The translations under genes were made by a program, and so were the position numbers. The notes beneath the pieces are model-generated. The model saw only the letters and a program-made list of their open reading frames with translations. It was not told the origin of the DNA and did not search any database. Shown piece by piece: positions 1 to 64,000 of a stretch of 64,000 nucleotides of DNA (position 1 is the first letter of the stretch; every line of letters begins with the position of its first letter). The stretch is from contig JAJPIE010000037.1 of assembly GCA_021324935.1 (NCBI GenBank), forward strand, positions 62,001-126,000, given 5' to 3'. Origin of the DNA: Acidobacteriota bacterium. Its GTDB lineage: Bacteria; Acidobacteriota; Terriglobia; Acidiferrales; UBA7541.

Positions 1-398
1 CTTTGCTGATTACCGGCGAGCACTTGAGCGTGTCCTCCGGCGTGGGCTTCCTGGCGCTATTCGGAGTTTCCGTGCAAACCGGCGTGATCATGGTGGAGTA
101 CATCAACCATTTGCGAGGGTCGGGCTATACGATTGAAGACGCGGCCGTGGAAGGGGCGATACTCCGCTTGCGCCCGATCATGATGACCATGCTGGTGGCC
201 ATTCTCGGGTTGTTGCCGGCGGCGTTATCGCGGGGCATTGGTTCGGACTCCCAACGACCCTTTGCGATTGTCATCGTGGGAGGATTGCTCGCCGCGCTGC
301 TGCTGAGCATCTACCTGCTGCCCGCGCTGTATGTAACCTTCGCGCGCGACACAGATAAGTTGCCGCCGGCCAGCGCGGAGTGGCAGGAAATCACCTGA
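1..398 (+). CDS. RND efflux transporter permease, heavy-metal (CzcA/CusA) type, C-terminal end only
   Basis: This is the last 131 or so residues of an inner-membrane RND pump. The 5' part lies outside the window, so the TTG at base 3 is not a real start. The visible part has the HME-RND hallmark around GFLALFGVSVQTGVIMVEYI, followed by RLRPIMMTMLVAILGLLPAA and a final helix GGLLAALLLSIYLLPALYV, corresponding to the last transmembrane helices of the family. These pumps drive proton-coupled export of metal ions or related substrates through a CusB-like adaptor and an outer-membrane channel. The partner genes would be to the left. The substrate cannot be told from this fragment. Confidence 0.88.
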   Translation, partial: LLITGEHLSVSSGVGFLALFGVSVQTGVIMVEYINHLRGSGYTIEDAAVEGAILRLRPIMMTMLVAILGLLPAALSRGIGSDSQRPFAIVIVGGLLAALLLSIYLLPALYVTFARDTDKLPPASAEWQEIT

Positions 399-415
399 CA
401 AAACTGCGCAGCGGC

Positions 416-431
416 TGTGATATTGGTCACA
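416..431. promoter_or_regulatory. CRP-type palindromic operator upstream of nifJ
   Basis: TGTGATATTGGTCACA is a perfect match to the CRP half-sites TGTGA-N6-TCACA. It lies about 103 bases before the nifJ start, in the only gap between the RND gene and nifJ. The two arms are exact inverted complements. It suggests control of the nifJ operon by a CRP/FNR-family regulator. The half-sites are of CRP rather than FNR (TTGAT) type. Confidence 0.65.
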
Positions 432-533
432 CAGCGGACGGCAGGTTTCTTTTGTTTCGCGAGATGCATACTTGCCATTGCAATCGACTTTATCCCGGCC
501 TAGGATTTTTCTAGTCGCTCCCGGGAGTTTTCC

Positions 534-3500
534 ATGAAACATTCCATGTCTATCCTCGACGGCAATGAAGCGGCCGCCTCGGTCGCCTACCGCTTGAATG
601 AGGTCATTGCCATTTATCCGATCACGCCCTCCTCGCCGATGGGCGAATGGTCGGATCAGTGGAACTCCGAGAAAAAGAAGAATATTTACGGCGCGATTCC
701 CGATGTGATCGAAATGCAGAGCGAAGGCGGCGCGGCGGGCGCGCTGCACGGCGCATTGCAAGCGGGAGCCCTGGGAACGACGTTCACCGCATCGCAGGGC
801 CTGCTGCTGATGATCCCGAATATGTACAAGATCGCCGGTGAGCTTACTTCCGCGGTGATTCATGTGGCCGCGCGGACTCTGGCCACGCATGCGCTCTCGA
901 TTTTCGGGGATCACAGCGACGTGATGTCCACGCGCGCCACGGGATTTGCGCTGCTTTCTTCGAATTCCGTGCAGGAAGCCCACGATCTCGCGTGCATCGC
1001 GCAGGCGGCAACGCTCGAATCGCGAATTCCGTTTTTGCACTTCTTCGACGGGTTTCGCACTTCGCATGAAGTGGGGATGATCGATGCGCTGAGCGACGAT
1101 GATTTGCGCGCGATTGTGGACGAAAAATTCGTGCGCCAGCATCGCGAGCGCGCCATGTCTCCCGACCGTCCGGTGCTGCGCGGGACGGCGCAAAATCCGG
1201 ACGTGTTCTTCCAGGCGCGCGAAGCTTGCAACCCCTTCTATCGCGCCTGCCCCACGATTGTTCAGGAAGTGATGGATCGCTTCGCCAAACGCATCGGCAG
1301 GTGCTATCACCTTTTTGATTATTACGGCGCGCCTGATGCCGAGCGCTTGATCATTCTGATGGGCTCCGGCGCCGGAGCCGCCGAAGAAGCCGTCGACGCG
1401 TTGCAAAAATCTGGCGAAAAGGTGGGCATGCTGAAAGTGCGCTTGTTCCGGCCCTTCTCTGCGGACGCGTTTTTGGGGGCAATCCCGAACAGCGTGAAGT
1501 CCATCGCTGTGCTCGACCGCACGAAAGAACCCGGCAGCCTGGGCGAGCCGCTCTATCAGGATGTGCTGAGCGTCTATATGGAGCGTTACGCCGCGAACCC
1601 GTCGGCAGGAATTCCGCGAGTAATTGGCGGACGCTACGGGCTCTCTTCCAAGGAATTTACCCCGGCAATGGCGAAATCGGTCTTCGATGAGTTGAAGAAG
1701 GCCGAGCCGAAGAATCATTTCACGGTCGGCATCCACGACGACGTGACGCACACCAGTCTCAGCTACGACCCGGAGTTTTCAACCGAAGACCCGCGGGTCG
1801 TGCGCGCTCTCTTCTACGGTCTCGGCTCCGATGGGACCGTTGGTGCGAACAAAAACTCGATCAAGATCATCGGCAAGGGCACGAATTATTTCGCGCAGGC
1901 GTACTTTGTGTATGACTCGAAAAAAGCCGGCGCGATCACCGTGTCTCATCTGCGCTTTGGCCCGGACCCGATCCGTTCTACGTACCTGATCAGCCGGGCG
2001 AGCTTCGTGGCGTGTCACCAGTTTCAGTTTTTGGACCGTATTGACGTTTTGGCAGCGGCTGAATCCGGCGCCACGTTCCTACTGAACGCTCCCTTTGGGC
2101 CGGGAGAAATCTGGAATCACATTCCGCGTCAGGTTCAGGAAACCATCCTGAAAAAGAAGCTGCGTTTCTTCGTGATCGACGCTTACAAAGTTGCACGCGA
2201 GGCAGGCATGGGCAGCCGCATCAACACCATCATGCAGACTTGCTTCTTTGCCATCAGCGGCGTTCTGCCGCGCGAGGAAGCCATCGCCGCCATCAAAAAG
2301 GCGATCTTCGAAACCTACGGTAAGCGCGGCGAAGCCGTGGTGCAAAAGAACTACGCCGCCGTCGATCACACCCTTGCCCACCTGGGCGAAGTCAAAATTC
2401 CCGAGCGCGTTACCGCGCTTTTCGACATGTTGCCGGCCGTTTCGCCCAAGGCGCCGCTGTTCGTCCGCAATGTGCTGGGGACCATCGTGACCGGCAAGGG
2501 CGATTCACTGCCCGTCAGCGCCATGCCCATCGATGGCACGTTTCCAACCGGAACGGCGATGTGGGAAAAGCGCAATATCGCACAGGAAATACCCGTGTGG
2601 GATGCGGACCTGTGCATCCAGTGCGGCAAATGCGTGCTGGTTTGCCCTCACGCTGTGATTCGAGCGAAGTTATATGACGCTTCGCTTTTGCAGAACGCGC
2701 CGGAGACCTTCAAATCCTCGAAGCCGCGCTGGCGTGAGTTCGAATCGTTGCGTTACACGTTGCAGGTCGCGCCAGAGGATTGCACTGGCTGCCGCCTCTG
2801 CGTGGAGGTTTGCCCCGCGAAGAGCAAGAGCGAAGTGAAACACAAGGCGATCAATATGTTGCCGCAGGCTCCGCTGCGGCAACCCGAAAGCCGCAATTGG
2901 GAATTCTTCCTCAACCTCCCGGAGCTCGACCGCCAGAAGCTCTCGCTTTCGCAGGTGAAGGATTCGCAGCTTCTGGAGCCGCTGTTTGAGTTTTCCGGGG
3001 CATGCGCGGGTTGCGGCGAAACACCGTACATCAAATTGCTCACGCAACTTTTCGGCGACCGGCTGCTGATCGCCAACGCCACCGGCTGCTCGTCCATTTA
3101 CGGCGGCAATCTGCCTACCACGCCGTACACGATGAATCGCGAGGGCCGCGGGCCGGCGTGGTCCAACTCCTTGTTCGAAGACAACGCGGAATTCGGCCTG
3201 GGCATGCGGCTGGCGATTGACCAGCAAGCCGAGTATGCGCGCGAACTTGTCAAACGCCTCAATGGCCCCGTGGGCGACGAACTGGTGAAAGCCATCCTGG
3301 ATGCCGACCAATCTAAAGAAAGTGGGATCGAGGAGCAGCGCCGCCGGGTCGTGGAGCTACGCAAAAGAATTGGCGGATTGGCTTCACCCGAAGCTCTCTC
3401 TCTTGTGCCGATCGCCGACGCGCTGGTGCGCAAGAGCGTATGGCTGGTGGGCGGGGATGGCTGGGCATACGACATTGGGTTTGGTGGGCTCGATCACGTG

Positions 3501-4157
3501 CTTGGCTCCGGCCGCAATGTGAATGTGCTTGTGTTGGATACGGAGGTCTACTCGAATACCGGCGGGCAGATGTCCAAGGCAACTCCCCGCGGCGCGGTGG
3601 CGAAATTTGCCACCGGCGGAAAACACACAGGAAAAAAGGACCTTGCCATGGAAGCGGTCAGCTATGGCTATGTCTACGTGGCGCGCGTCGCCATGGGCGC
3701 GGGCGACACCCACACTGTGAAGGCGTTTCTGGAAGCGGAAGCCCACGAGGGGCCTTCGCTCATCATTGCCTATAGCCACTGCATTGCGCACGGCTACGAT
3801 ATGGCCATGGGCCTGGAGCAGCAGAAGAAAGCGGTGCTTTCGGGTTACTGGCCGCTGATGCGCTACAATCCAGCCCTGCGCCTGGAAGGGAAGAACCCGT
3901 TCCAACTCGATTCCAAGGCGCCCAGCATCCCCTTCCGGCAGTACGCTTATCAGGAGGCGCGCTACACCATGCTGGTGCGCAGCGATCCCGAAGCCGCGCG
4001 CGAACTCCTGAAAATGGCGCAGGATGACGTCGAGCGGCAATGGCGTGTCTACTCCAACCGCGCCGCCATGGCGGGCCGCAGCGAATCGCCGGGCATTGCG
4101 CCCGTCGAGCCGGAAAGCGCTCCGCAACCCGTGAAGAAGGGAGGAGAAGAGGAATGA
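534..4157 (+). CDS. nifJ: Pyruvate:ferredoxin (flavodoxin) oxidoreductase
   Basis: This cytoplasmic single-chain PFOR of 1207 aa, the usual family length, oxidises pyruvate with CoA to acetyl-CoA and CO2 and passes electrons to ferredoxin or flavodoxin. The N-terminal pyruvate domain shows [16 protein letters not shown] (about residues 28-43). Two [4Fe-4S] motifs sit at [12 protein letters not shown] (about 694) and [12 protein letters not shown] (about 750). The C-terminal TPP domain has [15 protein letters not shown] and [19 protein letters not shown], the last ending near residue 1020. An ATG preceded by CCGGGAG supports the start. Its stop overlaps the start of the next gene (ATGA), so the two are probably translated together. 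A CRP-type site lies upstream. Confidence 0.97.
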
Positions 4158-5170
4158 GCGACCTGCGAACGAAGTATCTCGGCCTGCTCCTGAAATCTCC
4201 CGTGTTGGCTTCCGCTTCGCCCCTATGCGAGTCGGTGGACAACATCCGGCGCCTCGAAGACCAGCAGATTGGCGCCGTTGTGCTCCCTTCGCTGTTTGAG
4301 GAGCAACTCGAGCTGGAAAGCCTGACCGTGGACTACGATCTGGCGCGAGGCGCCGAGAGTTTTCCGGAGTCCGCCAATTTCTTTCCCGATCTGAAAACCT
4401 ATAATCTTGGGCCCGACGGCTACCTGGAATTGATTCGCCATGCCAAGGAAAGCGTGGATATTCCCATTATCGCGAGCCTGAATGGGATCTCCGATGGCGG
4501 TTGGCTGCAATATGCAAAGTTGATGGAGGAGGCCGGCGCTGACGCCATCGAATTGAATATCTATTCCATCACCACCGATCCGGGCGTAACCGGTGCGGAA
4601 GTCGAGCAGGGATATATCGATCTGGTGCGGCATCTGAAGCGCAGCATCGGCATTCCGCTCGCGGTGAAGCTGTCGCCCTTTTTCAGTGCGCCGGGGAATA
4701 TGGGCGTTCGCTTCGATGAGGCGCACGCCAATGGCATCGTGATGTTCAACCGTTTTTACCAGCCGGACTTCGACATTGAGCAGCTCGAAGTGGTCCCCAG
4801 CCTGACGCTCAGCCGACCCGACGAGCTTCTGCTGCGGCTGCACTGGACGGCCCTGCTTTACGGAAACGTCCAGGCCGATCTAGGCATCACCGGCGGCGTG
4901 CACACTGCCAGCGACGTCGTGAAGTGCATCCTGGCCGGGGCCAAAGTGGCATTCATGACTTCGGCACTGTTGCGCAATGGCGTGCAGCACGCGGCTCACG
5001 TGATCGCCGAAGTGGAGCGCTGGCTGGATGAACACGAGTACGTTTCGGTGCACCAGATGTGCGGCAGCATGAGCCGCGGCGCGGTAGCCGATCCGACGGC
5101 CTTCGAACGCGGGAACTATATGAAGGTGCTTAGCTCCTACAGCTTGCGCGCGAATATTTTCAACGATTAG
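4154..5170 (+). CDS. Dihydroorotate dehydrogenase-like FMN protein coupled to nifJ
   Basis: This 338-aa TIM-barrel protein is of the DHOD-like family. The track extends the ORF upstream into nifJ. The ATG at 4154, after GAGGAGAAGAGGA, is the evident start and overlaps the nifJ stop by four bases. FMN-barrel features are visible: [16 protein letters not shown] at the N-terminus, the substrate-loop region [15 protein letters not shown], the strand [10 protein letters not shown], and a phosphate-binding end around [24 protein letters not shown]-like proteins of this type commonly neighbour PFOR genes, but their reaction is not established. A role in pyrimidine synthesis is not implied by the context, and a redox role linked to PFOR is an inference. 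Confidence 0.88.
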
Positions 5171-5192
5171 CGAATGAACCTCGCAATCGTCT

Positions 5193-5213
5193 GCTGCCTG
5201 TTTGCCAGGCAGC
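5193..5213. terminator. Hairpin between convergent genes
   Basis: GCTGCCTG-TTTGC-CAGGCAGC forms a perfect 8-bp stem with a 5-base loop, between the stop of the DHOD-like gene and the stop of the oppositely oriented HDOD gene. There is no T-tract on either side, so it may be a weak bidirectional terminator or only an RNA-stabilising hairpin. Confidence 0.5.
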
Positions 5214-5216
5214 GAG

Positions 5217-6125
5217 TCAGCGGGTTGCCATCGCCGGCGTGAAAACTTGGTCGGCAAGATTTTCCGCGGCGGAAACCAGGTGATGGAGAAGCCCTGAATA
5301 AGCCGCTTCCGTGAACGGTCGCGCGGCCGGAAAGCGTGGGCACAGCGATTCCCAGATGTGTGGCAGGGAAGCAGCCTCGCTGGATTGAAGTTCATAGCCA
5401 TACCCCAGCCCGAGTTTCTGACAGACGAGATCGGCGGCATGCACCAGCAAGGTCGTGTCGCTGGGCGCCGGCTGTTTTTGCGGGTCGCAGTGATGCTCGA
5501 TCACGTCAGCGAGTTCCTCGGGCAGCCGCCACAGCTCGGAAAGGATTCGGCCACTTTCCGCGTGCGAGAAGCCCATGATGCTTTTTTCGATTTCCTCGAG
5601 CGGCGCGCGCTTTCGCTGCGCTTCCTCCAAGACGTCGCGAAAATCTTCGACGAAAAGAACGCCGTTCACCAACACTCCGATATCGTGCAGCAAACCGGCA
5701 AGGTAGATATCCTCCAGGGATTTTGCCCCGAATTCCTCCCCAAGGCCTTGCGCAACCACCGCGGTTCCCAGCGCATGACGCCAAAAAACTTCTTTGCCGA
5801 CATTGGTGTTCACGTTGGAAAACATCATCGGTAGGCTGCAGGAGAAGACAAGATCGCGGATGCGCCACAGTCCCAAGGCCAGCACGGCGTCTTTCACGCT
5901 GACAACGTCGCCTCTTTGGCGGAAAAGCGCGGAGTTTGCCAAGCGCAGGCATTGTGCCGCCAGGGATTTGTCGTACGAGATGTGGCGGATGATTTGGTCA
6001 AGATCGATTTTGCTGCTCTTCTGGCTGAGCGCATCGCACAACGTCGCAAGGACCGCGGGCATGGCCGGCAAGTTGCCCAGTTGCTTGATCCGCTGCGTCA
6101 GAATGTCGTAGGTCACCAGATTCAC
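5217..6125 (-). CDS. HDOD domain signalling protein
   Basis: This 302-aa soluble protein has one HDOD domain covering most of its length. It starts with GTG (MNLVTYDIL after conversion), preceded by AAGAGG at good spacing; the adjacent ATG is out of frame. The sequence shows ISYDKSLAAQCLRLANSALF, the HD-like AGLLHDIGVLVN, SHAESGRIL and IEHHCDP. These are the conserved stations of the family, which lacks a proven common catalytic activity and often acts in regulation or as a protein scaffold. It is clearly paralogous to the HDOD gene after cheR, sharing LANS, LLHD(I/L)GILVN, HAESG and GLGYGY. A candidate sigma-54 promoter lies about 85 bases upstream, which would tie it to the flagellar regulon. 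Confidence 0.88.
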   Translation of the reverse strand: MNLVTYDILTQRIKQLGNLPAMPAVLATLCDALSQKSSKIDLDQIIRHISYDKSLAAQCLRLANSALFRQRGDVVSVKDAVLALGLWRIRDLVFSCSLPMMFSNVNTNVGKEVFWRHALGTAVVAQGLGEEFGAKSLEDIYLAGLLHDIGVLVNGVLFVEDFRDVLEEAQRKRAPLEEIEKSIMGFSHAESGRILSELWRLPEELADVIEHHCDPQKQPAPSDTTLLVHAADLVCQKLGLGYGYELQSSEAASLPHIWESLCPRFPAARPFTEAAYSGLLHHLVSAAENLADQVFTPAMATR

Positions 6126-6488
6126 ATCCGCACCTCTTGGTTGGCTCCCGTTCGTTGGCCACGGATGAATATCTGGCTATTTCGCATTGGCATCGTCCCA
6201 AGGGAAATGAAGCACGCGTCCTGCCAGAAACCCGCGGGCATTTTCGGAGGGTTACGGAGGGAATGATGTTCCACACCAGAACATTCTTGCCTGTTCCGGG
6301 TCACTCATCCGGTCTCAGATGCGTGTGATCTCTGACTTTGCCGGGCGGCTAGCAAAGACCGGCGTGCGGCTTGTGATTTGAAAGGCTTGAACGGCTCGCA
6401 GAGGCGCGCTCTCCCCGCGTCCCGTCTCAACAATGGCCCATCTCGTGCACCATACTCGCCGGGTTTCGCGAAGCCACCGCGTCCGACT
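6126..6488. other. Divergent intergenic region between the HDOD and EAL-HDOD genes
   Basis: These 363 bases hold no convincing gene. The short ORFs listed there have no ribosome site or family likeness. Seen in it are a sigma-54-like site on the minus strand (6211-6227) and an inverted repeat ATGTTC-N7-GAACAT at 6266-6284. No clear promoter for the rightward EAL-HDOD gene could be picked out. Confidence 0.6.
6211..6227 (-). promoter_or_regulatory. Candidate sigma-54 promoter for the minus-strand HDOD gene
   Basis: Read on the minus strand, CTGGCAGGACGCGTGCT has GG and GC separated by ten bases, with CTGGCA at -24 and GTGCT at -12. The expected transcript would begin near 6200, about 75 bases before the GTG start. 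The -12 box is imperfect. Confidence 0.4.
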
Positions 6489-7730
6489 ATGACCGCTTCG
6501 GAAAGTTACAATCGCTTTCTCGCACGGCAGCCCATCCTGGCCCCTGATCGCAACCTCTTTGCTTACGAAATTCTTTCCCGCTATGGGCCGGAAAATTATT
6601 GCCGGCCTAAGCCCGGGTCGGCGGTTTCGGTCAACGCGATGGATGAACTGTTTCTCATGGGTATTCGCACCATGACCGATGGACTGCCTGCGTTCATGAA
6701 TTGTACGCGGGAATTTTTGCTACAAGACTTCCTGACGCTGATGCCGCGCGAGCTGGTGGTCGGCGAAATTCTGGAAACCGTGCCGCCCGACGAGGACGTC
6801 ATCAATGCCTGCCGCCGCATGAAGGAACTTGGCTACCGTCTGGCGCTCGACGACTACTGCGACTTGCCGGAAACGCAGCCGCTGCTGGACTTCGCTGATT
6901 TCGTGAAAGTGGATGTGCTGTTGATGAGCGAGGCGGACCAGCGGCAGCTTCTGGAACGTTGCCGCCGCCGCGGGATTCCCACCATCGCGGAAAAAGTGGA
7001 AACCGATCATCAATTTCAAAGGTGCCGGGAGCTGGGTTACGACTTCTTCCAGGGATATTTCTTTTGTCGGCCGCAAATCGTCGGCCGCCGCAGCGTGCCC
7101 GCCAACAAGGCCGTGTACCTGGAACTCTTGCAGGCGGTGAACGAGCCGGTTTTCAATCTCCACCGCATATCGATGATCTTCAAGCGCGATATTTCGCTCA
7201 GCTATCGCTTGCTGCGCTATCTGAATTCCGCAGCCTTTGCGTTTCGGGTGGAGATCCACTCCATTCCCCACGCGTTGAGTCTGCTGGGAGAGCGCGCGAT
7301 GCGCAAATGGATTTCGCTGGTCAGCGTTGCCGCGCTGGGTGACGAAGTGGCCGACAGCCTGCTGCGGCTTCCCTTGTTGCGCGCCATGTTCTGCGAACTG
7401 ATCGGCCAGAAAATCGGCATGCTCCGCGAGACCAACGAACTCTTCTTGCTGGGCTTGCTCTCCGTGATGGATGCGCTGCTCAACCTGCCCATGGCCGCCG
7501 TACTACAGGACATTAAAGTGGATGAGGAAATCGCCAAGGCCTTGCAGGGACATGAGAGCCGCTACCGGCCGATCTTCGAAGTGGTTCTCGACTACGAATC
7601 CGGCACCTGGGGCCAACTGGCCGAATCCTGCCGACGCATCGGCCTCCACGAAAATTTTCTCCCGGATCTGTATCTGCGATCCGTCAGTTGGGTAAGCGAG
7701 GTTCTTGCCGAAGTGCCGGTTTCGGCCTGA
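6489..7730 (+). CDS. EAL-HDOD (YuxH-type) signalling protein with degenerate EAL motif
   Basis: This cytoplasmic protein has 413 aa if started at ATG 6489 (MTASESYNRFLARQPIL); the track's TTG at 6378 adds 37 residues of unlike composition. The N-terminal half resembles an EAL phosphodiesterase domain of the YuxH family: FLARQPILAPDRNLFAYEILSRYG, then LALDDYCD, VKVDVLL and IAEKVE. The C-terminal half is HDOD: FKRDISLSYRLLRYLNSAAF and the MRKWISLVSV segment. The signature EAL/ELL position reads EIL and several acidic metal ligands are hard to place, so c-di-GMP hydrolysis is doubtful. Binding or protein-contact roles are more likely. It ends five bases from the convergent pcaC gene. Confidence 0.87.
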   Translation: MTASESYNRFLARQPILAPDRNLFAYEILSRYGPENYCRPKPGSAVSVNAMDELFLMGIRTMTDGLPAFMNCTREFLLQDFLTLMPRELVVGEILETVPPDEDVINACRRMKELGYRLALDDYCDLPETQPLLDFADFVKVDVLLMSEADQRQLLERCRRRGIPTIAEKVETDHQFQRCRELGYDFFQGYFFCRPQIVGRRSVPANKAVYLELLQAVNEPVFNLHRISMIFKRDISLSYRLLRYLNSAAFAFRVEIHSIPHALSLLGERAMRKWISLVSVAALGDEVADSLLRLPLLRAMFCELIGQKIGMLRETNELFLLGLLSVMDALLNLPMAAVLQDIKVDEEIAKALQGHESRYRPIFEVVLDYESGTWGQLAESCRRIGLHENFLPDLYLRSVSWVSEVLAEVPVSA

Positions 7731-7735
7731 TCCGC

Positions 7736-8116
7736 TTATTTCCGGTCTTCCGCGAAGACTTCTTCGGCCACGTGAAAGGCATGATTTGCCGCCGGGACCC
7801 CGCAATAGATCGCCGTCTGCAACAAAACCTCTTCCAGTTCCTCGCGCGACAAGCCGGTATTTGCCGAAGCTCGCACGTGGAGCCGAAGTTCCTCCGTGCG
7901 GTTCAGCGCCACCATCATGGCAATCGTGATCATGCTGCGCGTCTTTTTGGGGAGGCCGGGACGCGTCCAGATTTCCCCCCAGGCATAGCGCGTGATCAGG
8001 TCTTGAAACGCGGCATTGAATTCGTTCTTCTGGGCTTCCGCGCGCTTAACGTGCGCTTTCCCCAACACCTGCTTGCGGACCCTCATGCCTTTCTTGTGGC
8101 GATCGCGGTCGTTCAT
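7736..8116 (-). CDS. pcaC: 4-carboxymuconolactone decarboxylase
   Basis: This 126-aa AhpD-like protein is the usual length of PcaC, which converts 4-carboxymuconolactone to 3-oxoadipate enol-lactone in protocatechuate breakdown. The family core is visible: FQDLITRYAWGEIWTRPGL, TRSMITIAMMVALNR and the end segment LEEVLLQTAIYCGVPAANHAF. The start has a good AAGGAG box and overlaps the pcaD stop by four bases (ATGA), so it is the last gene of the pcaF-B-D-C operon. The N-terminus is rich in Arg and Lys. Confidence 0.92.
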   Translation of the reverse strand: MNDRDRHKKGMRVRKQVLGKAHVKRAEAQKNEFNAAFQDLITRYAWGEIWTRPGLPKKTRSMITIAMMVALNRTEELRLHVRASANTGLSREELEEVLLQTAIYCGVPAANHAFHVAEEVFAEDRK

Positions 8117-8907
8117 CCGTGCGCTCCTTGGGATTTCAGGAATCCCAAAACCGTGCGATTAAAATCGTCTCGCGCTTCGATGTTGGAAAGATGCGCCGCC
8201 GGAAGCTCCGCGAAACTCGCGCCGCGAATCCGGCTTTCCAGAAAGCGCCCGTCGGCGGGAGTTGTTGCCTGGTCGTGCGTTCCTGCAATGATCAGCGCCG
8301 GCGGCTGAAAATTGTGGATGGAATCCCGGAAGTCGGCATCGCGCACAGCCGCGCAAGTGGCCGCATAACCTCCGGCATGGGTATTTTCCAGCATCTGCAG
8401 GACTTCACCTGCTTTGCGGGGATGCGAAGCGCGATATCCGGCCGTCAGCCAGCGATCCACCACGCCGGCGGAAATCGCTTTCATTCCGCCTTGCTGCACG
8501 GTGGTGATGCGCGCGTTCCAGGTGTCCGGGCTTCCGATTTTTGCGGCGGTATTGCACAGCACCATCTTGTGGAAGCGCGAGGCGGCGGTTATCCCAAGCT
8601 GCATTCCCACCAAGCCGCCAATGGACAGGCCACAGAAAAACACCCGATCGAGTTTCAGGGCGTCGAGCAATTGCAATACGTCCCCGGCGAGCTGCGCGAT
8701 CGTATAGGGGCCCGGCGTAACCGTTGATTGGCCGTGCCCCCGGCTGTCATAGCGCAGCACCCGAAATTCTCTTGTAAACGCCTGGAGTTGCGACTCCCAC
8801 ATTGCGTGAGAGGTCCCCAGCGAGTTTGAGAAGAGCACGACCGGCGCGCCTTCCGGCCCGTCCCATTGGTAAAACAATTGCGCATCGGCGATTTCTGCGA
8901 AAGCCAT
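8113..8907 (-). CDS. pcaD: 3-oxoadipate enol-lactonase
   Basis: This alpha/beta hydrolase hydrolyses 3-oxoadipate enol-lactone to 3-oxoadipate. The oxyanion loop VVLFSNSLGTSHAMW, the nucleophile elbow FFCGLSIGGLVG (Ser), the acid region ALIIAGTHDQATTP and the late His in LPAAHLSNIEA form the expected triad order. Of two in-frame ATGs (8913 and 8907) the second is chosen, because AAGGA lies 8 bases before it but only 2 before the first. The protein is 264 aa, typical for PcaD. It sits between pcaB and pcaC, overlapping the latter. Confidence 0.93.
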   Translation of the reverse strand: MAFAEIADAQLFYQWDGPEGAPVVLFSNSLGTSHAMWESQLQAFTREFRVLRYDSRGHGQSTVTPGPYTIAQLAGDVLQLLDALKLDRVFFCGLSIGGLVGMQLGITAASRFHKMVLCNTAAKIGSPDTWNARITTVQQGGMKAISAGVVDRWLTAGYRASHPRKAGEVLQMLENTHAGGYAATCAAVRDADFRDSIHNFQPPALIIAGTHDQATTPADGRFLESRIRGASFAELPAAHLSNIEARDDFNRTVLGFLKSQGAHG

Positions 8908-8925
8908 GATCATTGTCCTTTTGTC

Positions 8926-10278
8926 TTACGGCGAAGCCGCGGCGCCTCTGGCCTGCGCCAGCACGCCGCGCACAAAATCGTCCGCGTTACCCAGATAATT
9001 GCGCATGTCAAAAAGCCCCTCAAGATCCGCGGGAGTCAGGTAACCGCGCAGGCCCGGATCCTCGCGCAAGATGTCCTTCAAATGCTTTTGCTCGGAAAGA
9101 GCTTTCTGGCAAGCCGCTTCCACCAGCATGTGCGCAGGTAGTTTGCCCAGCCTGTCGCCCAGCGCCATGGTCACGGCCTCGGCGAAAATCAACCCGCGCG
9201 TCGCGTCCAGGTTCTGCCGCATTCGTGGCGCATCGACCCGCAATCCCGGAAGCATCTCCGTCATCTGGTGCAGCGCGCCTCCCGCCAGGGAAACAATTTC
9301 CGGCAAGGTTTCCCATTCTGCCTGCCAGCCGCCCAGTGCGCGCTGATGTTCCTGCTGCATAGCCGCGAGCATCGTGGAGACAAGTGCCGGCACGCGGAGC
9401 GAGGTAGCCAGCACCGCGGCGCAAGCCACCGGGTTTCGCTTGTGCGGCATGGTGGAGGAACCGCCGCGGCCCTCACCGGCCGGCTCGGCGAGCTCGGCAA
9501 TTTCCGTTTGTGCGTGCAGCGAAATGTCCCTTGCGATTTTTCCCAAGGTCCCTACGCAAAGCCCCAACGCGGCAGCAATTTCAGCGAGGCGATCGCGATG
9601 CGCGTGCCAAGCCATTGCCGGCAGCGGAAGTTGCAATTCTTCGGCAAGCGCCTGAGCGACTTGCGGCCCGCGGCCGGACAACGCCGCCAGCGTCCCCACC
9701 GCGCCGCCAAACTGCAACACGAGATCGCGCGCGCGAAGCTCGGAAAGCCGCGCTCGGTGTCGCAGAATCGCATCGAGCCACCCGGCGGCAATTAATCCAA
9801 AGGTCGTAGGGAGGGCCTGCTGCAACCAGGTGCGGGCCACAACGGGCGTGCGGCGGTGCTTCTCTGCCAGCTCGGCCAGCGCGGTCACCAGCCGAGCGAG
9901 GTCCTGCTCCATGATCGTTAGCGCCCGGCGAAGCTGCAGCACCATCGCGGTGTCGATGGCGTCCTGGCTCGTCGCTCCCCAATGGACGAAGCGCGCCGCA
10001 TCCTTATTCTCGTTGGCGACAGCTTCCGTGAGCTGCTTTACCATCGGGATGACGATGTTTCCGGCGAGGGCCGCCTGCGAAGCAATCTCTTCCACGCGAA
10101 AAAGTTCGGCGCGGCACGCCGCAGCAATCGCTTTCGCGTCAATTTCAGGAATCACGCCCACTTTTGCTTCCGCTGCGGCCAGGGCGGCTTCAAATTGCAG
10201 CAGGCTTTGGATGGTTCCTGACTCGGAGAAGATCGATTGGATGGGCTTGTAGCGGAATAAGTCGTCGAAGAGTCTCAT
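8926..10278 (-). CDS. pcaB: 3-carboxy-cis,cis-muconate cycloisomerase
   Basis: This 450-aa member of the fumarase/aspartase superfamily lactonises 3-carboxy-cis,cis-muconate to 4-carboxymuconolactone. The superfamily signature GGSSTMPHKRNPVACA lies near residue 275. HWGATSQDAIDTAMVLQL and the N-terminal FSESGTIQSLLQFEAALAAAEA are typical of the bacterial PcaB type. It lies 18 bases upstream of the chosen pcaD start and about 124 bases downstream of pcaF in the same operon. Confidence 0.95.
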   Translation of the reverse strand: MRLFDDLFRYKPIQSIFSESGTIQSLLQFEAALAAAEAKVGVIPEIDAKAIAAACRAELFRVEEIASQAALAGNIVIPMVKQLTEAVANENKDAARFVHWGATSQDAIDTAMVLQLRRALTIMEQDLARLVTALAELAEKHRRTPVVARTWLQQALPTTFGLIAAGWLDAILRHRARLSELRARDLVLQFGGAVGTLAALSGRGPQVAQALAEELQLPLPAMAWHAHRDRLAEIAAALGLCVGTLGKIARDISLHAQTEIAELAEPAGEGRGGSSTMPHKRNPVACAAVLATSLRVPALVSTMLAAMQQEHQRALGGWQAEWETLPEIVSLAGGALHQMTEMLPGLRVDAPRMRQNLDATRGLIFAEAVTMALGDRLGKLPAHMLVEAACQKALSEQKHLKDILREDPGLRGYLTPADLEGLFDMRNYLGNADDFVRGVLAQARGAAASP

Positions 10279-10402
10279 CGCTGCGATTGTCTCCGCACTT
10301 CAGCTACCGATTGGGCTGGCCGCCCAGCTAGCATACATCTTCTTTCGAAAAATGTTGGGCCGCGTTGGTTTCGCGTGCGCTCTGCCGGCGAGGTGGTTCG
10401 AT

Positions 10403-11608
10403 CTAGACGCGCTCCAGAATCAACGAAATCCCCTGACCCACGCCAATGCACATCGTGCATAGGGCATAGCGCCCCTTCGTTCGCTGCAACTGGTAGACAG
10501 CCGTGGTGACCAGCCTCGCGCCGCTGGCGCCCAGAGGATGCCCGATCGAGATCGCACCGCCATTCGGATTCACATTCGCCGCGTCATCCGCCACGCCCAA
10601 TTCTCGCAAAACGGCCAGCGCCTGCGAAGCGAACGCTTCGTTCAGCTCGATCACGTCCATTTGCCCAATGTTCATTCCAGTCTTCGCCAGCACCTTTTTG
10701 CTTGCCGGAGCCGGGCCAATGCCCATCACGCGCGGTGCCACGCCTGCCGCGGCGGCGGCAACGACTCGAGCTTTGGGCGTCAAAGAATATTTTTTCACGG
10801 CGGCTTCGGAAGCCATCAACACGGCGCAGGCGCCGTCATTGATTCCCGACGCATTCCCGGCCGTCACCGTACCATCGGGTTTCACCACGCCCTTCAATTT
10901 CGCAAGCGCTTCCAGCGTGGTATCGGCGCGGGGATGTTCATCCACCGAAACCAGAATCGGCTCACCCTTTTTCTGGGGAATGGGCACGGAGAAGATTTCC
11001 TCCGCCAGGCGGCCCGCCTTCATGGCGGCTGCCGTGCGCTGCTGGCTGCGCAACGCAAACGCATCCTGATCCGCACGCGAGATTTGATATTCCTCGGCGA
11101 CGATCTCGGCCGTCTCCGGCATCAGGTCCGTGCCGTATTTCGCCTTCATTGCCGGATTCACGAAGCGCCAGCCGATGGTCGTATCTTCCAGTTTCAGGTT
11201 GCGGGCAAACGCAGACTCGGACTTTCCCACCACAAACGGCGCGCGAGACATGCTCTCCACGCCACCCGCAATCAGCAGATCCACTTCGCCGCTTTTTATG
11301 CCGCGTGACGCAGTCGCCACGGCATCCATACTGGAGCCGCAAAGACGATTCACGGTTGTCCCCGATACTTCCTTAGGCAGCCCGGCCAGCAACAGCGCCA
11401 TGCGCGCTATGTTGCGGTTGTCTTCGCCGGACTGGTTTGCGCAGCCGTATATCACGTCGTCTACCGCGTTCCAATCCACTGTTGGATTTCGCCGCACCAA
11501 TTCAGCGATCGGCAGAGCCGCAAGGTCGTCGGTCCTCACGCTCGAAAGGGCTCCTCCGTAGCGGCCAAAGGGCGTGCGGATGGCATCACAAATATAGGCA
11601 GTGTTCAT
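10403..11608 (-). CDS. pcaF: 3-oxoadipyl-CoA thiolase
   Basis: This thiolase of 401 aa cleaves 3-oxoadipyl-CoA to succinyl-CoA and acetyl-CoA. The acyl-enzyme Cys90 lies in NRLCGSSMDAVATA. The His motif is GGAISIGHPLGASGARL and the second Cys is in CTMCIGVGQGISLILERV. The long match to the PcaF/PaaJ subgroup (IYGCANQSGEDNRN) and its place at the head of a pca operon favour the 3-oxoadipyl-CoA enzyme over a general acetyl-CoA acetyltransferase. The CoA transferase (pcaIJ) that would make its substrate is not in the window. Confidence 0.92.
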   Translation of the reverse strand: MNTAYICDAIRTPFGRYGGALSSVRTDDLAALPIAELVRRNPTVDWNAVDDVIYGCANQSGEDNRNIARMALLLAGLPKEVSGTTVNRLCGSSMDAVATASRGIKSGEVDLLIAGGVESMSRAPFVVGKSESAFARNLKLEDTTIGWRFVNPAMKAKYGTDLMPETAEIVAEEYQISRADQDAFALRSQQRTAAAMKAGRLAEEIFSVPIPQKKGEPILVSVDEHPRADTTLEALAKLKGVVKPDGTVTAGNASGINDGACAVLMASEAAVKKYSLTPKARVVAAAAAGVAPRVMGIGPAPASKKVLAKTGMNIGQMDVIELNEAFASQALAVLRELGVADDAANVNPNGGAISIGHPLGASGARLVTTAVYQLQRTKGRYALCTMCIGVGQGISLILERV

Positions 11609-11740
11609 GGTCGGGAGATACTTCCTTTCCTTTCAGTCTACCGTAATCGCACAGGCGCAGCGCAATCGCTCTACGCGAATTCTGCCGCTTGCAGTAGACT
11701 CTCCTGGGGCCGCATTGGCCTGCCAAATCAATCATCCAAT

Positions 11741-12157
11741 ATGCTGACCAACCGACGCGAAATTCTGATCGAATGGGGAGACTGCGACCCATTTGGGATC
11801 GTTTTCTTTCCGCGCTACTTCGAATACTTTGATGCTTGCACGAACGCATTGTTTCATCGCGCGCTGGGTTACCCCAAGGCGGAGATGTTGCGGCGCTTTC
11901 AGATCGCCGGAATTCCGCTGGTTGAAGCGAGCTGCAACTTCAAGGTGCCTTCTTCTTTCGGGGATGTTGTCCATGTTGAATCGCGGGTCACGCGCTGGGG
12001 AACCAGCAGCTTTTCGCTTGACCACAAGCTTTATCGCGGAGACGTGCTGGCTGTCGAGGGCATCGAGAAACGCGTGTGGACAATACGCGAACCGGGTGAT
12101 CCCTCCAGGGTGAAAAGCCAGCCGATCCCGAGGGAAATAATCGAGAAATTCACCTGA
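11741..12157 (+). CDS. Acyl-CoA thioesterase, 4-hydroxybenzoyl-CoA thioesterase type (hotdog fold)
   Basis: This 138-aa hotdog-fold protein carries the 4-HBT active-site motif EWGDCDPFGIVFFPRYFEYFD. Asp16 corresponds to the catalytic aspartate of that family. It is divergent from pcaF and 20 bases before pobA. The context suggests release of 4-hydroxybenzoate (or a related aromatic acid) from its CoA ester, to feed PobA. The substrate is inferred from context and motif only. No ribosome-binding site is visible before the ATG, so translation may be leaderless or weak. Confidence 0.86.
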   Translation: MLTNRREILIEWGDCDPFGIVFFPRYFEYFDACTNALFHRALGYPKAEMLRRFQIAGIPLVEASCNFKVPSSFGDVVHVESRVTRWGTSSFSLDHKLYRGDVLAVEGIEKRVWTIREPGDPSRVKSQPIPREIIEKFT

Positions 12158-12177
12158 ACGGATCGAAGATCTCGCAC

Positions 12178-13371
12178 ATGGCAAACATCCGAACACAAGT
12201 GGGCATTGTGGGTGCCGGCCCGGCGGGCTTGATGCTCGCGCATCTGCTCCACCTGCAGGGAATCGAAAGCGTGGTGCTGGAGAGTCATTCCCGGGAGTAC
12301 GTCGAAAGCCGCGTGCGCGCCGGTGTCCTGGAACAAGGCACTGTGGACATGCTGCGCGAATCCGGTGTTGGCGCCCGGATGGAACGCGAAGGCTTGCAGC
12401 ACGAAGGGGTGGAGTTGCGTTTCGGCGGCAAGGGGCACCGCATCGATTTTCAGCATCTCGTCGGTAAATCGATCACCGTCTACGGCCAACAGGAGGTGGT
12501 GAAGGACCTGATTGGCGCCCGCATTGGCTATGGCCAGCCCATTTTCTTTGAGGCCGAGGCCCTGCACGTCTCCGAATTTGACGCGCAGCCGAGGATCCGC
12601 TACGCCTGTCAAGACGCCGAACACGAAGTCGCGTGCGACTTCATCGCCGGCTGCGACGGATTTCACGGCATTTGCCGGCCGGCGGTTCCCGCGGAGCGCG
12701 TCCGCTTCTACGAGCGGCAGTATCCCTTCGCTTGGCTGGGCATCCTCGCCCACGTTCCGCCCGCGTCGCATGAGTTGATCTATAACTATCACGAACGTGG
12801 TTTTGCATTGCTCAGCATGCGCACTCCGGAAATCTCGCGTCTTTATTTGCAATGCGAACCAGACGAACAAATACAGAATTGGTCCGACGAGCGAATTTGG
12901 CAGGAATTGCGTATCCGGATGGCCACTCATGAGGGATTTGTGCTGAAGGACGGGCCGATCTTTCAGAAGGGCATTACTCCCATGCGAAGTTTTGTGACCG
13001 AGCCGATGCAGTTCGGCAAGCTGTTTTTGCTGGGCGATGCGGCTCATATCGTGCCCCCTACCGGCGCAAAAGGCATGAATCTTGCCGTTGCGGACGCCCG
13101 CGTACTGACGCGCGGCCTGGTCGAATACTACAAGCGCCGGAGCGCCGGCGATCTTGCGCGTTACACGGAGCGCTGCCTGAAGCGCGTCTGGTTAGGACAA
13201 CGCTTTTCCTGGTGGATGACTTCCATTCTGCATCGCTTCCCTCACGAAGACGATTTCTCACATCAGATTCATCTCGCCGAGCTGGATTATGTCACGCATT
13301 CGCGCGCGGCATCCACTTCGCTGGCCGAAAACTATGTCGGCCTGCCCTTCGACACCCCCGGTTTGTTCTGA
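12178..13371 (+). CDS. pobA: 4-hydroxybenzoate 3-monooxygenase
   Basis: This 397-aa FAD-dependent aromatic hydroxylase converts 4-hydroxybenzoate to protocatechuate using NADPH and O2. The three flavin signatures are present: VGIVGAGPAGLMLAHLL near the N-terminus, the DG motif FIAGCDGFHGICRPAVP, and GDAAHIVPPTGAKGMNLAVADA. FAWLGILAHVPP and the 397-aa length match the PobA subgroup. Its product is the entry compound for the adjacent pcaF-B-D-C genes. It follows the thioesterase closely and probably shares its transcript. Confidence 0.96.
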   Translation: MANIRTQVGIVGAGPAGLMLAHLLHLQGIESVVLESHSREYVESRVRAGVLEQGTVDMLRESGVGARMEREGLQHEGVELRFGGKGHRIDFQHLVGKSITVYGQQEVVKDLIGARIGYGQPIFFEAEALHVSEFDAQPRIRYACQDAEHEVACDFIAGCDGFHGICRPAVPAERVRFYERQYPFAWLGILAHVPPASHELIYNYHERGFALLSMRTPEISRLYLQCEPDEQIQNWSDERIWQELRIRMATHEGFVLKDGPIFQKGITPMRSFVTEPMQFGKLFLLGDAAHIVPPTGAKGMNLAVADARVLTRGLVEYYKRRSAGDLARYTERCLKRVWLGQRFSWWMTSILHRFPHEDDFSHQIHLAELDYVTHSRAASTSLAENYVGLPFDTPGLF

Positions 13372-13446
13372 TTTTTCCTTTACCTCTGCGTTTGTGATAG
13401 AACATCTCCATTTTCCTGTGCGCTCTCGAGCCAAGGAATTCCTTCG

Positions 13447-15063
13447 ATGCCATCGTCGCAAACCGTTCATGACGCGATCGTCATCGGCGCCGGCCACAAT
13501 GGCCTGACCGCGGCCGCTTACCTGGCGCGCGCCGGATTGAGAACGCTGGTGCTCGAACGCCGCGACGTCATTGGCGGCTGTTGTGTGACGGAGCAGATCG
13601 CGCCCGGCTGCCGTGCCTCGACCACGTCCTATATCGCCAGCATGTTGCGACCGGAAGTGATTCACGAGTTGCGCCTCGCCGAGTTCGGCTTGCGCATGGT
13701 GCCCTGCGATCCGGGCTTGCAGGTGTCCTTTCCGGACGGCCGCCTGGTTTCCTGGTGGGCCAATCGCGACCGCGCCGCGGACGAATTTCGGAAGATCTCG
13801 CCGAAAGATGCCGAGCGGTTCATCAAAGTGGATGACCAGCTAAAGAAACTGGCGCGTTACCTGCAACCATTTTTTCTCGAGCCGCCGCCGGAATTGGACA
13901 CGCGTACGCCGCAGGGCTGGGGCGATTTGTTCCGGGTCGGCAAGCGATTTCGCGGCATCACCAACGCGGAAGTGGCGCAACTGGTCGCTTTCCTCACCGG
14001 AAGCCTGGGCGATTTTCTCGATAAAAACTACGAAACCGAAACGATGAAAACCATGTTCCTGGCAAATAACGTCTATGGGAAACATGGCGGACCATACCAG
14101 CCGGGCACAGCGATTGGATTGCTGTTTCATCTGTTGAGCGGTGGAGAGCACGAACTCCAGGGCTTTTACGGCCACGTCATGGGCGGGATGGGCTCGATCA
14201 CTCAGGCGCTGGCGGCGTCCGGAAAACAACTTGGAGCGGAGATTCGCACCAATGCTGCGGTCGCGCGAATCGATGCCAGAAATGGAAAAGTGTGCGGCGT
14301 AACCTTGGAGAATGGCACGGAACTCCGCGCAAAAATCGTGCTTTCTAACGCCGACCCCAAGCGCACGTTTCTGAAGTTCACAGATGCAAAAGAATTGCCG
14401 CCGGAATTTCTGGAAGGTGTGCGCGGCATCAAGATGGCGGGACCCTGCGCTAAGGTCAATATGGTATTGAGTGAGGAGCCGCGCTTCAGCGGCACGCCGG
14501 CGACCTCGACGCCGCAGGAGCGCTCGCTTTTTACGCTGGTGCCATCGCTCGAATTTGCCGAACGGTGTTACGACGTAGCAAAATTTGGAGACATTCCGGA
14601 AGAGCTGTGGGTGGATTGCGTAGTAGCATCAAATGCGGACAGTTCGCTGGCGCCTCCGGGCAAGCACATCCTGACGTGCTTTGTGCAGTATGTCCCCTAC
14701 AAGTTGCGCGAAGGCACGTGGGACGAGAAGCGGGAAGTGCTTGGCGACCGCGTAGTGAAGAAGATCGCAGCATATGCACCCAATGTGCCCGGAACAATAG
14801 TTGCGCGGCAGGTGTTGACGCCTCTGGATCTCGAGCGCATTTACGGGCTCACGGAAGGCAACATTTTTCACGGCGACTTGAATCTGGAACAACTATTCTT
14901 CCTGCGTCCATTACCGGGCTGGTCGCAATACCGCATGCCCATTCGGGGATTGTATTTGTGCGGGGCGGGCGCGCACCCCGGCGGCGGCGTGACCGGGGCA
15001 CCGGGACGCAATGCGGCTATGCAGGTCCTGCGCGATCGCAGACGTGGAAAGGTGGGAGTTTAA
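13447..15063 (+). CDS. FAD-dependent oxidoreductase, PYROXD2/phytoene-desaturase-like
   Basis: This 538-aa flavoprotein has an N-terminal dinucleotide-binding motif AIVIGAGHNGLTAAAYLARAG, then LERRDVIGGCCVTEQIAPG. Its C-terminal FAD-contact segment is LYLCGAGAHPGGGVTGAPGRNAAMQVL, the pattern of the PYROXD2/carotenoid-desaturase-like group. It has a good AAGGAA ribosome site. It lies 24 bases before the Rieske oxygenase gene, so the two probably form one unit. The substrate is unknown. Carotenoid synthesis is not suggested by the neighbours; oxidation of an aromatic or amine compound is possible but unproven. Confidence 0.82.
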   Translation: MPSSQTVHDAIVIGAGHNGLTAAAYLARAGLRTLVLERRDVIGGCCVTEQIAPGCRASTTSYIASMLRPEVIHELRLAEFGLRMVPCDPGLQVSFPDGRLVSWWANRDRAADEFRKISPKDAERFIKVDDQLKKLARYLQPFFLEPPPELDTRTPQGWGDLFRVGKRFRGITNAEVAQLVAFLTGSLGDFLDKNYETETMKTMFLANNVYGKHGGPYQPGTAIGLLFHLLSGGEHELQGFYGHVMGGMGSITQALAASGKQLGAEIRTNAAVARIDARNGKVCGVTLENGTELRAKIVLSNADPKRTFLKFTDAKELPPEFLEGVRGIKMAGPCAKVNMVLSEEPRFSGTPATSTPQERSLFTLVPSLEFAERCYDVAKFGDIPEELWVDCVVASNADSSLAPPGKHILTCFVQYVPYKLREGTWDEKREVLGDRVVKKIAAYAPNVPGTIVARQVLTPLDLERIYGLTEGNIFHGDLNLEQLFFLRPLPGWSQYRMPIRGLYLCGAGAHPGGGVTGAPGRNAAMQVLRDRRRGKVGV

Positions 15064-15087
15064 AGCCGGGAAGGGTAAGCTGGGACC

Positions 15088-16233
15088 GTGAAGGAAGCCA
15101 ACGATTCGGGGATGCAACGCTCGCTGCCGAGCGAGTTTTACCGTTCCAGCGAAACATTCGCTCAGGAAAAGGAGAAGATCTTCTGCCTCGAGTGGTTCTG
15201 TGCCGCGCGCGAAGAGCAGATTCCCGCTCCGGGTGATTTTCTGGCGCTGAATGTTCTGGGCGAAAGTGTTTTAGTTGTGCGCACCAAAGAGGGCGAGGTT
15301 AAAGCACACTACAACGTGTGCCGTCACCGGGGCTCAAGGTTGGTTCCCGAACCGGAGGATGACAGCTCTGCGAACATCAAGCTCCTCGGTGGAGTTCTGG
15401 GTGCGAACGGAATTCGATGTCCCTATCATCTGTGGACGTATGCACTGGATGGCAAACTGCTCAACGCACCATATACAAAGGAGGATGAAGGCTTCTGCAA
15501 AGCGGATTTTTCTCTCTACCCCGTGGGTGTAGAACTCTGGGGGGGATTCATTTTTCTGAATTTGACGCCCGAGCGAGCGGCACGCGAGGGAAAGACGTTG
15601 CGAGGTTGCTTCGGGGACGCCATGGAGCGAGTGAAGCGCTACCCTCTAGCTAACCTGCGCTCGGCGCGGCGGATTGTGTACGACGTCGCTGCGAACTGGA
15701 AAATCATTCTGGAAAACTACAACGAGTGTTACCACTGCGGGGCGGTGCATCCCGAGCTGTGTGACGTGGTTCCGGCGTTCCGGCAACAAGGCGGCGCGAC
15801 CTTGGAATGGGAACAAGGCATTCCGCACAAGGAAGGCGCGGTCACGTTCACCTGGACCGGCAAGACGGACCGCGCGCCCTTTCCAGGCCTGGATGAAAAT
15901 GAAAAAGTCCGGCACAAGGGCGAGCTGATATACCCTAATCTCATGCTCAGTCTGGCTTGCGATCACGTCGCTGCCTTCACTCTATGGCCGCAGAGGCCCA
16001 ATCGCACGACGGTAATCTGCGACTTCTTGTTCCATCCCACTGAGACCCGCAAGCCAAGTTTCGATCCTAGCGATGCCGTCGGCTTCTGGGATTTGGTGAA
16101 CCGCCAGGATTGGGAGATTTGCAAGCGTGTGCAGCAAGGTACGCAAGCGCGGGTGCATGAATTTGGCTACTACGCTCCGATGGAAGAATTGAGCCTGGAC
16201 ATCCGTCGTTACGTCCTTGACCGGCTAAAGTAA
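15088..16233 (+). CDS. Rieske non-haem iron oxygenase, alpha subunit type
   Basis: This protein of about 381 aa has a Rieske [2Fe-2S] domain, with ligands CRH in NVCRHRGSR (near residue 78) and CPYH in IRCPYHLWTYALDG (near 111). The catalytic mononuclear-iron site is NYNECYHCGAVHPELC (His-x4-His), with a later acidic ligand probably in the VNRQDWEIC segment. This is the ring-hydroxylating-dioxygenase/choline-monooxygenase fold. No ferredoxin or reductase partner adjoins it; the preceding flavoprotein is the only close redox neighbour. The start is uncertain between GTG 15088 and ATG 15112, as neither has a strong ribosome site. Confidence 0.87.
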   Translation: MKEANDSGMQRSLPSEFYRSSETFAQEKEKIFCLEWFCAAREEQIPAPGDFLALNVLGESVLVVRTKEGEVKAHYNVCRHRGSRLVPEPEDDSSANIKLLGGVLGANGIRCPYHLWTYALDGKLLNAPYTKEDEGFCKADFSLYPVGVELWGGFIFLNLTPERAAREGKTLRGCFGDAMERVKRYPLANLRSARRIVYDVAANWKIILENYNECYHCGAVHPELCDVVPAFRQQGGATLEWEQGIPHKEGAVTFTWTGKTDRAPFPGLDENEKVRHKGELIYPNLMLSLACDHVAAFTLWPQRPNRTTVICDFLFHPTETRKPSFDPSDAVGFWDLVNRQDWEICKRVQQGTQARVHEFGYYAPMEELSLDIRRYVLDRLK

Positions 16234-16274
16234 TTTCTTCCGCGGCGATTACCGTTTCCCGCGATGAATCGATG

Positions 16275-16280
16275 TATACT
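16275..16280 (+). promoter_or_regulatory. Possible -10 box before the DUF4136 gene
   Basis: TATACT lies 55 bases before the DUF4136 ATG in the gap after the Rieske gene. No good -35 is seen at 16-18 bases upstream, so this is a weak candidate. Confidence 0.3.
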
Positions 16281-16334
16281 CCGCGTTGGAATGCTTGCCA
16301 TCGAACCTCCGCCCGACACAAAGGAGAACCAGGC

Positions 16335-16901
16335 ATGAAGAAGTTATCTCTATTGGCGTTCGCCTGGCTGCTGGTGGGCGTCGGCGCTGCCGTGGCTCAG
16401 GATGTGCGCTACAACTACGCGCAAGACGTTGATTTTTCGAAATTCAAAACCTATAAATGGGTGAACATCAAGAACGCGGAGCAGGTGGATGCCATCACCG
16501 CGAAGCAGTTAACCGATGCAATCGACGCCGAGCTTGCAAAAAAGGACCTCACCAAGACTGATTCAGAGAACGCGGACCTCTATCTCGGCTACCAGACCTC
16601 GATCGGTTCGGAAAAAGAGCTCGACGCCTATGCCACCGGGTGGGGCTACGGACCCGGCTGGGGCGGCGGATGGTATGGTGGCGCGGCGCGCATGAGTTCC
16701 GCGACCGTCTCTACCACCACGATTTACACCGGGCAATTGGACCTCGACATGTACGATTCCGCTAAAAGAGAATTGGTGTGGCGCGGGGTCGTATCCAAAG
16801 CGATTGATCCAAAGGCGAATCCGGACAAGCGGCGGAAGAACATCGAAAAATCGATCGCGAAACTTTTGAAAACTTATCCGCCGGCGGCCAAGAAGTCCTA
16901 G
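16335..16901 (+). CDS. DUF4136 domain envelope protein
   Basis: This is a 188-aa exported protein. ATG 16335 follows AAGGAG at 8 bases, whereas the track's earlier start has no ribosome site. The signal peptide is MKKLSLLAFAWLLVGVGAAVAQ, with a likely type I cleavage after AVA and no lipobox Cys. The mature part begins DVRYNYAQDVDFSKFKTYKWV, the N-terminal signature of DUF4136. It ends with DPKANPDKRRKNIEKSIAKLLKTYPP, also typical. A Gly/Trp/Tyr-rich stretch (GWGYGPGWGGGWYGG) sits in the middle. The family has no assigned function. The gene has its own gap on both sides and faces the APC permease tail to tail. Confidence 0.85.
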   Translation: MKKLSLLAFAWLLVGVGAAVAQDVRYNYAQDVDFSKFKTYKWVNIKNAEQVDAITAKQLTDAIDAELAKKDLTKTDSENADLYLGYQTSIGSEKELDAYATGWGYGPGWGGGWYGGAARMSSATVSTTTIYTGQLDLDMYDSAKRELVWRGVVSKAIDPKANPDKRRKNIEKSIAKLLKTYPPAAKKS

Positions 16902-17067
16902 AGCATTTCCAACGTGGCTTCGCGACCCTAAGCTCAGTTTCAGGCAGGGACGCCAGACGGGGATGCAAAGCCCCCTATTGCCAATATTCGGGCACTTCCT
17001 TTAGGCACGTTCTCATCCGCTGGGCCGACCCAAACCTCTCGAACGGAGTTTCACAAAAATGGCGCGT

Positions 17068-18456
17068 TCAAGTGGAACGCCGCCCCAGTTGGAACACCAG
17101 TAGGCCCAATGCGATGAGCGCGCCACTTGAGCCGAGTAGTTTGAAAAAATAAAGAACTTTGTGCGGCTCGCTCTGCGGCGGAATCAGAGACAACCCGATC
17201 GCCAACGTCGCCGTGAACAAGCCGACGACTCCCAGCAGCGACGCGGGAAACGCACGCGAAGACGTAAAAGCGGTAAACGCCGCGCTTTCGGTTGCCGGGG
17301 TCGCATCATCCGGAGATCGGGTGCGGTCCCTCAGGCGGATCAGCGAGGCGAAAATCAGCGCGAACGGGATCATCGTGATCACCACGCAGATCGCGACCAG
17401 TACATCGTAGGCCCCGCCCACGGAAGCGCCCGCCTGCCCCAGAAATACAAAGGCAATCCCGAACAGTCCTTGCGCGAGCACGGATATCCAGGGAGTCTTG
17501 AAGCGCGGATGGAGGTTGCCGAACGCGGCAGGCAGATATCCGTCAAGCCCGGCAACGAACGGCAATCGCGATGCGGCGGCAAGATAGGCACCCGCCGCTC
17601 CGATATTGCTGATGGCGATCAGAAATGCACCCAGTCCAGTGATGCCGCTGAGCCGAAGCCTCTCCGCCGTCTGCGCGATCGCTTGCGCGAGTCCATCCAG
17701 ATTTGACGACTGGCTGCTTGGGATCGCCAGAAGCACACAAAATGTGCCCAGCATGTAACAAAACGCGATGGTCGCCCCGGCGAGCAATAGTGCCCGGGGA
17801 ATGTCTCGCCGCGCGTCCTTGATTTCCTCGGCCATCAGCGAAGCCGTTTCGCAGCCGATAAACGCAAAAATAATCACCGGCCAGAACAGCATGTCCTCCA
17901 CGTGTGCCGTCGGTACCAGACTTCGCGGTGTGAAAGAAGTGGCGGAGCCAAAATTTTTCCAGGCGAGGAGCCCGAGTGCGATAACGATCAGCGCGGGAAC
18001 CCACATGGCAATTGCGCCGAGGTTGTGCGCCCATTTCGCCAGGTTCAAACCAAGAATGTTCAGGATGGTCAGGCCGCTCAGAACAAGGATAGCGAACCCC
18101 ATGAAAAAGATCGGCTTCTGCGAGTAATGGTGCAGCGCAGGATGAAGGAACAAAAGATTGCTGGCCGCAAAATAGAGCACCGCAGGGAAATAAGGAAGAT
18201 TGCTCACCCAATACAGCCAGGCGGAGAGAAAACCGGCGCGCTCGCCAAACGCCTTTTTGATCCAGACGTAAAATCCTCCTTCAGCTGGAAATCGCGTGGA
18301 GAGATGAATCACCGCAAGCGCCAGAGGAATATAGAGGAGCACCCAGGCCGCAAGCCAGATGACCAGCGAAGAGGGGCCATGCGTGGCCGCCGTGGCGATC
18401 CAGCGCAGGCTGATCCCGGTGACCACATAAAACAAAACCAGATCACGGAATCCCAT
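17068..18456 (-). CDS. APC-family amino acid/polyamine permease
   Basis: This is an inner-membrane transporter of about 462 aa with roughly twelve hydrophobic helices. The first is DLVLFYVVTGISLRWIATAA, followed by FPAEGGFYVWIKKAFGERAGFLSAWLYW, matching the APC superfamily TM1-TM3 region. A helix 6-like segment IFAFIGCETASLMAEEIKDARRDIPRA is also typical of the family. The ORF remains open to 18645, but the extra N-terminus does not resemble the family, so MGFRDL at 18456 is preferred. No strong ribosome site supports either. The substrate cannot be predicted. Confidence 0.82.
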   Translation of the reverse strand: MGFRDLVLFYVVTGISLRWIATAATHGPSSLVIWLAAWVLLYIPLALAVIHLSTRFPAEGGFYVWIKKAFGERAGFLSAWLYWVSNLPYFPAVLYFAASNLLFLHPALHHYSQKPIFFMGFAILVLSGLTILNILGLNLAKWAHNLGAIAMWVPALIVIALGLLAWKNFGSATSFTPRSLVPTAHVEDMLFWPVIIFAFIGCETASLMAEEIKDARRDIPRALLLAGATIAFCYMLGTFCVLLAIPSSQSSNLDGLAQAIAQTAERLRLSGITGLGAFLIAISNIGAAGAYLAAASRLPFVAGLDGYLPAAFGNLHPRFKTPWISVLAQGLFGIAFVFLGQAGASVGGAYDVLVAICVVITMIPFALIFASLIRLRDRTRSPDDATPATESAAFTAFTSSRAFPASLLGVVGLFTATLAIGLSLIPPQSEPHKVLYFFKLLGSSGALIALGLLVFQLGRRST

Positions 18457-18940
18457 CACCCGTGAAGGTGCAGCATGGCCTGCATGGTCGGCACGGGACA
18501 AGTAGCGGCAGCCCCTGAGAAAAGAGTGGGGAGACAGTAGCGAAAAAGCGAAAAAGAAGCAACGCGGCAACAGAACCATGGCCCACGCAGTTAACCGCTC
18601 GCACACACCCCTACGCTCGCGATTCATCTTGGAATCACGAAGCACGCATGCCGTGGTGAGAATTCTTTAATAAGAGCCTGCCAAGAATATTGTGTCGGAA
18701 TGAAGCGATACTGCCGAGTTGAACATGACGCTATTTCCAGAGGCTCCCTGCAAGGCAAGAACTTGGGCAGGGAGTGCCGGCCACAGTCTTTGGAATTGAA
18801 GAAAAGAGAAGAGATGCTGCGACAAAGCCAAATTTCCACGCACATGGAAAGCGCGCCGGAAAGATATTCGCTCCCTGGAAACGCTGGAACCTTGGTTGCA
18901 CAGGAAATACGCGCTTCAGAGAAGTTGCAAGGTGGCGCGC
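18457..18940. other. Intergenic region between the APC permease and cheA
   Basis: This is the divergent gap of 484 bases, or 295 if the permease begins at 18645. A good sigma-54 promoter lies at 18884-18900. The small ORFs in the track here are not convincing. An AATTCTTTAATAAGA stretch near 18660 is AT-rich and may hold the permease promoter, but no clear -35/-10 pair was recognised. Confidence 0.5.
18884..18900 (+). promoter_or_regulatory. Sigma-54 promoter upstream of cheA
   Basis: CTGGAACCTTGGTTGCA has CTGG at -24 and TTGCA at -12, with GG and GC separated by ten bases as sigma-54 requires. The transcript would begin near 18911, leaving a 30-base leader with AAGGTGG before the GTG at 18941. 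This also argues against the track's start at 18896. Confidence 0.72.
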
Positions 18941-21397
18941 GTGGCGAGCAAGGGAAAAAATCGCAAGGAAGACGGGAAGCCGGAGCCCGAGGTCAAACGT
19001 CCCATACCGGAACAAGTTTCTGACCAGGGCATGAGCGACGAAATCGTCCGCGATTTCCTCGTCGAGAGCAATGAAAATCTCGATCTGCTCGACCGTGAAC
19101 TGGTGAAGCTCGAAAAAGACCCAACCAACCGGGACACTCTCTCCAGTATTTTCCGCACGATTCACACGATTAAAGGCACTTGCGGATTTCTGGGCTTTGG
19201 AAAACTGGAAAGCGTGGCGCACGCGGGCGAAAATCTCCTGAGCCTGCTGCGCGACGGGGCGATTGCTCTGACGCCGGATCGCACGACCGCTCTTCTCGGC
19301 CTGGTGGATGCCGTGCGGCAGATGCTGGCGAGCATTGAGTCCCAGGGCTGCGAAGGCGAGCGCAACGACGAAAGGCTCATCGAAACATTGAAGCGCCTGC
19401 AGAAAGACCCCGCTTGCCAGGTCGCAGCCGAAGCCGCGGCGGCAAAGGAGCTCGAAGAAATAAGGGAGGCGAAGGCGGAAGAGAAGAAGGAAGCCGCCGT
19501 CGAACCGCCGAAACCTCTCGGGAAGATCCTGGTTGAGCAAGGCACGGTCACGCCGGAAGACGTGGCTTACGCGGTGCAAAAGCAGTTGGAGGGCGACACC
19601 CGCTCCATCGGCGAAATCTTGCTGGAGCGCGGCTTGGTGAAATCCCAGGACCTGCTCACCGCCGTCCAGACTCAGCAGCAACAAGCCGCCAAAAGCGCAA
19701 TTAGCGAATCCTCGATTCGCGTGGATGTGGTGTTACTCGACCGGCTGATGAATCTCGTCGGCGAACTCGTCCTGGCACGCAACCAGATTCTTCAACATAC
19801 GCAGGGAGTTCAGGACGCCGCCTTGGTCGCCAGCGGTCAGCGCTTGAACCTGATCACCTCGGAGCTGCAGGAAGGCGTGATGAAGACGCGCATGCAGCCC
19901 ATCGGGAATATCTGGAGCAAGTTTCCCCGCACCGTGCGCGACGTGGCCATGAGTTGCGGCAAGGAAGTGCGAATTGAGATGGAAGGCAAAGATACGGATC
20001 TCGACAAAACCATTATTGAAGCCATTAAGGATCCGCTCACTCATCTGGTGCGAAATTCCGTCGATCACGGCATCGAAACGCCGGAAGCCCGCATTGCCGC
20101 CGGAAAGACTCCTGAAGGCCTGCTTCACCTGCGTGCCTATCACGAAGGCGGCCAGGTCAATATCGAGATTCGCGACGACGGCGCCGGCCTCAACACGGAA
20201 AAAATCAAGAAGAAGGCGGTGCAGCGCCGCCTCATCACCGCCGAACAAGCCGCCCGCCTCAGCGACCATGAAGCCTGCAACCTCATCTTCCTCCCCGGCT
20301 TCTCCACCGCCGAAACGGTTACCAATGTCTCCGGCCGGGGCGTCGGCATGGACGTGGTCAAGACCAACATCGAAAAAATCGGCGGCACCGTGGAAGTGCA
20401 GACACGCGCGGGAGTGGGCACCACCGTGAAAATGAAAATTCCGCTCACCTTGGCCATTATTCCCGCCTTGCTGGTCACCAGCGACGGCGAGCGGTTCGCA
20501 ATCCCCCAGGTCAGCCTGTTGGAGCTGGTGCGCATCGAAGAGCAAAACGTCGCCAAAAGCCTCGAGCGCGTGCAAGGAGCTCCCGTGTACCGCCTCCGTG
20601 GCCAGCTTCTTCCCCTGGTTTACCTGAACAAAGAACTCAAGCTGGAGCGTACCGCCTCCGACCAGGACGGCGGCGTCAACATCATCGTTTTGCAGGCTGA
20701 CGGCCGGCAATTCGGCCTCGTCGTGGATCAGGTCAATGATACGGAAGAGATCGTCGTCAAGCCGCTCAACAAGCAGCTGAAGAGCATCCACGCGTTTGCC
20801 GGGGCGACGATTCTGGGCGACGGCCGCGTGGCGCTGATTCTCGATGTCCGCGGACTTGCCCAGTCCGCGGGCTTGGTGGATAACCGTCAGGATCGAGCAT
20901 CGGCCACCGCGTTGCTGGAAGAACCTGGGCAACAGGCCGCCGATGGCAAGCAATCCCTGCTGGTTTTCGAAAACAAAGACGGCGGCCGCATGGCGATCCA
21001 GCTTTCGATGGTCGCGCGACTCGAAGAGTTCCCACCGGAGACGGTCGAAAAAACCGGAGACCGAGAAGTCGTGCAGTACCGGGGGCAGATTATGCCGCTC
21101 GTCCGCGTGAGCGATGCCCTCAGCGGCGAGACCAGCGCCGGGAATGCCGCTCCCGAGAGCGGGCCCATGCAGGTGGTCGTCTACGCCGATGAAGGGCGAA
21201 ACATCGGCCTGGTGGTGGAACAAATCCTGGACATCGTGGAAGAGAACCTGGTGTTGCAGCAGCCGGCAAGACGCGCCGGTGTGCTCGGCACGATGGTCAT
21301 CCAGAAAAAAGTCACGGACCTCATCGACGTCAAAGAGCTGGTCCGCCTGAGTGGCGGAATCGAGGCCCCTGCGACCGAGGCGGAAATTCATGAATGA
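18941..21397 (+). CDS. cheA: Chemotaxis histidine kinase CheA with an inserted MshEN-like domain and two CheW domains
   Basis: This protein of about 818 aa is the cytoplasmic kinase of the chemotaxis array. In order it has: an HPt domain with the phospho-His in RTIHTIKGTCGFLGF (His75); an Ala/Glu-rich linker; two tandem MshEN-like repeats (LGKILVEQGTVTPEDVAYAV and IGEILLERGLVKSQDLLTAV, about 191-247); the dimerisation helix VDVVLLDRLMNLVGELVLARN; an ATPase domain with HLVRNSVDHGIE, DDGAGL and GRGVGMDVV; then two CheW-like domains (about 507-640 and 670-810). The GTG start follows AAGGTGG at 5 bases; ATG 19031 is an alternative. It leads a che operon and overlaps cheW. The extra MshEN-like and second CheW domains are unusual. 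Confidence 0.93.
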   Translation: MASKGKNRKEDGKPEPEVKRPIPEQVSDQGMSDEIVRDFLVESNENLDLLDRELVKLEKDPTNRDTLSSIFRTIHTIKGTCGFLGFGKLESVAHAGENLLSLLRDGAIALTPDRTTALLGLVDAVRQMLASIESQGCEGERNDERLIETLKRLQKDPACQVAAEAAAAKELEEIREAKAEEKKEAAVEPPKPLGKILVEQGTVTPEDVAYAVQKQLEGDTRSIGEILLERGLVKSQDLLTAVQTQQQQAAKSAISESSIRVDVVLLDRLMNLVGELVLARNQILQHTQGVQDAALVASGQRLNLITSELQEGVMKTRMQPIGNIWSKFPRTVRDVAMSCGKEVRIEMEGKDTDLDKTIIEAIKDPLTHLVRNSVDHGIETPEARIAAGKTPEGLLHLRAYHEGGQVNIEIRDDGAGLNTEKIKKKAVQRRLITAEQAARLSDHEACNLIFLPGFSTAETVTNVSGRGVGMDVVKTNIEKIGGTVEVQTRAGVGTTVKMKIPLTLAIIPALLVTSDGERFAIPQVSLLELVRIEEQNVAKSLERVQGAPVYRLRGQLLPLVYLNKELKLERTASDQDGGVNIIVLQADGRQFGLVVDQVNDTEEIVVKPLNKQLKSIHAFAGATILGDGRVALILDVRGLAQSAGLVDNRQDRASATALLEEPGQQAADGKQSLLVFENKDGGRMAIQLSMVARLEEFPPETVEKTGDREVVQYRGQIMPLVRVSDALSGETSAGNAAPESGPMQVVVYADEGRNIGLVVEQILDIVEENLVLQQPARRAGVLGTMVIQKKVTDLIDVKELVRLSGGIEAPATEAEIHE

Positions 21398-21824
21398 GCG
21401 GCGGCAGTTCTGCACCTTCTGGATGGGGCAGCGGCTCTATGGCATGCCCGTGGAGGAGGTCCAGGAAGTGATTCGGGAGCAGGAAATGACCCGCGTTCCA
21501 CTGGCCGGGGCGATGGTCCGTGGCCTGATCAATCTGCGTGGAAAGATCGTTACGGCAATTGACTTGCGCAAGGGGCTCGGGCTTGGCGAGCAGGAGGCGA
21601 AAGGCCCGCTCATGAACGTAGTGGTGAGCAACGAGGACCAGGTGGTGAGTTTTCTTGTTGACGCAATCGGCGATGTGCTGGATGTGGAAGAGGAAGCATT
21701 TGAAGACATTCCCGACACGCTGCAAGGCGAAGCCCGGCACCTGGTGACCGGTGTTTACAAGCTAGGAAGCGGGTTGCTGCACGTGTTGGATGCAGGCAAG
21801 TGCGCGCAACTCGGCGAGACGTGA
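21390..21824 (+). CDS. cheW: Chemotaxis coupling protein CheW
   Basis: This 144-aa single-domain CheW links receptors to CheA. The start is ATG 21390 (MNERRQFCTFWMGQRLYGM), with GAGGCGG before it, overlapping the cheA stop by eight bases. Conserved features are LYGMPVEEVQEVIR, the RGLINLRGKIVTAIDLRKGLGL strand pair and VSFLVDAIGDVLDVEEEAFEDIPDTL. It is the second gene of the che operon, followed by the receptor gene after 69 bases. Confidence 0.94.
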   Translation: MNERRQFCTFWMGQRLYGMPVEEVQEVIREQEMTRVPLAGAMVRGLINLRGKIVTAIDLRKGLGLGEQEAKGPLMNVVVSNEDQVVSFLVDAIGDVLDVEEEAFEDIPDTLQGEARHLVTGVYKLGSGLLHVLDAGKCAQLGET

Positions 21825-21893
21825 TTCGCGTGAGACAAGGCGAAGGATAGCAGGGACACAGATTTTTGAAGAAATCCGGAGGACCAAGGGGTT

Positions 21894-24368
21894 ATGGCGA
21901 GCATGTTTGACGTGAAAGAAGTAGAAGCAAAGCGGGAGACACCGGCCCGCGAGTACCGGGAAAGCGCCTACGAGCAGCGGGCCAACCGGATGGCGGGCCG
22001 GGAGCAACGCGAATCGGGGACGCCGTCGGACCAACCGAAGCGCAGCCGGAGCGGGTTGTCCCGGTGGCTGGGCGACATGCGCGTCGGCAGACGGTTGGCG
22101 CTCGGATTCGGCGTCCTGCTTGCTCTCATGGTCCTGATCGCTGCGGCGGGATACCTCAGCACGCAAAAAACGGCGGCCGAACTAGAGATACTGTTCGAAA
22201 CCGATGCGGCCGCGGGGCAAGCTTACAGCTCGGCGCTGACCAACTTGATGAATATGCTCAAGGACGAACGCGACGAATTTCTGAATTTTGCCGATCGGCA
22301 TGCCTTTGAGGCGGCCAAGGAAGAATGGACGGCGATGCTGCAGCACATTCAGGAAAACCTGGACGTCGCCGAGAAGCTGGCCGGCTCGCAAGCCGAAAAA
22401 GACGATCTGGCTTCCATCCGAGCCGCGCTGAAGGACTACGAGCAGAATTTTCGCGACATGCAGCAGCAACTGGAAAACGGAAAGTTGAAGACCGTCAAGG
22501 ACTGGGCGGAAGCGGATAAGCCGGCCATGGAAGCCCGCAATTTCATGGAGGAACACGTCCGCTTGGAAACCGAAGAGCACCGTTCGCGCATGCAGGATCG
22601 CCGAATCGCGATGCAGGAGTATTCGCACCGCGCTTCCTTGCTCATGCTGGGCGTCGTCCTCGCTGGGCTTTGTGCCAGCGTTGGGATCAGCCGCGTAATG
22701 ACGAAGAGCATCGCCGGGCCCGTGCAACAGGCGGTGGAGGCCACGGAAAAGATTCTGCGCGGCGAAGAGAACGTGGACCTCGACCTCGCGCGCAAGGATG
22801 AGATGGGCGTGTTGATGGTAGCCGTCCAGCGCATGTCCGAAGAGTTTGCCAGCCGTGTAGATGCATTCAAAAAGGCGCAATCGGACAATCAGGAAGCCGC
22901 CGAAAATGTCGGCGCCGTCAATCGTGTGCTCGAAGCAGTCATGAACGCCCCCACCGCCAATGAAGCGGCCCGCGTGGCTCTGGACACGGTGAGAGATGCG
23001 TTCGGCTGGGCCTATGGTTCTTACTGGACTGTGGACCCCAAAGATAATGCGTTGCACTTTTCCGTGGAGAGCGGCTCCGTCAACGAAGAGTTCCGCCGCG
23101 TAACCATGGAAGCGAGTTTCCGGGAAGGCGAAGGACTCAGCGGGCGCGCCTGGAAGAATCGCGAGTTGTTTTTCGTCGAGGATCTCGCCGACATGAAGGA
23201 TTGCGTGCGTGCTCCAGCTGCCCGCCGGGCCGGCGTGAAATCTGGCATCGCCTTTCCAATCGTGATGAACGGCAAAGTCGCCGGCATGATGGACTTCTTC
23301 GCCCTTGAAACCTTACACCCTTCCGAAGGGCGCTTGGAAGCGCTGCGCAACGTCGGCAAGCTGGTTTCCGGCGCCTTTGGCCGCATCGCCATGGCGGAAA
23401 AAGAGAGCCAGGCGCAGCACGCGTTGCGCGAAAAGGTCAATAGCATCCTCTCGGTTGTGCAAGCAGCCGCCAAGGGCGACCTTACCCAGGATGTCACTGT
23501 GAAGGGCGAGGACGCCATCGGCCAGATGGGGGAAGCTCTGCATGGTCTCTTCACCAATCTGCGTGGCAGCGTGGCTGCCATCGCCCGCAACGCGCAGGGG
23601 CTTGCCTCCGCCTCGGAAGAACTCAGTGCCGTTAGCCAGCAGATGAGCGTGGCCGCCGAGGAAACCTCCAGCCAGGCCAACGTCGTCAGCGCGGCCGCGG
23701 GTCAGGTGGATAAAAACCTGCAAACCGTCGCCACCGGCACCGAGGAGATGAGCGTCAGCATCAAGGAGATCGCCAAAAATGCCACCGAAGCTGCCAAGGT
23801 GGCCAGCTCCGCGGTGGGCGTCGCCGACCGTACCAATCAGACCGTCCAGAAACTCGGAGATTCCAGCGCGGAAATCGGCGAAGTCATCAAAGTCATCACC
23901 TCGATCGCTCAGCAGACCAACCTCCTGGCGCTCAACGCCACCATCGAAGCCGCACGCGCGGGAGAAGCCGGCAAGGGCTTCGCCGTCGTCGCCAACGAAG
24001 TGAAGGAACTCGCCAAAGAAACCGCAAAAGCCACTGAGGACATCAGCCGCAAAATCGAAACCATCCAGGCCGATACGAAGGAAGCTGTCGAAGCCATCGG
24101 TTCGATCAGCTCGATCATCAACCAGGTGAACGACATCTCTTCCACGATCGCCTCTGCCGTGGAAGAGCAGAACGCCACCACCAACGAAATGAGCCGCAAT
24201 ATTTCCGATGCGGCGCGCGGCTCCGGCGAAATCACGAAGAACATTGCCGGCGTGGCGGAAGCGGCGCAGAGCACGACGCATGGCGCCGGCGATTCCCAGC
24301 AAGCGGCTCAGCAACTGGCCAAGATGGCCAATGAATTGAAGGAACTTACCGCGCGGTTCAAGTATTAG
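21894..24368 (+). CDS. Methyl-accepting chemotaxis protein with GAF domain
   Basis: This 824-aa membrane receptor has a charged, probably cytoplasmic N-terminal extension of about 67 residues. It is followed by TM1 ([21 protein letters not shown]), a helical periplasmic sensor of about 150 residues, TM2 ([17 protein letters not shown], near 250), a HAMP domain, a GAF domain (about 340-490) and the signalling domain. The signalling hairpin tip is [32 protein letters not shown]. No CheR-docking pentapeptide is seen at the C-terminus (ELTARFKY). GGAGG lies 11 bases before the ATG. It is co-transcribed with cheA and cheW. The ligand is unknown; the GAF domain suggests a second, internal input. 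Confidence 0.93.
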
Positions 24369-24375
24369 GGACTGC

Positions 24376-24400
24376 CAGGCGGGTGGATAGTGCCCGCCTG
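24376..24400. terminator. Strong hairpin between mcp and cheB
   Basis: CAGGCGGG-TGGATAGTG-CCCGCCTG is an 8-bp perfect stem with a 9-base loop, eight bases past the mcp stop. An outer pair GGACTG...CAGTCC (24370-24439) could enlarge the structure. There is no T-tract, so it may be an attenuating or mRNA-protecting hairpin inside the che operon rather than a terminator. Confidence 0.45.
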
Positions 24401-24486
24401 CGCCCGCATGGGCGAGGCTGGTGTACATCCGCCAGTCCATGCGGACACGGCAATAGAGATTGGCGAGCCCAGAAAGGCGGAACCGC

Positions 24487-25620
24487 ATGCCACCCATCCG
24501 AATACTGGTGGTGGATGATTCGGTTGTAATCCGGAAGGTGCTCAGCGAAGCGCTGGCCGCGGATCCAGACATCGAAGTGGCCGGCAGCGCCGCCGACGGC
24601 AATATCGCCTTGGCCAAAATTCCGGTGGTGCACCCGGACTTGGTGACTCTGGACGTGGAAATGCCGGGAAAGTCTGGCATCGAAACGCTCCAGGAAATTC
24701 GCAAACGGTATCCGAAACTTCCGGTCATCATGTTCAGCACGCTGACCGAACGCGGCGCCACCGTGACGCTGGAAGCGCTCTCGCTTGGCGCCAGCGATTA
24801 CGTCACCAAGCCCAGCAATACCGGTAGCATCGAGCAAACGCGCGCGAGAATCCAGGCCGAGCTTATTCCCAAAATCAAGGGGTTTTGCCGCAAGGTCACA
24901 TTTCCGGCGGCCTCCCCGGCTGCCGCTCCCAAACCCCGTCTCCGGCCCTCCGGCATCGTCAAGCCCATCTTGCATATGCGAATTGACGTGCTGGCGATCG
25001 GCACCTCCACAGGCGGGCCGAACGCACTGGCTGCGGTGCTCCCCGAACTGCCACAGGACCTACCCGTGCCCGTGGTGATCGTGCAGCACATGCCGCCGCT
25101 GTTCACACGCTTTCTGGCGGAACGCCTCGACAAGCAATGCTCCATTCGGGTCAAGGAGGGTGTCCCCGGCGAACGGCTGAACCCCGGCGCGGCATGGATC
25201 GCGCCCGGCGATTACCACATGCAGGTTGCGCGAGGGGAAGGCAAGGATGTTCACCTCAAAATGAATCAGGATCCGCCGGAAAATTCCTGCCGCCCCGCCG
25301 TCGACGTGCTTTTCCGCTCCGTGGCGCAAACCTATGGGCCCAACGTGCTCGCCGTCGTTTTGACCGGTATGGGTAGCGACGGTGTCCGCGGCTCGGAAGA
25401 GATCAAGGCCGCTGGTGGCCAGGTTTTGGTGCAGGACGAAGCGACTTCCGTGGTCTGGGGCATGCCGGGCCAAGTTGCCGCGGCGGGCTGCGCCGATGGG
25501 ATCTTTCCGCTGAACGAAATCGCCGGCGAAATCGAACGCCGCGTGCGAGCCAGCCGTATGGGCTTCGATTGGCAGGGAAGGGCTCATGGCACGCAGTCTG
25601 CCGTGAAAGTCCATAACTGA
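24487..25620 (+). CDS. cheB: Chemotaxis protein-glutamate methylesterase CheB
   Basis: This 377-aa protein removes methyl groups from receptors (and deamidates them), under control of its receiver domain. Receiver: IRILVVDDSVVIRKVL, phospho-Asp in LVTLDVEMPGKSG, Lys in DYVTKPSN. Esterase: catalytic Ser in IGTSTGGPNAL, His in VVIVQHMPPLFT, Asp in LTGMGSDGVRG. ATG 24487 has AAAGGCGG six bases upstream; the track's earlier start does not. The linker between the domains is Pro/Ala-rich. cheR follows after 20 bases. Confidence 0.96.
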   Translation: MPPIRILVVDDSVVIRKVLSEALAADPDIEVAGSAADGNIALAKIPVVHPDLVTLDVEMPGKSGIETLQEIRKRYPKLPVIMFSTLTERGATVTLEALSLGASDYVTKPSNTGSIEQTRARIQAELIPKIKGFCRKVTFPAASPAAAPKPRLRPSGIVKPILHMRIDVLAIGTSTGGPNALAAVLPELPQDLPVPVVIVQHMPPLFTRFLAERLDKQCSIRVKEGVPGERLNPGAAWIAPGDYHMQVARGEGKDVHLKMNQDPPENSCRPAVDVLFRSVAQTYGPNVLAVVLTGMGSDGVRGSEEIKAAGGQVLVQDEATSVVWGMPGQVAAAGCADGIFPLNEIAGEIERRVRASRMGFDWQGRAHGTQSAVKVHN

Positions 25621-25640
25621 AAAGCGCGGCGAGGAACAGA

Positions 25641-26567
25641 ATGGCTGGAGAAGTCTTGAATGCGACGATGAGCGCGGCGGGCGGCCGCGATAAAGAGGAC
25701 ATCAACGACCCCGTCTATCTGCGGATCCGCGACCTCGTTTACCAGACATGCGGCATTTACCACTCGGAAGAAAAAATGTATCTGCTCACGGCCGCCTGCA
25801 AGCGGCGAATGGCCACCGGCGCGGTGAAGGCCACCAACGGCCGAGAATATCTCGATTTGCTGACCAACATCGCTTATAAAGAAGCCGAAACCCGCGCGCT
25901 GCTGAATGAAATTACCATCGGCGAAACCTGTTTGTTCCGCAGCATGCCGCAGCTCAATGCGCTGAAAAACGTGATCCTCCCCGAACTGGCGCAGGAGCGC
26001 TCGAAAATTGGCCTGAAAAAACTCAAAGTCTGGAGCGCGGGCTGCTCGACTGGCGAAGAACCCTACACACTGGCGATGTTCCTCCTGGAACAGAAGGAAT
26101 CTCTTCTAAAGGACTGGACGTTTGAAATCCAGGCTACCGACCTAAACGACCGCTCCATCGAGACCGCGCGTGCCGGCATCTATGGCGACTACGCCCTTCG
26201 CAACACCCCGGATGAGTACAAACGCAAATATTTCGTTCCCGCCGAGGGCGCAAAGCTCCGGGTTCGCGACGATGTGAAAGCCCGCATCACCTTCCAGCGC
26301 CTGAACCTCAACGACGATTCCCGCATGCTCTTCATGAAGGGCATGGACCTGATTTTCTGTTGCAATGTGCTCATTTACTTCGATATGGCTTCGAAAAAAC
26401 GCGTCGTGCAGCATTTCTTCTCCAGCCTCATGCCCAACGGCTGCTTCTTTCTGGGTCACGCGGAGTCGCTCTACCAGGTGAACGATCAATTCCGGCTGGT
26501 TCACTTGCCGGGAACTACCGTCTATCGCAAGCCGGGTCCGGAGCCGGCAAAGGCAGGAAAACCATGA
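25641..26567 (+). CDS. cheR: Chemotaxis protein methyltransferase CheR
   Basis: This 308-aa SAM-dependent methyltransferase adds methyl groups to receptor glutamates. The N-terminal helical part (YLRIRDLVYQTCGIYH) precedes the catalytic domain with NEITIGETCLFR, the SAM motif KVWSAGCSTGEEPYTLAM, IQATDLNDRSIETARAGIY and the late MDLIFCCNVLIYFD. No TPR extension is present. Its stop overlaps the start of the next HDOD gene (ATGA), so the two are probably translated together. Confidence 0.96.
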   Translation: MAGEVLNATMSAAGGRDKEDINDPVYLRIRDLVYQTCGIYHSEEKMYLLTAACKRRMATGAVKATNGREYLDLLTNIAYKEAETRALLNEITIGETCLFRSMPQLNALKNVILPELAQERSKIGLKKLKVWSAGCSTGEEPYTLAMFLLEQKESLLKDWTFEIQATDLNDRSIETARAGIYGDYALRNTPDEYKRKYFVPAEGAKLRVRDDVKARITFQRLNLNDDSRMLFMKGMDLIFCCNVLIYFDMASKKRVVQHFFSSLMPNGCFFLGHAESLYQVNDQFRLVHLPGTTVYRKPGPEPAKAGKP

Positions 26568-27487
26568 GCGGGTTGCGCGAGGGATTGCAAAAACGGGTCG
26601 AAAGGCTGCGCTCCTTGCCTTCTTCGCCCGCCGTACTCAATCCGCTCCTGGACCTGCTTCGCACCGATCCTGACCACATCGAGTTGAAAAAAGTCGTCGA
26701 GCTGGTTTCCTACGACAAAACCATCGCCGCCCAGTGCCTGCGAATCGCCAACTCTCCGCTCTACGGCCGGGCCCGCGCCACCGAATCGATCCAGGCCGCC
26801 GTGGTTGCGCTTGGCATCCAGCGCGTGGAAGACATTCTGCTCACTTGCTGCCTCCACCAGTTCAGCTCCGGCGAAAAGTGGGCCACCGAACCCCAGGTTT
26901 ACTGGAGACATTCGTTAGGCTGCGCTGCCGTCTGCCGGGAACTCGCGCTCCGCATCGACTTTCGCGAGCCGGACAAGGCCTATCTTGCCGGCCTCCTCCA
27001 CGATCTCGGAATTCTCGTGAATTCTCTCGCCTACACGGAGGAATACCGTGACGTGATTGCGCGCGCCCGCGAACGCGGCGTCCCTCTTGCCGAGCAGGAG
27101 ATGAGCGACCTCGGCTTCACGCACGCGGAAAGCGGCAGCATTCTCGGAAAAGCCTGGCAACTCCCCAGCGCAGTAATCGAGGTCATAGCTTTCCATCATG
27201 ACGTCGAGCAGGCTCCGGTGGATCGTCCTCTCGTCGCCTTGGTCCATATTGGAGATCTGTTGTGCCGGTATCGCGGCTTGGGCTACGGCTATGATGAATG
27301 GCGCAGCCTGGATCTGCTCCTTGATCCAGCCTGGCGGCAGCTAACGAAACACGTCCCACGTCTCGCGAGCATGGATCTCGCGCGCTTTACGATGGATTTG
27401 GACGCTTTTCTCCCCCAAGTGCAGCAGCTTGTATCGACCGTGTTTGGTTTCAAGCCGGAACATGCCCCCGCCTTAAATTTCCACTAA
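26564..27487 (+). CDS. HDOD domain protein coupled to cheR
   Basis: This 307-aa HDOD protein starts at ATG 26564 (MSGLREGLQKRVERL), overlapping the cheR stop; the track's longer version runs into cheR. It shows VSYDKTIAAQCLRIANSPLYG, YLAGLLHDLGILVNS, FTHAESGSILG and VIAFHHDVEQ. It is a close relative of the minus-strand HDOD gene at 5.2 kb, sharing GLGYGY and the order of motifs. HDOD proteins have been linked to motility and signalling control, but their biochemical action is mostly unknown. Tight coupling to cheR suggests a role in adaptation or in assembling the chemotaxis machinery. Confidence 0.9.
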   Translation: MSGLREGLQKRVERLRSLPSSPAVLNPLLDLLRTDPDHIELKKVVELVSYDKTIAAQCLRIANSPLYGRARATESIQAAVVALGIQRVEDILLTCCLHQFSSGEKWATEPQVYWRHSLGCAAVCRELALRIDFREPDKAYLAGLLHDLGILVNSLAYTEEYRDVIARARERGVPLAEQEMSDLGFTHAESGSILGKAWQLPSAVIEVIAFHHDVEQAPVDRPLVALVHIGDLLCRYRGLGYGYDEWRSLDLLLDPAWRQLTKHVPRLASMDLARFTMDLDAFLPQVQQLVSTVFGFKPEHAPALNFH

Positions 27488-27821
27488 AGTTTGCAGACAT
27501 CCCGCCGATATCCAAATTGACCGTGCAAAGGCGCTATCCAGCGTGTTTGCGGCCGTGGAACTGCGGCAAACGGCTCCTCCTGCTGGCGAGATAGGCAGGA
27601 AGTGCGTAGTACTTTTTGTTTTGATACAGCACCGTGTGCCCGTCTGGCGCATGGGGTGTGCTTTCCTCCTGTGTAACTCCTTTTTTTTCAATCCCGCCGG
27701 TAAATTCAGTTTGGCTATGAACTCGCAATTATCGGGTGTTGCGTACGAGTGGCAGAGTTTTCCCAGCGGAGCGTTGCATGCGCCGCTCGTGCAAGTGACA
27801 CAGAATAAGTTGGAGGAATCA
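27488..27821. other. Intergenic region before the sigma-54 activator gene
   Basis: These 334 bases have no convincing gene. The activator ORF stays open upstream, but its composition and the lack of a ribosome site argue against a longer protein. It holds a run of eight T at 27681-27688 and the sigma-54-like promoter at 27711-27727. It separates the che operon from the flagellar operon. Confidence 0.55.
27711..27727 (+). promoter_or_regulatory. Candidate sigma-54 promoter of the flagellar regulatory operon
   Basis: TTGGCTATGAACTCGCA has TTGGC at -24 and CTCGCA at -12 with GG-N10-GC spacing. The -12 box has one deviation from TTGCA. A start near 27738 would give an 84-base leader to the activator gene. 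It suggests autoregulation through sigma-54. Confidence 0.55.
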
Positions 27822-28988
27822 ATGGCAGCCGGCGCGGCGGTCAACTGGGCAGGAACCACGGGGCGATTCCTCGTGGCAAGTTCGGATCCCGAAGTGCGGC
27901 GGCGTGTGTTGGGTGCGCCGGAATTCCTTGGCCGGGAAGGCATGGAAGCAAGCGGCGGAGCGGCTGCGCTCGCAAAGCTGCGCGAGACCTCCTGTGATGG
28001 CGTGCTCCTCGACCGCAATCTGGCGGATCTCGATGCCGGCGAAGTGGCCGAGATGATCCAGCGCGACTTTCCGGAGGTTTCCGTTTCCTGGATCGAAGAC
28101 CAAGCCTGCGAACCGCTGCCGAATATTTCCACTCGCGTGCGAGTCCGCCGCGGCGATTGGCAGTCGGAACCGGACGGTGAATCCCTCACGACTTTGCCCG
28201 GAATGATCGGCGCAAGCGAAACGATGCGCGAGGTCTACCGGCTGGCGCGGCTGGTAGCGAGACGCGATACCACAGTGCTGATTACCGGCGAAACCGGCAC
28301 GGGCAAAGAGCTCGTTGCCGAAGCCGTCCACAAGCTCAGCCGGCGTGCGAAGCAGCCCTTCGTGGTGGTGAATTGCGCGGCGATTCCCGAGACCTTGCTC
28401 GAAGCCGAGCTATTCGGTCATGTGCGCGGGGCCTTCACTGGCGCGGTACAGTCGCGCCTGGGCAGGATTCACGCGGCGCAAGGCGGCACCCTTTTCCTCG
28501 ATGAAATTGGCGACCTTCCCCTGGGTATGCAGGCAAAACTTCTGCGTTTCCTGCAAAGCGGCGAAGTGCAGCGCCTGGGCAGCGCGGACATGCAGCGCGT
28601 GGACGTGCGCGTCATCTGCGCAACAAACGTCGATCTCGGTGCCCTTGTGGAAGCCAAACAGTTCCGCATGGATTTGTACTACCGCCTGGAAGTATTTCCC
28701 ATCGCATTGCCGCCGTTGCAGTCGCGATCCGGTGATCTTGCGCTGCTGGCCGAACATTTCTTGAATCTGCTGAATGAAGAAAGCAGTCTGCCCCCAAAGC
28801 GCCTGAGCGTCGCCGCGCTCGATCATCTGCTTCGGCGCAGTTGGCCGGGCAATGTGCGCGAACTTCAGCACGCCATCGAGCGCGCCTTCATTCTCAGCGG
28901 CGATGCCGAATGGTTGGAAGTGGAACATTTCCCACAGCCCGGAGCAGCGCTGGAATCTCGTGAAGCGCAACGCCGAAGACTGGCATAG
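27822..28988 (+). CDS. Sigma-54 activator, FlrA/FleQ-like, without a C-terminal DNA-binding domain
   Basis: This 388-aa AAA+ enhancer-binding-type protein starts at ATG 27822, after TTGGAGGAATCA. Residues about 15-115 form a degenerate receiver-like domain: FLVASSDPEVRRR lacks the usual acidic pair, though VLLDRNLADLD keeps an Asp. The sigma-54 domain has Walker A GETGTGKELVAEAV (about 156), the sigma-54 contact loop GAFTGA (about 203), Walker B GGTLFLDEIGDLP and RSWPGNVRELQHAIERAFIL. The protein ends about 40 residues after that with no Fis-type helix-turn-helix. Place and order (next to a kinase and an NtrC-type regulator) match the flagellar cascade FleQ-FleS-FleR. The missing HTH recalls FlgR of Helicobacter. 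Confidence 0.88.
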   Translation: MAAGAAVNWAGTTGRFLVASSDPEVRRRVLGAPEFLGREGMEASGGAAALAKLRETSCDGVLLDRNLADLDAGEVAEMIQRDFPEVSVSWIEDQACEPLPNISTRVRVRRGDWQSEPDGESLTTLPGMIGASETMREVYRLARLVARRDTTVLITGETGTGKELVAEAVHKLSRRAKQPFVVVNCAAIPETLLEAELFGHVRGAFTGAVQSRLGRIHAAQGGTLFLDEIGDLPLGMQAKLLRFLQSGEVQRLGSADMQRVDVRVICATNVDLGALVEAKQFRMDLYYRLEVFPIALPPLQSRSGDLALLAEHFLNLLNEESSLPPKRLSVAALDHLLRRSWPGNVRELQHAIERAFILSGDAEWLEVEHFPQPGAALESREAQRRRLA

Positions 28989-29018
28989 GCCGTTGCGAGC
29001 TGCCATCGAGGAGACACG

Positions 29019-30277
29019 ATGCCTTATCTGATCCTGAAATCCGGAAAACGGCCCCCCGCCCGCGAGCGCCGTGCCATGGAAAACGGTCTGGCGCAGGCGT
29101 TTCTGACATTCACTCAGGCCGCCGGCTCTCTTGAAAAGTCCTACACATTGCTTCAGAACGAAGTCGAGCGGCTGCGCGGCGAACTCGAAAAAGCCAACGC
29201 GGATCTCGAACATAGTCTGGAAGAAAACACTCGCGTTCGCGCCTATCTGACCCAGGTGCTCGAAAACCTCCCGTGCGGCGTGGTGGTCACCGCCGGCGAA
29301 AGCCAATCCGTGCAATTCATGAATCCGCTCGCCCGCCGTTTGCTGCAGATTCCCCCGGAATGGAATGAAAACGCCGATTCACGCGCCCCCGAGCTCCTCG
29401 CGCGTCTCAAAGCCGAAGCTTCAAGCTCTTCCTCGCCTTCCGAATTCGAATGGTGCGAGCGCGGAAGGGATGGCAATCGGTATATCGGCATTTCCCGCGC
29501 AGACTTGACCGGGCACGCCGCCGAAGAAGCCTCGGATCGCATCTGGATTGTCCGCGACGTCACCGAAGAGAAGCGGCTTGCGGCGGAGCGAGAAGCCGCC
29601 CGCGAATCGGTGGCCTTGGCGGAAATCGCCACACTGCTGGCTCATGAAATCCGCAATCCTCTCGGCAGCATGGAACTTTTCACCGGTTTGCTTGCTGAAG
29701 CGGTTTCTCATTCGCCCGAGGCTCGCCAATGGGCCACTCATCTGCAAGCTGGACTGCGCTCGCTCTCCGCCACGGTAAATAACGTTCTGCAGTTTCACGC
29801 CAAGGCCGGGGTGCAATTGACGGCTGTGGATCTCGGCCGGCTCCTCGGCGAGATCACCGAATTTCTTCAACCCGTTGCCAAGCAGCGCGGCCAGCAGATG
29901 CGCTTTGAAAATGGAATCGGCAAGGTCTTCACCCAGGCCGATGCCAACCGCCTGAAGCAGGTCTTCCTGAATCTCGCCATGAACGGCTTCCGTGCCATGC
30001 CTCCGGGCGGCACACTGCGCGTTCGCATGAAGTGGGCGCCGCAGTTCCCCGGCGGGCTGGCCGAAATCGAAGTTCACGACGAAGGCCGCGGCATTCCCGG
30101 CGAGCTCCAGGAAAAAATTTTCGACGCGGGATTCACCACCACCCCGGGCAGCCCCGGGCTGGGCCTCGCCGTCTGCAAACGGATTGTCGAGCAGCATGGC
30201 GGCGCGATCTCCGTGCAGAGCCGTCCGAAGGAAGGAACCACATTCGCGATCGTGTTGCCGGTGTCAGGAGCGAAAGC

Positions 30278-30281
<4 letters not shown>
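29019..30281 (+). CDS. PAS-containing cytoplasmic histidine kinase, FlrB/FleS-like
   Basis: This 420-aa kinase has no membrane segments. A coiled-coil (AGSLEKSYTLLQNEVERLRG, to about residue 75) precedes a PAS domain (VLENLPCGVVVTAGESQSV to IVRDVTEEKRL). The H-box is LLAHEIRNPLGSMELFTG. The ATPase boxes are RLKQVFLNLAMNGFRAM, EVHDEGRGIPGE and GSPGLGLAVCKRIVEQHGG. GAGGAGACACG precedes the ATG. The stop overlaps the following response regulator by four bases. The order matches the flagellar FlrB-FlrC/FleS-FleR pairs, so it probably phosphorylates that regulator at a checkpoint of flagellar assembly. The signal is unknown. Confidence 0.9.
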
Positions 30282-31602
<1,321 letters not shown>

Positions 31603-31606
<4 letters not shown>

Positions 31607-31959
31607 GCTGGCTGGAATCCCAGAATCTCCGCGTTCTCGAACGCTTCCTCGACCTCTCCTCCATGCGGCAGACGCTGGTGAGCACCAATATCGCGAACGT
31701 CGATACGCCCGGCTACCACACGCGCGACGTCGATTTCCGCGGTGAACTGCAGCGCGCCATCGACAACGACGCGCCGGACCAGATGAGCCCCTTCGTGATG
31801 CCGGTGCGCGGACTCCTGGCGCGGCCCGATGGCAACAACGTCAATCCGGAACGCGAATCCTTGCTTCTTGCGCAAGTGCAACTCCAATTCAAGGCCGCGG
31901 CCGCGATCCTCAAGGCGCAGTTCGCGGAAATCAATACGGCGATTCGGGAGGGCCAATAA
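31603..31959 (+). CDS. flgB: Flagellar basal-body rod protein FlgB
   Basis: This 118-aa proximal rod subunit is exported by the flagellar type III system. The rod-family N-terminal motif is LVSTNIANVDTPGYHTRDVDF, and the C-terminal helix LLLAQVQLQFKAAAAILKAQFAEI is typical of FlgB. Its ATG overlaps the stop of the NtrC-type regulator, so the regulatory genes and basal-body genes form one operon. flgC follows after two bases. Confidence 0.95.
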
Positions 31960-31961
31960 TC

Positions 31962-32405
31962 ATGAACCTGTTTCGTGTACTCGAAATCAGCGGCTCGGCG
32001 TTGCTCGCCGAGCGCCTTCGTGCGGAAGTCACTGCTGCCAACCTGGCTAACGCCGAAACCACCAAGACGGAAACCGGCGGCCCCTACCAGCGGATGAACG
32101 TCGTTTTCGGCGCGCGTCCGGTGCCCTTCGGCGGTTTCAATGGCATGATGCTCGCCTCACTGGCCGATCTTCACGCCGAAGATGTCCGCGTCGTCAGCCT
32201 CGCGGCCGACAATACGCCGCCCGTTCGCCGTTTCGAGCCCGGCCATCCGGACGCCGATGCTCAGGGTTACGTTTCCTATCCGGCCATTAATCCCGCCGAG
32301 GAAATGGTCAACCTGATGGGAGCGGCGCGCTCTTACGAAATGAACGCTTCCGCCGTGGCGAGTACGAAAAACATGATCCAGGCGGCCATCACGATCCTGG
32401 GCTGA
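31962..32405 (+). CDS. flgC: Flagellar basal-body rod protein FlgC
   Basis: This 147-aa proximal rod protein. N-terminal LFRVLEISGSALLAERLRAEVTAANLANAETTKTETGGPYQR-type rod signature (seen in part as VTAANLANAETTKTETGGPY) and the C-terminal YPAINPAEEMVNLMGAARSYEMNASA motif identify FlgC. It forms the rod with FlgB, FlgF, FlgG and FliE. It follows flgB by two bases, and fliE comes 61 bases later. Confidence 0.94.
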   Translation: MNLFRVLEISGSALLAERLRAEVTAANLANAETTKTETGGPYQRMNVVFGARPVPFGGFNGMMLASLADLHAEDVRVVSLAADNTPPVRRFEPGHPDADAQGYVSYPAINPAEEMVNLMGAARSYEMNASAVASTKNMIQAAITILG

Positions 32406-32466
32406 ACCATAAATGACGAAAAATAAAATTTGCAAAGTTACGCAGTAAAAGGAAGGGAACCAAGTC

Positions 32467-32775
32467 ATGAGCAATCCAATTTCGGGAATTTTAGGCGGGG
32501 GAGCGGATTTCGGTGTTTCGTCCGCGCGGGGCCAGAGCAGCGATCCACAGGCCGGCGGCGAGTTCGTCAAGTCGCTTCAGGACGCCATGTCGGAAGTTGG
32601 CAACCTGCAGACCGAAGCGGATTCGCGCGTCAACCAGTTGCTGACCGGCAACGGCCAGGACGTGCACTCCGCCATGATCGCCGTCGAAAAGGCCAGCCTG
32701 GCCTTCGAAATGATGGTGCAGGTCCGCAACAAAATCGTGCAAGCCTACCAGCAAGTCTCTGGCATGCAGTTCTAA
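32467..32775 (+). CDS. fliE: Flagellar hook-basal body complex protein FliE
   Basis: This 102-aa export substrate joins the MS ring to the rod. The conserved C-terminal region DVHSAMIAVEKASLAFEMMVQVRNKIVQAYQQVSGMQF is present in full, and only a short N-terminus precedes it. AAGGAAGGG stands before the ATG. The 61-base gap upstream is AT-rich but shows no recognisable sigma-54 or sigma-28 promoter. Confidence 0.95.
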   Translation: MSNPISGILGGGADFGVSSARGQSSDPQAGGEFVKSLQDAMSEVGNLQTEADSRVNQLLTGNGQDVHSAMIAVEKASLAFEMMVQVRNKIVQAYQQVSGMQF

Positions 32776-32811
32776 CGCTTCGTTGCGCGCGGAAAGAGTT
32801 ACGTATAGGGC

Positions 32812-34452
32812 ATGGATAAATTTCTCGAACAGATCAAGAGCTTCGCCCTCGGCCTGACGCTGCGGCAGCGAATCATCCTTGTCGGCAGTGCCCTGTTGGT
32901 TGGCGCCATCGTCTGGGGATTTGCCGCCCTCGTGGCGCGGGGGGATTACAAGCCGCTCTATACCGGCATGTCGCCCGCCGATGCTCACGCGCTGTCGCAG
33001 CGGCTCTTGAACGCAAACATCGAGGCGGAACTCTCGAGTGACGGCACGGTGGTTCTGGTTCGCGCCAGTGACGTCGACAAAGCTCGGCTGGTCTCCACCG
33101 CGTCCGGCCCAATCTCCAGCGGCCGGATGGGCTTTGAACTCTTTGATAAGCCGAACTGGTCGGGCAGTGATTTCTCCGAAAAAGTGAATTATCAGCGTGC
33201 CGTTGAAGCAGAGCTCGAACGCACCATTCAGTCGATGGATGGGGTGGAAGGCGTCCGCGTTCATTTGGTCCTCCCGCGGGAATCGCTGTTCCTTGAACGC
33301 GAGCGGCCTGCCAAAGCCTCGGTAGTGCTCAAACTTCGCGGCACGCGCCTCACCGATCAACTCGCTCTTCCTATCGCCAACCTTGTCGCCAGCTCCTGGG
33401 ACGGGCTCACGCCTCAAAATGTCACCGTGGTGACCACCGACGGGCAGATTCCCTCGCTTGGCCAGGGTCATCTCCTCGCAGGCAACGGCAGCAATGCGGA
33501 TCTCGAAACAATCCTCGCGGAACGTCTGGTGCAAACGCTTGCCCCCGTCGTGGGCGGCGAACATATCAAATCGAGCATCACCCTGGACTATGATCCCACC
33601 TCCGGTGAAAGCACCGAGGAAATCTACGACCCGAAGAACTCTGCGGTGCTGAGCTCGCAGATTTCCAACGAATCGGTTGGGGATCTCGAACCTGCCGGCA
33701 TTCCCGGCACCCCCAGCAACACGCCGAATTCGCAATCGAATCCCGCGGCGGCTGCGGCGGCGAAAACGAACTCCACCACCCAGGGAATTCACAGCGAAAG
33801 CCAGACCTTTGCCGTCAGTCACACCACGCGCCACCTGATTGAGCCCTCCGGCCGTGTAAAGCGCATGGCCGCGGCGATCCTCATCGACGACGTCATCGAA
33901 TCCAAGACCGAAAACGGAAAAACCACGGAAACGCGCCGCAAACGCACGCCGGAAGAAATGAAGCAGATCGAGGACCTTGCCAAGGCCGCCATCGGCTTCG
34001 ACCCGCAGCGCGGAGACCTCTTCTCTTTGCAAAACATTTCGTTCGTTCAGGCGCCGCCGGAAACACCTGCCCCCGCGAATAAGGTCCAGAAAGTCATGAC
34101 CTTTGTCGAACGCTGGACGGGCGTGCTACGCTACGCGGTTCTCTTCGTAATCTTCCTGCTTGTTTACCTGCTCGTGTTGCGGCCGGTGCAGAAGCAGGTC
34201 CTCGGTATTTTGAAGCACCCAGGACAATTCGCTCTCCCGCAAGGCGCCAACGCGGGGTTGCTCCCGGAGGGCGCGGCGGACGCGGCTGGAAACGCATCCG
34301 CTCGCGGTACCCCGGGCGAAACAACGGGGGGCGAAGTCGCCGACACCATTCGGCTCAAGAAAGAACTGGTCACCCGGGTGAAGGCGGATCCTGAATCGGC
34401 CAGCCGCTTGCTCCAATCGTGGGTGCGTGAATCGGGGACTAAAACAACGTGA
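32812..34452 (+). CDS. fliF: Flagellar MS-ring protein FliF
   Basis: This 546-aa inner-membrane ring protein has TM1 near residues 20-45 (RIILVGSALLVGAIVWGFAALV). Ring-building motifs follow: YKPLYTGMSPADAHALSQRL, RAVEAELERTIQSMDGVEGVRVHLVLP and LDYDPTSGESTEE. TM2 is YAVLFVIFLLVYLLVLRPVQKQVL (about 440-465). The C-terminal tail that contacts FliG ends with SRLLQSWVRES. A Ser/Asn/Ala-rich loop near residue 300 is the usual variable region. It overlaps fliG at a GTGA junction. Confidence 0.96.
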   Translation: MDKFLEQIKSFALGLTLRQRIILVGSALLVGAIVWGFAALVARGDYKPLYTGMSPADAHALSQRLLNANIEAELSSDGTVVLVRASDVDKARLVSTASGPISSGRMGFELFDKPNWSGSDFSEKVNYQRAVEAELERTIQSMDGVEGVRVHLVLPRESLFLERERPAKASVVLKLRGTRLTDQLALPIANLVASSWDGLTPQNVTVVTTDGQIPSLGQGHLLAGNGSNADLETILAERLVQTLAPVVGGEHIKSSITLDYDPTSGESTEEIYDPKNSAVLSSQISNESVGDLEPAGIPGTPSNTPNSQSNPAAAAAAKTNSTTQGIHSESQTFAVSHTTRHLIEPSGRVKRMAAAILIDDVIESKTENGKTTETRRKRTPEEMKQIEDLAKAAIGFDPQRGDLFSLQNISFVQAPPETPAPANKVQKVMTFVERWTGVLRYAVLFVIFLLVYLLVLRPVQKQVLGILKHPGQFALPQGANAGLLPEGAADAAGNASARGTPGETTGGEVADTIRLKKELVTRVKADPESASRLLQSWVRESGTKTT

Positions 34453-35465
34453 TCGAAGAACAGAACATTCCCGGAAAACGTAAAGCCGCCATCTTGATGG
34501 TGTTGCTGGGCGATGAAGTCGCCGCCGCTGTTTACAAAAATCTCCCCGACGCTGAAATCCGCCTCATCACAGAAGAGATCGCGGATCTCGAATACATTTC
34601 GCCGGAGCTCGCCTCCAGCGTCCTCCATGAATATCACCGCCTCACATTGACGCAAGACTATCTCGCGCAAGGCGGTCACGATTATGCCAGCAAATTGTTG
34701 ATCAAAGCCTTTGGCAGGGAAGCCGCGGAACAGTTGCTGGAAGAGGTTGGCCGCGCCCAGGAAGCCAACGCCCAGAATCTCGACACGCTGCAGAAGACCG
34801 ACCCGCACCAATTGGCGAAATTTATCCAGGGTGAGCATCCGCAAACCATCGCCCTGGTCCTCGCCCACCTGAACACCAAGGTTGCCCGCATGGTCTTGAT
34901 GATGCTCCCGGAAAAAGTTCGCGGGCAGGCTGTCAAACGCCTTGCGCAGATGCAGCAATTTTCGCCAGAGATGGTCAAGAAAATCGCCGTTGTCCTGCAC
35001 AAGAGGCTTTCCACTCTCGGCTCTCAGAGCCGCCGCGCCTATGGAGGCGTGAAAGCCGTTGCCGAACTCCTCAACCAGATCGATCAGGAGGCCACCAGCA
35101 CGATACTCGAAACCATCGAACAGGATAATGCGCAGCTTGCAACCACAATCCGCAACCTCATGTTCACTTTCGACGACTTCCTCGAAGTCCCCGACACCGG
35201 CATCCGCGAACTCCTCGGCCAGGTGGACAAGAAAACTCTCGCCACCGCCCTGAAAGGCGCTTCTGAAGACCTCAAGAATCACATCTTCAAGTGCATGTCT
35301 TCTCGCGCCGTCGAAATGCTCAAGGAAGATATGGACGTGCTCGGCCCCGTCCGTGGACGCGACGTCCAGAACGCCAAGCACGAAATCGTTGCCGTTGCGC
35401 GCCGCCTCGAAGGCGAGGGCAAACTCGTCCTGAAACAAGAGCAGGAGGACTCGTATGTCGTTTGA
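34449..35465 (+). CDS. fliG: Flagellar motor switch protein FliG
   Basis: This 338-aa rotor protein works between FliF and FliM and meets the stator. The GTG start overlaps the fliF stop. N-terminal GKRKAAILMVLLGDEVAAAVYKNL binds FliF, the middle domain includes EHPQTIALVLAHL (the EHPQ motif for FliM), and the C-terminal torque helix is GIRELLGQVDKKTLATALKGASEDL. The length is normal for the family. fliH begins inside its last codons. Confidence 0.97.
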   Translation: MIEEQNIPGKRKAAILMVLLGDEVAAAVYKNLPDAEIRLITEEIADLEYISPELASSVLHEYHRLTLTQDYLAQGGHDYASKLLIKAFGREAAEQLLEEVGRAQEANAQNLDTLQKTDPHQLAKFIQGEHPQTIALVLAHLNTKVARMVLMMLPEKVRGQAVKRLAQMQQFSPEMVKKIAVVLHKRLSTLGSQSRRAYGGVKAVAELLNQIDQEATSTILETIEQDNAQLATTIRNLMFTFDDFLEVPDTGIRELLGQVDKKTLATALKGASEDLKNHIFKCMSSRAVEMLKEDMDVLGPVRGRDVQNAKHEIVAVARRLEGEGKLVLKQEQEDSYVV

Positions 35466-36099
35466 GTCCTCCGTGAAGGGCGCCGAGACGCTTCAGACCG
35501 AACCTTTTCACTACTCCTCCGGCGGGGAAAACGGCAATGGCGGCAACGGCGACGGCTTCTTGAACACCGCCGATGGCAAACTCCGCGCCGAGCAAATCGA
35601 ACGCGAAGCCTACGAACGCGGATTCCGTGACGGCGAACAACGCGGCCGCCTCGCGTTTGACGCCAAGGCCTCAAGCCTTCAATCGGGCATCGCGCAAGCG
35701 CTCTCCGCCTTCGGCAAAGAGCGCGAACAGTATTTCAACCGCATCGAAATCGAAGTGGTGCAACTCGCTTTGGCCATCGCTCGAAAAATCTTGCACCGTG
35801 AATCGCAGATTGATCCGCTGCTGCTCACCGGCCTTGTTCACGTCGCCTTGGAAAAGCTCGATGCCGGCACCCGCACCCGCTTGCGCGCGAATCCCGCGGA
35901 CATCCACTTCTGGAACGAATACTTCGCCCAGCACGGCGGCGACAAATCTCCGGAGTTGATCGGCGACCCGGCGTTGAAGCACGGCGAATGCGCGCTGGAA
36001 ACCGAAGTCGGCAGCACGCAAATCAGCCTGGAAACCCAACTCAAGGAAATCGAACAGGGTTTTTTTGACCTGCTGGAGCAGCGACCGCGGACGCAGTGA
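35455..36099 (+). CDS. fliH: Flagellar assembly protein FliH
   Basis: This 214-aa cytoplasmic regulator of the export ATPase FliI has the family features: a low-complexity N-terminus (GGENGNGGNGDG), a Glu/Arg-rich helix EQIEREAYERGFRDGEQRGRLAF, and a V/A-ATPase E-subunit-like C-terminal domain with FNRIEIEVVQLALAIARKILHRE and RLRANPADIHFW. It overlaps fliG by 11 bases and touches fliI at TGATG. Confidence 0.9.
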   Translation: MSFESSVKGAETLQTEPFHYSSGGENGNGGNGDGFLNTADGKLRAEQIEREAYERGFRDGEQRGRLAFDAKASSLQSGIAQALSAFGKEREQYFNRIEIEVVQLALAIARKILHRESQIDPLLLTGLVHVALEKLDAGTRTRLRANPADIHFWNEYFAQHGGDKSPELIGDPALKHGECALETEVGSTQISLETQLKEIEQGFFDLLEQRPRTQ

Positions 36100-37412
36100 T
36101 GCCGGAACAACGCGATCTCAAACCTTTTTTGCGCAGGCTCGAGGACTTCTCGACGCTGCGCTGGACTGGCCGTGTGACCAAAGCCGTCGGACATCTGGTC
36201 GAATCCGACGGTCCGTTCTGCAGCGTCGGCGAAGGCTGCGCCATTCTCACGGAGGACGGCAGCGTCTTTTCCGGTGAAATTGTCGGCTTTCGCGGGCGTT
36301 CCGTGCTTTCCATGCCGCTGGAACGCCCCAGTGGCATCCGTTATGGCGACCGCATCGTCACCCGCGGCACGCATCCCTCGTTGCGCGTTGGCCCCGAAGT
36401 TCTGGGCCGCGTGATCGATGGGTCGGGCAAAGCGCTCGATGATCTGCCGCCCTACCGCGCGCGCGAATATTGGCCGCTCCACGGTGATCCTCCGCCGCCT
36501 CTCAACCGCCAACCCATTCGCGAACCCCTTGGCTGCGGCATCCGTGCCATCGACGGCATGCTGACCTGCGGCCGCGGACAACGCGTCGGTATCTTCGGAG
36601 GCAGCGGCGTTGGGAAAAGTACGCTCATCGGCATGATGACTCGGGGTACCAGCGCCGATCTCACGGTCCTTGCCCTGGTCGGCGAACGCGGCAGGGAAGT
36701 CCGGGAATTTCTCGAAGATGCGATTGGCGAAGACGGGCTCGCTCGTTCGGTCGTCGTCGTTTCCACCTCCGACCAGTCTCCGCTGTTGCGCATTCGCGCG
36801 GCGCTGGCCGCCACCACCGTAGCCGAATATTTTAGTGCGCAGGGCAAAAATGTCTTGCTCGTCGTGGATTCACTCACGCGATTCGCCATGGCCCAGCGCG
36901 AAATCGGCCTCGCCGCCGGCGAACCGCCCACCGCCAAAGGCTACACGCCTTCGGTCTTCACGCTGCTGGCTCGACTGATTGAACGCGCTGGAAATTTCGG
37001 AAGCGGAAGCATCACCGCCTTCTATACCGTGCTCATGGAAGGCGACGACCAGCAGGATCCGCTCGTTGACGCCGTCCGCGCGCTTCTGGATGGTCACATC
37101 ATGCTCGACCGAAAACTCAACTCCAAAGGCCATTATCCGCCGATCGCCGTTCTCGACAGCTTGAGCCGCTTGATGTCCGCCGTTTGCGCGAAAGAGCATC
37201 TCGAAAAGGCCCGCCGCTTGCGCGAATTGCTCGCTGCCTACGCCGCATCCGAAGATCTCGTCCGCATCGGCGCGTACCAAAAAGGCGTAGACGTCACGCT
37301 CGACCGCGCCCTTGCCGCTTTGCCCGCCATCACCGCATTCCTTCAGCAGAAAAAGGGCGACGCAGCATCCTTCGCGGATGCCGTAAGCGCGCTGATGACC
37401 CTGCCCGGATAG
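36099..37412 (+). CDS. fliI: Flagellum-specific export ATPase FliI
   Basis: This 437-aa F1-beta-like ATPase energises loading of flagellar export substrates. Walker A is GIFGGSGVGKSTLIGMM (about 165), Walker B LLVVDSLTRFAMAQREIGLAAGEPPTAKGYTPSVF region, seen as VLLVVDSLTRFAMAQREI, and the family signature GYTPSVFTLLARLIERAG. ATG 36099 sits in the TGATG junction with fliH. The GTG at 36096 given in the track is an alternative one codon longer. Confidence 0.96.
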   Translation: MPEQRDLKPFLRRLEDFSTLRWTGRVTKAVGHLVESDGPFCSVGEGCAILTEDGSVFSGEIVGFRGRSVLSMPLERPSGIRYGDRIVTRGTHPSLRVGPEVLGRVIDGSGKALDDLPPYRAREYWPLHGDPPPPLNRQPIREPLGCGIRAIDGMLTCGRGQRVGIFGGSGVGKSTLIGMMTRGTSADLTVLALVGERGREVREFLEDAIGEDGLARSVVVVSTSDQSPLLRIRAALAATTVAEYFSAQGKNVLLVVDSLTRFAMAQREIGLAAGEPPTAKGYTPSVFTLLARLIERAGNFGSGSITAFYTVLMEGDDQQDPLVDAVRALLDGHIMLDRKLNSKGHYPPIAVLDSLSRLMSAVCAKEHLEKARRLRELLAAYAASEDLVRIGAYQKGVDVTLDRALAALPAITAFLQQKKGDAASFADAVSALMTLPG

Positions 37413-37416
37413 GCAC

Positions 37417-37860
37417 ATGGCGTTTCAATTTCGCCTCGAGTCCGTTTTGCGCCTGCAGCGCAGCCTGGAGAAGCAGGAAGAAAATCGTCTGCTTGCCTTG
37501 GTTGCCCAAGTGGCAGCCTTTCGCAACGAAATGAACGCCTGGGAGGAAGAGCGCCGCCGCCGCAAGCGCCAGGCCGCGGAAGAAATGAATTCCGGCAGCA
37601 CCGCCGCCGCTCTTTCCCTCACCGAGGAGTGGGACCTCCGTGTCACTCGCAAGCAACAGGAGCTTGCCTCTAAACTGCTGCAAGCCGAGGAAGCACGCCG
37701 CGCCCAGGTCGCAAAGGTCCAGCAGGAGCGCCAGAAGCGAGAAGTTCTCGAGGGCTTGAAAGATCGTCTGCGAACCGTCCAGAATCGGGAAGAGTTGCGC
37801 CGCATTCAGCAGGTCCTTGACGATATGCACCTGACTCGCGCCTTTCACTTCAAGGGCTGA
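37417..37860 (+). CDS. fliJ: Flagellar export chaperone FliJ
   Basis: This 147-aa protein is almost all charged coiled coil (MAFQFRLESVLRLQRSLEKQEENRLL at the N-terminus, the FliJ opening pattern). It sits four bases after fliI, the standard place. FliJ resembles the gamma subunit of F1 and connects the FliI ring with FlhA. It is the last gene before a 188-base gap with hairpins and a new promoter. Confidence 0.88.
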   Translation: MAFQFRLESVLRLQRSLEKQEENRLLALVAQVAAFRNEMNAWEEERRRRKRQAAEEMNSGSTAAALSLTEEWDLRVTRKQQELASKLLQAEEARRAQVAKVQQERQKREVLEGLKDRLRTVQNREELRRIQQVLDDMHLTRAFHFKG

Positions 37861-37873
37861 TCCCATTTGCCGG

Positions 37874-37899
37874 TTGCCTGGGCAAACCTTGCCGGGCAA
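37874..37899. terminator. Tandem small hairpins after fliJ
   Basis: TTGCC-TG-GGCAA and TTGCC-G-GGCAA lie back to back, separated by ACC. They lie just past the fliJ stop and before the fliK promoter, so they may mark the end of the fliE-fliJ transcript. No T-tract follows and the loops are very short, so alternative pairing TTGCC...GGCAA across both units is likely. Confidence 0.4.
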
Positions 37900-37999
37900 A
37901 TCGTGCAATCCGCCATCGCCCCGGATAAGGCCATCCTCAGAATTCCTTCCAAGTCTCTTCGACAGAATTAGATAACCAGACTCAATCCTCGGAAACTAT

Positions 38000-38016
38000 T
38001 TGGCCAGCGTTGTGCA
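38000..38016 (+). promoter_or_regulatory. Sigma-54 promoter upstream of fliK
   Basis: TTGGCCAGCGTTGTGCA has TTGGC at -24 and GTGCA at -12 with GG-N10-GC spacing. Transcription would begin near 38027. GGAGGGGG then lies ahead of ATG 38049. This excludes the track's start at 38010, which would lie within the promoter. Confidence 0.7.
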
Positions 38017-38048
38017 CTATGGCTTGCCTGGGAGGGGGAAGAGACGCG

Positions 38049-39968
38049 ATGAACGCAGCACCTATTTCGATGAATCCAGCCGCAAGTGCGGGGGACACTG
38101 CTGCGAACGCACAGTCCGACAGATCATCGGGGTTGCCTGGGTTCGCACAGGTGTTTGCGGAGAAACAGTCCGCCCCCGCTGCCGCAAAACCAATTGCTTC
38201 CTCGACCAATTCGGCGGCCCAGAATGCTCTCAGCTCTCCGGACGAGTCTCAGCGCCAAACGAAGAACGCAGCTTCTTCGTCTCCGGTTGCGGCCGCGGAA
38301 TCGCAAACTGCATCTGCCGCAACGACAGGCACAACTCAGGGAGCTCCGAAAAAAAGCGACCCAAAAACGAAAGCATCGGATGCCGCAGCCAAGCAAGACG
38401 CTGCCGCCCTCGCCGCCATAGGAGCGCTTGCGTCCTTGTTTGGGATGGCCCCGGCTGTGTTGCCCGTGCCGCTCCAGATCACGAGCGTGCCCCCGGCAAA
38501 TTCCAAGCCCGCCGATTGCGGAAAAAATGCTGCTCCTTCGGCTGCCACAAGTGCAACGCCAGCCGCGGCGGCGTCAAGCAACGCGCTACCTGCGCAGCAG
38601 AACGCACAACCGGCTACGGCAAATCCCCCGGTAGCCAGCCCGCTGCCAAGTCTCCCGTTACCCAACTCGAGCGGTTCGAACGCCGCGAATCCCGCGGCAG
38701 CGCCAGACTTTTCGGTTGTTACCTCAGCCAACGCCACTCAACAAAGTACCGAGAATCCAAACAGAGCCCTTGCTCAACCCTCGTGCGCACCAACAACGTC
38801 CGCGGGGCCCGACGGACCGGTCGTGACGCCTGCGTCCGTACTCGCCTCCGGCGAGATTGCCTCGCAGGCCCCGCCATCCGCTAACGATCTCTCCTCTAAC
38901 AATCCGGCAAACGAACCTGCATCCCCCGTCCCCACTGCGAAGAGTGTCAACAACTCCGCCAAATCCCAGCCGGGGGTTCCGGCCGCGCACAAGGGAACGA
39001 TTGCGGAGATTTTTCGTGAATTGGTTTCAGCCGCCGGAAAAACTATGGATGCGGTGGCACACGTCAGCGTAACCGCAGCGAAGGATGTGATCGGGGCCAT
39101 TAAAGAGAAGAGCCAAGATGCAAACGCGGCAGTGCCGTCTGTGCTTTCCAATGCGCAGCGTCAGAGTGAGGCTGCGGCCAATGCCAAGCAGGACCCATCC
39201 ATCCCCGCTGCGTCTGCAACTCCGGTAACGGGAAATCCTCCGAGAAATAGCAGCACATCGAGCGACGACACTGGCAAAAACGACACGACCAGCGGCGATC
39301 ACACCAGCTCCAATACAGACGCCAAAGCGAATACCCGCAGCTTTACTGTGGATACAGGCGCGCCCCAGCCGCAATCGAATGCTGTCAATTTCGCTGGCAG
39401 CGCGGCAATGGGCATCTCCGCGTCCGCCTCAGCGAAAGAATCGGCAACTAGCACGAAGCCAGCCACCGCAGACGCCGCCGGCGGCAATGGCGCGGCGCCG
39501 GCCGAAACCGACGAATCGAAACTGCCGTCTGTCGATTCCAAGGTCATCAATGTTGCGCAGTTCAGCGGCAACAACGCTCATTCTCAAGTTCGCATCGCCA
39601 TGCAGGCCGATGAGCTTGGCCAGGTCGAGCTGCACGCCACTGTCAGCGGCCAACAGGTCGGCGCCGCAATCACCGTGGAGAAAAAAGAAGCTCACGCGGC
39701 CATGGCCGTTGAGCTTCCTTCCTTGCAGCAGGCGCTGGAAGAGAAAAATCTTCGCGTCAGCGAGGTGGTGCTTATGCAGAGCGCCTTGCACTCCACCGCA
39801 GGCGATGCCGGCAACGGCGGCAACGCCGCGCCGCAGCAGCGTCCCAATCCCGTGACTCAGAACTATCAGCAGTCCGGGCGGGAAACCTCGTATACAAGCG
39901 CACCGGCAGCAACTTTGGAAAGTACGAGCCCATTCGATGATTCCGGCCGGCTCAGCGTAAGAGTTTGA
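38049..39968 (+). CDS. fliK: Flagellar hook-length control protein FliK
   Basis: This 639-aa secreted ruler has ATG 38049 (MNAAPISMNPAASAGD) behind GGAGGGGG. The long N-terminal and middle part is a disordered Ala/Ser/Pro/Asn-rich repeat-like region with almost no hydrophobic core, as in other FliK proteins. The C-terminal FliK domain is recognised at HSQVRIAMQADELGQVELHATVSG, then VELPSLQQALEEKNLRVSEVVL, corresponding to the part that triggers the FlhB substrate switch. flgD and flgE follow, the expected hook set. It is longer than the E. coli protein (about 400 aa) because of the spacer. Confidence 0.9.
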   Translation: MNAAPISMNPAASAGDTAANAQSDRSSGLPGFAQVFAEKQSAPAAAKPIASSTNSAAQNALSSPDESQRQTKNAASSSPVAAAESQTASAATTGTTQGAPKKSDPKTKASDAAAKQDAAALAAIGALASLFGMAPAVLPVPLQITSVPPANSKPADCGKNAAPSAATSATPAAAASSNALPAQQNAQPATANPPVASPLPSLPLPNSSGSNAANPAAAPDFSVVTSANATQQSTENPNRALAQPSCAPTTSAGPDGPVVTPASVLASGEIASQAPPSANDLSSNNPANEPASPVPTAKSVNNSAKSQPGVPAAHKGTIAEIFRELVSAAGKTMDAVAHVSVTAAKDVIGAIKEKSQDANAAVPSVLSNAQRQSEAAANAKQDPSIPAASATPVTGNPPRNSSTSSDDTGKNDTTSGDHTSSNTDAKANTRSFTVDTGAPQPQSNAVNFAGSAAMGISASASAKESATSTKPATADAAGGNGAAPAETDESKLPSVDSKVINVAQFSGNNAHSQVRIAMQADELGQVELHATVSGQQVGAAITVEKKEAHAAMAVELPSLQQALEEKNLRVSEVVLMQSALHSTAGDAGNGGNAAPQQRPNPVTQNYQQSGRETSYTSAPAATLESTSPFDDSGRLSVRV

Positions 39969-39977
39969 GGAGAAAAT

Positions 39978-40406
39978 ATGAGCTCAATCACAAATCCGTT
40001 GTTCGGTTCACCGGCGAGCACCAATGCATCGGGAGCAAGCGGAACCTCCGGCAGCAATTCCAACGCCCCCAGCAACCAGCTCAATGCCAATTCTTTCATC
40101 TCGCTGTTGACGGCAGAGCTGCAGGCACAGGACCCGACGAATCCCATGAATCCCCAGGACATGATGAATCAGCTCGTCTCCATGAACTCGTTGCAGGCCC
40201 TGCTGAACATTCAGCAGATTCTTTCCACCGCCACCGGCGTCAATCCGGCAGCCACCAGCGGCTCCAGCAATTCCTCGCAAGGGGCGAGCTCTTCGCGCGC
40301 AGCACAGGAAATGGCCGCGCGTACCGTGCCCGGCCCCAGCAATTCGAATCACGACGCAATTTTCCAAAGCAATTTACTCGCGGCTTCCGGGCCGTCGATT
40401 CAATAA
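39978..40406 (+). CDS. flgD: Hook-capping protein FlgD, short form
   Basis: This 142-aa protein has the conserved FlgD N-terminal domain: FISLLTAELQAQDPTNPMNPQDMMNQLVSMNSLQALLNI. The C-terminal Ig-like and Tudor-like domains of classical FlgD (about 220 aa) are missing, replaced by a Ser/Asn-rich tail. It still sits between fliK and flgE and has AGGAG before the ATG. It should act as the scaffold for hook polymerisation, though the cap structure may differ. Confidence 0.88.
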   Translation: MSSITNPLFGSPASTNASGASGTSGSNSNAPSNQLNANSFISLLTAELQAQDPTNPMNPQDMMNQLVSMNSLQALLNIQQILSTATGVNPAATSGSSNSSQGASSSRAAQEMAARTVPGPSNSNHDAIFQSNLLAASGPSIQ

Positions 40407-40418
40407 AAGGAGAAGCAA

Positions 40419-41963
40419 ATGCCATCATTTTCAATTCCATTGTCGGGGCTGGACGCGAGTTCCACCGGACTGTCGGTGATCGCCAACAACCTTTCGAACC
40501 TGAACACGGTTGGATTCAAGGGGCAAACCGCCGAATTCCAGGATCTGTTCTATCAGCAGATCGGAACCAGCGGCGACGGCAACGCCGTGCAGGAAGGCGT
40601 CGGTGCCTCGGTCGCCGGTATCAGTTCGCAGCTCACACAGGGCAGCATTCAGACCACCGGCGTGCCCACCGACGTGGCGATTCAGGGAACCGGCTACTTC
40701 ATTGTGAATAAAGCGGGCGAAACTCTGTATACGCGCGCTGGAAATTTCAGCATCGGCGCCAATGGCGATCTCCTAACCCAGGACGGCGCCACAGTGCAGG
40801 GCTACAACGCCGTGAACGGCGTCATTCAAGCCAACGCCACACTCGGCGCACTCGCCATTCCCACGGGCCTTGTGAATCCTCCAAAGGCCACTGGCAACGT
40901 GCAACTCGCGCTGAACCTCGACGCCACCGGCGGCACGCCGATCAGCGCCGCAAGTCAGCAGACCGGCACAGGCATTGCAGCCGGAACCGTTTTGGCCACC
41001 GGTAGCCAGATCGCCTTTAATGACGGCACCAACAATTTCACCTACACCACGGTTGCCAACGACACATTGGCCAACGTGGTCACCGCCATCAACGCCAATC
41101 CAAATTTCACCGCCTCGCTCAGCGGCAACAATCTCGTCGTCACCGCGAAGAGCGGAACCCCGATTACCTTCACCGCCAATACGCTCACCGACGCCGCCAC
41201 CGGAACCCAGGCGGAAACCTTTTCGCCCACGGGCACATCGCAGGCCGCAGGCACTTTCAGCACCTCCACGGTCGTCTACGATTCGCTCGGCGCCAGCCAC
41301 GTCCTCACCTACAATTTCACCAAAACCGGCGCGAACACCTGGCAGTATCAGATCAGCGTTCCAGCGGGGGACCTCGCGGCCGGCGGCAACCCCATCATTG
41401 GCACCGGCACGCTGCAGTTCAATGGCAGCGGCCAATTGATCTCGCCCACTGGCAGTGTGACCGGCTTGACCATCTCCAACTTCGCCAATGGCGCAAATCC
41501 GCTGACCTTCTCCTGGAATCTCAATGACGTCAACGGTGGCGCGCTGGTCACGCAAAACGCCGCTCCCTCCGCAACCTCCTCGACGCAGCAGGATGGCTAT
41601 TCCAGCGGCACGCTGCTCAACTTCACCATCGAAAGCAATGGCGTCATCCAGGGCATTTTCAGCAACGGCCAGACCAATCCCCTCGGCCAGATCGCCCTGG
41701 CCAATTTTGCCAACGAACAAGGACTCATTCGCAACGGTTCGAACGAGTTTCTCTCCAGCCTCTCCTCCGGCGCCGCCAACGTCGGTATTCCGGGCACGGG
41801 GGGCCGCGGCACTCTGAGCGGCGGCGCGCTCGAACAGTCCAACGTCGATATCGCCACGGAGTTTGCGCAACTCATCCTGATGGAACGCAGCTACCAGGCA
41901 AACGCCAAGGCCGTCACCACATTTGACGAGGTCACACAGACCGCCATCAACCTCAAGCAGTAG
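40419..41963 (+). CDS. flgE: Flagellar hook protein FlgE
   Basis: This 514-aa hook subunit. The N-terminal rod/hook motif is GLSVIANNLSNLNTVGFKGQTAEFQDLFYQ. The central part has PTDVAIQGTGYFIVNKAGETLYTRAGNFSIGANGDL. The C-terminus AEFAQLILMERSYQANAKAVTTFDEV is expected (read here as ATEFAQLILMERSYQANAKA). The middle is Thr/Asn/Gly-rich and beta-like, typical of hook domains. It ends the fliK-flgD-flgE group. A strong hairpin follows about 30 bases after the stop. Confidence 0.95.
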   Translation: MPSFSIPLSGLDASSTGLSVIANNLSNLNTVGFKGQTAEFQDLFYQQIGTSGDGNAVQEGVGASVAGISSQLTQGSIQTTGVPTDVAIQGTGYFIVNKAGETLYTRAGNFSIGANGDLLTQDGATVQGYNAVNGVIQANATLGALAIPTGLVNPPKATGNVQLALNLDATGGTPISAASQQTGTGIAAGTVLATGSQIAFNDGTNNFTYTTVANDTLANVVTAINANPNFTASLSGNNLVVTAKSGTPITFTANTLTDAATGTQAETFSPTGTSQAAGTFSTSTVVYDSLGASHVLTYNFTKTGANTWQYQISVPAGDLAAGGNPIIGTGTLQFNGSGQLISPTGSVTGLTISNFANGANPLTFSWNLNDVNGGALVTQNAAPSATSSTQQDGYSSGTLLNFTIESNGVIQGIFSNGQTNPLGQIALANFANEQGLIRNGSNEFLSSLSSGAANVGIPGTGGRGTLSGGALEQSNVDIATEFAQLILMERSYQANAKAVTTFDEVTQTAINLKQ

Positions 41964-41992
41964 CAATTAGGCAAAAGCCGGTCCCGAGAGAT

Positions 41993-42020
41993 GGGAGCCT
42001 CGCCGATACGTGAGGCTCCC
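41993..42020. terminator. Strong hairpin after flgE
   Basis: GGGAGCCTC-N10-GAGGCTCCC is a perfect 9-bp GC-rich stem, 30 bases past the flgE stop. A-rich rather than T-rich sequence follows (GAAAAAATTT). It probably ends or protects the hook transcript. The loop contains GCCGATAC, which resembles a sigma-28 -10 box, but no -35 accompanies it. Confidence 0.6.
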
Positions 42021-42118
42021 GGAATTCTGAGAAAAAATTTAAGATTTGATTCGGATGCGCAGCACTGTTTCAAACTTGCACGAACCCCTTTTCCACGAAA
42101 ATTTCAGTAAAAATTAAC

Positions 42119-42146
42119 TCAACCTTTTCCAGTAAGTTGCCGATAC
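42119..42146 (+). promoter_or_regulatory. Candidate sigma-28 promoter upstream of fliL
   Basis: GCCGATAC at 42139 matches the sigma-28 -10 GCCGATAA. The -35 at 16 bases is TCAA within CTCAA, one mismatch from CTAAA. The spacer resembles that of the flgM promoter (CAGTAA before the -10). A weaker GG-N10-GC site overlaps downstream at 42185-42198. Confidence 0.45.
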
Positions 42147-42215
42147 AACGAGCCGAAGAAGCCTCTTCCCTAGGCTAATTGGACGGCTCTTAAATTGCAT
42201 ATGTGTGTTCTCGGT

Positions 42216-42740
42216 ATGGCAGAGAACCCACAACGCGTTGCTGCGGAAAACAAAGCGGCTGCTGCGCCCCTGGCAACCACCATTGTCGTCGAAAAGCGTT
42301 CTTCCTTTCCCACCGTCGCGCTGCTGCTTGCCGTCGCTCTCGCCGCGGGCGGCGGAGTGTCCTGGTTTGTTTCGCAATCCCGAGCGAGTGGCTCGGAGCA
42401 TGGCCAAGCCGCGCAATCTCCGGGCCAACTCATCCATCTCGAAGGATTCACCGTCAATTTGGCGGACGCTGAAGAAAACGATTTCGTTCGCGTCACGATG
42501 GATCTGGACCTTGACCGCATGCCCGCGCCGGCCGACAAGGAAAAGCCGGCCAGTGGCCTGCCCATGGCACGCATCCGCGACACCATTATTGCCGTTCTCG
42601 CGGCCAGCAAGACTCAACCGCTTCTCACAACAGACGGAAAACTCCAACTGAAAAAGACATTGCGCGAAGAGCTCAATCGCCGTGTTCCAGAGATGAATGT
42701 CCGCGACATCTACTTCACCGAATTTCTGGTGCAGAGGTAA
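42216..42740 (+). CDS. fliL: Flagellar basal body-associated protein FliL
   Basis: This protein of about 174 aa has a short cytoplasmic start, one transmembrane helix (SFPTVALLLAVALAAGGGVSWFV) and a periplasmic domain. IHLEGFTVNLADAEENDFVRVTMDLDL and the end RREELNRRVP-type segment (seen as LREELNRRVPEMNVRDIYFTEFLVQR) are FliL hallmarks. ATG 42216 gives the family-like N-terminus MAENPQR. ATG 42201 and TTG 42195 are in frame, but none has a good ribosome site. FliL supports stator function around the motor. It begins the fliL-fliN-fliO-fliPQR-flhBA block. Confidence 0.88.
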   Translation: MAENPQRVAAENKAAAAPLATTIVVEKRSSFPTVALLLAVALAAGGGVSWFVSQSRASGSEHGQAAQSPGQLIHLEGFTVNLADAEENDFVRVTMDLDLDRMPAPADKEKPASGLPMARIRDTIIAVLAASKTQPLLTTDGKLQLKKTLREELNRRVPEMNVRDIYFTEFLVQR

Positions 42741-42743
42741 GCG

Positions 42744-43022
42744 ATGGCCACCCTGCAGATGGTTCCCGCGCGGAAAAAGGTGGAAGTCTCCCAGGATCTG
42801 TGGCAGGACGCTGCGCTTTTGCCCTGCGTTTTGAGCGTGGATGTCCCGCTCCGCCTGTTTACCGTCCGCGACTTGCTGCGCCTGGAGCCGGGCTCGGTGG
42901 TGGAATCGAAAAATGTGAACGGCGCCGATGTCCCCGTGCTGGTCAACACGCGGCTGATCGGGTGGGCCGAATTCGAAGTGATGGGCCAGCGACTGGCCAT
43001 CCGCGTAACGGAATTGGCGTGA
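42744..43022 (+). CDS. fliN: Short FliN-type switch protein (SpoA domain)
   Basis: This 92-aa protein is little more than one SpoA/FliN domain: LSVDVPLRLFTVRDLLRLEPGSVVESK, then VPVLVNTRLIGWAEFEVMGQRLAIRVTELA. It lies between fliL and fliO, the classical place of fliN in fliL-M-N-O-P operons, but fliM is missing here and lies 6 kb downstream. It would form the lower ring of the C-ring. A second, long FliN-like gene follows fliM, so the roles may be divided. Confidence 0.88.
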   Translation: MATLQMVPARKKVEVSQDLWQDAALLPCVLSVDVPLRLFTVRDLLRLEPGSVVESKNVNGADVPVLVNTRLIGWAEFEVMGQRLAIRVTELA

Positions 43023-43327
43023 GGAAGACAAACGTGTGGGGTACGCAAGAAACTGCAATCGGTACAACCGCCGGGTCTGTGCGGCGCTGGGCCGCGCATT
43101 GGGAAGCCGTTCTCCGACTGCTGAGCCGCTTCAAGATCCGCCGCAAGGCACAGGCCCTGCGTCTTTCCGAGACTCTCGCTCTCGGCGACCGCCGTATGCT
43201 GGCCATCGTTGAATGGCGGGGCCAAACACTTCTGCTCGGTGTCACTCCGGAGCAAATCACGCTGCTCGAAACGAAGCACGAGCCCTCCGCGAAATCTCCC
43301 GCAATTAGCCAGGAGCTCTCCCAATGA
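43019..43327 (+). CDS. fliO: FliO-like flagellar export protein lacking a clear membrane helix
   Basis: This protein of about 102 aa has a GTG start overlapping the fliN stop (GTGA). The C-terminal part RLSETLALGDRRMLAIVEWRGQTLLLGVTPEQITLLE is the cytoplasmic FliO domain pattern. The N-terminus (GSVRRWAAHWEAVLRLLSRFKIRRKA) is amphipathic and basic, without the transmembrane segment usual in FliO. The position, directly before fliP, fits FliO, which assists assembly of FliP rings. The track's longer ORF reads through fliN out of frame and is not credible. Confidence 0.75.
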   Translation: MRKTNVWGTQETAIGTTAGSVRRWAAHWEAVLRLLSRFKIRRKAQALRLSETLALGDRRMLAIVEWRGQTLLLGVTPEQITLLETKHEPSAKSPAISQELSQ

Positions 43328-44085
43328 GTCTTCGCTCCCGCAAAGGTCTCCTGCGTCTCGTCCTACGCCTTGCACTTGGCTTTGCCACGCTGGCGCCCTC
43401 CCTGCTTGCGGCCGGCCAACAAAATGTCCTGCAACTTCCGGGTGTTACCCTAAAAGCCGAATCCACGCCCGTCACCATTATCCTTCTTCTCACCTTCCTC
43501 ACGCTTCTCCCGGCGATTCTGCTTTCCATGACGCCGTTTGTCCGCATTCTCATCATCTTCCACTTCTTGCGCCAAGCCCTGGGTACACAAACCGCCCCCA
43601 CCAACCAGACCCTGATCGGTCTGGCCTTGTTCCTCACTTACTTCCTTATGCAGCCTGTGATTGGCGCCGTGCAGAAGGAAGCCATCGATCCGTACGAACA
43701 CGGAAAAATCACCGCCTGGCAGGCCGTTGATCGCTCCTCCGTGCCCATGCGTGCCTTCATGCTCAATTACACGCGCGAAAAGGATCTCGCGCTCTTCGTC
43801 GAAATGAGCAAGCAGCCGCGTCCTGCCAAGCCGGAAGACCTTTCGATGAGCATCGTCATCCCCGCCTACGTTATTTCCGAGCTCAAGACCGGGTTCCAGA
43901 TTGGCGCCGTGCTCTTCCTTCCATTCCTGGTCATCGACCTGGTCACCGCATCGGTCACCACTTCGGTCGGCATGTTCCAGTTGCCGCCGGTGGTGATCTC
44001 CACGCCCCTGAAGATTCTACTTTTCGTCGTTGTCGACGGCTGGAACCTCGTCGTCGGCTCGATGTTGCGCAGCTTTCATGTGTGA
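43324..44085 (+). CDS. fliP: Flagellar export gate protein FliP
   Basis: This 253-aa core subunit of the type III export pore has a cleavable signal-like N-terminus (LVLRLALGFATLAPSLLAAGQ) and four membrane helices. Signatures are VTIILLLTFLTLLPAILLSMTPFVRILIIFHFLRQALGTQ, PSNQTLIGLALFLT-type TNQTLIGLALFLTYF, and IVIPAYVISELKTGFQIGAVLFLPFLVIDLV. It overlaps fliO by four bases; fliQ follows after nine. Confidence 0.97.
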   Translation: MSLRSRKGLLRLVLRLALGFATLAPSLLAAGQQNVLQLPGVTLKAESTPVTIILLLTFLTLLPAILLSMTPFVRILIIFHFLRQALGTQTAPTNQTLIGLALFLTYFLMQPVIGAVQKEAIDPYEHGKITAWQAVDRSSVPMRAFMLNYTREKDLALFVEMSKQPRPAKPEDLSMSIVIPAYVISELKTGFQIGAVLFLPFLVIDLVTASVTTSVGMFQLPPVVISTPLKILLFVVVDGWNLVVGSMLRSFHV

Positions 44086-44094
44086 GGCAAAGCG

Positions 44095-44364
44095 ATGACA
44101 CCGGAACAAGTCGTCGGCCTCAGCCGCCAGACCATCGAAGCCGCCTTCTGGGTGGCCATGCCCATCCTGCTTTCGGCAATGGCCGTCGGCCTGGTCATCA
44201 ACATCGGCCAGGTGCTCACGTCGATCCAGGACACGACTGTCTCCACCGTCCCGCGGCTCACCGCCGTCGGCATCATCATCTTTCTTCTGACGCCCTGGAT
44301 GCTGCATCACTTGGTCGCCTTTACCAATCTGCTGTTCAGTGATTTTCGGATGTACACGCAATAA
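44095..44364 (+). CDS. fliQ: Flagellar export gate protein FliQ
   Basis: This 89-aa membrane hairpin protein with two helices (AFWVAMPILLSAMAVGLVINIGQVLTSIQ and LTAVGIIIFLLTPWMLHHLVAF) stands between fliP and fliR. VVGLSRQTIEAAFWVAMPILL is the FliQ opening. It surrounds FliP in the export pore. Confidence 0.96.
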   Translation: MTPEQVVGLSRQTIEAAFWVAMPILLSAMAVGLVINIGQVLTSIQDTTVSTVPRLTAVGIIIFLLTPWMLHHLVAFTNLLFSDFRMYTQ

Positions 44365-44373
44365 GGAGCGCAT

Positions 44374-45141
44374 GTGGCCGTCCCTGTCGAAACCATGATC
44401 TTGCGCGGCGCAGCGATCGGCATGCGGATCAGCGCCGCCATTCTGTTCATGCCGTTCTTCGGCAGCGCCGCCATTCCCCGCCAGATCAAAGCCCTGCTCG
44501 TGCTGGTCGTCACTGCGACCCTTTATCCCGTCATTCCCGTCGCCCTGCAGCGCATCACTCCCTTCGCGATTGCCCGGATGGCGCTCAGCGAAATCGTGCT
44601 TGGGCTCATCATGGGGCTCTGTCTGCAATTTGTCTTCGAAGCGGTGCAGATGGCCGGGCAGATCACCGGCTTTCAGTTGTCGTTCTCTCTGGTCAACGTC
44701 ATCGATCCGCAGACCAACGTGGACACGCCCGTCCTCGCGAACCTGCACCAGCTTTGCATGCTCATGATTTTTCTTCAGCTCAATGTGCATCACTGGATGC
44801 TGCGCGCCGTGGCCCAAAGCTTCGAGCGCGTTCCGCCGGGCAGCGTCACCTTTGGCGCCGAGCAGGTCCGTCTTCTCTTCCACGCCGCCGGCAGTATGTT
44901 CACCGCTGGCCTGCAGCTTGCTGCGCCCGTTGTGCTCGCCACGATGGTGCTCGATGTCACCGTCGGCTTCGTAAGCAAGGCTGCGCCGCAATTGCCTGCA
45001 CTGTTTCTCAGCGTGCCGCTCAAAAGCCTGCTCGGCTACATCGTGCTGGCGCTGGCGCTCGGGTTGTGGCCGACATTCTTTGAAAACCAGTTTGCTCATG
45101 CGCTCGGCTGGAGCTGGCGCATGCTCGACTTCGCTTCCTAG
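44374..45141 (+). CDS. fliR: Flagellar export gate protein FliR
   Basis: This 255-aa membrane protein starts with GTG 44374, with AAGGAG seven bases before it; the ATG two bases upstream is out of frame. Motifs: ISAAILFMPFFGSAAIPRQIKALLVLVVTATLYPVIP, GLIMGLCLQFVFEAVQMAGQITGFQLSFSLVNVIDPQTN, and the C-terminal PQLPALFLSVPLKSLLGYIVLALAL. FliR completes the FliP-FliQ-FliR pore, and flhB follows 11 bases later. Confidence 0.95.
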   Translation: MAVPVETMILRGAAIGMRISAAILFMPFFGSAAIPRQIKALLVLVVTATLYPVIPVALQRITPFAIARMALSEIVLGLIMGLCLQFVFEAVQMAGQITGFQLSFSLVNVIDPQTNVDTPVLANLHQLCMLMIFLQLNVHHWMLRAVAQSFERVPPGSVTFGAEQVRLLFHAAGSMFTAGLQLAAPVVLATMVLDVTVGFVSKAAPQLPALFLSVPLKSLLGYIVLALALGLWPTFFENQFAHALGWSWRMLDFAS

Positions 45142-45152
45142 GAGAGAATTGC

Positions 45153-46223
45153 TTGGCGGACAACCGCACGGAAAAGGCCACACCCCGGCGCAGGACCAAG
45201 GCGCGTGAACACGGCCAGGTTCTGCGCAGCCGTGATCTTGTCTCCGCCATCACGCTGCTCGGCCTGATTTGCGCCATGGCTTGGCAGCCGGGCATCTGGC
45301 TCGCCCGCTGGGAGCGCTACTTCAGCAGCGTTCTCAACGTCGCCGAATCCACTCGCTGGGATTCCGGCGGCGTTCCGTTCCTCGCCGCCACCGGGAGCGT
45401 CGTCGTTTTGTGGGCCGGCCCGCTGCTTGCGGCCGCGTTTATCCTCGCGGTCGCCAGCACGCTGGCCCAGGGCGCTCCGACCTTTGCGGTTGAGGCGCTC
45501 ACTCCCAACTTCAATCGCCTGAATCCAGTCACCAACCTCCAGCAGCTTTTCTCGCTCGCCGGGGTTAGTCGCGTGCTCCGTTCGCTGTTGCCGACGTCAA
45601 TTATTCTGTACCTCGCCATCAAACTGATTCAGAGCCGTTCCGAAGCGATTCTTCATGCCACGCGCCTCCATGGCGAGGGGCTTCTCGCCTTGCTCGGCTC
45701 GCTCTGTGTCGGCCTGGCGTACCGGTCTGGGATGGTTTTTCTTGGCTGGTCCGCACTCGATTATTTCCTGCAATGGCGCACCTATGAAAAATCCCTGCGC
45801 ATGACCAAGCAGGAAGTCCGCGACGAAGGCCGCGAAAGCGAAGGCAATCCGGAAATCCGCAATCGCATCCGCCGCCTGCGCCGCGAAATGGCCCGCAGAT
45901 CCCTGCAGAAAGCCATGCAGCGCGCCACGGCCGTGATCACCAATCCCACGCACTTCGCCGTCGCCCTCGAATATCGCGCCGCCACCATGGCTGCGCCCGT
46001 GGTCGTCGCCAAGGGGCAAAACCTGCTGGCCCAGCGCATCAAGGAACTCGCCCGCTGGAACGATATTCCGATCGTCGAAAATCCTCCGCTGGCCCGCACG
46101 CTCTATAAGGCCGCCGAAGTTGGGCAAGTGATTCCGCCAAAGCTCTATGCGGCGGTCGCTGAAATTCTAGCGTTCATCTATCGCGCGCAGATGCGCATGC
46201 GCGGCTCCGGTGTCCGGGCCTAA
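45153..46223 (+). CDS. flhB: Flagellar export gate and substrate-switch protein FlhB
   Basis: This 356-aa protein begins with TTG (MADNRTEKATPRRRTKAREHGQVLRS), with GGAGAG upstream. Four membrane helices are followed by a cytoplasmic domain with the self-cleavage site NPTH in TAVITNPTHFAVALEYRA (about residue 264). Cleavage there switches export from rod/hook to filament proteins together with FliK. The tail VGQVIPPKLYAAVAEILAFIYR is typical. Confidence 0.97.
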   Translation: MADNRTEKATPRRRTKAREHGQVLRSRDLVSAITLLGLICAMAWQPGIWLARWERYFSSVLNVAESTRWDSGGVPFLAATGSVVVLWAGPLLAAAFILAVASTLAQGAPTFAVEALTPNFNRLNPVTNLQQLFSLAGVSRVLRSLLPTSIILYLAIKLIQSRSEAILHATRLHGEGLLALLGSLCVGLAYRSGMVFLGWSALDYFLQWRTYEKSLRMTKQEVRDEGRESEGNPEIRNRIRRLRREMARRSLQKAMQRATAVITNPTHFAVALEYRAATMAAPVVVAKGQNLLAQRIKELARWNDIPIVENPPLARTLYKAAEVGQVIPPKLYAAVAEILAFIYRAQMRMRGSGVRA

Positions 46224-46234
46224 AGGGGAAGGCA

Positions 46235-48298
46235 ATGGCGGGTGAGCAAAAAATCGCTGGGGGCGCGGCCGAGTGGTTGATTCCGGTCGCTGCCGTCGCG
46301 CTTGTCTTTGTCATGCTGGTGCCGGTGCCGTCCATTGTCCTGGACGTATTCCTCGCCCTCAGCATCACCCTCGGCGTCCTGGTTCTCCTTTCCGCTCTCT
46401 ACATCCTGAAGCCGGTGCAGTTTTCCGTCTTTCCCACCTTGCTTCTGTTCCTCACGTTGTTCCGCATTTCCTTGAATATCGCCAGCAGCCGCCGCATCCT
46501 TCTGCACGGAAACGAAGGCATGGGTGCCGCGGGGAGCGTCATCGAAGCCTTCGGCCAGTTTGTCGTCGGCGGAAATTACGTCGTCGGCTTCGTCATCTTC
46601 CTCGCGCTCATCGCCATTCAGTATCTCGTGATCAATCACGGCGCGGTGAGAACCGCCGAAGTTGCCGCTCGCTTCACCCTGGATGCCATGCCCGGAAAGC
46701 AGATGGCCATCGACGCGGAGATGAATGCCGGTCTGATCGACGAGCATCAAGCCCGCGCGCGCCGCGAAATGATCGGCAAGGAAGCCGAATTTTACGGAGC
46801 CATGGATGGCGCCGCGCGCTTCAGCCAGCGCGACGCCCTCGCCACCATCCTCATCACCGCCATCAACATCATCGCCGGCTTCCTCATCGGCGTATTGCAA
46901 CTCAACATGCCCCTCGCCGACGCGGCCAAAACCTACACGGTCCTCACCGTCGGCGACGGCCTCGTCACGCTCATTCCCTCGCTCCTCGTCTCCGTGGCCG
47001 GCGGCATCGTCGTCACGCGCACTTCCAGCGAAACCACCGTCGGCGTCGAGTTCGGCCGCCAGCTCTTTGGCCGCCGCTTGCCGTTGCGTATTGCCGCCGG
47101 CGTTATGTTTCTCCTCGGGCTGATTCCCGGCTTGCCGAAAGTTTCTTTCTTCCTGCTGGCCGGGCTCATGGCTTATCTCGCGTCGCGCGCCAAGGCCAAG
47201 GCCGTCGAGGAAGTCAAAACCGCCGAAATCGTCGCCGCGGAAAAGAAGAAAGCGGATCCCCAGCAACAGCTCGAAACCCTGCTGCGCCTCGACGAAATCA
47301 GTCTCGAAGTGGGCTACGCCCTAGTTCCGCTCGTCGACCAAAATCAGGGCGGCCAATTGCTTCAGCGCATTCGGGCGCTGCGCAAGCATCTCGCGCTTCA
47401 GCTCGGCTTCCTGGTGCCTTCCGTGCACATCACCGATAACCTGAAGCTCAAGCCTCGCGAATACGTCGTCCTTCTTCGTGGTGTCGAAGTCGCCCGCTGG
47501 GAATTGCAGCAGGATCGCCTCCTTGCCATCAGCTCGGACCCCACTGCTACGCAGCTCGAAGGTTTGGCCACACAAGAGCCCGCCTTTGGCGCCGCCGCAT
47601 TGTGGATCGTTCCCGGCTTGCAGGAACAGGCCCTCGCCAATGGTTACGCCGTCGTCGATCAGACCTCCGTCCTCGCCACGCATCTGGCGGAGATCGTTCG
47701 CCAGTTCGCGCACGAACTCCTCACGCGCCAGGAAACCAAGAGACTGCTCGACGCCATGGCCGACGCACAGCCGAAGCTTGTCGACGAACTCGTGCCGCGC
47801 CTCCTCAGCCTCGGCGAGGTCCAGAAAGTCTTGCAGCAGCTTTTGCGCGAACAGGTCTCTATCCGCGACCTCGCCACCATCCTCGATTCGCTTCTCGATA
47901 CCGCCTCGGTCAACAAGAGCCCCGTCGCGCTCGTTGAAGCCGCGCGCCAGGCCCTTGGCCGCGCCCTGGTTCAGCCGCTGCTCGGCGAGGATCGCAAGCT
48001 CAAAGTTCTCACTCTCGATCCGGATATTGAGCACGAACTCCAGCGTCAGATCGAGCCGCAAGCCGCCGGCGATAAACCTCCCGGGGGCGTCGGTGCAACC
48101 CTGCGGCACATCCTCGAAGGCCTGCAAAAACTCGTTGGCGACAAAGTAGCGCTCAGTTCGACCATCGTCCTTTGCAGCAGCCCGTCGCGCTACCACCTGC
48201 GCCGCCTGCTCGAACCCTTTGTGCCCCGCATCGTTGTGCTTTCGCCGGGCGAAATTCCCCCGAGTGTCTCCGTCCAGACGCTGGGAGTGGTGCGATGA
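46235..48298 (+). CDS. flhA: Flagellar export gate protein FlhA
   Basis: This 687-aa protein has an N-terminal membrane half with about eight helices. It carries the family signature PTLLLFLTLFRISLNIASSRRILL, followed by GKQMAIDAEMNAGLIDEHQARARR. The C-terminal cytoplasmic half, from about residue 340, forms the docking ring for export chaperones and includes GLATQEPAFGAAALWI and PSRYHLRRLLEPFVPRIVVLSPGEI. The usual flhF and flhG genes do not follow; fliA is next after 28 bases. Confidence 0.97.
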   Translation: MAGEQKIAGGAAEWLIPVAAVALVFVMLVPVPSIVLDVFLALSITLGVLVLLSALYILKPVQFSVFPTLLLFLTLFRISLNIASSRRILLHGNEGMGAAGSVIEAFGQFVVGGNYVVGFVIFLALIAIQYLVINHGAVRTAEVAARFTLDAMPGKQMAIDAEMNAGLIDEHQARARREMIGKEAEFYGAMDGAARFSQRDALATILITAINIIAGFLIGVLQLNMPLADAAKTYTVLTVGDGLVTLIPSLLVSVAGGIVVTRTSSETTVGVEFGRQLFGRRLPLRIAAGVMFLLGLIPGLPKVSFFLLAGLMAYLASRAKAKAVEEVKTAEIVAAEKKKADPQQQLETLLRLDEISLEVGYALVPLVDQNQGGQLLQRIRALRKHLALQLGFLVPSVHITDNLKLKPREYVVLLRGVEVARWELQQDRLLAISSDPTATQLEGLATQEPAFGAAALWIVPGLQEQALANGYAVVDQTSVLATHLAEIVRQFAHELLTRQETKRLLDAMADAQPKLVDELVPRLLSLGEVQKVLQQLLREQVSIRDLATILDSLLDTASVNKSPVALVEAARQALGRALVQPLLGEDRKLKVLTLDPDIEHELQRQIEPQAAGDKPPGGVGATLRHILEGLQKLVGDKVALSSTIVLCSSPSRYHLRRLLEPFVPRIVVLSPGEIPPSVSVQTLGVVR

Positions 48299-48326
48299 AG
48301 CTCAGAAGGATTGAAGGATACCGTCC

Positions 48327-49106
48327 ATGTTGACGACCACGCCAAAGACCGAAGAACGCTCCGGCACGCTGGACCCGCTCGAGCGCGAGCGGTTGCTCCA
48401 GGAAAATCTGCCCGAAGTGCGTTACATCGCGCGGCGCATTCATGATCGCCTGCCCTCCCACGTCCCATTCGACGATCTCGTGCATGCCGGAATCCTCGGC
48501 CTGATCGACGCGGTGGACAAATACGACCCCGCGCGTAACGTCCAGCTCAAGTCATACGCCCGCTTCCGCATTCGCGGCGCCATTCTCGACTCCTTGCGCC
48601 AGATGGATTGGAGCCCCCGAGCTCTGCGCCGCCAGGCCCGTCGCATCGAGGAAGCTCAGCGCCAGCTGGCCTCCACGCTTGGCCGTGCCGCCTCCGAAGC
48701 CGAGATTGCCCAGCACCTCGGCATGAAGCTCGAGGAGTACCAGCAATTGCTTGGTGAACTTCGCGGCCTCGATCTTGGCAGCCTCCAGGCCGGCGCCAAC
48801 GAAGACGGCCAGGAAAATCAGCACGTCTCCGTCGCCGCCCGCGAAGACGAAAATCCGTTCGAGCAATACTCGCGCACCGAAATGCGCGCCTTCCTCGCCG
48901 GCGCCATCGAGGAACTCGACGAAAAAGAGCGCCACGTGCTCGGCCTTTACTACCTTGAGGAACTCACCATGAAGGAAGTCGGCCTGATTCTGGACATCGG
49001 CGAATCGCGCGTCTCTCAAATTCACACCGCCGCGATTCTTCGCCTTCGCTCCAGGCTCCGCGAAAAATTGCAGGGCAGGAATGGCAAGGACACCAAACCC
49101 GTCTGA
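48327..49106 (+). CDS. fliA: RNA polymerase sigma factor FliA (sigma-28)
   Basis: This 259-aa sigma factor transcribes late flagellar genes. Region 2: LPSHVPFDDLVHAGILGLIDAVDKYDPARNVQLKSYARFRIRGAILDSLRQMDW, the classical FliA/WhiG pattern, with the conserved run RIRGAILDSLRQMDW. Region 4: LDEKERHVLGLYYLEELTMKEVGLILDIGESRVSQIH. A sigma-28 promoter before flgM and a flgM anti-sigma gene in the same window support this identity. It lies directly between flhA and fliM. Confidence 0.96.
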   Translation: MLTTTPKTEERSGTLDPLERERLLQENLPEVRYIARRIHDRLPSHVPFDDLVHAGILGLIDAVDKYDPARNVQLKSYARFRIRGAILDSLRQMDWSPRALRRQARRIEEAQRQLASTLGRAASEAEIAQHLGMKLEEYQQLLGELRGLDLGSLQAGANEDGQENQHVSVAAREDENPFEQYSRTEMRAFLAGAIEELDEKERHVLGLYYLEELTMKEVGLILDIGESRVSQIHTAAILRLRSRLREKLQGRNGKDTKPV

Positions 49107-49114
49107 GGTCCGCG

Positions 49115-50092
49115 ATGAAGAAGATACTTTCTCAGGACGAAATCGACGCGCTGTTTGACGCGGCCAAGAGCAGCCAGCGCTCGATTTCCGAACGCTCCGT
49201 GAAGCCCTGTGACCTCCGCAAGCTCGGCGCGCTCAGCGCGGATCAGGTCCGCGTCATTACCACGCTGCATGAATCCTTTGCGCGGCGTCTCGGGGGCTCC
49301 CTCGGGGCTTACCTGCGCGTCGGCTTCGAGATGAATCTCGTCTCCGTCGAGCAAATTCTCTACTCCGAATTTCTCAGCCGCTTGCCCGAATTGACCTACC
49401 TGGCTTCGCTGCAGGTGATGCCCATCGACGCGCGCGCCACCATGCAAGCCGATCTCTCTCTGGTCTTCCCGATCGTTGACCTGGTCCTTGGCGGCTCCGG
49501 TGCCGATCCTATCGATCCACGTGACCTCACCGAAATCGAGGAACAGATCTTTGAAACCGTCGTCCGCTTGATGGCTCGCGACCTGCAAACCACCTGGGCT
49601 CCGGTCCTCCCGCTGGACATCAACTTCGATCAGCGTCAGCAGCACACCCAGGTGCAAGGCTTGATGTTGCCCACCGAAAAAGTCATGTCGCTTACCTTTG
49701 AAATCCGCCTGCCGGATTCCCGCGGCACGCTCAACCTCGCCTTCCCCGCCGTCATTTCTAACGCCCTGCTGCGCAAGCTCTCCGTGCAATGGTCCTACGC
49801 CGAGCGCAGCCCTTCCAAAGAAACGCAGGAGCAACTAAAAGACCGGCTGCTCGAAAGCCGCTTCGCGGTAAATCTCAGCCTGCCGCCAAGCCCGCTCACC
49901 ATCCGCGAACTGGTCGAGCTCGAGCCTGGCCGCGTGGTAATCCTCCCCAAGAACGCCCAAGACTCCATCGATTTCAACGTCGCGGGCAAGCCGATGTTTC
50001 GTGCCTATCCCATCCGGCAGGGAACCCGGCGAGGCGCCCGCATTGAGCGGCGCAGGAGTCTGCGCGGCAACGCCGCAACGGAGCAACCATGA
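49115..50092 (+). CDS. fliM: Flagellar motor switch protein FliM
   Basis: This 325-aa C-ring protein. The N-terminal LSQDEIDALFDAAK is the CheY-P binding peptide (consensus LSQxEIDALL). The CheC-like middle domain includes FARRLGGSLGAYLRVGFEM and PIVDLVLGGSG. The C-terminal SpoA domain is LTIRELVELEPGRVVILPKNAQDSIDFNVAGKPMFRAYPI. It lies eight bases after fliA instead of next to fliN. Its stop overlaps the start of the long FliN-like gene. Confidence 0.96.
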   Translation: MKKILSQDEIDALFDAAKSSQRSISERSVKPCDLRKLGALSADQVRVITTLHESFARRLGGSLGAYLRVGFEMNLVSVEQILYSEFLSRLPELTYLASLQVMPIDARATMQADLSLVFPIVDLVLGGSGADPIDPRDLTEIEEQIFETVVRLMARDLQTTWAPVLPLDINFDQRQQHTQVQGLMLPTEKVMSLTFEIRLPDSRGTLNLAFPAVISNALLRKLSVQWSYAERSPSKETQEQLKDRLLESRFAVNLSLPPSPLTIRELVELEPGRVVILPKNAQDSIDFNVAGKPMFRAYPIRQGTRRGARIERRRSLRGNAATEQP

Positions 50093-50946
50093 GCAATACG
50101 CCATTCGCGGAAAACATTTCAGCCTTCGTAACAGTTTGGAAGGACGCCTTTCTCCGTGTCCTCGAATCGCTCGGCGCCGCCGGCGTATCCGCCGAAAACG
50201 TCGATGGCACGGCTCTCCAACCCACCGGCGAATCGCAGGTCGGGATTCTCACGGTCAAGTTTTCAGGCGGCGGCTGCCTGAAGGGCGAAATGCTTTGGAC
50301 CTGCGAAAAGCCCGTGGCTCTGCAATGCGCGCAGTTGCTAATGTCCGAAGATCTGAATCCCGAAGCTGAATTCAGCGCCACGCACACCGACGGCTATCTT
50401 GAATTCATCCGCCAGGTTGCTGGCGAGGCCGCCGTCGGCTGGAAACTACAGCGTGGCGAGCCCACCGAAATCGTGTACCAGGCTGAAACGGGCTCGAAAT
50501 TTGAAACGCACTCTTCGGCTGCCTTCCGGCTTTCCAGCGATAAGTGCAAGTCGCTGACGTTTCGGATTGACCTGGATGCATCTCTTGCCGAGTCGCTTTT
50601 GGCCAAACGCGAACGGGAGTCTCCCGAAACTGTTACAACCGAGATTGCCGAAGCGGGCGGCGCGGCCAATCTGGCACTCCCCTCCAATCTGGACCTGATC
50701 CTCGACGTGCAACTTGATGCCACCATTCGCTTCGGCGAAAGGGAAATGCTCTTGCAGGACGTTTTTGGGTTGATGCCCGGCTCCGTTGTGGAACTCAACC
50801 AGTTGGTTAGTGAGCCCGCTGATCTTCTGGTGGCGGGGCGCCTCGTGGCCAAAGGCGAAGTTGTTGTTGTGGACGGGAACTTCGGCCTCCGCGTCACAGA
50901 AGTCGTCAGCCGCAACCAGCGGGCGGCTGTGCTCGATGCCGCTTGA
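50089..50946 (+). CDS. fliN: Long FliN/FliY-like switch protein with a CheC-like N-terminal region
   Basis: This 285-aa protein ends in a SpoA/FliN domain: LDLILDVQLDATIRFGEREMLLQDVFGLMPGSVVELN, then LVAKGEVVVVDGNFGLRVTEVV. Its first 190 residues contain a region that resembles CheC/CheX folds, with LKGEMLWTCEKPVALQCAQLLM and YLEFIRQVAGEAAVGW, but the catalytic Glu-x2-Asn of CheC phosphatases reads EFIR. This is the layout of Bacillus FliY, without clear phosphatase residues. It overlaps fliM by four bases and is followed by the MshEN gene after ten bases. The CheC likeness is my reading and needs profile support. Confidence 0.8.
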   Translation: MSNTPFAENISAFVTVWKDAFLRVLESLGAAGVSAENVDGTALQPTGESQVGILTVKFSGGGCLKGEMLWTCEKPVALQCAQLLMSEDLNPEAEFSATHTDGYLEFIRQVAGEAAVGWKLQRGEPTEIVYQAETGSKFETHSSAAFRLSSDKCKSLTFRIDLDASLAESLLAKRERESPETVTTEIAEAGGAANLALPSNLDLILDVQLDATIRFGEREMLLQDVFGLMPGSVVELNQLVSEPADLLVAGRLVAKGEVVVVDGNFGLRVTEVVSRNQRAAVLDAA

Positions 50947-50956
50947 GGAATTGGGA

Positions 50957-51946
50957 ATGAACGAGGGACACGTGATCGAATTTGCCGCAGCAAGCGAGCG
51001 GGAGAAATTTCAGCGCGCCGTGGGGCGCCTGCTCGAGCGCTGGACCGTACGTTGCGCCGCCCCCGGCTGCCGCGGCGGCAATCCCTCCAAATTCTCACTG
51101 CTTGCGCGATTCTCCGGCGTGCACTACAACAATCGCTGGTACCACCAGAGCGATTGCCTCCGCGCCGCGCTCACCTCACGCCTCAGCCAGATGCTGCAGA
51201 ACTTTGTCGAGAGCCGCGAGCGCGTGCATCGCTTGCCGTTCGGCCTGCTCCTCGTCAATCGTGGGGTCATTTCCCCGGAGGATCTGAAGCGCGCTTTGCG
51301 CATGCAGCGAGAGGCGGGTTATGGCAAGTTGAGTCACTGGCTTCAGCAAATCGTCCCCCTCGATGAGCACGAAGTTACCGCCGCGCTTGGCCAACAGTGG
51401 GGCTGCCCGGTTTTCCGGCTCACCCCGCAAAACATGATTTCCGGCCGGCAGAATCCCATTCCTTTTCCTGTCCTGGCCGCTGCCAAAGCCGTTCCCGTTC
51501 ACGCTTCCCACACCGGCAAGCAAATGCATATCGCGTTTTCCGAGCGTGTCGATCACACACTGCTCTATTCCGTCGAGGAAATGCTCGCCTGCCGCACCAT
51601 CGCCTGTGTCTCCCCCGACTCGATGGTCCGCGAAGCGCTCGAGCGCCTACGCCGCGAAGATGCCGGCAACGAAATTACCTTCGATACCGTCCGTGACCCC
51701 AATGAAATGGCCGCCACCATTTGCAGCTATGCCGTCCAGATGGACGCCCGCCGCATCAAGGCGGAGCGCGCCGGTGCTTACATCTGGGTCGCGTTCTTCC
51801 GCAAGGAAGCGCGCCGCGAACTCCTATTCCGCCTCCCCGGTGCGCGCTCGAACGAAATCGACCTCGGGCGTGAACGCTGTAAAGAGTTTCCCGGGATTGC
51901 CGATAACGGAAAGGATGGCGTCTCCAGCGCCGCACGGTACGCATGA
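50957..51946 (+). CDS. MshEN (GspE N-terminal) domain protein in the flagellar switch operon
   Basis: This 329-aa soluble protein has ATG 50957 with GAGGAATTGGG ahead. A possible metal site lies at CAAPGC...YHQSDC (about 31-60). Two MshEN repeats follow: FGLLLVNRGVISPEDLKRAL and LSHWLQQIVPLDEHEVTAAL (about 92-150), then the alpha/beta part typical of GspE-N (GCPVFRL, AKAVPVHASHTGKQMHIAFSERVD, VREALERLRRE). No ATPase domain is present. The Arg of the c-di-GMP-binding RLG motif is replaced in both repeats (PFG, GKL), so nucleotide binding is uncertain. Its stop overlaps the start of the HDOD gene. Function unknown; a regulatory role at the motor switch is inferred from context. Confidence 0.78.
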   Translation: MNEGHVIEFAAASEREKFQRAVGRLLERWTVRCAAPGCRGGNPSKFSLLARFSGVHYNNRWYHQSDCLRAALTSRLSQMLQNFVESRERVHRLPFGLLLVNRGVISPEDLKRALRMQREAGYGKLSHWLQQIVPLDEHEVTAALGQQWGCPVFRLTPQNMISGRQNPIPFPVLAAAKAVPVHASHTGKQMHIAFSERVDHTLLYSVEEMLACRTIACVSPDSMVREALERLRREDAGNEITFDTVRDPNEMAATICSYAVQMDARRIKAERAGAYIWVAFFRKEARRELLFRLPGARSNEIDLGRERCKEFPGIADNGKDGVSSAARYA

Positions 51947-53010
51947 ATCTGCCGCGGAAAAACGTGGTAGCAACGCCGACATCCATTGACCCTTTCGGCA
52001 CCCAGGTGGAGCGCCGGAAAAATCGCTTGATGGGCCTGCTCAACAAGGGGCTGCCCACGCTTCCGGCTTACCTGTTGGATTTGAACACTCTGCTCCGTTC
52101 GCCCACGGTCGATCTAAAAAAAGTCGGCAAAGTGATTCGCACGGACCCCAGCCTTACTGCCCAGGTGCTTCGCCTTTGCAATTCCGCGCTCTTTGGCCTT
52201 CGCCGCCGCGTCCTCAGCATCGAGCAAGCGGCCGTCCTTCTCGGCACCGAGCGCCTGCGCACGCTCGTCCTCACCTGCTCGGTGATGCAGTTCGCCGGGA
52301 AAAACGTTCCGGTCAACGCGCTGCTAGGCTTCTGGCAGCATAGTTTTCTTTCCGCGTTGCTCAGCGAGCGCATCGCTCGCCTCGTTGACTATCCCGAAAA
52401 AGAACAGGCTTATCTCGGTGGGCTCCTCCACGACATTGGCGAACTTCCCCTGTGGATCGTACTCATGGAGGAGCAAGCCAAAAATCGCCCGCTGCCGCCG
52501 CCCAACTGGTGCGACAACCTGAAAGTCGAACGCGAATACTTCGGCATGGACCACGGCAAGGTCGGCCGCTGGATGGCCGTCGCCTGGAATTTCATGCCTT
52601 CTTTTCTCGACGTCTTCGAACACCATCACGATCCGGAAAACGCGCAACACGACCCATACCTCGTAGGCATCGTTTCCGCAGCGGACCAGTTCTTGCAAGC
52701 CTTGCCTCCGCCGGAGCAAGCGACTCCGGATGCAGCTGCAGGCCCTTCGCCTTCCGTCGTGCAGCCGCCACCCCCCGCTCCCCAGCCGCCTTTGCCGTCC
52801 GTCGAAGACCCGTCCTTTTTGTTGCAGTGTTTTCCGCGGCTGGCCGATGAAGAGCGCGGCGGCATTCTCGAAATGCTGCAAACAGAATACCTGCATGTCC
52901 TGCCGCTGGTGGAACTCAGCATGGCGGCGATCGCCCCGGAATCCACAAGCGGTACAACTTCAGTACAGGAGCAAAAACGTGAGCAAGTTACGAGTACTTA
53001 TCGTGGATGA
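51943..53010 (+). CDS. HDOD domain protein in the flagellar switch operon
   Basis: This 355-aa protein has its ATG overlapping the MshEN gene stop. HDOD domain at about residues 25-250: LPTLPAYLLDLNTLL, IRTDPSLTAQVLRLCNSALFGLRRRVLSIEQAAVLLG, YLGGLLHDIGELPL, FGMDHGKVGRWMA and FEHHHDPENA. A Pro-rich linker (VVQPPPPAPQPPLPSVEDP) separates a short C-terminal helical tail. It is more distant from the other two HDOD proteins. cheY starts 32 bases inside its 3' end, a strong overlap suggesting coupled expression. Role unknown. Confidence 0.88.
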   Translation: MNLPRKNVVATPTSIDPFGTQVERRKNRLMGLLNKGLPTLPAYLLDLNTLLRSPTVDLKKVGKVIRTDPSLTAQVLRLCNSALFGLRRRVLSIEQAAVLLGTERLRTLVLTCSVMQFAGKNVPVNALLGFWQHSFLSALLSERIARLVDYPEKEQAYLGGLLHDIGELPLWIVLMEEQAKNRPLPPPNWCDNLKVEREYFGMDHGKVGRWMAVAWNFMPSFLDVFEHHHDPENAQHDPYLVGIVSAADQFLQALPPPEQATPDAAAGPSPSVVQPPPPAPQPPLPSVEDPSFLLQCFPRLADEERGGILEMLQTEYLHVLPLVELSMAAIAPESTSGTTSVQEQKREQVTSTYRG

Positions 53011-53365
53011 TTCGTCGGTGATGCGGAAAATTGTCGAACGATCCTTGCGGCAAGCCGGGCTCGATCTGGGCGAAGTGCTCGAAGCCAGCAATGGTGCCGA
53101 GGCCCTCGCGGAAGTCAACAAAGGAAAGTTCGATCTGATCCTCAGCGACATCAATATGCCCGCGATGGACGGCCTCGAATTTCTCCGCGGCCTCGCCGGC
53201 GTCGAATCCGCGAAGGGTGTTCCCGTCGTGATGATTACCACCGAAGGCAGCGAAGCGCGCGTCGTCGAAGCACTTTCCGTTGGTGCCAAGGGTTATATCC
53301 GTAAGCCTTTCACGCCCGAACAGGTCAAGGAACGCGTCGCTCCGCTCCTCGGAGGTGGCCAGTGA
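52979..53365 (+). CDS. cheY: CheY-type response regulator
   Basis: This 128-aa single receiver domain starts with GTG 52979, after CAGGAG at good distance; the track's longer ORF lies in the wrong frame of the HDOD gene. LRVLIVDDSSVMRKIVERSL carries the acidic pair, the phospho-Asp is in LILSDINMPAMDGLEFL, then Thr in VMITTEGSEARV and Lys in GYIRKPFTPEQV. It is probably the regulator phosphorylated by CheA that binds FliM. It lies far from cheA but directly beside the switch genes and CheX. Confidence 0.92.
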   Translation: MSKLRVLIVDDSSVMRKIVERSLRQAGLDLGEVLEASNGAEALAEVNKGKFDLILSDINMPAMDGLEFLRGLAGVESAKGVPVVMITTEGSEARVVEALSVGAKGYIRKPFTPEQVKERVAPLLGGGQ

Positions 53366-53856
53366 GATCCACCCTTGGGCAGCCCATGCCAACCAACTCC
53401 CAGCTCGATCCTCACTGGAAGGGCATTCTGGAATGTGCCGCCATCGAAGTCTTCGCCATGATGGCCAATTCGGAAATCACACCGATGCCCGAGCAGCCCG
53501 AGCAGCAGCAGGGCGAACAGACCGCGATGGTCGGCCTCGCCGGAGCGCTCTGCGGCATGATCACCATCCGCTGCAGCAAGGAATCCGCCGTGAAACTTGC
53601 CACGCGCATGCTCGGTGAGGACGCCAAATCCAATCCTTCGATGGTTGGCGATGCGCTCGGTGAGCTTTGCAACATGGTTGCCGGAAATTTCAAGTCGAAA
53701 ATCACCAGCCTGGCCGATCATTGTATGCTCAGTGTTCCCACGGTCATCTGGGGCGAGGACTACGTCATGCAAATGGTCAAGCCGAACTCCGGTTTTCAGT
53801 TCGCGCTTGACTGCGAAGGCAGACCCGTGTGGTTCTCGCTTGTCATCCACGATTGA
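53362..53856 (+). CDS. cheX: CheX-like CheY-P phosphatase
   Basis: This 164-aa protein has a GTG start overlapping the cheY stop (GTGA), with GGAGG six bases upstream; ATG 53386 is an alternative. GMITIRCSKESAVKLATRMLGED and GDALGELCNMVAGNFKSKI match the CheC/CheX family, including the catalytic Glu-x2-Asn in GELCN. It would remove phosphate from CheY-P and so end the signal. No CheZ or CheD is seen in the window. The pairing with cheY by overlap supports this. Confidence 0.87.
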   Translation: MRSTLGQPMPTNSQLDPHWKGILECAAIEVFAMMANSEITPMPEQPEQQQGEQTAMVGLAGALCGMITIRCSKESAVKLATRMLGEDAKSNPSMVGDALGELCNMVAGNFKSKITSLADHCMLSVPTVIWGEDYVMQMVKPNSGFQFALDCEGRPVWFSLVIHD

Positions 53857-54027
53857 CTTCCCCGCGACCGCTCCCTGCACTCTCGATTTTCCGCCCCGGC
53901 AATCCTTGCCCAGTTCGCGGGAACACCGGCAGAGATTGCCGCTTTTTTCCCGCGGCCGCTTCGTGCAACAGGGCGCGCCGCTAATCGTCAGAGAACTCAC
54001 CCCATAGGCAGGTAACAAAATCCTTAT

Positions 54028-54044
54028 TTGGCCTCTGGCTTGCA
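54028..54044 (+). promoter_or_regulatory. Sigma-54 promoter upstream of flgF
   Basis: TTGGCCTCTGGCTTGCA matches the sigma-54 consensus at both boxes (TTGGC and TTGCA) with GG-N10-GC spacing. It lies 24 bases before the flgF ATG, in the 211-base gap after cheX. Transcription would begin around 54055, a short leader of about 13 bases with CGGAG/GAGAA overlapping it. Confidence 0.78.
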
Positions 54045-54067
54045 CTTTAATCTCGCGGAGAACTCGA

Positions 54068-54799
54068 ATGGACAGCGGTTTCTACTCAGCTTTCACGGGA
54101 TTTGCCACGCGGCTCGATGCGCTCGAAGTTGTCGCCAACAATCTCGCCAACACCAACACTCCCGGTTACAAAGCTTCGCGAGCCTTTTATCGCTCGATGC
54201 CTGCGTGGTTGCAGCAGTCGCTCTCGACGCCCCTGAACCAGGCGGTGAATCAATTTGGTGTTCTTGGCGGCGCGCAACTCGATCTCACTGTCAGCAATCT
54301 GGAGAAGACCGGGAATGCCACTGACGTTGCTTTGCAGGGCCCAGGATTCTTCAACATCCAGTCCAAAGCCGGCCTTCGCTTCACGCGCAATGGGAACTTC
54401 CAGTTGAACACAAAGCGCCAGTTGATCACCTCTCAAGGTGATCTCGTCCTCGGCGACAACGGTCCGATCCAGCTCCCATCCGGCGAGCTCGCCATCAGCC
54501 AGGATGGCACGGTTTCTGTCGACGGCGGCCTCGTCGCGAAACTCAAGGTCACGGATTTTTCTTCCCCCGCCGACCTTACTCCCGAGGGCAACACCTACTT
54601 TTCCGCACAGACGAAAGGGAAGGCCGTTGCGGAACCCAACGTCGTGCAGGGCGCGCTGGAAACTTCCAACGCCGATCCCATCAAGGCCACGGTTTCCCTG
54701 ATCGAGTTGCAGCGTACGGCGCAACTCATGGAGAAAGCCCTTTCCATTTTTCATAACGAATTCAACCGCACGGCGGCACAGGATCTGCCCCGGGTGTAA
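54068..54799 (+). CDS. flgF: Flagellar basal-body rod protein FlgF
   Basis: This 243-aa rod protein. N-terminal rod motif: RLDALEVVANNLANTNTPGYKASRAFY. Middle: TDVALQGPGFFNIQSKAGLRFTRNGNFQLN. The C-terminus is VQGALETSNADPIKATVSLIELQRTAQLMEKAL. It precedes flgG as in most genomes. The length (243) is close to E. coli FlgF. It begins the flgF-G-A-H-I-J operon behind its own sigma-54 promoter. Confidence 0.93.
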   Translation: MDSGFYSAFTGFATRLDALEVVANNLANTNTPGYKASRAFYRSMPAWLQQSLSTPLNQAVNQFGVLGGAQLDLTVSNLEKTGNATDVALQGPGFFNIQSKAGLRFTRNGNFQLNTKRQLITSQGDLVLGDNGPIQLPSGELAISQDGTVSVDGGLVAKLKVTDFSSPADLTPEGNTYFSAQTKGKAVAEPNVVQGALETSNADPIKATVSLIELQRTAQLMEKALSIFHNEFNRTAAQDLPRV

Positions 54800-54823
54800 G
54801 CACGGAAAATCGAGGAGAAGAAA

Positions 54824-55615
54824 ATGTATCGAGCACTTTATACCGCAGCCACGGGCATGGAAACCCAGCAGATGAATCTGGAGAATATTGCCAACAACCT
54901 GGCCAACGCCAACACCGCCGGGTTTCGCCGCCGGCGTCTGCAATTTCAGGATTTAATCTATCAGAACTTGGTGCAGCCCGGCGCCGCCAGCACGCAGCAG
55001 ACTACCTTTTCCACCGGCTTGCAGGTAGGCCTGGGCGTACGCTCCTCGGCTTCCGAGGTCATCCAGCAGCAGGGCGATTTCAACACCACCGGCAATCCGC
55101 TTGACCTCACCATCCAGGGCCAGGGTTTTTTCCAGGTGCAGATGCCTGATGGGCAGATTGCCTATACACGCTCCGGCACCTTTCAGTTGGATCCCACCGG
55201 GATCATTGTCACTTCCGACGGCTACCAATTGCAGCCGGCAATCACTATTCCCTCCGCCGCCACGAATATCACCATCGGCACTGACGGCACCGTCAGCGTG
55301 CAGCTTCCCGGCCAGCAGCAGGCTCAGCAGGTCGGCAATATCCAACTCGCCACCTTCGCGAATCCCGGCGGCCTCAGCAGCATCGGCAACAATTTGTATC
55401 TCGAAACCACCGCGTCGGGAAATCCAATCGTCGGCACGCCCGGAGGGTCGGAAGGCCTCGGCAATATCCTGCAGGGCTCGCTGGAAAACTCCAACGTCGA
55501 CGTCGTCGGGGAATTCGTGCAGATGATTCTGGCGCAGCGCTCCTATGAAGCGAACTCCCGCGTCGTTCATGCCGCCGACCAGATGTTCCAGACCATCAAC
55601 GGGCTCACCTCGTAA
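54824..55615 (+). CDS. flgG: Flagellar distal rod protein FlgG
   Basis: This 263-aa distal rod subunit. [43 protein letters not shown] at the N-terminus (key run [20 protein letters not shown]), [33 protein letters not shown] in the middle, and the C-terminal [30 protein letters not shown] are characteristic. GAGGAG precedes the ATG. Length agrees with the family (about 260). Confidence 0.97.
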
Positions 55616-55623
55616 ACGCATCC

Positions 55624-56205
55624 ATGACCGTCCGGCCCCAACTCGCGCTCCTGCTCCTCGCCCTCTCTTTCGCGCCGCTCTTGCCGGCGTCGGAAGGCGT
55701 CTCCCGGCAAGAAGTGCTCGCAGCGATCCAGGCTGCGGAAGCCTCACGTGGTCGCACTTTTCCCCGCGGAAGCTGCGAAAGCGCGCTGCAAATCGGAGCG
55801 CCATTGCGCGAGGGCCTGGCGGAGGGCTTCCAGGTCACCGAAATCAAATTCGATCCGGTGCTTAGGCAGGCCCGCTTTCTTCTGCGCAGCAAAGTCGACC
55901 GCAAGTCGCCGCCTTTTTACGCCTGGTGCGGATTCAGGTCGGAAGCTGCCGGTGCCCCGTCCGCCGCCACCCGCGCCGTCACTCTTTCCGGCTCATCCGA
56001 ACTCCAATCGCTCGGGCCTGTGCTTGTCGATGTGCATCGCGCGGCGCGCCTCTACCTGCATGCGCAAAACACTGCCGCCGTCCTCCTGGTCAAGCCGCTG
56101 CAGTCCGGCCACAAGGACGAGTCTGTGCGCGTGCGCCTGCCGCTGCACGGAAAAATGATCGAAGCGCGCGTCGTCGGCGCCGACGCCCTGGAAGCGACGT
56201 TCTGA
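55624..56205 (+). CDS. flgA: P-ring assembly chaperone FlgA
   Basis: This 193-aa exported protein has a signal peptide (PQLALLLLALSFAPLLPASEG). The second half has a SAF-like pattern: GPVLVDVHRAARLYLHAQ, VLLVKPLQSGHKDESVRVRLPLHGKMIEARVVGADALEATF. FlgA is a periplasmic chaperone for FlgI. It lies eight bases after flgG. Conservation is low, so identity rests partly on position and on the closing motif. Confidence 0.8.
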   Translation: MTVRPQLALLLLALSFAPLLPASEGVSRQEVLAAIQAAEASRGRTFPRGSCESALQIGAPLREGLAEGFQVTEIKFDPVLRQARFLLRSKVDRKSPPFYAWCGFRSEAAGAPSAATRAVTLSGSSELQSLGPVLVDVHRAARLYLHAQNTAAVLLVKPLQSGHKDESVRVRLPLHGKMIEARVVGADALEATF

Positions 56206-56215
56206 GGAGGCCGCC

Positions 56216-56926
56216 ATGAAACACTTTCTGCCTTTCACCCTGCTTGCCTTCTGCCTCATGGCGGTCCCGGCAAGCTTCGCGGCGCCCACCCTCAAAAAGT
56301 CCAAGGAACCCGCTGCCTCACAAACCTACGACGCCTATATCCAGCGCGTCCGCGCCATGAACCAGCCTGCCCCCGCCTCGCCAGGCAGCCTTTGGGTGGA
56401 TGTCAGTCCGGTTTCCACCATGGCCGCGGACTATAAAGCCCGCATGGCCGGTGATCTCGTCACTATCCATCTGATCGACAATTTCAGCGCCAACACCAAC
56501 GGCGAAAACAAGCAGTCGCGCCAGTTCTCGCTCTCCTCCGCTGTTTCCGCCCTGTTCGGGAAGCTCGGCGCCAACAATCGCATGCAAAATCTCGCCAGCG
56601 CTAATTCCGCTCACAGTCTCGACGGCAAAGGCGCTTCTTCGATGAGTTCCAACGTCCAGTTGAATCTCGCCGCGCAGGTCATGGAAACCCTGCCCAACGG
56701 CGTCCTGGTGGTCCAGGCGGCCCGCGACATCACCCTCGGCAACGATCGGCAAACGGTGTACATCCGCGGCCTTGTCCGCCCGGGCGACCTGGCTCAGGAC
56801 AACTCCATTGCCTCCACACAGCTTTCCGACCTGCAAGTCGAAATCAAGGGCAAGGGTGCCGTCGCCGACGCCTCGCGCCAGCCCAACTTCATCGTAAACG
56901 CGCTGGTCAAGCTACTGTCGTTCTAG
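56216..56926 (+). CDS. flgH: Flagellar L-ring protein FlgH
   Basis: This 236-aa outer-membrane ring protein. GSLWVDVSPVSTMAADYKARMAGDLVTIHLIDN is the FlgH opening. NGVLVVQAARDITLGNDRQTVYIRGLVRPGDLAQDNSIASTQLSDLQVEIKG is the diagnostic end, short run VYIRGLVRPGDL. The signal peptide (LLAFCLMAVPASFAAP) appears to be type I; the Cys lies inside the hydrophobic core with no lipobox, unlike the FlgH lipoprotein of E. coli. Its presence implies an outer membrane. Confidence 0.95.
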   Translation: MKHFLPFTLLAFCLMAVPASFAAPTLKKSKEPAASQTYDAYIQRVRAMNQPAPASPGSLWVDVSPVSTMAADYKARMAGDLVTIHLIDNFSANTNGENKQSRQFSLSSAVSALFGKLGANNRMQNLASANSAHSLDGKGASSMSSNVQLNLAAQVMETLPNGVLVVQAARDITLGNDRQTVYIRGLVRPGDLAQDNSIASTQLSDLQVEIKGKGAVADASRQPNFIVNALVKLLSF

Positions 56927-56936
56927 GAGGATGCTC

Positions 56937-58079
56937 GTGCTCCGAAAATTCGCCGCACTGCTGCTTTTCCTCGTCGTGCCATTGCTTCCGGCGCTTGCTC
57001 GCTCGATGGACGATGCTTCCGCCGGTCCCACGCGCCTCGCCCGCCTTAAAGACATCAGCGACTTCGAAGGTATCCGCGACAACCAGCTCATCGGTTACGG
57101 CCTGGTCGTCGGCCTCAATGGCACGGGCGACAAGCAGCAGACTTTTTTCTCCGTGCAAACTCTTGCCAACATGCTGCAACGTGCCGGCGTTAACGTCCAG
57201 AACCAGCTCTTGACCATTCAAGTCCGCAACATCGCCGCCGTTTTCGTTACCGCCACGCTTCCCCCCTTTGCCCGCCCAGGCATGAAGGTCGACGTTACCG
57301 TCTCCTCCATCGGCGACGCCAAAAGTCTGGCCGGCGGCACGCTCTTGCTCACCCCACTCAGCGCCGCCGACGGAAAAATTTACGCCGCCGCCCAGGGACC
57401 CCTGGTCATCGGCGGCTACAGCGCGGGTCCCGCCGCGAATGCCAAAGTCGTGAATCATCCCACCGCCGGCCGCATTCCCGACGGCGCCCTCGTCGAACGT
57501 GATGCTTCCCTCGATCTCCGCCAGATGCACGCGGTCGAAATTCTCTTGCGCGACGCCGACTTCGAAACCGCCGAGCAAGCCGCTGCCGTCATTAACGACA
57601 AACTCGGGGCTAAACTTGCCCGCGTCGTCGACAGCCGCCGCATCGAAATTGCCGACCTGCAAGCCGCGGGTGGCGATTTACCTGCGCTTCTCGCCACTGT
57701 TGGTGAGCTTCCCGTCCACACCAAGCCGCCCGCCAAGGTCGTCGTCAATGAAAAGACCGGCACGGTCGTCATGGGTGGCAACGTGACCATTAGCGCGTGC
57801 GCCATTCTGCACGGCAATCTTTCCATTCAAGTCACGACCAACTTCCAGGTTTCTCAGCCCCCTCCCTTTTCCAAGACCGGCGAGACCAAAGTCGTGCCCG
57901 AGACCAATACCCAGGCCCAGGAAACTCCCGTGCAGGTCGTGCAGCTCAAGGAAGGCGCAACTGTCGAGGAATTGATTCGCGGCTTGCAGACCATGGGCGC
58001 CACCGCGCGCGACGTGGTCGCCATTCTTCAGGCCATCAAAGAGGCCGGCGCCCTCAATGCCGATCTGGAGGTCCTGTGA
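56937..58079 (+). CDS. flgI: Flagellar P-ring protein FlgI
   Basis: This periplasmic ring protein of about 380 aa has a signal peptide (LRKFAALLLFLVVPLLPALA). TRLARLKDISDFEGIRDNQLIGYGLVVGLNGTGD is the FlgI hallmark, seen as NQLIGYGLVVGLNGTGD. KVVVNEKTGTVVMGGNVTIS and VEELIRGLQTMGATARDVVAILQAIKEAGAL close it. The GTG at 56937 is preferred because AGGAGG (56925-56930) stands six bases before it but directly abuts the ATG at 56931. It touches flgJ at TGATG. Confidence 0.96.
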   Translation: MLRKFAALLLFLVVPLLPALARSMDDASAGPTRLARLKDISDFEGIRDNQLIGYGLVVGLNGTGDKQQTFFSVQTLANMLQRAGVNVQNQLLTIQVRNIAAVFVTATLPPFARPGMKVDVTVSSIGDAKSLAGGTLLLTPLSAADGKIYAAAQGPLVIGGYSAGPAANAKVVNHPTAGRIPDGALVERDASLDLRQMHAVEILLRDADFETAEQAAAVINDKLGAKLARVVDSRRIEIADLQAAGGDLPALLATVGELPVHTKPPAKVVVNEKTGTVVMGGNVTISACAILHGNLSIQVTTNFQVSQPPPFSKTGETKVVPETNTQAQETPVQVVQLKEGATVEELIRGLQTMGATARDVVAILQAIKEAGALNADLEVL

Positions 58080-58471
58080 TGAATCCCCTGAACTCTGCCG
58101 GTCCGGCCTCGACCGCTACGCCGCAAGCGCCGGCCACTCCGGCCTCCGGTAGCCCGCAGAAATTCACCACCGCGCAGATCACCAAACTTCGCAAAGCTGC
58201 AGCCGATTTCGAATCGATCCTGCTATCCACATTCTGGAAGTCCATGAAAGACAGCTTCGGCGGCGACGATGACGATGCCACTGACCCGGCTCACGACACT
58301 CTGGAAGACATGGGCATGCAGGCAATGTCCTCTGCTGTCGGCAAAGCTGGCGGCTTGGGCCTGGGCAAGTTGATTTTGAAGCATATAGCTCCGGGTGTCC
58401 CGTTCCAGCCCGCTGCGCCTGTGCCGTACCCGGCTAAAGCTCCTTCAACTTTGGCCGATAGCAAGGAGTGA
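58079..58471 (+). CDS. flgJ: Rod-binding protein, FlgJ N-terminal type
   Basis: This 130-aa protein has a disordered N-terminus and then KLRKAAADFESILLSTFWKSMKDSFG, TLEDMGMQAMSSAVGKAGGLGLGKLILKHI, the FlgJ rod-binding domain. The muramidase domain of gamma-proteobacterial FlgJ is absent, as in many other phyla. The ATG sits at a TGATG junction with flgI; the track's longer start is inside flgI. It caps the rod during assembly and ends this operon. Confidence 0.88.
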   Translation: MNPLNSAGPASTATPQAPATPASGSPQKFTTAQITKLRKAAADFESILLSTFWKSMKDSFGGDDDDATDPAHDTLEDMGMQAMSSAVGKAGGLGLGKLILKHIAPGVPFQPAAPVPYPAKAPSTLADSKE

Positions 58472-58498
58472 GGTGCCAAGAAAGGTTCCTGGGGAATT

Positions 58499-58525
58499 AA
58501 AGTTTTCTCAGTAACTGCCGATCGG
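58499..58525 (+). promoter_or_regulatory. Sigma-28 (FliA) promoter upstream of flgM
   Basis: TAAA, exactly 15 bases, then GCCGATCG: this matches the FliA consensus TAAA-N15-GCCGATAA in every -35 base and in six of eight -10 bases. It lies 62 bases before the flgM ATG. The fliA gene in this window makes the match meaningful. Confidence 0.8.
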
Positions 58526-58586
58526 TACTTCAAGCGCAGGGGAATCTACTTGGTTCTCCCCTGACGGGAAGGCAAGGAGTTTGGTC

Positions 58587-58904
58587 ATGAAAATCGACCC
58601 CAAAGTACCGGCAAACGGCCAATTGCAGAGTGACCGGGTCCAGAACACCGCGAACCCGGCGGTTCAAAGCCAGTCACGTCCGGCCGACGCTAGCCAGGTG
58701 CAGGCTGAGGACACGTTCCAGCCTTCCGGCCGGCATGCGGAACTCCAGCGCCTGACGGCGCAAGCAGCCAGCGTCCCAGAGGTCCGCACGGAGAAGGTTG
58801 CCCCTCTGCAAGCCAAGGTGCAAAGGGGCACGTACAAGCCGGACAGCCAGAAAGTGGCCGACGCGCTGATTTCCGAGCAGTCTCGCTCTTCCGCGAAGGG
58901 CTGA
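58587..58904 (+). CDS. flgM: Anti-sigma-28 factor FlgM
   Basis: This 105-aa protein starts at ATG 58587, seven bases after AAGGAG; the track's TTG at 58581 is less likely. A disordered N-terminus leads to the FlgM domain with DTFQPSGRHAELQRLTAQAASVPEVRTEKVAPLQAKVQRGTYKPDSQKVADALISE, key run VQRGTYKPDSQKVADALI. FlgM binds FliA until the hook is finished and is then exported. It is the first gene behind the sigma-28 promoter and thus under the control of the factor it blocks. Confidence 0.9.
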   Translation: MKIDPKVPANGQLQSDRVQNTANPAVQSQSRPADASQVQAEDTFQPSGRHAELQRLTAQAASVPEVRTEKVAPLQAKVQRGTYKPDSQKVADALISEQSRSSAKG

Positions 58905-58928
58905 GGATGCAGGTAGTGGAGCGGCACG

Positions 58929-59123
58929 ATGGAACGCATGGGACCCGCTCCGGCAGTGCGGCTCGAACCTCGGCGGTCGGAGGACCGCCAGCAGCAGGAA
59001 CGCCAGCCGCGAAAGGGAAGTAGCGCGGCAAGTCCGGTCAAGGCGGTGAGCCAAGTCGAGGAGGATCGCGCGCAGGTGGCCGCGGAGGAACCCGAAACGC
59101 ACCAATTGGATGAGCGAGCCTGA
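58929..59123 (+). CDS. Small hypothetical protein between flgM and flgN
   Basis: This 64-aa ORF starts at ATG 58929, with GTGGAG seven bases ahead, and ends three bases before flgN. It encodes a very charged, Gln/Arg/Glu-rich and probably disordered protein (SEDRQQQERQPRKGSSAASP) with no recognised family. It fits exactly into the operon gap, which favours it as a gene. A competing ORF from ATG 58907 in another frame is Ala/Gly-rich and looks less likely. Confidence 0.38.
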   Translation: MERMGPAPAVRLEPRRSEDRQQQERQPRKGSSAASPVKAVSQVEEDRAQVAAEEPETHQLDERA

Positions 59124-59126
59124 GCA

Positions 59127-59558
59127 ATGATGCCGCAACCCAAAACGTACCAGCAATTCGTGGAACACCACATTTGCCTGCTGCAGGAGCTTTCGGATTC
59201 GCTCGAGGCAGGTCGCGCGGCGATCGTCTCCTTCCGCCTCCAGGATTTCGAGGAAAGCATCAACGACCAAAAGCGTCTCTGTGTGCAGATCTCCGCGCTC
59301 AACACGGAAGTTCGCCGCGCCTTTCCCCTCGCCGCACTCAACCAGAGCAGTGTTGCCATCGCCGGCGATCTGTCGCGCCGCCTGCAGCAGGCTCGCGAGC
59401 GTTTGCAGAAACTGAACACTGAGCAGCAGGCGCTGCTCCTCCGTTCCCGCCGCACCGTCAACGCCATGCTCAATGGTTTTCGCTCGTTTGAAGGCAGCTA
59501 CGCCGCCGAAGCCCGCAAACAGACTTCCGGCGGCGCATCTCTTCTGGAGCGTGTCTGA
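59127..59558 (+). CDS. flgN: Flagellar export chaperone FlgN
   Basis: This 143-aa helical protein lies directly before flgK, whose product it would escort with FlgL to the export gate. The pattern FVEHHICLLQELSDSLEAGRAAIVSFRLQDFEESINDQKRLC is that of the FlgN N-terminal helical hairpin, and the rest is coiled coil ending in a disordered tail. Two adjacent ATGs (59127, 59130) are possible starts and the ribosome site is weak. Confidence 0.82.
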   Translation: MMPQPKTYQQFVEHHICLLQELSDSLEAGRAAIVSFRLQDFEESINDQKRLCVQISALNTEVRRAFPLAALNQSSVAIAGDLSRRLQQARERLQKLNTEQQALLLRSRRTVNAMLNGFRSFEGSYAAEARKQTSGGASLLERV

Positions 59559-59560
59559 AT

Positions 59561-60949
59561 ATGGGAAGCCTCTCCTCCAGCTTGAACATTGCCATCGGTT
59601 CAATGCTCGCCGAACAAGGCGCCATCGAAACCACCAGTAACAACATCGCGAACGTGAACACGCCGGGCTACTCCCGCCAGCGCGCCAATCTGGCCGAAAA
59701 CACACCGGTCGAGGTCGGAGGCATTACCTACGGCACCGGCGTCCAGTTGCAGGATGTCACCAGCCTCCGCGATTCGATTCTCGACATTCGGGTGAACCAG
59801 GAAACCCAGCAGCAAGGGCAACTCAACGCGTTCATCAGCGGAGGCCAGCAGATTCAGTCCCTGTTTAATGAAACCTCGGGCACCGGCCTGCAGGCGCCCA
59901 TCACCGCGCTGTTCAGCAGTTTCCAGCAGTTGAGCGTGAATCCCAACGACCTCACCACGCGGCAGGGCGTCATCACGGCCGCGCAGAATCTCGCCCGCGC
60001 ATTTAATCAGGTTTCCAGTAACCTCACCACGCAGCGGCAAAACACGGACTTGGCCGTCAAGCAGTCCGTCAGCGCCATCAACAGCCTCACCACGCAAATC
60101 GCCCAGGTCAATCTGCAGGTCGCCAGCGCTCTTGGCAGCGGCTCCAATGCCGGCCCGTTCATCGACCAGCGGCAGCAGCTCATCAACCAGCTTTCGAATT
60201 ACGTCGATGTTTCGGAAATCGACGCCGGGAACGGCAGCATCACGCTCACCACCAGCAACGGCACGCCGCTCGTCGTCGGCGGCCAGAGCTTTGCTCTGAC
60301 AACAAAGGCCGATCCCACCACGGGCTATCAGGACATTTACTCCGGCTCCAATAACATCACCTCGCAGCTCACCTCGGGCCAACTCGCCGGGCAGCTTCAG
60401 ATTCGCGACCAGGAGATCCCCGGCATCCAAAATTCATTGGACACCCTCGCCTACAATCTCTCGAATGCTGTCAACACTCAGCAACAGGCCGGCTACGACC
60501 TCAATGGCGCTGCTGGCGGCCCGCTTTTCACGCCGCTTACCCAGCAGGCTGGCGCAGCGGCTTCCCTCAGTGTTGCCATCACCGACCCCGGCAAAATCGC
60601 CGCCAGCGGCAGCGCCGCTCCTGGCAGCACCGGCGACAACCAGAACGCCAACGCGCTTCTGGGGCTCCAAAATCAACAATCCGTGAATGGCCAGACGCCC
60701 CTCGATTATTACAGCGGGATAGTCTTCAAGATTGGCAACGACGTTTCCTCCGCGCAGACGCAGCAGCAGTCCGGCAGCCTGGTCCTGCAGCAAATCCAGA
60801 ACCTGCAGGGCGGCGTCTCCGGTGTGAACATCAACGAGGAAGCCGCAAACCTCATCCAATTTCAGAACGCTTACCAGGCTTCCGCACAAGTGACTTCGGT
60901 CATCAACACGCTGATGCAAACCACTATCAATATGGTTTCGGGGGCTTAA
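59561..60949 (+). CDS. flgK: Hook-filament junction protein FlgK (HAP1)
   Basis: This 462-aa protein. LNIAIGSMLAEQGAIETTSNNIANVNTPGYSRQRANLAENTP is the FlgK opening, with run NNIANVNTPGYSRQRA. LRDSILDIRVNQETQQQGQLNAFI follows and the C-terminus GVSGVNINEEAANLIQFQNAYQASAQVTSVINTLMQTTI is diagnostic. It follows flgN by two bases and precedes flgL by three. It belongs to the sigma-28 late operon. Confidence 0.96.
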   Translation: MGSLSSSLNIAIGSMLAEQGAIETTSNNIANVNTPGYSRQRANLAENTPVEVGGITYGTGVQLQDVTSLRDSILDIRVNQETQQQGQLNAFISGGQQIQSLFNETSGTGLQAPITALFSSFQQLSVNPNDLTTRQGVITAAQNLARAFNQVSSNLTTQRQNTDLAVKQSVSAINSLTTQIAQVNLQVASALGSGSNAGPFIDQRQQLINQLSNYVDVSEIDAGNGSITLTTSNGTPLVVGGQSFALTTKADPTTGYQDIYSGSNNITSQLTSGQLAGQLQIRDQEIPGIQNSLDTLAYNLSNAVNTQQQAGYDLNGAAGGPLFTPLTQQAGAAASLSVAITDPGKIAASGSAAPGSTGDNQNANALLGLQNQQSVNGQTPLDYYSGIVFKIGNDVSSAQTQQQSGSLVLQQIQNLQGGVSGVNINEEAANLIQFQNAYQASAQVTSVINTLMQTTINMVSGA

Positions 60950-60952
60950 CCC

Positions 60953-61846
60953 ATGTCCATCCGCCTGAACCCGGATCTTTTGCCCAGCCTGCTGAGTTCC
61001 ATTCAGCAGAGCCAGGAAAATGAATCCGTCTCCACACAGCAGTTGGCCAGCGGCCGCAGCGTCAACCAGCTTTCCGACAATCCCACCGCCGCCGCTTCCC
61101 TGGTGCAGAATCACAATCAGGCCGGGGCGGACGCGGAATTTCTGCAAAGCCTAAGTTCCTTGCAGTCGCGCTATCAGGTCGCCGACGGCGCCCTCAGCAA
61201 TGTTGTCTCTTCGCTCACCCGCGCGCTAAGCCTTGGCACCGAGGGAGCCAACGGCACGCTCACTGCCTCCGACCGCCAGGCTATCGCCGGCGAAGTGCAG
61301 GGCCTTCTCAATCAAACCGTTTCCCTGGCGAATACCAGCTACCAGGGTTCTTTCCTTTTCGCCGGCACCAAGGTGAACACCCAGCCCTTCACCTTGGATC
61401 CCCTTACCAACACGGTCACTTATAACGGGAATTCCGCCACTTCCACGGTCGAGCTTTCCAACGGTGTTTTCATCACCGCCAACGTCCCTGGCGATCAACT
61501 TTTTCAGAATGCTTCCGGCAGTGTGACTGGCGCCCTCACCGACCTCTACAATGCTCTCGTCTCGGGAAACAACATTCCCGCCACAGTCACGGAAGTGCAG
61601 AACGCTCTGAATCAGGTCAACCAGCAGCGCGTTTTCTATGGCAACGCCCTCAATCAGATCAGCCAGAGCGAATCGTTCCTGAATCAGGATCAGCTCAACC
61701 TCAGCCAGCAGGAAAATAACCTCGCAGGTGCAAACCTTGCTGCCGTGGCCACTAATTTCGCCCAAGCCCAGGTCGCCAACCAGGCCACTCTCAATGCCAC
61801 CGCCAAAGTCCTCGGCCTTCCGAATCTCCTCGACTACATCAAGTAA
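60953..61846 (+). CDS. flgL: Hook-filament junction protein FlgL (HAP3)
   Basis: This 297-aa flagellin-like protein. The N-terminus QESVSTQQLASGRSVNQLSDNPTAAASLVQN (seen as NESVSTQQLASGRSVNQLSD) has the FlgL/flagellin pattern, followed by ALTRALSLGTEGANGTLTASDRQAIAGEVQGLLNQTVSLAN. The C-terminal QENNLAGANLAAVATNFAQAQVANQATLNATAKVL resembles flagellin D0. It is next to flgK, so FlgL is more likely than flagellin. It closes the flagellar island. Confidence 0.93.
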   Translation: MSIRLNPDLLPSLLSSIQQSQENESVSTQQLASGRSVNQLSDNPTAAASLVQNHNQAGADAEFLQSLSSLQSRYQVADGALSNVVSSLTRALSLGTEGANGTLTASDRQAIAGEVQGLLNQTVSLANTSYQGSFLFAGTKVNTQPFTLDPLTNTVTYNGNSATSTVELSNGVFITANVPGDQLFQNASGSVTGALTDLYNALVSGNNIPATVTEVQNALNQVNQQRVFYGNALNQISQSESFLNQDQLNLSQQENNLAGANLAAVATNFAQAQVANQATLNATAKVLGLPNLLDYIK

Positions 61847-62264
61847 TCTCCCGGCCTTTCTCTGATCCGATTCCCGCACTAACGGCGCCTTCCGCTCGCT
61901 GGGCCGCGGAAATCCAAATTGCTCTAATCGGTTATAGCAATGTGGTCCCGAGGCGCCTTTCCGGGCGCGCGGCAATCGCGCCGATCTGTCTGCTGGTGGT
62001 TTGTTACGACTACCGCGATGTGGTGCGAATTTGCACACTTGAATCGGTTTGGCAACCCGATTCCCGCCGGGGATGCGGCGCATGCTTCCGGGAAACTTCT
62101 TGACAAAGCATCGACCCTGCACTATAACCCCTGCAACGCGATAACCGGTTAGATTTGCGCGGCTTGTTCGTCCATCCGGTGCAGCCACGGTGCGCCGCCA
62201 AATACCGGAGAGCTTCCCGGCCCAAACGGGGTTGGAGTCAGAAAAGTTTACTCGGAGGGGAATG
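61847..62264. other. Intergenic region between flgL and the TonB receptor gene
   Basis: These 418 bases contain no credible gene; the small ORFs listed lack ribosome sites and family likeness. It holds an inverted repeat ATTGCT-N12-AGCAAT (61918-61941), a sigma-70 promoter (62100-62128), and a perfect palindrome TAACCGGTTA at 62142-62151. No clear terminator of the flgL transcript was found. Confidence 0.6.
62100..62128 (+). promoter_or_regulatory. Sigma-70 promoter of the TonB receptor gene
   Basis: TTGACA, 17 bases, TATAAC: near-perfect housekeeping promoter. Transcription would start near 62135, giving a leader of about 130 bases. A perfect 10-bp palindrome TAACCGGTTA lies just after the start point and could be an operator. 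Confidence 0.68.
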
Positions 62265-64000
62265 ATGCAAGTCACGAGACTTCGCTGGTTCTTGGGTCTT
62301 TTTGTGTTTGCGCTCGCGCTTTTGCTTGGCGCCCGGCTCTTTGCCGGCGTCACCGCCAGCATTTCCGGCACCGTCACCGACTCGAGCGGCGCTGCCATCG
62401 CCGGCGCCACTGTCACGGCCACCAACGTGGATACCGGCGTGGCCGTCACGCAAACCACTAACGCGCAGGGTTATTATTCGTTTCAATCACTCCCTCTTGG
62501 CAAATACAACATCGATATTCAGCAGACAGGCTTCAAATCCTACCGCCAGACGGGCCTCGTTCTCGACGTCAACGCTGCCCTCGTCGTCGATGTCACCCTC
62601 CAGGTCGGCCAGAAGACCGAGAAGGTCGAAGTCGAAAGTTCTGCGCTTCACGTTGAGACCTCCAACACCCAAATGGGTGAGGTCATCGAAGGCAAGGAAA
62701 TGACCGATGTCCCGTTGCTCACGCGAAGCTACACGGACCTCCTCGCCCTTCAGCCCGGCGTGGTGAGCACCCCTTCGGGCATGACCGGTGCGTATGCCGG
62801 CAGCTTCATCTCCGCGGGTTTCGCGTTGCCGCAAATTTCCGGCGACCAGAATTCGGGCGCGCAATCCGTCAACGGCATGCGCGAAAGTTCGAACGGTTTC
62901 ATCCTCAACGGCATCCTTACCCAGGAAACGGGCTATTCCGGAGCGGGTGCCATTCCCAACCTTGATTCCATCGCGGAATTCCGCATCCTCACCAACAACT
63001 TCGACGCGGAATACGGCAATTATAGCGGCGGCCAGATCAACGTGGTCACCAAGTCCGGCACCAACGATTTTCATGGGAACGTCTTCGAATTTTTCCGCAA
63101 CACCGATCTGAATACCGCCAACTTCTTCGCCGCGGGCCAGCGGGGCGCTTATCACCAAAATCAGTTCGGAGGAACTTTTGGCGGTCCGATTAAAAAGGAC
63201 AAGCTCTTCTTCTTTGCCGATTATCAAGGCAACCGCAAGGTCGTCGGCGAAACGCAGGTCATTTCCAATGCGCCTTCGGCTGGACTGCTCACTAGTGGAG
63301 ATCTTTCTTCCGTCGCCAGCGCCCTCACGGGTACGGTCCAAGGCACGGCTTGGGCGCAGCAATTGACGAATCAATTGGCCAGCCAGTTGAACGGCCAGAC
63401 TGTCACGGCCGGTGAACCTTACTACACTCCGGGATGCACTGCGGATGGCGCCGGTGGCACCACGAAGTGCGTCTTCCCAACCCTTTCATTGAATCCTTCG
63501 AATTTCAATTCCATCTCCGCCAAGCTGCTCCCCTATATTCTTCCTGCGAACAACGCTAACGGCACTTTTTCCACCAGTTCGCAGAAGTTGGATTTGAATG
63601 ACAACAAGTTCAGCGGGCGAGTGGACGACAACACCAGCTTTGCCGGCCTTCTGACTGCTTACTACTATTTCGACAAGTTCGACCGCGTCGATCCCTACTG
63701 GGCTTCCAATGCGCCGCTTTACCCGGGATTCAGTGTCGACAGCAACGGCCATACGCACACCATCGACCTTGGCAGCACCAAAACGTTCTCTTCCGCTGCT
63801 GTGAATGAATTCCGGCTCGGCTACTTCCGCCTGGACACCAAGTTCAATCAGCCGCTTGGTGGAAAGGGAACCACGCTTTCCAGCCTCGGTTTTCAACCGG
63901 GTGGCTCGCCAAATGCTCCCGGCGTTACCATTGGTGCGCCAAGTGTCCAAGGCATCCCGGAGATCGACTTCAACAACTGGGTGATCGGTGTTCCCAGCCG
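62265..64000 (+). CDS. Oar-like TonB-dependent receptor with carboxypeptidase-regulatory N-terminus (3' end outside the window)
   Basis: This gene is missing from the ORF track because it has no stop in the window; about 578 residues are visible. ATG 62265 has GGAGG six bases upstream; ATG 62262 is also possible. The signal peptide (LRWFLGLFVFALALLLGARLFA) is followed by an Ig-like carboxypeptidase-regulatory domain (ASISGTVTDSSGAAIAGATV, GYYSFQSLPLGKYNI). A plug-like part then shows VPLLTRSYTDLLALQPGV, VNGMRESSNGFILNG, EFRILTNNFDAEYGNYSGGQINVVTKSGTN and FGGTFGGPIKKDKLFFFADYQG. This is the large outer-membrane receptor type abundant in Acidobacteriota. The substrate is unknown. Confidence 0.92.
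   Translation, partial: MQVTRLRWFLGLFVFALALLLGARLFAGVTASISGTVTDSSGAAIAGATVTATNVDTGVAVTQTTNAQGYYSFQSLPLGKYNIDIQQTGFKSYRQTGLVLDVNAALVVDVTLQVGQKTEKVEVESSALHVETSNTQMGEVIEGKEMTDVPLLTRSYTDLLALQPGVVSTPSGMTGAYAGSFISAGFALPQISGDQNSGAQSVNGMRESSNGFILNGILTQETGYSGAGAIPNLDSIAEFRILTNNFDAEYGNYSGGQINVVTKSGTNDFHGNVFEFFRNTDLNTANFFAAGQRGAYHQNQFGGTFGGPIKKDKLFFFADYQGNRKVVGETQVISNAPSAGLLTSGDLSSVASALTGTVQGTAWAQQLTNQLASQLNGQTVTAGEPYYTPGCTADGAGGTTKCVFPTLSLNPSNFNSISAKLLPYILPANNANGTFSTSSQKLDLNDNKFSGRVDDNTSFAGLLTAYYYFDKFDRVDPYWASNAPLYPGFSVDSNGHTHTIDLGSTKTFSSAAVNEFRLGYFRLDTKFNQPLGGKGTTLSSLGFQPGGSPNAPGVTIGAPSVQGIPEIDFNNWVIGVPS

Follow-up and report, generated by a model that had tools for sequence, protein, structure and literature searches.

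Organization of the Locus

The window is a 64,000-nucleotide stretch of acidobacterial DNA whose flagellar cluster contains five tightly packed genes between fliM and flgF (Table 1). These genes encode a FliY/FliN protein, a 329-aa MshEN protein, an HDOD protein, and the chemotaxis proteins CheY and CheX. fliM and fliY overlap by 4 bases, a 10-base gap separates fliY from the MshEN gene, the MshEN and HDOD genes overlap by 4 bases, HDOD and cheY by 32 bases, and cheY and cheX by 4 bases; an alternative internal ATG at 53386 is possible for cheX. The original prediction gave these coordinates, overlaps, and gap exactly to the base, and the identities it assigned to FliM, the C-terminal domain of FliN, HDOD, the receiver, and CheX are clear by Pfam. 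FliM keeps its N-terminal CheY-binding peptide, LSQDEIDALF, and flgF is followed by flgG, flgA, flgH, and flgI. A Pfam search for PilZ domains returned no match in any protein of the block.

Table 1. Genes of the fliM–flgF block in the window
Gene	Coordinates	Strand	Product and supporting evidence
fliM	49115..50092	+	Motor switch protein; Pfam FliM E 1.5e-35, FliMN_C E 4e-11
fliY/fliN	50089..50946	+	C-terminal FliN domain, FliMN_C E 1.9e-19
MshEN gene	50957..51946	+	329 aa
HDOD gene	51943..53010	+	355 aa; Pfam HDOD E 1.9e-50, 171 bits against a cut-off of 22.9 bits
cheY	52979..53365	+	GTG start; Pfam Response_reg E 1.2e-30; NCBIfam CheY E 3e-27
cheX	53362..53856	+	CheY-P phosphatase; Pfam CheX E 7.7e-22
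flgF	54068..54799	+	Downstream boundary of the conserved block, from gene order in relatives

Architecture and Fold of the MshEN Protein

The 329-aa protein contains an N-terminal Cys/His cluster (C33, C38, H63, C67), an MshEN domain at residues of about 92–234, a C-terminal domain of alpha-beta-beta-beta topology with an invariant W277 (about 239–297), and a disordered tail (299–329). The cluster and the conserved C-terminal domain were absent from the original prediction. Across 129 copies, cysteine occupies the four places of the cluster in 129, 125, 128, and 129 copies, and the window histidine is the sole exception at the third place. This cysteine pattern suggests a Cys4-type zinc motif, which would be Cys3His in the window. 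The cluster, the Gly, Leu, and Gln residues of the MshEN motifs, and a C-terminal W-x-R are invariant or nearly so. Residues 236–298 align collinearly and weakly with the N2 domain of PilB (pairwise E 0.005, probability 7%, with five shuffles giving E 0.25–0.67 in the same profile comparison), which is suggestive only of a PilB N2 origin for the C-terminal domain.

The identification of this protein as an ATPase-free MshEN, made in the original prediction, holds on sequence matches, on fold, and on the behavior of its relatives. A PDB sequence search matches PilF, PilB, and MshE, and Pfam finds no ATPase domain with Walker motifs. In profile searches, the window copy itself has no match to Pfam MshEN (PF05157) and scores 29 bits against the NCBIfam c-di-GMP motif NF053729, below its 38-bit cut-off, whereas all relatives scanned pass NF053729 with 38.4–52.7 bits and four of six pass the PF05157 cut-off.

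An AlphaFold model of the window protein, built on an alignment of 28 relatives, has a mean pLDDT of 84.3 and a pTM of 0.78. Its best Foldseek match is 5htl, the c-di-GMP-bound MshE (E 4.6e-7, TM 0.80 on the target), and all 19 PDB fold matches at E <= 0.001 are domains of MshE, PilF, PilB-N, or XpsE-N. Modeling a member from a different acidobacterial class gave a pLDDT of 87.2 and a match to 5htl at E 3.4e-10. The two models, which represent two classes, match structures of MshE or PilF with c-di-GMP bound.

Distribution and Gene Order

The MshEN gene is a flagellar gene found in several classes of Acidobacteriota. With a true orthologue defined as a best E below 2e-11 and PilB-sized matches left out, 34 of 151 Terriglobia genomes carry it. 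FliM is encoded in all 34, whereas the orthologue occurs in none of the 78 Terriglobia genomes lacking FliM (Fisher p = 1e-13). It is also absent with a different, higher-scoring FliM type (families f4 and f6). Four genomes (G012, G083, G120, and G139; loci L091–L094) have the same flagellar cluster without the MshEN gene, and the gene is therefore not essential for having a flagellum.

The gene lies directly after fliN/fliY in all 30 sampled Terriglobia loci, with the order flhB-flhA-whiG-fliM-fliN/Y-MshEN-[hdod]-[cheY-cheX]-flgF-flgG-flgA-flgH-flgI. A scan of 85,462 species genomes with a Terriglobia-specific pattern confirmed 103 relatives, of which 80 were kept, including those of Granulicella aggregans, Edaphobacter lichenicola, Terracidiphilus gabretensis, and Acidipila rosea. 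The gene follows fliN/fliY directly in 77 of these 80 loci; two of the other three start at or near a contig end, and in the third (L129) cheY lies upstream and the locus extends past the end of the contig. Its start lies at most 30 nt from the fliN/fliY stop, or overlaps it, in 64 of the 77, with start sites chosen mechanically. cheY lies downstream of the MshEN gene in 45 of the 80 loci.

Searching the phylum with a profile recovered full-length relatives from other acidobacterial classes. Of the 18 such loci that include both flanks, 17 place the MshEN gene between fliN/fliY and flgF. An alternative order in these classes is fliN-hdod-DUF2802-like-MshEN-flgF, and a small membrane-anchored DUF2802/DUF6115-like protein is encoded just before the MshEN gene there (L070:8298-8729, L073:9541-10017, L074:2543-2971, and L077:7499-7954).

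In four genomes (G052, G115, G119, and G135) fliM lies elsewhere and the fliN–MshEN pair is intact in the cluster; loci L098, L099, and L100 (from G119, G135, and G052) show fliM away from the main flagellar cluster and the pair inside it. This persistence of the pair points to FliN as the likely partner of the MshEN protein.

The conserved unit is thus fliN/fliY–MshEN, often with cheY-cheX downstream. These counts and the co-occurrence with FliM bear out, across the phylum, the predicted placement of a flagellum-dedicated MshEN gene beside the switch genes. The five genes as a fixed module are not supported, and we reject them as the conserved unit, since HDOD is facultative: it occurs in 10 of 30 sampled Terriglobia loci, 3–4 of about 80 named loci, and 6 of 18 loci in other classes. 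A neighborhood comparison across Acidobacteriota accordingly recovers the fliN/fliY–MshEN order and not the full MshEN-HDOD-CheY-CheX set.

Apart from acidobacterial contigs, the species-genome scan with its Terriglobia-specific pattern returned only one MAG whose name is just 'bacterium' and locus L176 (JANXWZ010000238.1). The L176 contig carries an acidobacterial flagellar cluster in a MAG labelled Rhodanobacteraceae, and its FlhA is 82% identical to acidobacterial FlhA; we attribute this apparent member to a likely binning error. A plasmid search gave distant partial matches only, one of them annotated GspE/PulE. One related Cys4-MshEN protein with canonical motifs (L194/L196; L196:8249-9100) lies in a non-flagellar cluster resembling sec/tatD genes, so the architecture is not exclusively flagellar.

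In a tree of the MshEN region (139 columns), the flagellar copies do not all group together to the exclusion of PilB, and the tree by itself does not establish a single origin of these copies. The case for a single origin therefore rests on shared architecture and position.

State of the c-di-GMP Motifs

MshEN domains carry two tandem 24-residue c-di-GMP motifs, and a relaxed form of the motif permits proline at the first place (Wang et al. 2016, PMC5013675). As the original prediction stated, the window copy has lost the RLG arginines: motif 1 has P94 and motif 2 has K124 in their place. The suggestion in the prediction that the ligand may therefore differ calls for some refinement. Motif 1 fits the relaxed motif with no misfits, and its proline is found at the first place in 109 of 109 Terriglobia copies, 84 of which, the window copy included, fit the relaxed pattern. 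The distinctive feature of the window copy is motif 2, which departs from the relaxed motif at four positions (3, 7, 10, and 11) and no longer has the glycine of RLG.

Across Terriglobia, motif 2 shows drift at positions 7, 10, and 11, and the window copy alone among them has four misfits. Even in this class, the Gln and Leu of the motifs do not vary. In copies from other classes, the first place of motif 1 is Arg in 10 of 20 and Lys in 7 of 20, and that of motif 2 is Arg in 16 of 20. These motif states across classes make it probable that the ancestral protein served as a c-di-GMP receptor, and the window copy is, by its motif residues, the most eroded of the copies compared. Ligand binding has probably weakened in the window lineage, and binding of c-di-GMP by the window copy itself is doubtful. 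The site states RLG, KLG, and PLG, together with the disrupted motif 2 in the window copy, form a natural series for studying the loss of ligand binding. The genome has 13 GGDEF and 22 PilZ matches and therefore encodes c-di-GMP signaling.

Neighboring FliY, HDOD, CheY, and CheX Proteins

CheX retains its catalytic ExxN motif as ELCN in the window, and ExxN is kept in 54 of 55 homologues. The N-terminal region of the window FliY is weakly CheX/CheC-like (CheX E 0.066), with EFIR replacing ExxN, and in an alignment of 91 long FliY proteins, 62 have Arg where the catalytic Asn would stand. Since ExxN is kept in CheX and the Asn is lost in most Terriglobia FliY proteins, CheX is probably the working CheY-P phosphatase here. 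CheY is a single-domain receiver with the DD, D, T, and K residues, and it ends at 128 aa (...LLGGGQ) with no Arg-rich C-terminal extension.

The HDOD gene is linked to the locus in two different gene orders. Four of the seven HDOD matches in the genome lie in the window, at 5220-6176 (-), 6336-7727 (+), 26216-27484 (+), and 51943-53010 (+), and the protein encoded at 6336-7727 is an EAL-HDOD protein. At 26216-30278, an HDOD gene, a sigma-54 activator gene, and a histidine kinase gene follow one another right after chemotaxis genes and are possibly a regulatory set for the flagellar island. Genome G052 also contains a second fliM-fliY-cheY-cheX locus, which is preceded by an HDOD gene and lacks an MshEN gene.

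Proposed Function and Alternative Explanations

The MshEN gene product would be a soluble, flagellum-dedicated accessory protein of Acidobacteriota, derived from the N-terminal part of a PilB/GspE-type protein to which a zinc motif was joined. It would be made together with FliN/FliY and most likely dock on the switch or C-ring, where it would adjust motor or switch behavior. The ancestral form would report c-di-GMP through its tandem RLG motifs, while CheY and CheX alongside it would set and erase the ordinary chemotaxis signal and the HDOD protein would serve as an optional second regulator. In the window lineage the first half-site appears kept and the second eroded, so that in this copy c-di-GMP binding may be weak or absent and the role of the protein mainly that of an adaptor. 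Action of the MshEN and HDOD proteins on CheY, CheX, or the C-ring is likewise a prediction.

We give an even chance to the reading that this MshEN-derived protein is dedicated to the flagellum and acts as a receptor for c-di-GMP or an adaptor of the switch. The flagellar linkage, the close coupling to fliN/fliY, the architecture, the fold, and the motif states are established here, and the ligand, docking site, and output are predictions. In its favor are the co-occurrence with FliM (34/34 vs 0/78), the adjacency to fliN/fliY and the persistence of that pair where fliM lies elsewhere, the invariant residues, the fold matches of both models, the motifs of the canonical relatives, the c-di-GMP signaling genes of the genome, and the precedent of the HDOD protein SadB; the window score under the NF053729 cut-off, the misfits of motif 2, the four clusters without the gene, the MshEN-region tree, and L194/L196 count against it. 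The narrower proposal, that c-di-GMP is bound at or close to the C-ring by a zinc-motif MshEN switch accessory made with FliN, which links this biofilm messenger to motor output, is somewhat less than an even bet.

The main rival, which we regard as possible though on the unlikely side, holds that the protein works without a ligand, as an assembly or docking factor of the C-ring or export gate; its MshEN fold would then serve as a protein–protein platform that retains only a vestige of c-di-GMP binding. Fixed coupling to fliN and a location among structural genes would suit such a factor, as would the drift of motif 2 in Terriglobia and the loss there of the first Arg from every copy, and the solved PilB-N/PilZ complex among the fold matches of the window model (7lko) provides a structural precedent. 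However, both motifs are retained in the other classes, whose relatives score above the cut-off of the c-di-GMP model, the Gln and Leu stay invariant even in Terriglobia, and four flagellar clusters do without the gene. An improbable alternative is a regulator of flagellar gene expression acting with the WhiG-type sigma factor upstream, whose zinc motif would bind a partner or nucleic acid. Although the zinc-type cluster is conserved in 129 copies with few exceptions and whiG is close upstream, the gene is linked to fliN and not to whiG, the fold matches are N-domains of pilus and secretion proteins only, and domain scans of the window protein and its relatives found no DNA-binding domain. That the five genes are an accidental run of neighbors with no special relation is very improbable; HDOD, CheY, and CheX are common genes, and the full set is not conserved, with HDOD mostly absent, but the MshEN gene is retained at the same place phylum-wide, its co-occurrence with FliM is far from random, and HDOD recurs in more than one arrangement. 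For the fliN–MshEN pair, accident is already disfavored; the HDOD gene may still be an accidental neighbor.

Significance and Comparison with Known Systems

The original prediction knew of no described system with this gene set, and our search of the open-access literature found no paper describing an MshEN protein in a flagellar cluster. The gene has been retained in several classes of Acidobacteriota, a phylum in which motility has received little study, and it represents the reuse of the ATPase-free N-terminal domain of a pilus or secretion motor in the gene cluster of a rotary motor. It suggests a dedicated link between c-di-GMP and swimming in acidobacteria, with the putative site of the window copy partly eroded, and poses the testable question of how c-di-GMP reaches the motor where the flagellar cluster has no PilZ protein. 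If the coupling of c-di-GMP to the motor by this protein is real, it would be a third, structurally unrelated answer beside PilZ brakes and Cle proteins. MshEN associated with CheA or CheX domains and c-di-GMP receptors of other folds in flagellar operons are already known.

Among these, FlgZ is a c-di-GMP receptor encoded in a flagellar operon (PMC3913639). FlgZ/YcgR and the window protein share the position of a putative c-di-GMP receptor inside a flagellar operon of conserved gene order; however, the window protein has an unrelated fold with no PilZ domain and is encoded beside fliN, whereas FlgZ/YcgR is encoded beside flgMN. The Cle proteins of Caulobacter are CheY-like c-di-GMP effectors with an Arg-rich C-terminal extension (PMC5677366), and the proposed logic of c-di-GMP acting at the flagellar switch in parallel with CheY is similar. 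The window CheY lacks that tail and is therefore not a Cle protein, and the MshEN protein is not a receiver. SadB, an HDOD protein with control over flagella, has a Kd of 0.23 uM for c-di-GMP (PMC6543031) and is a precedent for linking an HDOD domain to both. Unlike the window HDOD protein, SadB has a YbaK-like domain, and it acts on flagellar synthesis upstream of FleQ.

The closest likeness in fold is to the MshEN domain of MshE/PilB/PilF-type ATPases (PMC5013675; PDB 5htl). The resemblance extends to the motifs, since window motif 1 falls within the relaxed motif and relatives from other classes have RLG or KLG in both. The window protein differs in having no ATPase domain, a Cys4-type zinc motif, a gene in a flagellar cluster, and four misfits in motif 2. 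Wang et al. 2016 (PMC5013675) also noted MshEN in association with CheA, CheX, REC, and HD-GYP domains, which likewise places MshEN with partners of the chemotaxis type; there the partners are associated domains, whereas here they are separate genes of a flagellar cluster.
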